From the NCBI GenBank assembly GCA_014238615.1, contig JABAAT010000042.1, positions 1 through 34,287 of the forward strand: a stretch of DNA of 34,287 nt. Direction: 5' to 3'. The DNA comes from Gammaproteobacteria bacterium (GTDB taxonomy: Bacteria; Pseudomonadota; Gammaproteobacteria; Porifericomitales; Porifericomitaceae). The position numbers and the translations under genes were made by a program. Below the pieces are notes generated by a model. That model made no database searches, was not told the origin of the DNA, and saw only the letters and a list, made by a program, of their open reading frames with translations. Position 1 is the stretch's first letter, and each line of letters opens with the position of its first letter. Positions 1 to 34,287 of the stretch are shown here, one piece after another.

Positions 1-74
1 CGGCTAGTCGCGCCTGTCACGAAGTTGTGTTGATGTTTTTACCACACATCGGGAGCCGGGCCGTGCGATTTTCT

Positions 75-1706
75 TCAGGTCGACTTCTTAAGCTGATCGA
101 TGATGCTGGCCTGACCTTTGGCGTCTAGGAGGGCGTCGCCCAGGTTGGCATCACTCAGGTCGGCTCCATCTAAGCGGGCGCCGCGCAGGTCGGCGCTGCA
201 AAGCTGGGCTCTACTCAGGTCGGCCTTATTCAGGTTAGCCCCGCAGAGGTTAGCATCACGCAGGTTGGCACCTTCCGGGTCGCTTTTTTCCAGATCTCTC
301 TCGGACAAGTTGGTCATATTGTCTTTGTCTACGCCATACAGCCTGGCTTTTTTCACCTTGGCTTTTCGCAGATCGACATCGCTTAGTTTGGCACCGCGCA
401 AATCGGCGGCGCGCAGGTCTGCACCGGACATCTTGACCCCTTTCAGGATGGCCCCTCTCAGGATGGCCTTGCTCAGGTTGGCTCCACTCAGATCGGCTAC
501 ACCGGTGACACCAGGCAGTTTGCCGTAATGAACGGAGGCGCCCAAGTAGGCACCACGCAGGTCGGCTCCGCTCAGGTCAGCACGACTCAGCTTGGCGCAG
601 CGGTCTTGTGGAGCTAAACCCATCAAGTTAGCTTTATGCAGGATGGCATTGTTCAGTTTGGCCCCGCGTAGGTCGGCTCCACGGCCCAAGAGGGCACGGC
701 TGAGATTGGCTCCCTCCAGTTTGGCTCCGCGCAGGTCGGCTCCGAGCAGCCAGGCGTCTTCCAGATGGGCTTTGCGCAGATTGGCCTCTTTCAGGTTGGC
801 GTTTTCCAGGTTGGCCTCTTTCAAGTTGGCGCCTTCCAGGTTGGCCTCTTTCAAGTTGGCGCCTTCCAGATGGGCCTTTTCCAAGTTGGCGCCTTCCAGA
901 TGGGCCTCTTCCAGATGGGCGTCTTCCAGATGGGCCTCTTTCAAGTTGGCGCCTTCCAGATGGGCTTTGCGCAGATTGGAACTGCTCAAGTCTTTTCCGC
1001 TCAGGTTTTTCCCGCGCAGATTGGCACCGCTCAGGTCTTTCCTGCTCAGGTCAAGTTTTCGGTATTGTGTTGCTTCCCGTAGCAGGCGGCGCAGCAGGGC
1101 CGGCTCTTCCGGCACGTGTGCCCGGCCGCCGGCGCAGTGTGCCCGCACGATGCGTTGCAGCGTTTCCAGGCAGTGCTGGAAGTCATCGTTTACCACGCGG
1201 TAGTCGTAGTCCGCGGCGTGCCGCAGGTCCGTCTCCAGGTCGTGCATGCGTTCCAGGATCACCTCTTCGCTGTCCTGGCTGCGGCTGTGCAATCGCCGCA
1301 GCAGTTCTTCCGGGGAGGGCGGCAGAATGAAGATGGAGGTGGTTTGCGGGTAATGCTTCCGCAGTGCCGCGGCGCCCTGCCAATCCAGTTCCAGCAGTAG
1401 TCCCCGGTCGGTGTCCATGTGCTCCAGCACGACATTCCGGCTGGTGCCGTAGTGGTTGCCATGTACCACGGCGTGTTCCAGGAATTCCTCGCGGCGCACG
1501 CGTTCCAGGAACTCCGCGCAGTCGATAAAGTGGTATTCCACGCCGTCCTGTTCCCCCTGGCGGCGCGTTCGCGTGGTGTGTGAGATCGTAAAACGCAGCG
1601 TTGGTTCAGCTTCCAGCAGGGCGCGTATCAGGGAGCTTTTACCGCCGCCGGATGGCGCCGAAATCACGAAGAGATTGTCGGTCCCGGTCGGTGTTGTTTT
1701 CGCCAT
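75..1706 (-). CDS. gmk: Guanylate kinase fused to a C-terminal pentapeptide-repeat domain
   Basis: This is one uninterrupted 543-residue frame. Residues 1-212 are a complete guanylate kinase, which phosphorylates GMP to GDP with ATP in the cytoplasm. The visible motifs are the P-loop SAPSGGGKSS (about 16-25), the GMP-binding segment SHTTRTRRQGEQDG (42-55), HYGTSR (85-90) and LELDWQGA (105-112). Ordinary Gmk ends after about 207 residues, at the equivalent of LLRRLLREA. Here the frame runs on for another 320 residues or so of A(D/N)LxG-type pentapeptides, enough for roughly 16 turns of a right-handed quadrilateral beta-helix. The register is broken near GRGADLRG, near VHYGKLPGVTGV and near VDKDNMTN. 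The gene lies 15 bp after an M17 peptidase gene, so the two are probably co-transcribed. rpoZ and spoT, common gmk neighbours, are not visible downstream. The kinase call is firm; the role of the repeat domain is unknown. Confidence 0.93.
   Translation of the reverse strand: MAKTTPTGTDNLFVISAPSGGGKSSLIRALLEAEPTLRFTISHTTRTRRQGEQDGVEYHFIDCAEFLERVRREEFLEHAVVHGNHYGTSRNVVLEHMDTDRGLLLELDWQGAAALRKHYPQTTSIFILPPSPEELLRRLHSRSQDSEEVILERMHDLETDLRHAADYDYRVVNDDFQHCLETLQRIVRAHCAGGRAHVPEEPALLRRLLREATQYRKLDLSRKDLSGANLRGKNLSGKDLSSSNLRKAHLEGANLKEAHLEDAHLEEAHLEGANLEKAHLEGANLKEANLEGANLKEANLENANLKEANLRKAHLEDAWLLGADLRGAKLEGANLSRALLGRGADLRGAKLNNAILHKANLMGLAPQDRCAKLSRADLSGADLRGAYLGASVHYGKLPGVTGVADLSGANLSKAILRGAILKGVKMSGADLRAADLRGAKLSDVDLRKAKVKKARLYGVDKDNMTNLSERDLEKSDPEGANLRDANLCGANLNKADLSRAQLCSADLRGARLDGADLSDANLGDALLDAKGQASIIDQLKKST
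781..960. repeat. 30-bp tandem repeats inside the pentapeptide domain
   Basis: Six consecutive units with a 30-bp period (starts 781, 811, 841, 871, 901, 931) each encode two pentapeptides. The units at 811 and 841 differ at only one base, which points to recent expansion by slippage or unequal recombination. The period is an exact multiple of the codon and of the pentapeptide, so changes in copy number keep the protein in frame. Confidence 0.85.
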
Positions 1707-1721
1707 CGCTCTGCGACCGCT

Positions 1722-3239
1722 TCAGGGTGCTTGCGCACGCCGCGCTCCGGCCCGGTCAAGGCCGATCAGCCGGCGATCCAGGAGCAGATGCAGGGCCAGG
1801 CGCACCCCGAAGCCGGTGCTGGAGGTCGGCACGTGGGCCAGGCCGCCCTTGTGCCGTGCGCTGCCCAGGTCCAGGTGGATCCAGGGCACCTCCGGCGGTA
1901 CGAAATGCCGCAGGAAGCGCGCCGCCAGGATGTGATCCGGCAGGCTGCCGTCCCGGGCGCACTGCCGCAGGTCGGCGATTTGACTCTGCAGCGCCGTGTC
2001 GTAATCCTTGTCCATGGGGAACGGCCAGACACGTTCTCCGCATTCGCTGCCGCCCGCGATCAATTCCGGCAGGAACACCGGCCGGTTGGTGAAGGCCCCG
2101 CTGTACGCGGGGCCCAGGGCGTGGATGCAGGCCCCGGTGAGTGTCGCGAAGTCCAGCATCAGTTGCGGTTTGGCGCGCGCCGCCAGCGTCAGGGTGTCGG
2201 CCAGTACCATGCGTCCCTCCGCATCCGTGTCCACGATTTCGATGGTGCTGCCGTTCAGGGCTTTCACGACATCGTTCGGTTTGTAGGAGCGCGGCCCGAT
2301 CTCATTGCTGGCCAGGGCCAGCCAGCAATCCACCGAGGCGTGCGCCTTGAGCCGTGTCAGCGCGTGCAACACGCCCAGCGCCACCGCACTGCCGGTCATG
2401 TCCTCGTGCATGCCGAACATGTGCCGGGCCGATTTCAGATTGACGCCCCCGGTGTCGTAGCACAGACCCTTGCCGACCAGCGCAATACGCGGGCGGGCTT
2501 TGCCGGAGCCGTGCTCCCAGTGCAGATGCACGATGCCGGACTGCGAGTCCGGGGCGCCCTGCGCCACTGCCGTGAAAGCGCCGGCGCCGCGGCGGCGGAG
2601 GGCGGCCATGTCGAGGAACTCCAGTTTCCAGCCTGCACGCCGTGCCAGGCGCCGTATGTGCCGCAGGTAGATGCGGGGGGTCAAGAGGTTTCCCGGCGTG
2701 GTGCAGAGCGCCCGCGCCAGGCCGTTGCCCGCGGCTTCAGCCAGGCACCGGGCTGCCAGGCGCCGCTCGCGCAGTCCATACAGATGCAATACCTGGGGTG
2801 CCGGGGCGGGTTCCGCCCGCTTCTTGTAGCTTGGCAGGTGCACCGAGCGCGCCAGCGTCGCCGCCAGCAGGGCTTCCGCTACCCGTCGCAGGGCGTTCCC
2901 CTGGAAGCCGAGAGGCACCAGGTGCAGCGCCCCCGAATCAGGCGGTTGCAGTGCACACAGCTTGCGGCATAACTCCAGCAACGCGAAGGTGGAAAGTTCT
3001 CCGACGCGCGCCACGGAGAGCCGTGTGCCGCGTGCGTTGGGCAGCTCCGTGACCAGCAGGGCATTCCCCGGCGCACGCCGCCGCCAGCGCTGCTGCAACA
3101 GCGTCCCGAAAGGTAACTGCTCCCAGGCGGCGTCTTGCGCGAGCAGCAGCATGCAGGCCTGCATGCGGTTCAGCGCCGTTTCCGAGGGGGGTTTCCCATG
3201 CAGCCGGATTTCCGGAAGCTGTCCCGGGAAGTCAAACAT
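1722..3239 (-). CDS. M17-family leucyl aminopeptidase-like protein
   Basis: A 505-residue cytosolic metallopeptidase of the leucyl aminopeptidase (M17) family, which removes N-terminal residues from peptides using two metal ions. The catalytic domain occupies the C-terminal half. It has VGKGLCYDTGG (about 255-265, with the conserved Lys257 and Asp262), HEDMTGSA (278-285) and VDTDAEGR (336-343, with ligands Asp339 and Glu341 and the catalytic Arg343). The family usually reads NTDAEGR, so Asn is replaced by Asp here. The N-terminal domain is divergent and rich in Arg, and the protein may be a M17 subgroup other than PepA. The ATG at 3239 has a weak upstream TTGAGG. The gene is divergent from the Sel1 pair and is followed 15 bp later by the gmk fusion. 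Confidence 0.85.
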   Translation of the reverse strand: MFDFPGQLPEIRLHGKPPSETALNRMQACMLLLAQDAAWEQLPFGTLLQQRWRRRAPGNALLVTELPNARGTRLSVARVGELSTFALLELCRKLCALQPPDSGALHLVPLGFQGNALRRVAEALLAATLARSVHLPSYKKRAEPAPAPQVLHLYGLRERRLAARCLAEAAGNGLARALCTTPGNLLTPRIYLRHIRRLARRAGWKLEFLDMAALRRRGAGAFTAVAQGAPDSQSGIVHLHWEHGSGKARPRIALVGKGLCYDTGGVNLKSARHMFGMHEDMTGSAVALGVLHALTRLKAHASVDCWLALASNEIGPRSYKPNDVVKALNGSTIEIVDTDAEGRMVLADTLTLAARAKPQLMLDFATLTGACIHALGPAYSGAFTNRPVFLPELIAGGSECGERVWPFPMDKDYDTALQSQIADLRQCARDGSLPDHILAARFLRHFVPPEVPWIHLDLGSARHKGGLAHVPTSSTGFGVRLALHLLLDRRLIGLDRAGARRAQAP

Positions 3240-3319
3240 CAGTTAAGACCTCAAGGCCGGGCGCCGGACAGCGGTGCGGCACAGCGGGGACGGGGAGGAT
3301 GGAGTCGCTTTTCAAGCAT

Positions 3320-3345
3320 GAGCACGGCAGGGGAGCACGGCAGGG
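3320..3345. repeat. Perfect 13-bp tandem duplication in the divergent intergenic region
   Basis: GAGCACGGCAGGG occurs twice back to back between the M17 peptidase gene and the Sel1 operon. It could be a double operator, or simply a chance slippage product. No protein partner is evident. Confidence 0.6.
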
Positions 3346-3374
3346 TTTGGGCGGGCGCCGGTGTTCAGGGTTTC

Positions 3375-3403
3375 TTACGTATCGCGCGCGCTTATCATAT
3401 AGT
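3375..3403 (+). promoter_or_regulatory. Possible sigma70 promoter for the Sel1 operon
   Basis: TATAGT (3398-3403) is a good -10 box, 17 bp downstream of TTACGT (3375-3380), a poor -35 box. It stands out in a short AT-rich patch within a GC-rich leader, about 90 bp before the GTG start of the first Sel1 gene. Confidence 0.3.
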
Positions 3404-3496
3404 ATCCGGGCACGTCCCCACCCAGTGCCCCGGCGCGGGCCGCGCGCCGACCAGGGGACGCCTCGGGATCGTCCGCGGACGGAGGAAAAGGATCAA

Positions 3497-4597
3497 GTGA
3501 GAAAATTGCTGTTCGTGTTGTTGCTGATGCTCTCAGGCGCCGTTGCGGCGGCGGCTCCCTCGGCTTCGCCCCTGCAGGAGCTAAGCCGTCCTTCCGGCCC
3601 GGATTCCGCCCCGGTGCCCAGGATGGAGGTCGCGTTACTGAGGCGGCAGGCGCGCGCCGGGGATGCCGAATCGCAGTATGCCCTTGGCCTGTTTCATCTC
3701 GCCGGGGTGGGCGTGCCGCTTGATGACGGTGCGGCGAAGCGCTGGTTCGAGCAGGCGGCGCGCCAGTACCATGCCTCCGCTCAATACAGGCTGGGCCTGA
3801 TGTATCACCAGGGCGGTGCTGCGGACGGCGTCCGGGAGGAAGCCAGGGAGCATGAACTCAGGGAGGCGTTGCGCTGGTATCGTTTGGCGGCGCACCAGGA
3901 CCATGCCGGGGCGCAAAGCAACCTCGGCCTGATGCATTACCAGGGCCTGGGTGTGGAGCGGGACGCCGAGGCGGCGCTTGACTGGTACCTGCGTGCGGCG
4001 CGCCAGGGTCATGCCGAGGCCCAGTACAACCTCGGCCTGATGCATTACCAGGGCGGCGCGGAGAACGTGGGGCCTGGCGATGACGAGGCCTTTCGCTGGC
4101 TCCAGGAAGCAGCGCGCCAGGACTATCCCCCGGCGCAGTACCTGCTCGGTGAGATGTATGCCGCCGGGCGGCTCGGGAAGCCCGACGAAACTGAAGCGCT
4201 GCGTTGGATTCAGCGCGCGGCGCGCCTGGGCCATGCCCGGGCCCAGTACTTACTCGGCGTGATGTACTACATCGGCCAGGGCGGTCTGCCGCGGGATCCA
4301 GGCATGGCCTTGCAGTGGTACACCCTGGCGGCGGAGCGGGGGAATAGCCCGGCGCGTCACAAGCTCGGCCTGATGTATTACCGGGGAAGGGACGTGGAAC
4401 GTGATGCCTATCGGGCGTATCTCTGGCTCGGGCTCGCGGCCGGCGCCGGTTACGAGAAGTCGGTCAAGGTGCTGGATCAGGCAGCGGAGCTGCTTACTCC
4501 TGGACAACTTGCCGAGGCGCGCCGAGAGATTGCGCGCCGCGCCGGGTCCGACGCCGGGGCGCCCGGCCGGCACGCTATAGCGGAGCGGGGCGAGTGA
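3497..4597 (+). CDS. Exported Sel1-repeat (SLR) protein, first of a pair
   Basis: A 366-residue protein starting at GTG 3497, chosen because an AAGGA ribosome site lies just upstream and the product begins with a clean signal peptide (KLLFVLLLMLSGAVAAAA). The rest is seven Sel1-like helical repeats of about 36 residues, recognisable by AxAQYxLGLMYxxG and ALxWYxxAAxQGH. SLR proteins act as protein-interaction scaffolds, often in the periplasm. The exact partner cannot be read from the sequence. The stop overlaps the next gene's start in GTGA, so the two SLR proteins are translationally coupled and probably arose by duplication. A longer frame runs upstream to 3299, but it has no signal peptide and is unlikely to be the real start. 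Confidence 0.85.
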   Translation: MRKLLFVLLLMLSGAVAAAAPSASPLQELSRPSGPDSAPVPRMEVALLRRQARAGDAESQYALGLFHLAGVGVPLDDGAAKRWFEQAARQYHASAQYRLGLMYHQGGAADGVREEAREHELREALRWYRLAAHQDHAGAQSNLGLMHYQGLGVERDAEAALDWYLRAARQGHAEAQYNLGLMHYQGGAENVGPGDDEAFRWLQEAARQDYPPAQYLLGEMYAAGRLGKPDETEALRWIQRAARLGHARAQYLLGVMYYIGQGGLPRDPGMALQWYTLAAERGNSPARHKLGLMYYRGRDVERDAYRAYLWLGLAAGAGYEKSVKVLDQAAELLTPGQLAEARREIARRAGSDAGAPGRHAIAERGE

Positions 4598-6012
4598 GAC
4601 GCTTTCCGATCTTACTCGCCTTGCTGTTGAGTCCGGCGGCGGTCGCCCAGGACGAGGCGGCGACCCCATCCGCGGGGGACATCGATGTCGAGACTGTCGG
4701 AACGACGCGGGAAAAGATTGAGGCGGCCCGGCAGGCCGTGGAGGAAAAGGCTGAAGCGGGAGACGCGGATGCCCAGTACCTGGTGGGAGCCATGTATATC
4801 AAGGGTGAGATCGTGCCGCGCGATAACGCCGAAGCGCTCAAGTGGTGGCGGCGGGCCGCGGCCCAGAGACACGCTCAATCGCAAGCCGCCATCGGTGCCC
4901 TGTACGCGGACGGCCTGGGCGTGCCGCAGGATGATGCTGAGGCTTTGAAATGGCTGCGGCTCGCGGCCAACCAGAACCACGCGCATGCGCAGTATGTCGT
5001 TGGTTCCATGTACGCGATCGGCCGGGGCGCCGAGGCCAGTGACGAAGAGGCCATCAGGTGGTGGAGGAAATCCGCGGAACAAGGCTACGCATTGGCCCAG
5101 TCCGTACTCGGTATCTTGTATGCCGAGGGCGCCGACAAGATCCCGCGTGACACGGACAAGGCCCTGCTTTGGCTGCGGCGCGCCGCGGACCAGGGGAATG
5201 CGGACGCGCAAAACAAGCTGGGCGAGTTGTACGCCCGGGGCCGAGGCGTGGCCCAGGACGAGTCCCAGGCCGCCGCCTGGTTCCACAAGGCGGCGGAGCA
5301 GGGCAATGTGAATGCGCAAAGCAACCTGGGCGGACTCTACGCCGACGGCCGGGGCGTAGAGCGCGATGACGCCAGGTCCGCTGAGTGGCTGCGTAAGGCG
5401 GCGCTCGGAAACCACCCCAAGGCGCAGTACTACCTGGGCCTGATGTATGCCGGCGGCCGAGGCGTGGGACGTGATGAGGCCGAGGCCCTCGGTTGGATCC
5501 GCAAGGCCGCCGAGCGGAATTTAGCCCAGGCGCAGTACCACTTGGGCGGGCTCTACAACAGCGGCGGCGGCGGCGTGGAACAGGATGCGCAAGCGGCCTT
5601 CCAGTGGTTCCGCAAGGCGGCCCTCCAGGGCCATGCCGAGTCACAGCATAATCTCGCCGTGCTGTACCGCATCGGTCGGGGCACGGCGCCCGATCCGGCC
5701 GCAGTCCGCAAGTGGCTGCACCGTTCGGGTGAGGGCGGTTTCGTTCCGGCGCAGCACAAGCTCGGCCTGTTGTACCACCAGGGGGACGGCGTCTCCCGGG
5801 ACCCCTACCAAGCTTACATCTGGCTCTCCCTGGCGCGGGCCGGGGGCTTCAGCCAGGCCGCCGAGGTTCAGGTGGAGGTCTCCGCTTCCCTGACCGAGGA
5901 GCAACGCGCCGAGGCCGACCGGGAAATCACCCGCATCCAGGAACACCTCGGGCGCCCCGAGTCTCCCGTCACATCATCCCCCTCCGCGGCGGAAGGCACC
6001 CCGCAACCGTAA
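4594..6012 (+). CDS. Exported Sel1-repeat (SLR) protein, second of a pair
   Basis: A 472-residue protein with a GTG start that overlaps the previous stop by 4 bp. An N-terminal signal peptide (LLALLLSPAAVAQ, probable cleavage after AVA) is followed by about ten Sel1 repeats covering roughly residues 50-415. Typical units contain AQYYLGLMYAGGRGVGRD and ALGWIRKAAE. The C-terminal tail is rich in Ser, Pro and Thr and probably disordered. Repeat spacing is more regular than in the upstream paralogue. As an exported all-helical repeat protein it is likely to scaffold an envelope complex or sense envelope stress. No enzymatic motif is present and the specific role is unknown. Confidence 0.87.
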   Translation: MRRFPILLALLLSPAAVAQDEAATPSAGDIDVETVGTTREKIEAARQAVEEKAEAGDADAQYLVGAMYIKGEIVPRDNAEALKWWRRAAAQRHAQSQAAIGALYADGLGVPQDDAEALKWLRLAANQNHAHAQYVVGSMYAIGRGAEASDEEAIRWWRKSAEQGYALAQSVLGILYAEGADKIPRDTDKALLWLRRAADQGNADAQNKLGELYARGRGVAQDESQAAAWFHKAAEQGNVNAQSNLGGLYADGRGVERDDARSAEWLRKAALGNHPKAQYYLGLMYAGGRGVGRDEAEALGWIRKAAERNLAQAQYHLGGLYNSGGGGVEQDAQAAFQWFRKAALQGHAESQHNLAVLYRIGRGTAPDPAAVRKWLHRSGEGGFVPAQHKLGLLYHQGDGVSRDPYQAYIWLSLARAGGFSQAAEVQVEVSASLTEEQRAEADREITRIQEHLGRPESPVTSSPSAAEGTPQP

Positions 6013-6102
6013 AGATCGGCATCCTTTCTCATTCGATCGCCTCTCTGCCTCCCCGCCTCCGCGCCGCACCCAAAGTCCGGTGTGGCACCGTGTGCATGCC
6101 TA

Positions 6103-6390
6103 TTACTTTGGAACGGCTTCCAGGAAACCTTGAATGTATCCTGAAGGTAAATTAATGATGACATCATCATGTCCTCCAATGACCTTTATTCTAATCCCTG
6201 AGTCAGCATATTTCTGCAGGTATTCACGATCAAGAGCGACTGAAGTTGCCTCTTTGTGTGCACAAGGCATCGTATCGAAATCTAACTTGCTGCTATGGCC
6301 GGCTATGATTAGCTCATGACCATATTCATCATACGCTGCCGGCTCCTCTGGTTTTACATCTTCATAATTGGACAAAAGAAGCCAGTACAT
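6103..6390 (-). CDS. Hypothetical protein, possibly the 3' part of a frameshifted gene
   Basis: A 95-residue frame (first residues MYWLLLSNYEDVKPEEP) that I do not recognise. It starts inside the last codons of the next ORF upstream (ends at 6362) in a different frame; the two overlap by 29 bp. The overlapping peptides (IYVLASF in one frame, MYWLLLSNYED in the other) suggest that a single base change may have split one exported protein of about 185 residues. No clear ribosome site precedes the ATG at 6390. Acidic and charged residues dominate, with no membrane segment after the first residues. Codon use is AT-rich compared with flanking genes. Confidence 0.5.
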   Translation of the reverse strand: MYWLLLSNYEDVKPEEPAAYDEYGHELIIAGHSSKLDFDTMPCAHKEATSVALDREYLQKYADSGIRIKVIGGHDDVIINLPSGYIQGFLEAVPK

Positions 6391-6643
6391 AAATCGTGCT
6401 GTCTTCCTTAATGTGATGTTCTGATATCAGAAAAGCAAGGCTGAATTCACATTCTGAAGTTTTTCCTGTTTCTAGAACACTACCTTGATATATGATGATA
6501 CTCCTGAAAGGGTCCCTTTCGATCCTCACCTTGATTACTTCTTCAGGCACGCTTATAACAGCATATTCTTCGGCTTCATCCTGGCCCGCTGCGGAACCAG
6601 TTAGAACGAAGCCAAGGACAATAAACAATATGCATCTATTCAT
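6362..6643 (-). CDS. Small exported hypothetical protein
   Basis: A 93-residue product when started at the ATG at 6643. That start has a strong AAGGAG ribosome site 7 bp upstream and gives a textbook signal peptide (CILFIVLGFVLTGSAAGQ). An in-frame upstream ATG at 6709 would add 22 charged residues before the signal and is less likely. The mature part is short, acidic and unrecognised. It may be a truncated version of a longer protein that continues in the frame ending at 6103. The gene sits in the AT-richer island between 24-bp direct repeats, which suggests acquisition from elsewhere. Confidence 0.6.
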   Translation of the reverse strand: MNRCILFIVLGFVLTGSAAGQDEAEEYAVISVPEEVIKVRIERDPFRSIIIYQGSVLETGKTSECEFSLAFLISEHHIKEDSTIYVLASFVQL

Positions 6644-6753
6644 AAGATTTCTCCTTCTGCTCCCCGCCGCATCCAAAGTCCGGTAGGTTGACTGGTCTTC
6701 CAGCCGCAAATGACCTTCGGCCTAAAGACACTTAATCGTGCGGCGCCGGGGGG

Positions 6754-8067
6754 TCAGGGTTTGTCGTCTGGTTTCGTTGCCTGTTGCGGCTTCGCGTCTT
6801 TTCCGTTCAGCTGCATGAGCCGCACCTTCTTGACCGCGTTAGCGCTGATCTGCACCACCTCGAACATGTAGTTCTCAATGAGCAGGCTGACTCCCGGCGC
6901 CGGGATCTGCTCCAGGCGCTCCAGGATCAGGCCGTTCAGGGTGCGCGCCTCCCCGGTAGGCAGTTGCCAGCCCAGTTCCTGGTTGATGTCGCGCACGTTG
7001 CTGGAGCCGTCCACCAGGTAGCTGCCGTCATGGCGCGGCTGGATCGTGTCGCCTTGGATGGGTGAGCCGCTGTCGAATTCCCCCACGACCTCCTCGAGGA
7101 TGTCCTCCAGGCTGACCAGGCCGAGCAGGGCGCCGTATTCGTCCACCACCAGGCCGAGCTGCTCCCGGTGATTCTGGAAGTTTTGCAGTTGCCGGAAGAT
7201 CGGGGTGCCCTCGGGGATGAAGTAGGCTTCCTCCGCCAGGCCGCGCAGCCGCGCGCCATCCAGTTCCTCGCCGTTGGCGAGCAGGTGCAGCGCCTTGTGC
7301 AGGGACAGGATGCCCTCGATCCGGTCTGGTTCACCGCTGTACACCGGCAACCGGGAGTGCGTGCTGGATAGGATTTGTTCCCTCAGTTCATCGGTGGAGA
7401 GATTCAGATCCAGGGCTTCTATCTCCTTGCGCGGCGCCATCGCTTCCTCGATGCCCAGCTGCTCCAGGTCCAGGATCCGGAGCAGCATGTCCCGGTGGCG
7501 GCCGGAGATGATGCTGCTGGCCTCACGCACCACGGTGCGCAATTCCTCCTGGCTGAGCGGCGTCAGGCCCGTGTGCGTTGTCTGCCGGGATTTACCGAAG
7601 AGCCGCAGGATGCCTCTCGTGGTGTTGTTCAGCAGTTGCACCAGGGGATGCAGCAACCGCATGAGGGGCGACAGCACGTACGCCGAGGTCAGGGCGAAAC
7701 GCTCCGGGTACAGCGCGGCCAGGGTTTTGGGTAATAGTTCGGCGAATACCACGGTCACGATGCTGAGCAGCAGGATGAAGGTGGGTTGCCCGGCCTCGCC
7801 GAGCAGCCGCAGGCCGATGAGGGAAGCGAACCACACGGCCGTGAAGTTGGCGACGTTGTTGCCGAGCAGGATCAGGGTGATGAGCCGATCCGGCCGTTCC
7901 AGCAGGCGCGCGGCGCGCCGTGCGCCGCGGTGCCGTTGTTGTTCAAGGTACCTGAGGCGGTAACGGTTGATGGCCATCATGCCGGTTTCCGCGCTGGAGA
8001 AGAACGCGGAGCACAACACCAGGAAGAGCAACGCGCCGCACAGGATAAGCAGGGGAATGTCGTTCAA
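6754..8067 (-). CDS. corB: CorB/CNNM-type transporter with DUF21, CBS pair and CorC domain
   Basis: A 437-residue inner-membrane protein of the CNNM/CorB (YfjD) family, linked to Mg2+/Co2+ export and resistance. The N-terminal DUF21 domain (about 1-180) has the family's SAFFSSAETGMMAINRYRL signature and hydrophobic helices. A CBS-domain pair follows (about 190-330, with APRKEIEALDL and SRLPVYSGEPDRIEGILSLH), including the conserved VVDEYGALLGLVSLEDILEE segment. A C-terminal CorC_HlyC domain (about 345-425, DGSYLVDGSSNVRDINQEL) completes the usual order, and length matches the family. It lies 55 bp downstream of ypjD and is divergent from ffh, the same arrangement as yfjD-ypjD-ffh in enterobacteria. 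Confidence 0.92.
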   Translation of the reverse strand: MNDIPLLILCGALLFLVLCSAFFSSAETGMMAINRYRLRYLEQQRHRGARRAARLLERPDRLITLILLGNNVANFTAVWFASLIGLRLLGEAGQPTFILLLSIVTVVFAELLPKTLAALYPERFALTSAYVLSPLMRLLHPLVQLLNNTTRGILRLFGKSRQTTHTGLTPLSQEELRTVVREASSIISGRHRDMLLRILDLEQLGIEEAMAPRKEIEALDLNLSTDELREQILSSTHSRLPVYSGEPDRIEGILSLHKALHLLANGEELDGARLRGLAEEAYFIPEGTPIFRQLQNFQNHREQLGLVVDEYGALLGLVSLEDILEEVVGEFDSGSPIQGDTIQPRHDGSYLVDGSSNVRDINQELGWQLPTGEARTLNGLILERLEQIPAPGVSLLIENYMFEVVQISANAVKKVRLMQLNGKDAKPQQATKPDDKP

Positions 8068-8122
8068 GCAGGGGTACCGGTTAGGCTCCGGCGCATGGTG
8101 CGCGGTGGAGCGGCCTGGGAGC

Positions 8123-8596
8123 TCATGGTTGCAGGAGTAGTTTCGAGCCGAAGTAAGCCAGGAGCAGCGCGACGTAGCCGCCCAGGGTCCAGCGTACCGC
8201 CTGGGGCCCCCGCCAGCCGCGCAGGCGGCGCCCCAGGAGCAGCCCGCCGAAGGTCAGCCAGGCCAGGAAGGCCAGCAGCGTCTTGTGTGCCACGGGCGGC
8301 AGGAACAGATCGCGCGGGAACATCATGCCGGTGACCAGGCTCAGGCTGAGCGCGAAGAAAGCCGTTGCGACCAACTGGAACAGGAGTTTTTCCATGTGTC
8401 GCAGGGGGGGCAGCCGGTTCAGGAACCAGCCTGGCTTGCAGCTGCGCAACCGCCGCTCCTGCAGCGCCAGCACCAGCGCCTGGAGTGCGGCCAGGTTAAA
8501 CAGGATGAGCGCCAGGAACGACAGCAGCAAGTGCAGTTCCAAGCCGGACGGAGAGTCACCCACCGCTGCCTCCGCGCTGAGCATCAGGGTGTCCAT
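8123..8596 (-). CDS. ypjD: YpjD-family membrane protein (CcsA-like), N-terminally short
   Basis: A 157-residue protein that matches the C-terminal part of YpjD, a relative of the cytochrome c assembly protein CcsA/HemX. Recognisable segments are HLLLSFLALILFNLAALQALVLAL (only its start is diagnostic), LPPLRHMEKLLFQLV, HKTLLAFLAWLTFGGLLLGR and RWTLGGYVALLLAYFGSK. Full-length YpjD is about 265 residues with roughly eight helices. Here the first ~100 residues, about three helices, are missing. A stop codon lies in frame four codons before the ATG, and the upstream DNA already belongs to the ffh leader. It may be a functional short form or a 5'-deleted relic. Position between corB and ffh supports the identity. 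Confidence 0.8.
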   Translation of the reverse strand: MDTLMLSAEAAVGDSPSGLELHLLLSFLALILFNLAALQALVLALQERRLRSCKPGWFLNRLPPLRHMEKLLFQLVATAFFALSLSLVTGMMFPRDLFLPPVAHKTLLAFLAWLTFGGLLLGRRLRGWRGPQAVRWTLGGYVALLLAYFGSKLLLQP

Positions 8597-8756
8597 GAAA
8601 GGATGTTAGGATAGCGGCCCGTTTATTCTGCCGGATATGCCCATGCCGCTTATTCTCACCGGCTTTCGGACATTTGACAACACGCTCCCGGGAAGCTTTC
8701 GCAAAAGCCGGGGATTTCCGGAGAATTCGGTCATTTCAATTCTAACGCGTTATCTC

Positions 8757-8785
8757 TTGCTCAACGCCTCCGGGTTGTCTTTAAA
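8757..8785 (+). promoter_or_regulatory. Possible promoter of ffh
   Basis: TTGCTC (8757-8762) and TTTAAA (8780-8785) are separated by 17 bp, and the ffh start is about 28 bp downstream. Each box matches the sigma70 consensus at four of six positions. A perfect TTGACA at 8674-8679 is also present, but has no good -10 box at the right distance. Confidence 0.35.
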
Positions 8786-8812
8786 CCCGCGCCTGAAGCG
8801 TCTTATAGCCTG

Positions 8813-10159
8813 ATGTTTGACCAGCTTCGCAATCGCATGAGCGAGTTCGCACGGCAGCTGCGCGGTCGCGGCCGGCTGTCCCCGGAGCGCATGGGGGACG
8901 CCCTGGAGGAACTGCGGAGCTGCCTGCTGGAAGCCGATGTGGCCTTGCCGGTGTGCCAGGATTTCCTGGAGCGGGTGCGGGCGCGCGGTGCGAACCTGGA
9001 GGTGGTGCCGGGTCAGGATCCGGGGCGCGCCCTGCTCGGGGTCGTGCAGCGCGAATTGCTGGAATTGCTGGGTCCGGCGCAGGAACTACGCCTCGGGGGA
9101 CCCCCGCCGCGAGTGTTCCTGCTGGCCGGTCTGCAGGGCTCCGGAAAGACCACCAGCGCCGCGAAGTTGGCGGCGTGGCTGAAGAAAAAGCACGGCCGAC
9201 GGGTCTTGCTGGCCGGAGTGGACGTGCATCGTCCGGCTGCCATGGAGCAGTTGCGGTTGCTGGCCGAGCGCGTCGGGGTGGAGTGTTATACCGGTTCCGA
9301 GGAGGAGAGCGGGTCCGCATCGTCGATCGCGCGCGGCGCCCTGGAGGCGGCGCGGCGGCGCCTGCATGATTTCGTGGTGGTGGACAGCGCCGGGCGCCTG
9401 CATGTGGACGAGCCCATGATGCGTGAACTCGTTGAACTGCGCGAGACGCTGCAGCCGCGCGAGACTCTCTTGGTGGTGGACAGCATGCAGGGCCAGGACG
9501 CGCTCCAGTCCGCGCGTGCCTTCGCCGAGGCTTTGCCGCTCACCGGGCTGTTGCTGACGAAGGTGGATGGTGACGCGCGCGGCGGCGCGGCCCTCTCGGC
9601 GCGCGCGGTCACCGGGTGTCCGATCAAGTTTCTTGGTGTAGGTGAGACCCCGGAAAAACTGGAGGTGTTCCGTCCCGAGCGCCTGGTTCCCCGGCTCCTG
9701 GGCGGCGGCGATCTGGGGGAATTATTGGAGGTTCTGGAGGATCAGGACGGAGCGGCCGGGCAGCGCCGCCGGGCGGCTAAATTAGTCAAAAAGCCCAAGG
9801 GCATGCATCTGGGAGATTTACGCGAGCAACTGCGGCAACTGCAGAAGCTGGGCGGGGTGCAGTCGGTACTCGACAAGCTGCCGGCGGGCATGGCTCCCGC
9901 GGCGGCGAAAGTGCCGGAGGGAGAGCTACGGCGCATGGGCGTCGTGATAGATTCCATGACCCCGGGAGAGCGCCGGCATCCGGAAATCATCAATCCCTCG
10001 CGTAAGCGGCGCATCGCGGCCGGCTCCGGGACCCGGGTTCAGGACGTGAATCACCTGCTCAAGCAGTTTCGGAACATACGCAAAAACATGCGTTACCTGG
10101 GAGGCAAGCCGGGTCGCATGGGGCGTCTGATGACCCGGGTTTCAGGCCGCGCCGGCTGA
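8813..10159 (+). CDS. ffh: Signal recognition particle GTPase Ffh, M domain poor in methionine
   Basis: A 448-residue protein-targeting GTPase that binds 4.5S RNA and signal peptides and docks with FtsY at the membrane. The N domain is residues 1-95. The G domain has the P-loop GLQGSGKTT (106-114), the DSAGR motif (191-195; DTAGR is usual), TKVDGD (249-254) and ARGGAALS. The M domain (about 329-448) keeps the RNA-binding SRKRRIAAGSG and VQDVNHLLKQF. The signal-peptide-binding finger, normally full of methionines, is here LQKLGGVQSVLDKLPAGMAP, and the whole M domain has only seven Met. The start fits the MFD start usual for Ffh, although no strong ribosome site is seen. The gene is convergent with bamD. 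Confidence 0.95.
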   Translation: MFDQLRNRMSEFARQLRGRGRLSPERMGDALEELRSCLLEADVALPVCQDFLERVRARGANLEVVPGQDPGRALLGVVQRELLELLGPAQELRLGGPPPRVFLLAGLQGSGKTTSAAKLAAWLKKKHGRRVLLAGVDVHRPAAMEQLRLLAERVGVECYTGSEEESGSASSIARGALEAARRRLHDFVVVDSAGRLHVDEPMMRELVELRETLQPRETLLVVDSMQGQDALQSARAFAEALPLTGLLLTKVDGDARGGAALSARAVTGCPIKFLGVGETPEKLEVFRPERLVPRLLGGGDLGELLEVLEDQDGAAGQRRRAAKLVKKPKGMHLGDLREQLRQLQKLGGVQSVLDKLPAGMAPAAAKVPEGELRRMGVVIDSMTPGERRHPEIINPSRKRRIAAGSGTRVQDVNHLLKQFRNIRKNMRYLGGKPGRMGRLMTRVSGRAG

Positions 10160-10196
10160 GGGGTGCACTCGTTGCCGGTGGGGACGCGCACCTCGC

Positions 10197-10979
10197 CTAT
10201 TCTTTCAAGCGAATCCTTTCGATTTCGGCGATTTGGCGGTGCCCGGGGTAGTTCAGGCGCAGCACACGCAGGGCGTCGTTGGCCAGTTCTTCCAGCTGCA
10301 GGGCCCGGTAGGAGCGCGCCATGACGGCCAGTGCTTCCGGGACCGAGGGGGTACGTGGATAATGGTCGATGAGATAACGGGCGCGGTTGGCCGCCGCCAC
10401 GAAGGCGTTGCGCCGCATGTAATAGTGCGCCACCTCGATTTCATGCTCGGCCAGCAGGTTGCGCAGGTAGAGCATGCGTTGCCGCGCGTCGGCCGTGTAG
10501 CGGCTTTGCGGGAAGCGCGTCACGAGTTCGGAGAAGCTTTGGAAAGCCGCCCGGTAGGAGCCCGGGTCGCGTTGTGAAAGATCAAGGTCCAGGAGGCGCA
10601 TGGCCAGGCCGCGGCCGCGCTGGTAGTCGGCCAGCCCATGCAGGTAATAAGCGTAATCAACGTACTTGTGCTGTGGGTACAGCTGGACAAAGCGCTTGCA
10701 GGTTTCAATGGCCGCGTCGGTCTTTTCGGTTTTGTATTTGACGTAGGCGGAATCCAGCAGCACTTGCTGGCCATAGGCGCCAAAGGGCGCGCGCGCCTCG
10801 AGCTTTTCGTAGTATTCTTCAGCCTTGGTGTAGTTGCCTCCGAGCATGGCGTCCCGCGCATTCCGGTAGAGTTTCTCCACCGGCCAAGTGTCCTCGATGT
10901 CCTTGCCGGCGCCGCAACCCATGGCGAACAAGGTCCAAACCAGCATCGTTCCCAGTGTTAGAAGCGTGCTCTTTCGCAT
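10197..10979 (-). CDS. bamD: Outer-membrane assembly lipoprotein BamD
   Basis: A 260-residue lipoprotein of the BAM complex, which folds beta-barrel proteins into the outer membrane. The ATG at 10979 is preferred over an upstream frame start at 11009, because it places the short hydrophobic signal directly before a lipobox-like FAMGC with the lipidated Cys near residue 22. The mature part is made of TPR-type helical hairpins, including YRNARDAMLGGNYTKAEEYY, KYVDYAYYLHGLADYQRGRG and RFPQSRYTADARQRMLYLRN (family hallmarks). Divergent from rluD and neighbour to pgeF and clpB, the order seen in E. coli (yfiO-rluD-yfiH-clpB). Confidence 0.95.
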   Translation of the reverse strand: MRKSTLLTLGTMLVWTLFAMGCGAGKDIEDTWPVEKLYRNARDAMLGGNYTKAEEYYEKLEARAPFGAYGQQVLLDSAYVKYKTEKTDAAIETCKRFVQLYPQHKYVDYAYYLHGLADYQRGRGLAMRLLDLDLSQRDPGSYRAAFQSFSELVTRFPQSRYTADARQRMLYLRNLLAEHEIEVAHYYMRRNAFVAAANRARYLIDHYPRTPSVPEALAVMARSYRALQLEELANDALRVLRLNYPGHRQIAEIERIRLKE

Positions 10980-11037
10980 GCAAAGCAGAGTATTCCATCC
11001 AGCACCCACTGTGCAAGTACCTTAAGGGCGGGAGCCG

Positions 11038-12003
11038 TTGTCCACTCCATTGCCTGGTCCGTTGCCCACGCATGTGCCGTCGGAGGCTGCCGGTCGCCGC
11101 CTGGACCAGCTGCTGGTCGGCTTATTGCCGGTTTTTTCCCGCTCCCGGTTGCAGGGCTGGATCCGGGATGGCGCGGTGCGCCTGGGGGGTGTGCCGGTCA
11201 CCACACCGGGGCACTGCCTGCGGGGCGGCGAGCGGCTGTCACTGACGCCGCCGCCACCCGCGCCGCCGCTCCAGCCCGTCTCCCCGCCACCGCTTCGTAT
11301 TCTCTACGAAGACGAGCAGTTGTTGGTATTGGACAAGCCGCCCGGCCTGGTAGTGCATCCGGGAGCCGGCCGTCCGCACGGCACCCTGCTGGATGCCCTG
11401 TTGCACTATCTGCCGGGGAACCGGGACCTGCCCCAGGGAGGGCTGCTGCAGCGTTTGGACAAAGACACCAGCGGTGTGCTCGTGGCGGCCAAGACGCCCG
11501 CCGCCCACGCCTTCCTGGGCCGGCGCATCCGGTTGCACCGGGTGCGGCGCGAGTACCGGGCGCTGGTGGACGGCGTGCCGGTGGCCGGCGGCCGCGTGGA
11601 GGCGCCCCTGGGGCGTCATCCCCGCCGGCGCCGCCGGCGCGCGGTCACCTCCGACGGGCGCTCCGCCCTGAGTCACTACCGGGTGTTAGAGCGCTTTCGC
11701 TGTCACAGCCTGTTGCGGTTGTGGCTGGGCAGCGGCCGCACCCACCAGCTGCGCGTGCACCTGGCGCATCTCGGTTACCCGGTGGCGGGGGATGCGCTTT
11801 ACGGGCGCGGCGCCGGCCATCCTCCCGGCAGCCGCGAGGCACCGGCCGCGGCCCTGGCGACCTTCGGCCGCCAAGCGCTGCACGCCTGCCGCCTGGAGCT
11901 GGAACACCCGGCGCACGGGTGCGAGATGTTGTTTCGCTCTCCGCTGGCGCCGGACTTTCGTCGGCTGCTGGAACTGTTGCGCAAGGATGCGGCCGATGCC
12001 TGA
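11038..12003 (+). CDS. rluD: Large-subunit pseudouridine synthase RluD
   Basis: A 321-residue RluA-family enzyme that converts uridines of 23S rRNA (helix 69) to pseudouridine. An S4-like RNA-binding domain at the N-terminus (GRRLDQLLVGLL to GGVPV) is followed by the catalytic domain with LLQRLDKDTSGVLVAAKT. The catalytic Asp is present, but the usual His of HRLDK is Gln. Later motifs are GRTHQLRVHLAHLGYPVAGD and LHACRLELEHP. The TTG start at 11038 follows a GGGAG ribosome site; an in-frame GTG at 11074 is the alternative. The last codons overlap the pgeF start by 8 bp, so the two are coupled. Very Arg- and Pro-rich linkers reflect the high GC. Confidence 0.9.
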   Translation: MSTPLPGPLPTHVPSEAAGRRLDQLLVGLLPVFSRSRLQGWIRDGAVRLGGVPVTTPGHCLRGGERLSLTPPPPAPPLQPVSPPPLRILYEDEQLLVLDKPPGLVVHPGAGRPHGTLLDALLHYLPGNRDLPQGGLLQRLDKDTSGVLVAAKTPAAHAFLGRRIRLHRVRREYRALVDGVPVAGGRVEAPLGRHPRRRRRRAVTSDGRSALSHYRVLERFRCHSLLRLWLGSGRTHQLRVHLAHLGYPVAGDALYGRGAGHPPGSREAPAAALATFGRQALHACRLELEHPAHGCEMLFRSPLAPDFRRLLELLRKDAADA

Positions 12004-12778
12004 TGTTTCCTGGATCGCCGCCGCCTGGCCGGCGCCGCCCCGGGTGCGTGCGGGCTGCACCACGCGCCTTGGCGGGTACAGCGGCGCTCCCTACGCCAGC
12101 CTGAACCTGGGCGGGGGGTGCGGGGATCAACCCGGCCGGGTGCGCGCCAACCGGGCCCGGTTACGCCGGCTCCTGGGGTTACCTAACCGTCCCTGCTGGC
12201 TCAGCCAGGAGCATGGCCGGCGCATCGTGGAGGCGCATGCCGCGCGCGTTCCGCCGCGCGCCGATGGCAGTTACACGCGGCTGCCCGGGCGGGTCTGCGC
12301 CGTGCTGACGGCGGATTGCGCGCCCCTGCTGCTTTGTGACCGCGCCGGCACCCGGGTAGCCGCCGTGCATGTCGGCTGGCGGGGCCTGCTGGCCGGCGCA
12401 CCGGAGGCGGGTCTGCGCGCGATGCGCACGGCGCCCGTCGAATTGCTGGCCTGGATCGGCCCCTGCATCGGGCGCGACTGCTTTACCGTGGGGGAGGAAG
12501 TGGCGACGGCCTTTCGGCGTTTCTCCGCCGCCGGGCGCCGGGCTTTGCGCCGTGGTCGCCCGCGCTCCCGCCTGGACCTGCCGCTGTTGCTCCGCCTGCG
12601 CCTGCGTGAACTGGGAGTAGGCTCGGTGTACAGCGCTGCGCGTTGCACCGCCTGCCACCCGGAACTCTATTATTCGCATCGCCGGGACGGCGCCCGCACC
12701 GGCCGCATGGCCGGCTTGATCTGGTTGGCCGAAGCTTCCCAGACCGTCCCCCGGACCGTCCCCCGAGCCTCCTGCTGA
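11996..12778 (+). CDS. pgeF: PgeF/YfiH (LACC1-type) multicopper-oxidase-fold purine phosphorylase
   Basis: A 260-residue protein of the YfiH/PgeF/LACC1 family, described as a peptidoglycan editing factor and a purine nucleoside phosphorylase/deaminase. Diagnostic segments are CTTRLGGYSGAPYASLNLG, LTADCAPLLLCD, AVHVGWRGLLAGA, IGPCIGRDCF and the C-terminal CTACHPELYYSHRRDG with the conserved Cys and His zinc ligands. The ATG at 11996 fits the family N-terminus (MPDVSW) and overlaps rluD. The C-terminal tail carries a small duplicated QTVPRTVPRA stretch not usual in the family. It lies 244 bp before clpB, the conserved order. Confidence 0.92.
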   Translation: MPDVSWIAAAWPAPPRVRAGCTTRLGGYSGAPYASLNLGGGCGDQPGRVRANRARLRRLLGLPNRPCWLSQEHGRRIVEAHAARVPPRADGSYTRLPGRVCAVLTADCAPLLLCDRAGTRVAAVHVGWRGLLAGAPEAGLRAMRTAPVELLAWIGPCIGRDCFTVGEEVATAFRRFSAAGRRALRRGRPRSRLDLPLLLRLRLRELGVGSVYSAARCTACHPELYYSHRRDGARTGRMAGLIWLAEASQTVPRTVPRASC

Positions 12779-12876
12779 CCGGCGACATCCATCCCGTGCC
12801 CCGTCATGCATGGGGATTTCCATGTCTGAAGCCCATGCGGCAGGTAACGCCGCCGCGCGTCGTCCCCGCGCCGCCC

Positions 12877-12904
12877 CTTGAAAGCCGCGCCGGTGCGCGC
12901 ATTT
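12877..12904 (+). promoter_or_regulatory. Sigma32 (heat-shock) promoter of clpB
   Basis: CTTGAAA (12877-12883) matches the sigma32 -35 element. GCGCATTT (12897-12904) matches the -10 element CCCCATNT at the key positions, with a 13-bp spacer. The position, about 120-145 bp before the start of a heat-shock disaggregase gene, is what is expected. Confidence 0.75.
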
Positions 12905-12983
12905 TATCTATATTGCTTATTTTCCCCGGGCGCTTATTTTTTCTGGCCTGTTCCCGGCCTGTTTCCCTTGATACTACCCGGAC

Positions 12984-13002
12984 GGATCGGATGGTCCGAT
13001 CC
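12984..13002 (+). promoter_or_regulatory. Perfect hairpin in the clpB 5' untranslated region
   Basis: GGATCGGA, a three-base TGG loop and TCCGATCC form a perfect 8-bp stem, followed by TTT, ending about 10 bases before the GGAGG ribosome site of clpB. It might be an attenuator, an mRNA stabiliser or part of a thermosensor. It does not itself cover the ribosome site. Confidence 0.6.
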
Positions 13003-13022
13003 TTTCCCCGAATGGAGGCTAC

Positions 13023-15710
13023 ATGCAGCAGTCGGAGCTTTTTACCAGGCGTTTTGCCCAGGCTTTGCAGACGGCGCGCGCCGCCGCCCTGCGGCGCAGC
13101 CATGCCTACCTGGAACCCGAGCACGTACTGGCGGCGCTGCTTAAGGATCGGGAGGGCGCCTGCGGCGCGGTGCTGGCGCGCGCCGCAGTGGATGTGGAAG
13201 GCTTGTGTGCGCGCCTGGAAAAACGCCTGGAGGGTCTGCCGCAGGTCAGCGGCGACGGCGAGCCGAGGCCATCCAGGGAACTGGAGCGGGTATTCGCCGA
13301 GGCGGAACGGGACGCGACGCGGCGCGGCGATCAATACATCGCGAGCGAGATTTTCCTCCTGGCCCTGTTGGAAACAGGCACCGCCGCCGCGGGCCTGTTG
13401 CGGGATTCCGGCCTGCAGCGCACGGCGCTGGAACAGGCGGTACGGGAAGAGCGCGCCGGCCAAGCCGTGGAAAGTCCTGAAGCCGAGGAACGACGCCGCG
13501 CCCTGGAGTCCTATACCATCGATCTCACCGAACGCGCCGAGGCCGGGAAGCTCGACCCGGTCATCGGCCGCGACGAGGAAATCCGGCGCGCCATGCAGGT
13601 ATTGCAGCGCCGCACTAAGAACAACCCCGTGTTGATCGGCGAGCCGGGGGTCGGAAAGACCGCCATCGTGGAAGGCCTGGCGCAGCGCATCGTGAACCGC
13701 GAAGTGCCGGAGTTCCTGCGCGGGAAACGCCTGCTGGCCCTGGACCTGGGCGCGTTGCTGGCCGGCACCCGCTACCGGGGGGACTTTGAAGAGCGCATCA
13801 AGGCCCTCCTGGCCGCCATTTCCCGGGGCGCCGGGCGTTACGTGTTGTTCATCGACGAGGTCCACACGCTGGTCGGGGCCGGCGGGGCGGAGGGGGCCGT
13901 GGACGCCGGCAACCTGCTGAAACCGGCCCTGGCGCGGGGCGAACTGCACTGCGTGGGTGCCACGACGCTGGATGAGTACCGCAAACATATCGAGGCGGAC
14001 GCCGCCCTGGAGCGCCGCTTCCAGAAAATCATGGTGGGGGAGCCTGGCCTGGAAGACACCATCGCCATCCTGCGCGGCCTGAAAGAACGCTATGAATTGC
14101 ACCATCACGTGCAGATCACCGACCCGGCCGTCATCGCCGCGGCTACCCTGTCGCAGCGTTATATTTCCGATCGGCGGCAGCCGGACAAGGCCATTGATCT
14201 TATCGATGAGGCGGCCAGTCGAGTGCGCATCGCGCTGAGCAGCAAGCCCGAAGCCATCGATCGCCTGGAACGGCTGCTGATCCAACTCAAGATCGAAGGT
14301 CACTCCCTGCGCAAGGATTTCGACAAGGCGTCCCGCCGGCGCCTGCTGGAGTTGGATGAGCGCATCGCCGAGGCAGAGCGCGAACGTGCCCGCCTGGAGG
14401 TGATCCGCGAGCGGGAGCAGGCCGGCCTGGAAGATGCCTATAAGCTCAGGGAGCAGATCGAGGCGGCGCGGGTGCGCATGAAGGAAGCGCAGCGCGCCGG
14501 TGATCTGGAGCGCGTGGCGGAATTGCAGCACGGGGTCGTCCCGGACCTGCAGCGGCGCCTGGAGGAGGCGGGGCGGAACGACAAGGACAGCGCGGACAGC
14601 CTGCTCAGCAGTCGTGTCGGCACCGAGGAGATCGCCGAGATAGTCTCCAAGTGGACCGGCATCCCGGTGACCCGGATGCTGCGCGGTGAGCGCGAGAAGT
14701 TGCTGCACGTGGAAGAAGACCTGCAGCGCCGCGTCGTGGGCCAGGACGAGGCCGTGTCGCGTCTCGCGGACGCACTGCGCCGGGCGCGCGCCGGGTTGGC
14801 GGACCCGAACCGGCCGGATGCCTCCTTCCTCTTTCTGGGCCCCACCGGGGTGGGCAAGACCGAACTCTGCAAGACCTTGGCCTGGACCCTTTTTGACAGC
14901 GAAGAAGCCATGCTGCGTCTTGACATGTCGGAATTCATGGAGAAGCACTCGGTGTCCCGGCTTATCGGCGCGCCGCCCGGCTACGTCGGCTACGAGGAAG
15001 GCGGCGCCCTGACCGAAGCCGTGCGGCGGCGACCTTACTGCGTGCTGCTGCTGGACGAGGTGGAAAAGGCGCATCCGGAGATCTTCAACGTGCTGCTGCA
15101 GGTGCTGGAAGACGGCCGCCTGGGAGACGGCCACGGCCGCATCGTGGATTTCCGTAATACCATCATCATCATGACTTCCAACCTGGGCGCGGAAGAACTG
15201 CGCGGCGCTGCCGCGCTCACACCGGAGGATATGCAGAGCAAGCTGCTGAATGCGGCCACGGCGTTTTTCCGCCCGGAATTCCTGAACCGGATCGATGAGT
15301 GCGTGGTGTTTCAGCCGCTCGCACGCGCGGAGTTGCGCCGCATCGTGGAGTTGCAGTTGGATCGAGTGCGTGCGCGCCTGGCGGGCCAGGAACTGGGGCT
15401 GGAGGTGGCGCCCGAAGCCATTGATATGCTGGTCGATGTCGGTTACCACCCGGTGTACGGGGCGCGGCCCTTGCGGCGCGCGATTGAGCATCGCCTGCTG
15501 GGGCCCCTGGCCAAGAACCTGCTCGCCGGAGATTTCAAGCCGGGGGATGTCGTGCAGGTGAGCCGTGGCGATGGGGCATTGCGGTTGCAGGCCGCGCCGG
15601 GTGCGCGCCGCGCCGCGCCCGGGTCGGGCAGCCGGACGGATCAGGACGAAAGCCGCCCGCGCCGCGCCTCGGCAACCCGGGCCGCCCACGGCCCGGTCGA
15701 AGAGCGCTGA
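13023..15710 (+). CDS. clpB: Chaperone disaggregase ClpB (Hsp104 family)
   Basis: An 895-residue hexameric AAA+ ATPase that, with DnaK, extracts polypeptides from aggregates. The N-terminal Clp-N domain (1-145) starts [16 protein letters not shown]. The first AAA module has Walker [10 protein letters not shown] (about 206-214) and Walker [12 protein letters not shown]. The coiled-coil middle domain (about 400-540) contains [18 protein letters not shown]. The second AAA module has Walker [10 protein letters not shown] (about 605) and [14 protein letters not shown] proline-, arginine- and serine-rich tail of about 40 residues after the C-terminal domain goes beyond the family's usual end near 860. 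The ATG has a good GGAGG site 5 bp upstream. Control by the sigma32 promoter is inferred. Confidence 0.97.
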
Positions 15711-16051
15711 GCCGTCCGCGGCGGCCGAATTCAGCGTTGCGGCAGCGACCTTGTAGACGCTGTTCCGGAGCCGCCGTCCGCCGCGTGACAGCGCGGCTTC
15801 GTGCTTGCAGCCCCAGGTGGTTCTGTGCTAGGGTTCCCTGAGGCACCGTTCGGTTGACAGGTGGGTGCGGGAGGCCGTTTATCGGGCCTGGAAAGCGTGG
15901 AAACCGCGTTATACTTGGTACATGAAAAACCGGGCTGATGGTTCTGTGAGCTGATGGTACAAAAAGTGAAAACTTGCGAAATCCGCGAAATTTTTTCGAT
16001 GGCAGCCGGGGACCGTCCCGTGGTTGTTCGAGGCGGGAAACCTGGGGCGGC
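15711..16051. other. Intergenic region between clpB and pilB
   Basis: No gene is evident in these 341 bases. A GC hairpin (15780-15785 with 15792-15797, loop TGACAG) could end clpB transcription but lacks a T run. TTGACA at 15854-15859 is followed 18 bp later by a weak TTTATC. TATACT at 15910-15915 is a good -10 with no clear -35. Either could be a pilB promoter. Codons in the pilB frame continue upstream to 15974, but the composition (AT-rich, no family similarity) argues against them being translated. Confidence 0.5.
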
Positions 16052-17770
16052 ATGATGGCCGTATCACGTAATTCCAAGATGAGGTTGTCCGGCCTGGGGC
16101 AGCATCTGGTCACCGCGGGACTGCTAAAAAAAGAGGTCGCCGTGGAGGCCTACCAAAACGCCTTGAAGGCGCGTGTGCCGCTGGTGAGCCACCTGGTGGA
16201 GAATGGATTGCTCAAGGCGCGCGATATCGCCTGCCTTGCCAGCAAGCAGTTCGCCACCCCCCTGTTGGACCTGGGAGCCCTGGAACTGGATACGGAAGTC
16301 GTTAAGTTGCTGAAAAAGGAAACTCTCAAGCGGCATCACCTGCTGCCGCTTTTCAAGCGCGGCAAGCGCCTGTTTGTCGGCATCTCCGACCCCTCCAACC
16401 TGCAGGCGCTGAACGAGGTGAAGTTCGCCACCGGCCTGAATGTGGAAGCGATCCTGGTGGAAGAGGACAAGCTGCTCCAGCGCATGGATGACGCGTTGGA
16501 GATCGTGGATGCCCTGTTCAAGGATTTGGACGAGAACGAGTTGGAAAACCTGGAAACCCTGACCATCGCCGATGAAGAGGAAGAAGATGAGAACGTTGAC
16601 GTGGAAGATGCGCCGGTGGTGCGCTTCGTCAACAAGGTCATGTTGGACGCCATCAAGAAAGGCGCTTCTGACCTGCATTTTGAACCCTACGAGCGTTTTT
16701 ACCGGGTACGTTTCCGGGTGGATGGCGTGCTGCGCGAGATGGCTAAGCCGCCGCTGATCCTGTCGACGAAAATCGCCGCGCGCCTGAAGGTGATGTCACG
16801 CATGAACGTGTCCGAGCGGCGCGTTCCCCAGGATGGCCGCATCAAGCTCAGGTTAAGCAATAAGAAGGCCATCGACTTTCGGGTCAGCACCTGTCCCACG
16901 CTGTTCGGCGAAAAATGCGTGCTGCGCCTGCTGGACTCGGACCTGGACAAGCTCCAGATCGATCAGCTTGGTTACGATGATGTCCAGAAGGAGGTCTTTC
17001 TCAAGAACCTGATGAAGCCCTACGGCATGTTCCTGGTGACCGGGCCTACGGGTAGCGGGAAAACGGTGTCCCTGTACACCGGGATCGCCATCCTGAACAA
17101 GATCGAGGTGAATATTTCCACTGCGGAGGATCCGGTGGAGATCAACCTGGCGGGCGTCAACCAAGTGCATGTGGATGAGCGTACCGGTATGACTTTCGCC
17201 AAGGCCATGCGGGCTTTCCTGCGCCAGGATCCGGACATTATCCTGGTGGGCGAGATTCGTGACCTGGAAACCGGCAACATCGCGATCAAGGCGGCCCAGA
17301 CCGGTCACATGGTGATGTCCACCCTGCACACCAATGATGCTCCGCAGACCCTGATGCGCATCCAGAACATGGGCCTGCCGCCGTTCGCCGTGGCTACCAG
17401 CATTAATATCATATCCGCCCAGCGCCTTGCCAGGCGCCTGCACCCCGAATACCGGGTCACGTCGGATTTGCCGGAAGAACAGTTGCTGGAAGAAGGCTTT
17501 ACCCAGGAAGACATCGATGAGGGCCTTGAGCTTTACGAACCTGGCGCGGGCGCGGATGCCCCAAGCGGTTACAAGGGGCGCATCGGGGTTTACCAGGTGA
17601 TGCCGATCTCGGATGAGACCCGTCACCTGATCCTTGCCGGCGGGGATGCCACGCAACTGGCCGAACAGGCCAATAAGGAAGGGATCGCGGATCTGCGTCG
17701 TTCAGGGCTCAGGAAGGTCATGGCTGGAATGACCAGCCTGACCGAGATTAACAGGATCACCATAGAATGA
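16052..17770 (+). CDS. pilB: Type IV pilus extension ATPase PilB, lacking the zinc tetracysteine motif
   Basis: A 572-residue hexameric ATPase that powers pilus extension at the inner membrane. The start MMAVSRNS was chosen because it gives the family length; an upstream frame to 15974 looks like leader. The N-terminal MshEN/GSPII_E domain (LGQHLVTAGLL, LLPLFKRGKRLFVGISDP) is followed by the ATPase core. The core has Walker A GPTGSGKT (about 330-337), an Asp box around IEVNISTAEDPVE, Walker B DPDIILVGEIRD and the His box STLHTNDAPQT. In most PilB proteins two CxxC pairs follow RLARRL and precede GYKGR; here the segments read RRLHPEYR and EPGAGADAPSGYKGR, with no Cys at all. Followed by pilC and pilD. 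Confidence 0.95.
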   Translation: MMAVSRNSKMRLSGLGQHLVTAGLLKKEVAVEAYQNALKARVPLVSHLVENGLLKARDIACLASKQFATPLLDLGALELDTEVVKLLKKETLKRHHLLPLFKRGKRLFVGISDPSNLQALNEVKFATGLNVEAILVEEDKLLQRMDDALEIVDALFKDLDENELENLETLTIADEEEEDENVDVEDAPVVRFVNKVMLDAIKKGASDLHFEPYERFYRVRFRVDGVLREMAKPPLILSTKIAARLKVMSRMNVSERRVPQDGRIKLRLSNKKAIDFRVSTCPTLFGEKCVLRLLDSDLDKLQIDQLGYDDVQKEVFLKNLMKPYGMFLVTGPTGSGKTVSLYTGIAILNKIEVNISTAEDPVEINLAGVNQVHVDERTGMTFAKAMRAFLRQDPDIILVGEIRDLETGNIAIKAAQTGHMVMSTLHTNDAPQTLMRIQNMGLPPFAVATSINIISAQRLARRLHPEYRVTSDLPEEQLLEEGFTQEDIDEGLELYEPGAGADAPSGYKGRIGVYQVMPISDETRHLILAGGDATQLAEQANKEGIADLRRSGLRKVMAGMTSLTEINRITIE

Positions 17771-17820
17771 GACTCGCGCCACCTATCCTGCCGCCCGTCA
17801 TCAATGGGAGTTTTTGAGAT

Positions 17821-19038
17821 ATGGCCGGAACGATGAAGTTAGCTCTTTTCCTCTGGGAGGGAGTGGATGGTCGAGGTAAGAAGCTCAACGGCGAGATGAG
17901 CGCCTCTTCTGACGCCTTGGTGCGGGCCAAGCTGCGGCGCGAAGGAGTGCGGCCGGTGAAGGTCAGGAGAAAGCTTCAGCTCTTTTCCAGCAAGAAGCCG
18001 ATCAAGCCGAAGAATATTTCGGATTTCACGCGCCAGTTCGCCACCATGCTGAGTTCCGGGGTACCGCTGGTGCAGTCCCTGGATATCATGGCGCGCGGTC
18101 ACGACAATCCCTCCATGAGCGAGATGATTGACAGCATCAAGTCGGATGTGGAGGCGGGCGGCAACCTGACGGACGCCGTGGCCAAGCATGACAGGCAGTT
18201 CTCCCCCTTGTACGTCAGCCTGGTTCAGGCTGGTGAAAAGTCCGGTACCCTGGAGAGCCTGTTGATCAAGATCGCCGACTACCTGGAGAAGGTGGAAATT
18301 CTGAAGAGCAAGGTGAGAAAGGCCGCCCTGTACCCGACCATCGTGATGCTCACGATGGTCGTTATCGTGGCTGTGCTGCTGATTTTTGTCATCCCTTCTT
18401 TTGAAGAACTGTACAATAATTTCGGTGCCGAGTTGCCGTTCCTGACGCGCCTGGTGATTGACTTCTCTGAATTTGTCCGGGGGCCGTGGGGGTGGGCGAT
18501 GATCGGCCTGCTGATTTTTATTGTCCCCTTTTATTTACATGTTCTGAGACACTCTAAGAAGTTCAAAATCGGGTTTGATGCCGTGCTGCTGAAAATGCCG
18601 GTTTTCGGAGAGGTGGCTCGTAAGGCCGCCCTGGCGCGCTTTGCCCGAACCCTGGGGACCATGTATGCCGCCGGTACTCCCCTGGTGGAGGCGATGACTT
18701 CGGTGGCCGGCGCCTGTGGCAACTGGATTTATGAAGATGCCACCATCCAGTTGCGGGAGGATATCGCGGCCGGCACCCAGCTGCAGGTCGCACTGCGCGG
18801 TCAGGGCCAGCTGTTTCCGCCGCTCATGGTACAAATGATCGCCATCGGCGAGGAGTCCGGCCAGTTGGACAACATGCTCAACAAGGTGGCTGATTTCTAC
18901 GAGCAGGAAGTGGATGACGCCGTTGAGGGGTTATCTACGATCCTGGAGCCCCTGTTGATTGTGATGATCGGCGTTATAGTGGGCACCATGGTGATTGCCA
19001 TGTACCTGCCCATCTTTCAACTCGGCCAGGTCGTCTGA
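17821..19038 (+). CDS. pilC: Type IV pilus inner-membrane platform protein PilC
   Basis: A 405-residue GspF/PilC-family platform protein that converts PilB rotation into pilin extraction. Two homologous cytoplasmic helical domains (T2SSF) start near FTRQFATMLSSGVPLVQSLD (about 60-80) and FARTLGTMYAAGTPLVEAM (about 270-290). Membrane helices lie at about 175-195 (MLTMVVIVAVLLIFVIP), 220-240 (WGWAMIGLLIFIVPFYL) and at the C-terminus (PLLIVMIGVIVGTMVIAMYL). The length is typical. The start has GGGAG about 10 bases upstream. It sits 50 bp after pilB and 61 bp before pilD, consistent with one operon. Confidence 0.97.
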   Translation: MAGTMKLALFLWEGVDGRGKKLNGEMSASSDALVRAKLRREGVRPVKVRRKLQLFSSKKPIKPKNISDFTRQFATMLSSGVPLVQSLDIMARGHDNPSMSEMIDSIKSDVEAGGNLTDAVAKHDRQFSPLYVSLVQAGEKSGTLESLLIKIADYLEKVEILKSKVRKAALYPTIVMLTMVVIVAVLLIFVIPSFEELYNNFGAELPFLTRLVIDFSEFVRGPWGWAMIGLLIFIVPFYLHVLRHSKKFKIGFDAVLLKMPVFGEVARKAALARFARTLGTMYAAGTPLVEAMTSVAGACGNWIYEDATIQLREDIAAGTQLQVALRGQGQLFPPLMVQMIAIGEESGQLDNMLNKVADFYEQEVDDAVEGLSTILEPLLIVMIGVIVGTMVIAMYLPIFQLGQVV

Positions 19039-19099
19039 GCTCCGGAGGGGGGTTCCAGGCCTCCCACCCATGATTTTATCGGCGCCGCCGTCCTCGTAG

Positions 19100-19954
19100 A
19101 TGGATGGCGATCTTCTCGGACTGGCTTTGGGGGCGGGCCTGCTGGGGTTCTGTATAGGCAGTTTCCTGAATGTAGTGATATTCCGTCTGCCGAGGCGCAT
19201 GTGGCGTGACTGGGAGGCGGACGCGCATGACATGTTGCAGGGCCTTCCCAAGGGATTGCCTGCCCGGGAACGTCTGGGTCTGTGGTGGCCGCCGTCCTGC
19301 TGTCCAGGTTGCGGCAAGCGCATACGGGCATTTGAAAATATCCCCATACTGAGCTACCTCCTGCTGCGTGGACGCTGCTCAGGTTGTGCCAGTCCGATCT
19401 CCCCGCGTTACCCGATGATTGAGGCAACCACCGCCTTGCTGTTCCTGGCCTGCGTGTGGCGTTTCGGATTTAGCCCGCAGTGCCTGGCGGCCATGGTTTT
19501 CTGCGCGGCGCTGCTGGGACTTTCCGTCATCGACTATGACTGGCAGCTGTTGCCGGATGGCGTCACCCAGCCTTTGCTCTGGCTGGGCCTGTTGTGTGGC
19601 CTGTTTGGCATCTTCGTGGGATTACGGGACAGCCTGCTCGGCGCCGTCTTCGGCTACCTGGTGCTCTGGAGCGTATTTCATCTTTTCAAATGGATCACCG
19701 GTAAAGAGGGAATGGGGGGAGGAGATTTCAAGCTCCTGGCGCTGATAGGCGCGTGGCTGGGCTGGCAGGCCCTGTTGCCGGTTCTGCTGAGCGCCAGCCT
19801 GGTGGGCAGCCTGGTGGGCGGCGGCCTGATGCTCTGCGGTCGTGTACGTCGCAACCAGCCGTTACCTTTTGGTCCTTTTCTCGCCGGCGGCGCCCTGCTG
19901 TGCCTGTTTGTGGAGGCATGGGTAACGCTCCTGCAGTTTCCCGTCCAGGGGTAG
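19100..19954 (+). CDS. pilD: Prepilin peptidase / N-methyltransferase PilD
   Basis: A 284-residue polytopic aspartyl protease that cleaves and N-methylates type IV prepilins. The N-terminal segment has the family SFLNVVIFRLP. It is followed by the cytoplasmic zinc loop with two CxxC pairs (CCPGCGKRI and CSGCASPISPRYP). The catalytic aspartates are in VIDYDWQLLPD and in the GxGD-type GMGGGDFKLL motif. Several hydrophobic helices span the rest. The end of the frame overlaps the start of coaE by 37 bp. Order pilB-pilC-pilD-coaE is widely conserved in gammaproteobacteria. Confidence 0.96.
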   Translation: MDGDLLGLALGAGLLGFCIGSFLNVVIFRLPRRMWRDWEADAHDMLQGLPKGLPARERLGLWWPPSCCPGCGKRIRAFENIPILSYLLLRGRCSGCASPISPRYPMIEATTALLFLACVWRFGFSPQCLAAMVFCAALLGLSVIDYDWQLLPDGVTQPLLWLGLLCGLFGIFVGLRDSLLGAVFGYLVLWSVFHLFKWITGKEGMGGGDFKLLALIGAWLGWQALLPVLLSASLVGSLVGGGLMLCGRVRRNQPLPFGPFLAGGALLCLFVEAWVTLLQFPVQG

Positions 19955-20595
19955 AGCGCACTCGGCGCGCCCGCCCCCTGCGCATCGGTCTGACCGGTGG
20001 CCTGGCCTGCGGCAAGAGTACCGTGGCCGGGCTGTTTCACGGGCAGGGCGTCCCGGTGCTGGATGCAGACCAGGCATGCCATGCCATTCTGGCCGGGGAC
20101 GCCGAGGTAAGGACGGCCATACGGAGACGCTTCGGCGCGCGGCTCCTGGAACCGGGAGGCGGCGTGTCGCGGACAAGGCTAAGGGAGCATCTGTGCGCCG
20201 CGGGCGATGAGGAACTGGATTGGTTAGAGGAACTCCTGCACAGGCGCATCTACCGAAGCCTGGAGACGGCCTGGAAAGAACTGTCCACGGTGCTTCCTTA
20301 CTGCCTTTGGGTTGTCCCCCTGCTCCTGGAGAGCAACGCGCGGTTCCGGGTGGATCGCGTTCTGGTGGTGGATTGCCCGGTAAAGCTCCAGCGCGCCCGC
20401 GCCGGGCGCCGTCCCGGACTGGACGCGGAATGGCTGGAGCGCTTGATACACCGCCAATCCGGACGCACGGAACGCCTGGCCGCGGCCCACGAAATCATCG
20501 ACAACAGCGGCCCGCAAAGCGCCCTGGCCTCCCAGGTGCACCGCCTGCACCGTCGCTACCGAAACTTGACGAGCCCCCGCCCCCATGCCTGCTGA
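19918..20595 (+). CDS. coaE: Dephospho-CoA kinase
   Basis: A 225-residue enzyme for the last step of coenzyme A synthesis, phosphorylating dephospho-CoA at the ribose 3'-hydroxyl. Motifs are the P-loop LTGGLACGKST (near residue 24), the Asp pair VLDADQACH, and VVPLLLESNARFRVDRVLVVDC. The ATG at 19918 lies inside pilD and is almost touching a GGAGG sequence, leaving an unusually short spacing. The first ~20 residues before the conserved core are not typical, so the true start is uncertain. In many relatives zapD and yacG follow; here a TauE/SafE permease does, 11 bp overlapping. Confidence 0.9.
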   Translation: MGNAPAVSRPGVERTRRARPLRIGLTGGLACGKSTVAGLFHGQGVPVLDADQACHAILAGDAEVRTAIRRRFGARLLEPGGGVSRTRLREHLCAAGDEELDWLEELLHRRIYRSLETAWKELSTVLPYCLWVVPLLLESNARFRVDRVLVVDCPVKLQRARAGRRPGLDAEWLERLIHRQSGRTERLAAAHEIIDNSGPQSALASQVHRLHRRYRNLTSPRPHAC

Positions 20596-21391
20596 CCTCG
20601 GCGTCATCACGCTCTACCTGCTGACCGGCCTGGCGGCGGGACTGAGCGGCGGCCTGCTGGGCCTGGGCGGCGGTTTCGTCGTGGTGCCCTGCCTGTACGC
20701 CATTTTCCTGTACCAGGACCTGGCCGCCGGGCACCTGATGCAGATGGCGGTCGCCACTTCCCTCGGCACGATCCTTTTTACCGGCAGCGCCGCCGCCTGG
20801 GGCCACCACCAGCGGGGTGCGGTTTGTTGGTGCACGGTCGCCCTGCTCAGCCCGGGCGTCCTGCTGGGAGGGCTGCTGGGTGCCCAGCTGGCCGATTGGC
20901 TGTCCAGCATGGTGCTGCGCGCATGCTATGGTGTATTCGCCCTGTTCGCGGCCGCGCAGATGTTGCATCCAGGGTGGCTGCAACCCACCCCCGCGGCCAC
21001 CACAAGGCGCCCCACCGGCCTGCCGCTCGCGGGCATCGGCATCGGCGCATTCTCAGCCTTGCTGGGCATCGGCGGCGGCACCCTCACGGTGCCTTTCCTG
21101 CTTTGGAGAGGGGAAGAAATGAGACGCGCTCTGGGTATCTCCGCCGCCTGTGGCGTACTGGCCGCCGGCGCCGGCGCCGGCGGCATGATATGGGTCGGAG
21201 GAAAGCACTCCGACCTGCCTTCGTTTGCCCTGGGCTACCTGTACCTGCCAGCCATCTTCTGCATCGCCCTGGGTGCCGTCCCGGGCGCCCTTCTGGGCGT
21301 TCGCCTGGCGTATTGCCTGTCCACCCGCACCCTGAAGCGGTTGTTTGCTGTTTTCCTCATGGTGGTGGGAGCCATCATGCTGCTGGCTTGA
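20585..21391 (+). CDS. TauE/SafE (TSUP) family sulfite/organosulfonate exporter-like permease
   Basis: A 268-residue inner-membrane permease of the TSUP family, whose members move sulfite, sulfonates, thiosulfate or other sulfur anions. Two internal repeats are clear: the glycine-rich GLLGLGGGFVVVPCL near the N-terminus and ALLGIGGGTLTVPFLL in the second half, each starting a four-helix bundle. The start overlaps the end of coaE by 11 bp, suggesting a joint transcript with the pil-coaE genes. The substrate cannot be read from the sequence. A sulfur anion would fit the sulfur-oxidiser character suggested by sat, but that link is inference. Confidence 0.88.
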   Translation: MPADLGVITLYLLTGLAAGLSGGLLGLGGGFVVVPCLYAIFLYQDLAAGHLMQMAVATSLGTILFTGSAAAWGHHQRGAVCWCTVALLSPGVLLGGLLGAQLADWLSSMVLRACYGVFALFAAAQMLHPGWLQPTPAATTRRPTGLPLAGIGIGAFSALLGIGGGTLTVPFLLWRGEEMRRALGISAACGVLAAGAGAGGMIWVGGKHSDLPSFALGYLYLPAIFCIALGAVPGALLGVRLAYCLSTRTLKRLFAVFLMVVGAIMLLA

Positions 21392-21450
21392 ACGAGTCGC
21401 CCGCGATCCCCTTGGTCACCCGGGACGCCCGCCGTCCGGCCTCGGGCCAG

Positions 21451-21571
21451 GTGCCCGCCGCCGTCACCCTCCGGGAAACCGGAGAGCGCCCCATTCGGCC
21501 CAGCCGCCTCTGCTGTATCAGTTGCCAAAATTGCCAAAATTTGGATCAGCGCCGACCGGCACCGCATAGAA
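21451..21571 (+). pseudogene. Probable frameshifted N-terminal part of a CULT-domain gene
   Basis: In the +1-offset frame a GTG at 21451 opens PAAVTLRETGERPIRPSRL followed by CCISCQNCQN, which contains the CxxC zinc knuckle expected at the start of a CULT domain. That frame then diverges, while the frame of the downstream 81-residue ORF takes up the family pattern (ISADRHRIEM). The switch lies at TTT 21540-21542. Removing one T would read CQNC-QNWISADRHRIEM, which keeps family spacing and gives a protein of about 121 residues. This could be a real mutation or a sequencing error. Confidence 0.5.
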
Positions 21572-21817
21572 ATGACCGGCCGCCATTACCACGATTGCAT
21601 CAACCCGGCGGGCGTCTCCTACCACATCGACTGCTTCCGCAAGGCCCCCGGCTGCCGACTGGCAGGCGAGGCTCATTCCGAGCACAGCTGGTTCCCGGGC
21701 TGCTCCTGGCAGTGCGCATTACACCTGGGCTGGTATTTCCAGGGAGCACCCTCTTTCCACGGCCTGATCCCGGCCCGCCTGGGCAAACAGCCCGTCCCCG
21801 GGGCGGAAGACCTGTGA
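21572..21817 (+). CDS. CULT-domain (cereblon-type) protein, probably degraded
   Basis: An 81-residue frame resembling the C-terminal two thirds of the CULT domain, the fold that binds thalidomide and cyclic imides in cereblon and in small bacterial proteins. Family marks are HDCINPAGVSYHIDCFR, APGCRLAG, HSWFPGCSW, ALHLGWYFQG and FHGLIPARL, including the three tryptophans of the aromatic cage. Relatives have about 13 residues, including a CxxC zinc pair, between the second and third Trp; here there are seven and that pair is missing. The N-terminal zinc knuckle is in another frame upstream. It overlaps nothing and has no clear ribosome site. Assignment is by pattern recognition, not search. 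Confidence 0.55.
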   Translation: MTGRHYHDCINPAGVSYHIDCFRKAPGCRLAGEAHSEHSWFPGCSWQCALHLGWYFQGAPSFHGLIPARLGKQPVPGAEDL

Positions 21818-21961
21818 AGCGGACCAGCCCCTGCTAACCAGGCGCATGGAGGGCGATCCGCCGCTCCAGGGTGTTGTAAGAAAGCATCAACCGACCGGCG
21901 GGCGTCTCCCCGTGTCAGGCAGACAGTCCATCATTCGAATCTTTCTGGCCGCCCCAGGGGG

Positions 21962-21981
21962 CCGCCCCCAGGCCTGGGCGG
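21962..21981. terminator. GC hairpin between convergent genes, possible terminator
   Basis: CCGCCC and GGGCGG pair around an 8-base loop, in the 200-bp gap between the CULT remnant and the 3' end of ybbP. No T run follows on either strand, so intrinsic termination is doubtful. Confidence 0.25.
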
Positions 21982-22017
21982 ACATGCGGCGCCTGGGGCC
22001 TGTTGCCTGGCGGTTCG

Positions 22018-24537
22018 TCAGAAGCGTCTCAGGATCTCCAGGGGTGGAGTTTTGGTGAGGCCGCGGGTGGCGAGCAGTCCGGCTGTTGTGACCAGCAGGG
22101 CGCCGAGGAGCGCGCCGGCGGCCGGCATGGCCATGTTGAATGTGATGGGTAATTGGAACAGGTAGCGTCCCGTGGACCAGGCTCCGATGGCGGCGGCGAG
22201 ACCCGCCGCGCTGCCGGTGACCATGCCCAGGCAGCAGAATTCGGCCAGCGCGGCACGCCTCAGCCAGTCGTGCCCGGCTCCCAGGACGCGCAGCAGGGAG
22301 ACCTCCCTGTGCCGCTCGTCCCGGGTGGCGAGCAGTGCCGTATACAGCACCAGCAATCCGGCCAGCAGGGAAAAGCTGAAAAGGAATTCCAGGGCCCTGG
22401 ATAAGCGCTGCATGATGCTCCGGCTCTGCTCCAGCATGTGGGCGATGTCCAGTACGGTGAGCTCCGGAAAGTTTCTTTTTAATTCCGCCGGGAAATCCAG
22501 GCGGTTTTGGGGAACGTGAAAGGCGGTGATGTAAGTGTATGGTTCTTCTTCCAGCCAGCCGCGTCCGCCGATGACGTAGAAATTGGGCAGGAAATTGTCC
22601 CAGCGTACTTCGCGCAGGCTGCTGACCCGGCCCGTAAAGGTACGGAGTCCGAGGAAGCTCAGGCGGTCTCCCAGTTGGACGTTCAAAGCCTCCGCTGCTT
22701 CCGCCTCCATGGAGATCTCCGGGGGTTGTTGCGGCGCGGCCTCGCCGTGCCAGCGTCCGGCGCTTATGCGGTTCTCCGAGGGCAGGAGGGTGTCTCTTAC
22801 CAGGCCGAACTGGTGTTCGGAAAGGTGGCGCGCGCTGGATTGCTCCGGGTGCTCCAGGGGCTGTATGGGACGGTCGTTGATGGCTGTCAGGCGGGCGCGC
22901 GTCATGAGATAAAAATGCGGTGTCTGCCCCAGGCCCTGGTTGAGGAATGCTTCCAGGGGTTTGCGATCTTTCTCCTGGATGTCCACCAGGAAGTAGTTAG
23001 GAGCCCCTGGTGGGAGGCGTTCGCTGAAGGCTTCCAGGAGGTCGGTGCGACACAGGTAAAGCAGAAACAGGGTGCACAGTCCCAGGGCCAGGCCCAGGAC
23101 GCGCCCTGTTTCGTTGCCGCGCCTGAGGTTGGCCAGGCCGTGGCGCCAGGCTGAGCCGGGGCGCGCCCGTACCGTGGCCGCCAGGCGCAGGCCGATGAAG
23201 ATCAGGATGAGCAGCAGGGTTGCTCCCGCCGCCAGTCCCGGTAACAGGTAGAGCAGGAGTTCCGGGCGTGCGCCGCGCCAGGGGGCCAGCAGCAGGCAGG
23301 CTGCGGCGATAGCGCCGTAGAGCAGCAAGGTGGGTGGCGTAGGGACGGGGAGGTTGCGCTGCAGGATCCGGAGCGGCGGGATCTTCGCCAGGGTCGCCAG
23401 GCGCGGCAGGGAGAAGCCGATCAGCATGAGCAGGGCGATGCCCATGCCGGTGACCAGTGGGCGCACCGAGGGCTGTGCCGGCGTGACCTTTAACACCTCG
23501 CTGATCAGGCCGGCGAGGAGGTAATGGCAAATGTAACCCATGGCGCCGCCCAGGATTCCGCCGATCAGCGCGAGACCCAGTAACTGTCCCAACTGCCATT
23601 TCATCAGCCTGGAACGCTCTACCCCCAGGCAGCGCAGCAGGGCCCAGGTGTCCTGGCGTTGCCTTGCGTGCAGGGCGGAGGCCATGGCGATGGCCAGGCC
23701 GGCCAGGAGCAGGGTCAGGTAAGCACACAGGCCGAGCAGGTGGCGGACGTCGTTCAGTCCTTCATGCAGGCCTGTCTGCTCCTGCTTGTCTATGCTCAGT
23801 GTCGTTAGTTCCGGGTAGTCGTCCAGGTTTTTGCGCCAGCGTTGTAGCGCGTGCGGTGGGCCGGAGACCAGTAACTGGTGGTAAACCCGGCTGCCGATCT
23901 GCCCCAGCCCGGTGCGTGGCGTATCGTCCAGGTGCATTAACAGCTGCGGCGCTACCCTGAACAGTCTTCCGTGTCCGGGCTCGCGCACCAGGATCGCTCC
24001 TATCCTCAAGCTTAGCGTTCCCAGTTGCAGTGTGTCCCCTACCTGTAAATTCAGGGTCTGGGCCAGTTGGGAATCCGGCCAGGCTTCGCCTTGGGCCGGA
24101 CCCCTGGAGCGTGGCGTTGTTTGAAGGGCGTCTGTCTCCGCGCTCGTCCACAGTCTGCCGCGCAGTGGGTAGTTGCGTTCCACCGCCTTGACCCTGGTCA
24201 GTTGAAAAGCCTCGCCGTGGGGCAGGGTGGTGAGGAAGTTCAGGGCGCGCGTCGTGCCCAGGCCCGCCGCGCGTGCCGTTTGTTCCAGCTCCGTGGGTAC
24301 CGGGTGGATGGCGGCGCGTACGATCAGGTCGGCGCCCAGCAGCTGTGCCGTGCCGCCGCGCATGCCGCGTTGGACGCTGTCAATGAAGAAGCCCACCGCG
24401 CTGCAGGCGGCCACGGCAACGCACACGGCGGTGAGCACCAGGCGCATGGCCGGGCTGTTGCGGGCGTCATGCCATAACAGGCGTATGGCCTGGATACGCG
24501 CTATGCGGAGCTGGGTCGTCCTTGCGGCTGAATTCAT
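22018..24537 (-). CDS. ybbP: ABC transporter permease of the YbbP type
   Basis: An 839-residue inner-membrane permease of the FtsX/MacB-like YbbP family. The ATG at 24537 was chosen because it overlaps the ybbA stop in ATGA; an in-frame ATG at 24585 lies inside ybbA. A first membrane helix (LVLTAVCVAVAACSAVGFFI) is followed by a large periplasmic domain, a block of helices around the middle, a second periplasmic domain and a final FtsX domain (FLFSFSLLAGLLVLYTALL to the end). With YbbA it should form an ABC exporter. The E. coli pair is encoded next to tesA, as here, but its substrate is not well established. Confidence 0.9.
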   Translation of the reverse strand: MNSAARTTQLRIARIQAIRLLWHDARNSPAMRLVLTAVCVAVAACSAVGFFIDSVQRGMRGGTAQLLGADLIVRAAIHPVPTELEQTARAAGLGTTRALNFLTTLPHGEAFQLTRVKAVERNYPLRGRLWTSAETDALQTTPRSRGPAQGEAWPDSQLAQTLNLQVGDTLQLGTLSLRIGAILVREPGHGRLFRVAPQLLMHLDDTPRTGLGQIGSRVYHQLLVSGPPHALQRWRKNLDDYPELTTLSIDKQEQTGLHEGLNDVRHLLGLCAYLTLLLAGLAIAMASALHARQRQDTWALLRCLGVERSRLMKWQLGQLLGLALIGGILGGAMGYICHYLLAGLISEVLKVTPAQPSVRPLVTGMGIALLMLIGFSLPRLATLAKIPPLRILQRNLPVPTPPTLLLYGAIAAACLLLAPWRGARPELLLYLLPGLAAGATLLLILIFIGLRLAATVRARPGSAWRHGLANLRRGNETGRVLGLALGLCTLFLLYLCRTDLLEAFSERLPPGAPNYFLVDIQEKDRKPLEAFLNQGLGQTPHFYLMTRARLTAINDRPIQPLEHPEQSSARHLSEHQFGLVRDTLLPSENRISAGRWHGEAAPQQPPEISMEAEAAEALNVQLGDRLSFLGLRTFTGRVSSLREVRWDNFLPNFYVIGGRGWLEEEPYTYITAFHVPQNRLDFPAELKRNFPELTVLDIAHMLEQSRSIMQRLSRALEFLFSFSLLAGLLVLYTALLATRDERHREVSLLRVLGAGHDWLRRAALAEFCCLGMVTGSAAGLAAAIGAWSTGRYLFQLPITFNMAMPAAGALLGALLVTTAGLLATRGLTKTPPLEILRRF

Positions 24538-25196
24538 TCCGGGGTCAGCCGACCGGCTTCCAGGTGCATTTGGCGCTTGCAGCATTTCGCCAGGTCCGAG
24601 TCGTGGGTGGCGATCAGCAGGGTGGAGCCGTGCGTCGCGTTCAGCTCCAGCAGCAGTTCGGCGATGCGCCTTGCGCTTGTGCGATCCAGGTTGCCGGTGG
24701 GTTCGTCGGCGAACAGCATGCGTGGCGCCGTGACAAAGGCGCGCGCCAGGGCCACGCGCTGCTGCTCGCCGCCGGAGAGTTGCGGTGGGTAGTGTTTTGT
24801 GCGTTGCTCCAGGCCGACTCTTCGCAGTTCCTCCCTGGCTCGCTCGGGGGCCTCGGGATCGTTTACAAGGCTGAGCGGCAGCATGACGTTTTCCAGCGCC
24901 GTGAAAGTCGGCAGCAGTTGAAAGGATTGAAACACGAATCCGACGCGGCCGGCGCGCAGCCTGTCGCGGCCGCTCTCGTCCAGGGCGCCGAGCTCCACGC
25001 CGTCCAGCAGCACCCTCCCGGAACTGGGGCGGTCCAGGCCGGCCAGCAGGCCGAGCAGGGTGGATTTGCCGGAACCGGAGACTCCCTTGACCGCCGCACT
25101 GTCCCCTTTGTCCAGTTCCAGGTTGACCTCATGTAAAATGCTGAGTCGGCCGTTGGCCGTGGTGACCTGTTTACAGAGAGCTTCGGCGATCAGCAT
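24534..25196 (-). CDS. ybbA: ABC transporter ATPase of the YbbA/LolD type
   Basis: A 220-residue nucleotide-binding subunit. It has Walker A GVSGSGKST, the Q-loop region VGFVFQSFQLLPTFTALENV, the signature LSGGEQQRVALARA, Walker B MLFADEPTGNLD and the H-loop IATHD. The ATG at 25196 (MLIAEALCK) follows AGGAG by 3 bases and fits the family N-terminus. An upstream in-frame ATG at 25220 would overlap the divergent tesA start codon. It is coupled to ybbP by a 4-bp overlap. Divergent arrangement with tesA matches E. coli. Confidence 0.93.
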   Translation of the reverse strand: MLIAEALCKQVTTANGRLSILHEVNLELDKGDSAAVKGVSGSGKSTLLGLLAGLDRPSSGRVLLDGVELGALDESGRDRLRAGRVGFVFQSFQLLPTFTALENVMLPLSLVNDPEAPERAREELRRVGLEQRTKHYPPQLSGGEQQRVALARAFVTAPRMLFADEPTGNLDRTSARRIAELLLELNATHGSTLLIATHDSDLAKCCKRQMHLEAGRLTPE

Positions 25197-25218
25197 AGTC
25201 TCCTGCGGAGCGTGCCTC

Positions 25219-25866
25219 ATGTTTTTAAGAGTCCTGTTTGTTTCGTGCCTGTGGTGGGTGGTGAGCGGGCCCGCCAGCGGGGCTCCCGCCGAAGTTTCCA
25301 GGACTCTTCTGATCCTGGGAGACAGTCTCAGCTTTGCTTACAGGATGCCCGTTGAACAAGGGTGGGTGGCGCTCCTGGAGCGGCGTTTGCGCGCCCTTGA
25401 CTACCCTTACCGGGTGCACAACGCCAGTATTGTCGGCCTGACCAGCGGTGGCGCCCTGGCGCGCATGGATGCGCTGTTGTCTGAAGTGCGTCCCGCGCTG
25501 ACCATCGTGGAACTGGGCGCCAACGATGGGCTGCGCGCCCGGGATCCGCGGCTCCTGCGCACTAACCTGCTCGCTGTCGTGCGGCGTTTACAGACCGCCG
25601 GCAGCAAGGTGCTGTTGCTCCCCATGCGCTTGCCGCCCAATTACAGTGCGGCTTACAGGGAGAGCTTTCAATCAGTTTACCATGCGGTGGCGGAGGCTTC
25701 CGGGGTGCCGCTGGGAGGTCGCATGCTGGCTGGTTTCGCCGCCGATGCGTCTGCTTTCCAGCTCGACGGTGTGCATCCCACGGCCGCCGTGCAGGGGCGC
25801 ATCCTGGAGAATATCTGGCCGTCATTGGAAGCACTGCTTCAGCCGCCCATGTCCGATGCACAATAA
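25219..25866 (+). CDS. tesA: SGNH-family thioesterase/lysophospholipase TesA
   Basis: A 215-residue periplasmic esterase that hydrolyses acyl-CoA thioesters and lysophospholipids in characterised relatives. A signal peptide (FLRVLFVSCLWWVVSGPASGA) is followed by the SGNH blocks: LGDSLSFAYRM with the nucleophile Ser, the oxyanion-hole Gly and Asn (block III ELGANDGLRARDP), and DGVHPT with the catalytic Asp and His near the C-terminus. CGGAG lies 8 bp before the ATG. The last 11 bp overlap the Nudix gene. Only 22 bp separate it from the preferred divergent ybbA start, so at least one promoter must lie within a coding region. Confidence 0.93.
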   Translation: MFLRVLFVSCLWWVVSGPASGAPAEVSRTLLILGDSLSFAYRMPVEQGWVALLERRLRALDYPYRVHNASIVGLTSGGALARMDALLSEVRPALTIVELGANDGLRARDPRLLRTNLLAVVRRLQTAGSKVLLLPMRLPPNYSAAYRESFQSVYHAVAEASGVPLGGRMLAGFAADASAFQLDGVHPTAAVQGRILENIWPSLEALLQPPMSDAQ

Positions 25867-26440
25867 GTATTGTCCCCGTTGCGGCGCCGCGGCGATGCGT
25901 GCGTGCGTGCCCGAGGGTGACAACCGGAACCGCGCGGTCTGCGCCGAGTGTTCCTACATCGATTACCGGAATCCGCGCATTGTGGCGGGTTGCATCGCCG
26001 CCTGGGAAGATCGGGTGCTGCTTTGTCTGCGTGCCATTGAGCCCCGTGCCGGCGCCTGGACGCTGCCGGCCGGGTTCATGGAAAACGATGAGAGCGTCTC
26101 CGAAGCCGCGCAGCGCGAGACCCTGGAAGAAGCCAACGCGCACGTGGAGTTGCAGGGACTCTCCAGTGTGCTCAGTGTGCCGTATGCCAACCAGGTGCAC
26201 CTCATGTTCCGCGCACGCCTGTTCGCGCCCTCCTGCTCTCCCGGCCCGGAAAGCCGCGCCGTGCGGCTCTTCCAGGAACAGCAGGTGCCCTGGGAGGAGC
26301 TCGCTTTTTCCTCCGTCTCCCAGGCCCTCAAATTCTATTTCGCCGATCGTTCCGCCGGGCGCTTCCAGTTGCATGTTGGCGATATCCTGAAGCACGGTTC
26401 GGACTGGGTGCTGCGCGAGCATTTTCCGGTTTCTCCCTGA
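25856..26440 (+). CDS. Zinc-ribbon Nudix hydrolase
   Basis: A 194-residue Nudix protein. The N-terminus has a zinc ribbon (YCPRCG and VCAECSY) as in NudC-like and related hydrolases. The Nudix box is complete: G-FMEND-E-SVSEAAQ-RETLEEANA, which fits GX5EX7REUXEEXXU. The preceding AGAWTLPAGF is typical. Substrates of this type include NADH, ADP-ribose and related nucleoside diphosphates; the exact one cannot be told. It is 194 residues, shorter than NudC, with no NudC-like N-terminal domain. It overlaps tesA by 11 bp and is probably co-transcribed with it. Confidence 0.87.
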   Translation: MHNKYCPRCGAAAMRACVPEGDNRNRAVCAECSYIDYRNPRIVAGCIAAWEDRVLLCLRAIEPRAGAWTLPAGFMENDESVSEAAQRETLEEANAHVELQGLSSVLSVPYANQVHLMFRARLFAPSCSPGPESRAVRLFQEQQVPWEELAFSSVSQALKFYFADRSAGRFQLHVGDILKHGSDWVLREHFPVSP

Positions 26441-26708
26441 GGCGTCCGCTCGGCATGGCTGTAGACCGTGCCGGTTGTGTGCGGCCGTTATACTATGGCG
26501 TCGGTATGGGGAGGGTGTTTCGTCCCTGGCATTTGCGGACGGCGCTCCTTGTTTCCAGGTGCGGCAGGCGGGCTTCGCGTTGCTTCGTTCCGGGAGTGTG
26601 CCCGCGGGTCCGGGTCCGCGTGTTCGTGTTTATGGGGGTGTTCCTGGGGGTGCCCCGGGGGTGTTTTCCGGGAGAAAGGCGATTGACAGCTTCGGCTGGG
26701 AGAACTGC
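26441..26708 (+). promoter_or_regulatory. Leader of sat with a possible -10 box and G-quadruplex motif
   Basis: No gene is supported in these 268 bases, although the sat frame stays open upstream. TATACT at 26489-26494 could be a -10 box, without a good -35. At 26634-26672 lie runs of G5, G5, G5 and G3 separated by 7, 6 and 8 bases. GGGAG lies about 7 bases before the sat ATG. Confidence 0.4.
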
Positions 26709-27935
26709 ATGATTCCACCTTATGGCGGGCGGCCCCTGGCGCCGCTTCGCGTGACCGATACGCGGGAGCTCCAGGAGTTGCGCCTGGAAGCCGAGGGCCT
26801 GCCCGCGCTGCTGCTGAATTCGGCCGCCGCGGCGAATGCCGTGATGCTGGGGGCCGGTTACTTCAGTCCGCTTCCGGGTTACATGAATATCGCCGATGCG
26901 CTTTCCGTGGCTGATACCTGGCATACCCGTGAGGGCCTGTTCTGGCCCGTGCCCTGCCTGAACCTGTGCACCGCCGAGGCCGTGGCCGAGCTGGGGGGTG
27001 CCGAACGCATCGCCTTGCGGGATCCGAACCGCCTCGGACACCCGGTGTTGGCGGTGCAGGATCTGGCGGCCGTGGAGGAATTGTCCGACGCCTGCCTGGA
27101 ACACCTGGCGCGCTGCATCTTCGGCAGCGTGGATCGGGAGCACCCGGGAGTGCGGGTATTCAGTACGCTGGGAAGTCGTGTGCTCTCCGGTCCCCTGCGC
27201 GTGCTGGACGGCAGTTATTTCGAGGAGGACTTCCCAGGGACCTTTCGAAGTGCGCCGCAACTGCGTACCGCCCTGGAAGAACGCGGTTGGCGGCGCACGG
27301 TGGCTTTCCAGACCCGCAACCCCATGCATCGGGCGCATGAAGAGCTGTGCAAGATGGCCATGCAGGCCGTGGACGCGGACGGCCTGCTCATCCACATGCT
27401 GCTCGGCAAACTCAAGCCGGGGGATATTCCCGCCCTGGTGCGCGATGCCGCCATCCGTAAGATGGTGGAGTTGTATTTCCCACGGGACTCGGCGTTCATC
27501 GCCGGCTATGGCTTTGACATGCTCTATGCCGGGCCGCGCGAAGCCGTGCTGCACGCGATCTTTCGTCAGAACGCCGGCTGCAGCCACTTGATCGTCGGGC
27601 GCGATCATGCAGGCGTGGGGAGCTTCTACAGTCCTTTCGAGGCCCAGGAAGTATTTGAACAGCACGTTCCTCCCGGGGCTTTGCAGATCGAGATCTTCAA
27701 GGCGGATCACACGGCCTGGTCACGCCGCCTGGGGCGGGTGGTGATGATGCGCGACGCGCCGGATCACAAGGCGGAGGATTTCGTTCTGCTGTCCGGCACC
27801 CGGGTGCGGGAGTTGCTGGCGGCCGGGGAGGAGCTGCCGGAGGAGTTCGCGCGCCCGGAGGTGGCCGCGATTCTGCGCGACCATTACCGTGCCCAGAACG
27901 GCGCCGAGGCCGGGGCGCGGGCCGCCGCCTCCTGA
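26709..27935 (+). CDS. sat: ATP sulfurylase, dissimilatory sulfur-oxidiser type
   Basis: A 408-residue sulfate adenylyltransferase. In sulfur oxidisers it runs from APS and pyrophosphate to ATP and sulfate; in assimilation it runs the other way. A PUA-like N-terminal domain (GLPALLLNSAAAANAVMLGAGYF, partial quote) is followed by the catalytic domain with FQTRNPMHRAHEELC, HMLLGKLKPGDIP, GYGFDMLYAGPREAVLHA and the nucleotide loop VGRDHAGVGSFYSPF. HMLLGKLK replaces the HPLVGxTK usual in many bacterial Sat, and IEIFKADHTAWSRRLG replaces the CxxC-containing segment of zinc-type Sat; both match the form in purple sulfur bacteria as I recall it. The ATG at 26709 gives the family N-terminus MIPPYGG. 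It stops 2 bp from a convergent gene. Confidence 0.93.
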   Translation: MIPPYGGRPLAPLRVTDTRELQELRLEAEGLPALLLNSAAAANAVMLGAGYFSPLPGYMNIADALSVADTWHTREGLFWPVPCLNLCTAEAVAELGGAERIALRDPNRLGHPVLAVQDLAAVEELSDACLEHLARCIFGSVDREHPGVRVFSTLGSRVLSGPLRVLDGSYFEEDFPGTFRSAPQLRTALEERGWRRTVAFQTRNPMHRAHEELCKMAMQAVDADGLLIHMLLGKLKPGDIPALVRDAAIRKMVELYFPRDSAFIAGYGFDMLYAGPREAVLHAIFRQNAGCSHLIVGRDHAGVGSFYSPFEAQEVFEQHVPPGALQIEIFKADHTAWSRRLGRVVMMRDAPDHKAEDFVLLSGTRVRELLAAGEELPEEFARPEVAAILRDHYRAQNGAEAGARAAAS

Positions 27936-27937
27936 GC

Positions 27938-28267
27938 CTAGGAAGCGGCTCCGAAGAACATCACCAGCAGGGCCGCCAGGGCGAACAGCAGTGCGACGCT
28001 TGCCAGCAAGGCAAACCAGCGCAGGCGTTGCCGCAATGCCTGCACTTCCTTTCCCAGGGTCTTGTTGTGTCCCAGGAGTTCCTCCAGGAGTTTGCGGCGG
28101 CCGGCGGCGTCGTCTTTTTCCAGCAGTTCATGCATTTGTCCGGCGGCGCCCCCGCTTTTGAGGCGCCTCGCGCCGCTGAAAAAGCGCAAGACGCGGAACA
28201 GGCCGAACAGCAGGCGGAAATAGAAGAGCAACTTGTTCCAGATGCCCCCAATGAGTTCTTTCAGCAC
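27938..28267 (-). CDS. Small membrane protein with a coiled-coil segment
   Basis: A 109-residue protein I do not recognise. The N-terminal 35 residues are aromatic and hydrophobic with basic residues (LLFYFRLLFGLFRVLRFF) and could lie at the membrane surface. A polar, probably coiled-coil stretch follows (HELLEKDDAAGRRKLLEELL, then NKTLGKEVQALRQRLR). A C-terminal transmembrane helix ends the protein (FALLASVALLFALAALLVMFF). It is 17 bp downstream of the antiporter gene and may be the last gene of the Hvf operon. No function can be assigned. Confidence 0.65.
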   Translation of the reverse strand: MLKELIGGIWNKLLFYFRLLFGLFRVLRFFSGARRLKSGGAAGQMHELLEKDDAAGRRKLLEELLGHNKTLGKEVQALRQRLRWFALLASVALLFALAALLVMFFGAAS

Positions 28268-28284
28268 GTTCTCACCCTCCTGAC

Positions 28285-29541
28285 TCAGGTATTCGGATTG
28301 ACCCTGGGGTGTGCGGCCCCCCGGTCACAGAGGCGTGGAAAGGTGATGCCCTGCACCAGGAGGCCGAACAACACCACGCCGTAGGCGATGGATTGTACCG
28401 TGAACCAGTAGTTCAGCCTGGTGGGCAGGGCCAGGGCCAGGGCCAGGGTGATCACGCCGCAGCTGCCGCCCCAGAACAGCGGCGGCAGCAGGCCCAGGCG
28501 TTGCCCCCGAGGCAGGGTCGGCGTCAACGCGGCCAGCACCAGGGCGCGTGCTATCAGCACGGCGCCGATGCCAATGAGGATCGCAAGCCAGCGCTTTTCA
28601 AACATCAGCCACTGGAAGGTGACGCCGGCCAGCAGGAACACCAGGTGCTCCAGGGCGTGTTCGCTCGCCTTCCACCAGCCGCGACAGTCACGGATGCGTT
28701 GTCCTGCCTCATTTCCTGTCCCATGTCCCGTCCCTTCCAGGTGCGGGCGCACGACGAGCGCCGCGGCCGCTACCGCCATCACGCCTGAAATCCCCAGCTG
28801 GTTGCTTGCGAACAGGTTCAGGCCGTAGGCCAGCGCCAGGGTAATCAACAGCTGCGCGGGCGCGCTCTGGGCGAGCGCCAGCAGCGGCCGGGCCAGTAGT
28901 CCGAACGCGGCGCCCAGCAGCAGGCCGCCGCCGGTGTAGTAGAAGAAGTAGGGGACAGCCTGGGTCAGGGCACTCCCCGCCTCCGCCTGGCCCGGTTGGG
29001 CCGGGAGGGCCAGCAGGAACATGAACAGCGCGATGGCGGAGGCCTCGGTGCCCATGGTTTCGCCTTCCAGCAGCATGCGCGCCTTTGCCGGCAGCCGCCG
29101 GGTCGTGGAGATAAGCGGAGAGGCATCGGTGCAGGAGAGCAGGGTCCCGGTCAAGAGCGCGGCCAGCCAGGGGAAGCCCTGGGGGGCGCCGATGCCGTAA
29201 TAGAGCAGCAGCGCGGTCAGGCCGGCCACGAGCAGGGTCAGGGGCAAAGAGAGCAGCAGCACCAGCAGCAGGACGCGCGCCGGGTGCCGTGCGGAGCGGG
29301 GCTGGAAGGCCAGGACGCTGTAGAAGACCAGGGTGGGAATCGCGCACTGGGTGATGAGATCTTTGAAGCGATCCCAGCGCAGGCCCGTGTCCCAGCCGAG
29401 CACTACGCAGAGTTCTCCGGCCGCGTAACCCAGGGCCAACATGAAGAGGCCCGTGGGCATCCGCCAGCGCGTCGCCAGCCGTTCCAGCGGCACCGCCAGC
29501 GGCAGCAGGCAGCAGGCGAACAGCAGGGTGTTCGAAGTCAA
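28285..29541 (-). CDS. Na+/H+ antiporter-like (CPA1-type) membrane protein
   Basis: A 418-residue polytopic protein with about 12 hydrophobic segments, resembling cation:proton antiporters of the CPA family. Acidic residues in the membrane fit ion binding: SCTDASPLIS (near 138) and LLEGETMGTEASAIALFMFL (near 160). The later segment AGVTFQWLMFEKRW and the C-terminal GGSCGVITLALALALP also fit. Ion specificity is unknown. It follows hvfX by 40 bp and has the same orientation, so it is plausibly expressed with the copper-RiPP genes, though it is not a standard member of such clusters. Confidence 0.75.
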   Translation of the reverse strand: MTSNTLLFACCLLPLAVPLERLATRWRMPTGLFMLALGYAAGELCVVLGWDTGLRWDRFKDLITQCAIPTLVFYSVLAFQPRSARHPARVLLLVLLLSLPLTLLVAGLTALLLYYGIGAPQGFPWLAALLTGTLLSCTDASPLISTTRRLPAKARMLLEGETMGTEASAIALFMFLLALPAQPGQAEAGSALTQAVPYFFYYTGGGLLLGAAFGLLARPLLALAQSAPAQLLITLALAYGLNLFASNQLGISGVMAVAAAALVVRPHLEGTGHGTGNEAGQRIRDCRGWWKASEHALEHLVFLLAGVTFQWLMFEKRWLAILIGIGAVLIARALVLAALTPTLPRGQRLGLLPPLFWGGSCGVITLALALALPTRLNYWFTVQSIAYGVVLFGLLVQGITFPRLCDRGAAHPRVNPNT

Positions 29542-29581
29542 GCAGGAACGCTGCTTTGTGTGGGTGGCGGCGGCCCGGCGT

Positions 29582-30187
29582 TCAGGGTGACGCGCGGTCG
29601 GCGTAGCACCGCCTCACCCAGTGGTCCACGCTGCAGTAACGCCCGGCCCCCCAGAAGAACAATGTCAGCAGCATGATCAGGTAGGTGACCGGGAACTCGA
29701 GGCCGTTGGTCAGGATGACGAATGGACCGTGTTCGGTCAGCCAGGACTCCCTGCCGTGGCGTCTCAGGACCTGCCTGCCCTGGTCGGTACGAACCTTGAT
29801 GGCCTGGGCGTCTTCCGCGGTGTGCATCAGTACCGGGTTGGGCTGAGTCTGGCCGATGGCGTACCAGCCCTTGTCCCAGTGCACGGTGTAGGCGGCTATG
29901 ACCATGGTGAACATCAGCGGCAGACTGATCCAGCGCGTGCAGAAACCCACCAGCAGCAGGAAGGCGCCGACAAATTCGGTGAGACTGGCCAGCCAGTACA
30001 TCAGCGTCGGCAGGGGGAGCTCCAGGCTCTCACTGAACCAGCGGATGGTACTTTCAGGATTCTGCAATTTGCGCCAGCCGGCCATCAGGAAGATGGGAAA
30101 CAGGTAGAGGCGCAACGCCAGGGGCGCCAGGAAGTCAACACCACGGGTGCTGTCCAGTAATGCTTGTGCCTTCAGCAGGAGTTTCAT
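29582..30187 (-). CDS. hvfX: DoxX-family protein of the HvfX type
   Basis: A 201-residue DoxX-like membrane protein with four hydrophobic helices. The N-terminal LALRLYLFPIFLMAGWRKLQN is the usual DoxX start. MYWLASLTEFVGAFLLLVGF and SLPLMFTMVIAAYTVHWDKG follow, and the C-terminal ILTNGLEFPVTYLIMLLTLF closes it. A polar loop of about 50 residues lies between helices 3 and 4. Such DoxX proteins are regular members of HvfA-type copper-RiPP clusters and are named HvfX, but their biochemical role is not known. The gene is 73 bp after the glutamate-synthase-like gene. Confidence 0.83.
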   Translation of the reverse strand: MKLLLKAQALLDSTRGVDFLAPLALRLYLFPIFLMAGWRKLQNPESTIRWFSESLELPLPTLMYWLASLTEFVGAFLLLVGFCTRWISLPLMFTMVIAAYTVHWDKGWYAIGQTQPNPVLMHTAEDAQAIKVRTDQGRQVLRRHGRESWLTEHGPFVILTNGLEFPVTYLIMLLTLFFWGAGRYCSVDHWVRRCYADRASP

Positions 30188-30260
30188 GTGGGTTCTCTCA
30201 TGAGGGTTTGTGAATAGGGCCCAGGGTACGAAGGTGGATACGGGTGTGTCCGCGGTTGGT

Positions 30261-31784
30261 TTACGAAATGCCCGGGTGGGATGCGGGCGTGGCCTCGGCT
30301 GGCGCGGCGGCGCTTAACTCCGGGTGCAACTCGTCCAGGGGAATCGAGAGGCCGTTCTGCATGACCACCCGGGCGTGGTAGCGGCGCAGGCGGCGCGGCG
30401 TGGGGACACCGCAGGAGTGCGCGATGATGCAGACCTCCTTGCTCAGGTTGCGCGCGTAGTTTGCAACCCGCTGCGCCTTGTCTTCCGGCACCAGGCCCTT
30501 CTGCAGGCGTAGATTGTGCGTGGTGATGCCGGTGGGGCAGGTGTTCTTGTTGCATTGCAGGGCCTGGATGCAGCCCAGGGCGAACATGAAGCCGCGCGCC
30601 GAGACTGTGAAATCAGCGCCCACGCACAGGGCCCATGCCACGTCGGCGGGCGTGACCAACTTGCCCGAGGCGATCACCCGGATGCGCTCGCGCAGCCCAT
30701 ACTCTTTCAGCTTATCCACCACCAGCGGCAGGCTTTCCTTGAGCGGCAGACCCACGGCGTCGATAAGCGGCATGGGGGCGGCGCCGGTGCCGCCCTCGGC
30801 CCCGTCCACGGTGATGAAGTCAGGCGCCGTTTCCAGTCCACGCGCCACGATCTCCTTGAACAGCACGTCCAGCCAGCCGTAGGCGCCGATCACCGCCTTG
30901 AACCCGGTGGGTTTGCCCGTGATGTTGCGCACCCTTTCGAGCATCACCAGCAAATCCTCATGGCTGTTGATCTCCGGATGGCGGTTGGGGCTGAGCGAAT
31001 CATGTCCCGGGGTAATTCCCCGGATGTGCGCGATCTCCTCTGTCACCTTGCCGCCCGGGAGGATACCGCCCTTGCCCGGCTTGGCGCCCTGGCTGAGCTT
31101 CAATTCGAACATCCGCACCTGGTCGTGGGAGGCCACTTCGCGCAGCTTGTCATCATCCAGACCGCCGTCCTTGTCGCGCACGCCGTACTTGGCCGTGCCG
31201 ATCTGGAAGATGATGTCCGCGCCGCCCGCCAGGTGGTGTGGCGACAGGCCGCCCTCGCCGGTGTTCATCCAGCAGCCGGCCATGCGCGCGCCCGAGGAGA
31301 GCGCCAGCACGGCCGGCTTGGAGATGGCGCCGTAGCTCATGCCGGAGATGTTGCAGATGGAGTTCGTGGTGTAAGGATGTTTGCAGTCGGTGCCGAGGGT
31401 GATTTCTTCTGGCTGACTGGCGTCGCTGGCCAGGGTCGGATAGGGGCAGTTCACGAACAGCACCGTGCCGATGGGGTTCAGATCGCGTGTGGAGCCGAAG
31501 GCCACCGTGTTACTGATGTCCTTGGCGGCCCGGTAGGTCCAGCTGCGCTGCGCCCGGTTGAAGGGCATTTCCTCGCGATCCATGGAGAAGAAGTACTGCC
31601 TGAAGAATTCGCCCATGTGTTCAAAGAGGTAGCGGAAGCGCCCGACGACCGGGAAATTGCGCCGCACCGCGTGCTGGGTTTGGGTGACGTCGATGATAAA
31701 CAGTACGATCACGACCAGCACCACGGCGCCGATGGCGAAGATAAACAGGGCCGCCATGATCTCGATGAGGTTGACTACGTCCAT
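30261..31784 (-). CDS. Membrane-anchored FMN/Fe-S glutamate-synthase-like oxidoreductase
   Basis: A 507-residue protein related to the FMN-binding synthase domain of the glutamate synthase large subunit (GltB). An N-terminal membrane helix (MAALFIFAIGAVVLVVIVLF) anchors it. The catalytic barrel has GMSYGAISKPAVLALSSGA, GEGGLSPHH, QGAKPGKGGILPG, SHEDLLVMLERV, DGAEGGTGAAP and the Cys triad CIQALQCNKNTC, which matches the 3Fe-4S site of GltB. There is no glutaminase domain and no partner small subunit here, so it is unlikely to make glutamate in the classical way. It lies 14 bp after hvfC and is probably part of the Hvf operon. A redox role in the maturation of the peptide is a guess. Confidence 0.83.
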   Translation of the reverse strand: MDVVNLIEIMAALFIFAIGAVVLVVIVLFIIDVTQTQHAVRRNFPVVGRFRYLFEHMGEFFRQYFFSMDREEMPFNRAQRSWTYRAAKDISNTVAFGSTRDLNPIGTVLFVNCPYPTLASDASQPEEITLGTDCKHPYTTNSICNISGMSYGAISKPAVLALSSGARMAGCWMNTGEGGLSPHHLAGGADIIFQIGTAKYGVRDKDGGLDDDKLREVASHDQVRMFELKLSQGAKPGKGGILPGGKVTEEIAHIRGITPGHDSLSPNRHPEINSHEDLLVMLERVRNITGKPTGFKAVIGAYGWLDVLFKEIVARGLETAPDFITVDGAEGGTGAAPMPLIDAVGLPLKESLPLVVDKLKEYGLRERIRVIASGKLVTPADVAWALCVGADFTVSARGFMFALGCIQALQCNKNTCPTGITTHNLRLQKGLVPEDKAQRVANYARNLSKEVCIIAHSCGVPTPRRLRRYHARVVMQNGLSIPLDELHPELSAAAPAEATPASHPGIS

Positions 31785-31798
31785 AATTGCGTTCTCGT

Positions 31799-32590
31799 TT
31801 AATGGGTGTGTTGGCTGCGGCGGGTTCCGAGCAGGGCCGTCGCGCGGCGCATGCGGGTGAGCAGGGTGACGCCTCCGTCCAGGACCTGCCGCGGCTCCGG
31901 GTGGTGTAGTTCAGCGGCGACCATGCGCAGCAGTTCGCGTCCGTTGAGCGTTGGCCGTTCGTCTATCAGGTCCACGAGCCGCGCCGCGACCCGGTTCAGT
32001 TTCAGGAAACGTACTTTGCCGTCCGGACGCCGGAACAGCCAGAGGTAGGTCGGTTCCCGCCCCGGCGTCGCGGGCCGAAAGGATGAGTTGATGCGTTGTA
32101 CGGGAAATTGGAAGCCCAGGCGATACGCGACCTGGTTGGGGAAGGGCGGGGCCGCCAGCAGGTCGCCTTTTGCGTCCACTTGTTCCGCCGGGGCCGCTTC
32201 CCGCGGGTCGAAGAACAGGGAACCCTGTGCCCACTCGAAGCGGGCCAGGTCTGTCAGAAAGGGGGGGTCGCCGGGCTCCGGCCGGTAGCCCTCCTCCAGG
32301 TATTTCAGAAATTCGCCCGCGAGGCGCGGGAAATAAGGGGTGCGCGCCTGGTGTCGGCGAAAGTAATCGCGCATCAGGGCGTGCCAGCGCGTTTCGTCAA
32401 GCATGTTTCGCAGAACCGGAAAGCTGCGCCGCATGAGGCCTTCCACGTTGTTATAGAACAGCCTCCGGTAGATGCGCATGCGTCGCTCCTCCACGTCGGA
32501 GGGCGCGGCGCAATGCTCCGGGTCCCGCAGATGCCGGGTGAAGGCGCGCTGCACTTCCAGGTGCGAGGGGGGTTGAGATGATGTCGCCAT
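31799..32590 (-). CDS. hvfC: HvfC, DUF2063 partner protein of the MNIO maturase
   Basis: A 263-residue DUF2063 protein. The N-terminal domain has QRAFTRHLRDP and RMRIYRRLFYNNVEGLMRRSFPVLRNML (family start), followed by DYFRRHQARTPYFPRLAGEF and FLTDLARFEWAQ. The C-terminal domain (YLWLFRRPDGKVRFLKLN, then LVDLIDERPTLNGRELL) resembles a peptide-binding PqqD-like winged fold, which would help present the precursor peptide to HvfB. This binding role is inferred from related clusters. It starts 11 bp after hvfB ends and is 14 bp before the glutamate-synthase-like gene. Confidence 0.9.
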   Translation of the reverse strand: MATSSQPPSHLEVQRAFTRHLRDPEHCAAPSDVEERRMRIYRRLFYNNVEGLMRRSFPVLRNMLDETRWHALMRDYFRRHQARTPYFPRLAGEFLKYLEEGYRPEPGDPPFLTDLARFEWAQGSLFFDPREAAPAEQVDAKGDLLAAPPFPNQVAYRLGFQFPVQRINSSFRPATPGREPTYLWLFRRPDGKVRFLKLNRVAARLVDLIDERPTLNGRELLRMVAAELHHPEPRQVLDGGVTLLTRMRRATALLGTRRSQHTH

Positions 32591-32601
32591 GCGGAGCGCC
32601 G

Positions 32602-33528
32602 TTATGCCACGCGCGCCTGGAAGCGCTGCTGCAGATGCCTGATGTGCTCGACTTCCCCCAGCAGCTCATCCAGGGGCGGGAAATTGAAGTCGCGCTCCAG
32701 CAGGGTGGGGAAGGGGCCGAAGTGCTGGTAGGCGCTTTCCAGCAGTTCCCATACCGGATCGCAGACCGGCGCCCCATGCGTATCAATGCGTAGGTCTTCG
32801 GCTTCCTTGTAGTGTCCGGCGATATGCGCGTAGGCAATGCGCCCGGCCGGCAGCGACCGCAGGAAAGCGCGTGCATCGTAGTGATGGTTGATGCTGTTGA
32901 CGTAGATGTTGTTGATATCCAGAAGCAGGTCGCAGTCGGCCTGCTCCAGCACCTTGAGCAGGAACTCCAACTCGCCCAGTTCTCGCCCCGGAGCCGCGTA
33001 GTAGGAGATGTTCTCAACAGCGATGCGGCGTTCCAGGAGCTCCTGGACCCGACGGATGCGGCGTGCGCAGTGCTCCACGGCCGCGCTCGTGAAAGGAATG
33101 GGCATGAGGTCGTAGAGATGACCGTCGTCCCCGCAGTAGCTAAGGTGCTCGCTGTAACAACGCACCTGGAAGCGATCCAGGAATTCGCGGACGTTCAGCA
33201 GGAATTTTTCGTCCAGGGGGGCCCAGCCACCCAGATTGAGCGACAGGCCGTGGCAGACCAGGGGCACCTTGGAAGCCACCTTGCGCAGATCGCGCCCGTG
33301 TACGCCGCCCACGCCGACCCAGTTTTCCGGGGCCAGTTCCATGAAGGAAAGAACGGGTGGAACGGACTCGGCGATGCGCCGGGAGAAACTGCGCCGCAGT
33401 CCGAGCCCCGCCCCGCTGAGGTCGGCGGCGGATGGCCCGGAAGATGACCGTGCGCTTTTGCGGGAGTTTTGCCTGCCGGAACCGGAGGCGGCCACGGGAG
33501 TCAGCTTCCGCACTTGCCTTCGCCGCAT
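32602..33528 (-). CDS. hvfB: HvfB, MNIO (DUF692) multinuclear iron RiPP maturase
   Basis: A 308-residue TIM-barrel enzyme of the MNIO family. Characterised relatives use a mixed-valent iron cluster and O2 to turn Cys residues of EGKCG motifs into oxazolone/thioamide pairs that bind copper. Candidate ligands and family motifs are FMELAPENW (62-70), [10 protein letters not shown] (92-101), YSEHLSY (125-131), VENIS (171-175), DINNIYVN (204-211), AHIAGHY (234-240), DTHG (249-252) and LLERDFN. The ATG at 33528 lies inside the last codons of hvfA in another frame, so the genes overlap by 28 bp and are probably coupled. This start adds about 38 Arg/Ser-rich residues before the normal barrel start (GAGLGLRR). 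In-frame GTG codons at residues 6 and 12 are alternatives. Confidence 0.93.
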
Positions 33529-34037
33529 TGTCCTTCGGCGTCGTCGGCGTCCGGCCGGTGGCCAGTTGTCTCAGTACCCTCGCCGCCCTTACTCTCGCCG
33601 CACTTTCCTTCGCCGCACTTGCCTTCGGTGGAGACGGTATTGGAGCCGCACTTTCCTTCGCCGCATTGTCCCTCGGCAGTGTCGTCAGCGTCAGTACCCT
33701 CGCCGCCCTTACTCTCACCGCACTTTCCTTCGCCGCACTTGCCTTCAGTGGAGACGGTATTGGAGCCGCACTTTCCTTCGCCGCATTGTCCCTCGGCGGT
33801 GTCTTCACCGTGGGTACCCGCGCCAGCGCCGGCCAAGGCAGGGGCAACCCCTCGAGGGCGCAACTCGAAGGGATTTCCCCTTGGCGCGCGCCCAAGCGCA
33901 CGCCAAGGGGTTGGGTGGGACTCAGCGCCTGGCGGCGCGAAATCCTGCATCCCTGCCGCCGGGTCCTCTCCCAGGGAAACCGCGAAACAAAGACCGACCG
34001 CGGTGGCCAAGGGTTTTAGCTTGTTGCGCCTGGCCAC
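33501..34037 (-). CDS. hvfA: HvfA-type copper-RiPP precursor with interrupted leader
   Basis: A 178-residue precursor starting at GTG 34037; an in-frame stop lies eight codons upstream, so this is the only reasonable start. The N-terminus ([20 protein letters not shown]) is a typical HvfA signal sequence, but instead of an AxA site the frame enters about 50 Pro/Arg-rich residues of different composition ([20 protein letters not shown], partial). The C-terminal core has five EGxCGEGKCG motifs, ten Cys in total, with spacers SNTVST and ESKGGEGT. In the family such EGKCG motifs are modified by HvfB and bind Cu(I). The ribosome site is weak (CAGGG). The gene overlaps hvfB by 28 bp and lies 55 bp after another precursor gene. 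Confidence 0.87.
33571..33810. repeat. 120-bp tandem duplication in the HvfA core
   Basis: The unit 33571-33690 is repeated at 33691-33810 with five mismatches. Each unit encodes 40 residues with two double-Cys motifs. A partial third copy is seen toward 33510-33540. The duplication keeps frame and doubles the number of modifiable sites. Confidence 0.9.
33848..33910. repeat. Palindromic insert-like segment in the hvfA leader region
   Basis: CCCCTTGGCG (33877-33886) and CGCCAAGGGG (33901-33910) form a perfect 10-bp inverted repeat with a 14-base loop. A second stem, CCCCTCGAG (33848-33856) with CTCGAAGGG (33863-33871), has one mismatch. Two adjacent hairpins in a translated stretch unlike the HvfA family suggest a REP-like or Rickettsia-palindromic-element-like insertion. 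Its limits may be near 33830 and 33975; no clear target duplication is seen. Confidence 0.5.
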
Positions 34038-34070
34038 GGTTGATATTGGGAACCCTGATTAGCCGTGGCC
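34032..34070 (-). promoter_or_regulatory. Hairpin holding the hvfA start codon
   Basis: On the coding strand GGCCACGG (34070-34063) can pair with CCGTGGCC (34039-34032) across a 23-base loop. The second arm contains the GTG start codon, so the stem would hide it while the CAGGG ribosome site stays in the loop. It could lower translation of this precursor relative to the upstream one, or simply mark a processing site between them. Confidence 0.5.
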
Positions 34071-34092
34071 GTCTTTGTCCTTGCTGGCGTGG

Positions 34093-34287
34093 TTATTCGC
34101 CGCCGCAGGAACCTTCACCGCAAGAGCCTTCGCCTTCGCCTTTGTCTTTGTCTTTGCCTTTGCCTTTGCCTTCGCCTTCGCCGCAGGAACCTTCACCGCA
34201 AGAGCCTTCGCCTTCGCCCTTGGCCTGGCCGCCGCCGCCTACGCCGCAGGCACCTTCACCGCAGGAGCCGTCGCCTTCGCCCTTGGC
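34093..34287 (-). CDS. Second HvfA-like Cys-rich precursor, 5' end outside the window
   Basis: The last 64 residues of a frame that runs off the window edge, ending at TAA 34093-34095. The visible part is made of EGSCGEGSCGE-type modules: DGSCGEGACG, EGSCGEGSCG, a charged linker KGKGKDKDKGEGEG, then EGSCGEGSCGGE. There are six Cys, in pairs spaced five residues apart exactly as in HvfA, but with Ser or Ala in place of the Lys before Cys. It is most likely a paralogous substrate of the same HvfB. Signal sequence and promoter are not visible. An alternative reading as a chance low-complexity glycine-rich protein is unlikely given its position. Confidence 0.8.
   Translation of the reverse strand, partial: AKGEGDGSCGEGACGVGGGGQAKGEGEGSCGEGSCGEGEGKGKGKDKDKGEGEGSCGEGSCGGE

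Follow-up and report, generated by a model that had tools for sequence, protein, structure and literature searches.

A guanylate kinase gene that runs in frame into a pentapeptide-repeat array in a gammaproteobacterial genome

The locus lies at one end of a 34,287-nucleotide contig (C34), taken here as a whole and referred to as the window, from a host genome of 1.67 Mb in 75 contigs (99.27% complete, 0.41% contamination). We identified on the minus strand a single unbroken reading frame of 543 aa with 0 internal stops, opening with ATG at 1706 and closing with a stop codon at 75-77, which encodes a guanylate kinase (Gmk) and, directly after it, a long array of pentapeptide repeats (Table 1). 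Pfam and NCBIfam matches bore out the claim of the first-pass annotation that a complete Gmk with preserved motifs continues in frame into such repeats. The junction, which had been placed at about position 1060, falls between R216 and K217 (window positions 1059 and 1058), and the array, put at about 320 residues, is long and in frame as described but spans about 310 (residues 217-526, approximately).

The M17 gene upstream occupies the position that yicC has before gmk in two relatives of the same family (G002 and G003); here yicC is found on contig C28. Two adjacent genes for Sel1-repeat proteins (432 and 472 aa, 3299-6012, plus strand) stand beside this pepA-gmk pair, and a likely copper-binding RiPP (HvfA/bufferin-like) cluster occupies positions 29582-34287 of the minus strand, with a second, EGSCG-repeat ORF running past the contig end. 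On the other side, the contig breaks 74 nt past the fusion gene. Positions 1-141 of the window are an exact overlap with L068 11023-11163, and an exact 141-nt overlap is typical of a k=141 assembly graph at a branch. Read across the overlap, rpoZ starts about 220 nt after the fusion stop and is followed by spoT; gmk, rpoZ and spoT stand in the same order in G002 and G003. Apart from the array inserted behind gmk, the locus thus retains the canonical gmk-rpoZ-spoT order. The branch at the overlap node implies an alternative assembly path; this branch, at the array's 3' end, possibly reflects strain variation within the array.

Table 1. Features of the window, with their positions and the evidence or context for each.
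Feature	Position	Strand	Evidence or context
Contig end	1..141	.	identical to the last 141 nt of contig C70 (rpoZ and spoT downstream)
gmk-pentapeptide fusion ORF	75..1706	-	ORF translation, Pfam and NCBIfam; sole PF00625 match in the genome
Predicted C-terminal helix, residues 529-542	81..122	-	single-sequence AF2, low confidence, pLDDT about 47-61
Pentapeptide-repeat array, about residues 217-526	129..1058	-	PF00805, 15-nt register, AF2, Foldseek
Junction R216-K217 (CGA AAA)	1056..1061	-	alignment of Gmk C-termini
Gmk part, residues 1-216	1059..1706	-	Pfam, TIGR03263, invariant columns, AF2, Foldseek
Pfam Guanylate_kin domain, residues 11-189	1140-1676	-	E 5e-45
P-loop APSGGGKSS, residues 17-25	1632-1658	-	in the Gmk part of the fusion
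M17 leucyl-aminopeptidase-type gene	1722..3239	-	15 nt upstream of gmk, probable operon
DoxX gene	29582-30187	-	likely RiPP cluster
DUF2063 gene	31799-32590	-	likely RiPP cluster
MNIO/DUF692 enzyme	32602-33528	-	PF05114, E 8e-102; likely RiPP cluster
Cys-rich EGKCG-repeat ORF	33501-34037	-	likely RiPP cluster

Gmk, which every cell needs in order to make GTP, is essential in bacteria, where it is compact and usually has a single domain. The Gmk part of the fusion scored 214.5 bits against the TIGR03263 guanyl_kin equivalog (cut-off 160.45), covering model positions 2-179 of 180, and retained all 38 of the columns invariant in an alignment of 14 Gmks, among them the P-loop, the GMP-binding Ser/Arg/Tyr/Glu and the DWQG motif. 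An AF2 model computed with six viral-contig Gmks as alignment gave residues 11-220 a pLDDT mostly of 80-96, the tail being poor, and a Foldseek search with the Gmk model returned P. aeruginosa Gmk (E 3e-19). Judged by its conserved residues, the Gmk domain is complete and the protein is probably an active kinase. A PF00625 search of the whole host genome found no match besides the fusion ORF, which answers the earlier question of whether another gmk exists in this 99.27% complete genome; we thus rejected a duplication in which a spare unfused gmk would have been retained.

In the tail, PF00805 matched nine stretches with an E-value of 2e-71, stronger evidence for the array than the probability that a run of 330 codons lacks stops by chance (P about 1.5e-4 at the base composition of the window). 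The first repeat, KLDLS, follows directly after R216 and opens a very regular first stretch; the register comprises 22 units of five residues from residue 217 (15 nt at the DNA level), and the second half has short breaks near residues 363-371, 390-404 and 451-467. Single-sequence AF2 predicted a right-handed quadrilateral beta-helix, best at residues about 251-360 (pLDDT 70-85); elsewhere in the tail confidence was low, the helix was poorly recovered in the second model, and residues 360-526 were poorly predicted in both. In the structure prediction of the full chain, which the first-pass annotation had proposed, the Gmk fold and a beta-helix in part of the tail emerged from separate AF2 models, neither of which rendered both well. 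Foldseek with the tail model placed designed pentapeptide (beta1) solenoids and HetL first and also returned NP275-NP276. Independent folding is established for pentapeptide rods as a family, and the tail may form a rod over its whole length.

Alignment of Gmk C-termini showed how closely the two parts abut. The G002 protein ends in LSALMEEARHFR followed by a stop and the window reads LRRLLREATQYRKLDLS, and the first codon of the array aligns with the stop codon of this same-family Gmk (ARHFR, then stop). Codons 198-240 of the fusion contain no in-frame ATG, GTG or TTG, and the junction retains no intergenic or ribosome-binding remnant, which fits the arrival of a repeat segment by insertion or recombination better than a simple loss of the stop. 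A pentapeptide-coding segment, like the free-standing genes of the host, would have entered the interval between gmk and rpoZ and taken the place of the gmk stop, so that the frame now runs from the final gmk codon straight into the repeats. Other pentapeptide genes of the genome are located on contigs C26, C63, C47 and C3. By BLASTP the free-standing proteins of C26 and C63 are about 42-51% identical to the tail over 170-230 residues, an identity that involves repeats and therefore indicates likeness rather than proving direct descent. In G002, pentapeptide arrays occur within large proteins (709-801 aa), one of which weakly matches NACHT/AAA; together with the host paralogs, these large proteins suggest that arrays serve as movable parts in the lineage. 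Pentapeptide proteins of the family (L059 3754-4365, L086 1562-3691 and L087 446-2794) have a similar C-terminal segment (RISKDSDFKDVIFAGGL / SIGRDADLSAIVFAGGL), which comes after the repeats and contains no Pfam match.

The Gmks of the same family are ordinary, with 223 aa in G001 and 212 aa in G002 and G003, all three from other genera. When the whole fusion protein was searched against a class sample of 369 genomes and an overlapping phylum sample of 399, no second two-domain match came up: the other matches listed end between about query residues 179 and 241, and among these listed matches the ones reaching well past residue 216 get there by way of their own stop codons. GTDB r220 contigs, scanned by a pattern-based method that detects close relatives only, returned two pentapeptide-only relatives and no fusion, and the viral contigs held no relatives of the tail. 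The search for Gmk plus pentapeptide architectures in related genomes that had been proposed for this locus therefore produced no second case in the class and phylum samples, the fusion is a singleton among the genomes searched, and we rejected the idea that it is widespread in the class or phylum. The first-pass annotation had held that absence from all close relatives would refute the fusion; this absence was found, but since the three nearest genomes belong to other genera and the genomes searched all lie outside the genus of the host, it does not refute the fusion itself. The first-pass annotation knew of no described Gmk with this partner, in agreement with a literature search, whose reach excluded most subscription papers and which found no paper with both "guanylate kinase" and "pentapeptide repeat". 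In the same genome samples, G053 has a second guanylate-kinase-like match in an 856-aa frame that starts with a P-loop segment (L061 3384-5954). Three class genomes of 97-98% completeness (G007, G019 and G254) are without a PF00625 match among the matches listed, either because of assembly gaps or because their Gmk has diverged or been replaced.

The first-pass annotation had linked the tail to DNA mimicry and to gyrase. MfpA and Qnr are described as working through a DNA-like electrostatic surface (PMC8145042), whereas the tail has 52 K/R and 46 D/E, a net charge of +6 and a pI of 9.05 (values of overall sequence charge rather than of a calculated surface); the main paralogs, the free-standing proteins of C26 and C63, are acidic (pI 4.65 and 4.31). 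The tail scored 86.4 bits against the Qnr equivalog (cut-off 240) and 80.9 bits against that of MfpA (cut-off 360). Its basic character strips the gyrase idea of its main support, and we rejected a DNA mimic on charge.

The best reading of the locus is lineage-specific domain accretion onto a working Gmk. We lean with moderate confidence to a real fusion of this kind, in which the rod would be a passive scaffold for binding, localisation or oligomerisation rather than a DNA mimic. Scaffold roles are listed for pentapeptide domains in other multidomain enzymes (PMC8145042), and cyanobacteria are known to have Ser/Thr kinases that carry pentapeptide repeats at the C-terminus (PMC1262709). By the example of these proteins a scaffold, localisation or oligomerisation role is favoured and plausible, and the rod would act passively, in the manner described for the pentapeptide domains of other multidomain enzymes. 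The main rival to this role is a neutral one, in which the array would be an extension without function that the cell tolerates, acquired when gmk joined a neighbouring pentapeptide gene by chance and bringing Gmk no benefit. Such an origin would suit a singleton fusion, the varied tails that Gmk C-termini accept (those of G001 and G002 differ) and a rod able to fold alone, but it leaves about 330 extra codons staying open on an essential gene, and the array begins directly at the old stop, without the intergenic or ribosome-binding remnant expected from simple stop loss; we consider it rather unlikely, though a serious contender.

Less probable still is a tail with a job of its own, with gyrase, RNA polymerase or a membrane partner for example, that would regulate or position Gmk and so tie GTP supply to that partner. 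The gene does stand within a gmk-rpoZ-spoT operon, and mycobacterial MfpA, an effector of the GTPase MfpB, sets an example of a pentapeptide protein under guanine-nucleotide control (PMC9769811). However, the tail is basic rather than DNA-like and acidic, its nearest solved structures are designed solenoids and HetL rather than Qnr or MfpA, and the operon context is ancestral rather than new, and we regard this explanation as improbable. It is similarly doubtful that the rod ties the sole GMP kinase to one particular partner or assembly and thereby couples the supply of GTP, and of ppGpp through the neighbouring SpoT, to that place. We know of no earlier case in which a beta-helix arm controls a housekeeping nucleotide kinase, and this one, if real, would be the first.

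Finally, that an indel or a chimaeric join makes two neighbouring genes look like a single one is highly improbable: the assembly is a draft of 75 contigs whose graph branches at the contig break 74 nt after the gene, but the stretch from codon 198 to codon 240, where the repeats begin, offers no start to a separate repeat gene, the array lies with intact flanks between two anchors that belong together (gmk and the correct rpoZ-spoT flank), which argues against a chimaera, and no exact repeat of the gene region exceeds 36 nt, too little to mislead an assembly with 141-nt overlaps. The fusion is thus very probably real.

The role of enzyme-attached pentapeptide domains is, according to a review, a largely open question (PMC8145042), and the fusion offers a clean natural construct for asking what such domains do. 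Moreover, a sole-copy Gmk whose tail exceeds the enzyme in length illustrates the amount of unrelated structure that Gmk can accept, and, should the rod have a partner, GTP supply would be linked to that partner.

Compared with bacterial Gmk (PF00625, TIGR03263), the fusion is alike in its full domain, its invariant residues and its downstream gmk-rpoZ-spoT order, and its Gmk part is about 46-50% identical to solved Gmks (P. aeruginosa 7u5f/8egl, E. coli 2an9); whereas an ordinary Gmk has about 205-225 aa, the fusion runs on for another 327 residues. With free-standing PF00805 proteins (HetL 3du1, NP275-NP276 2j8k) the tail shares A(D/N)LXX repeats and a predicted quadrilateral beta-helix but it does not stand alone as they do, being fused to the C-terminus of an essential nucleotide kinase. 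The predicted repeat fold is also common to the gyrase protectors Qnr, MfpA and AlbG, from which the tail differs in being basic and in falling far under the Qnr and MfpA equivalog cut-offs. A catalytic and a pentapeptide domain are likewise joined in one chain in the E3 ligases SopA and NleL and in cyanobacterial Ser/Thr kinases (PMC8145042, PMC1262709), and in the latter the repeats are C-terminal, as in the fusion (PMC1262709). These proteins have other catalytic folds, none being an essential housekeeping nucleotide kinase present as a single copy, and what is new among the known multidomain pentapeptide proteins is Gmk as the partner.
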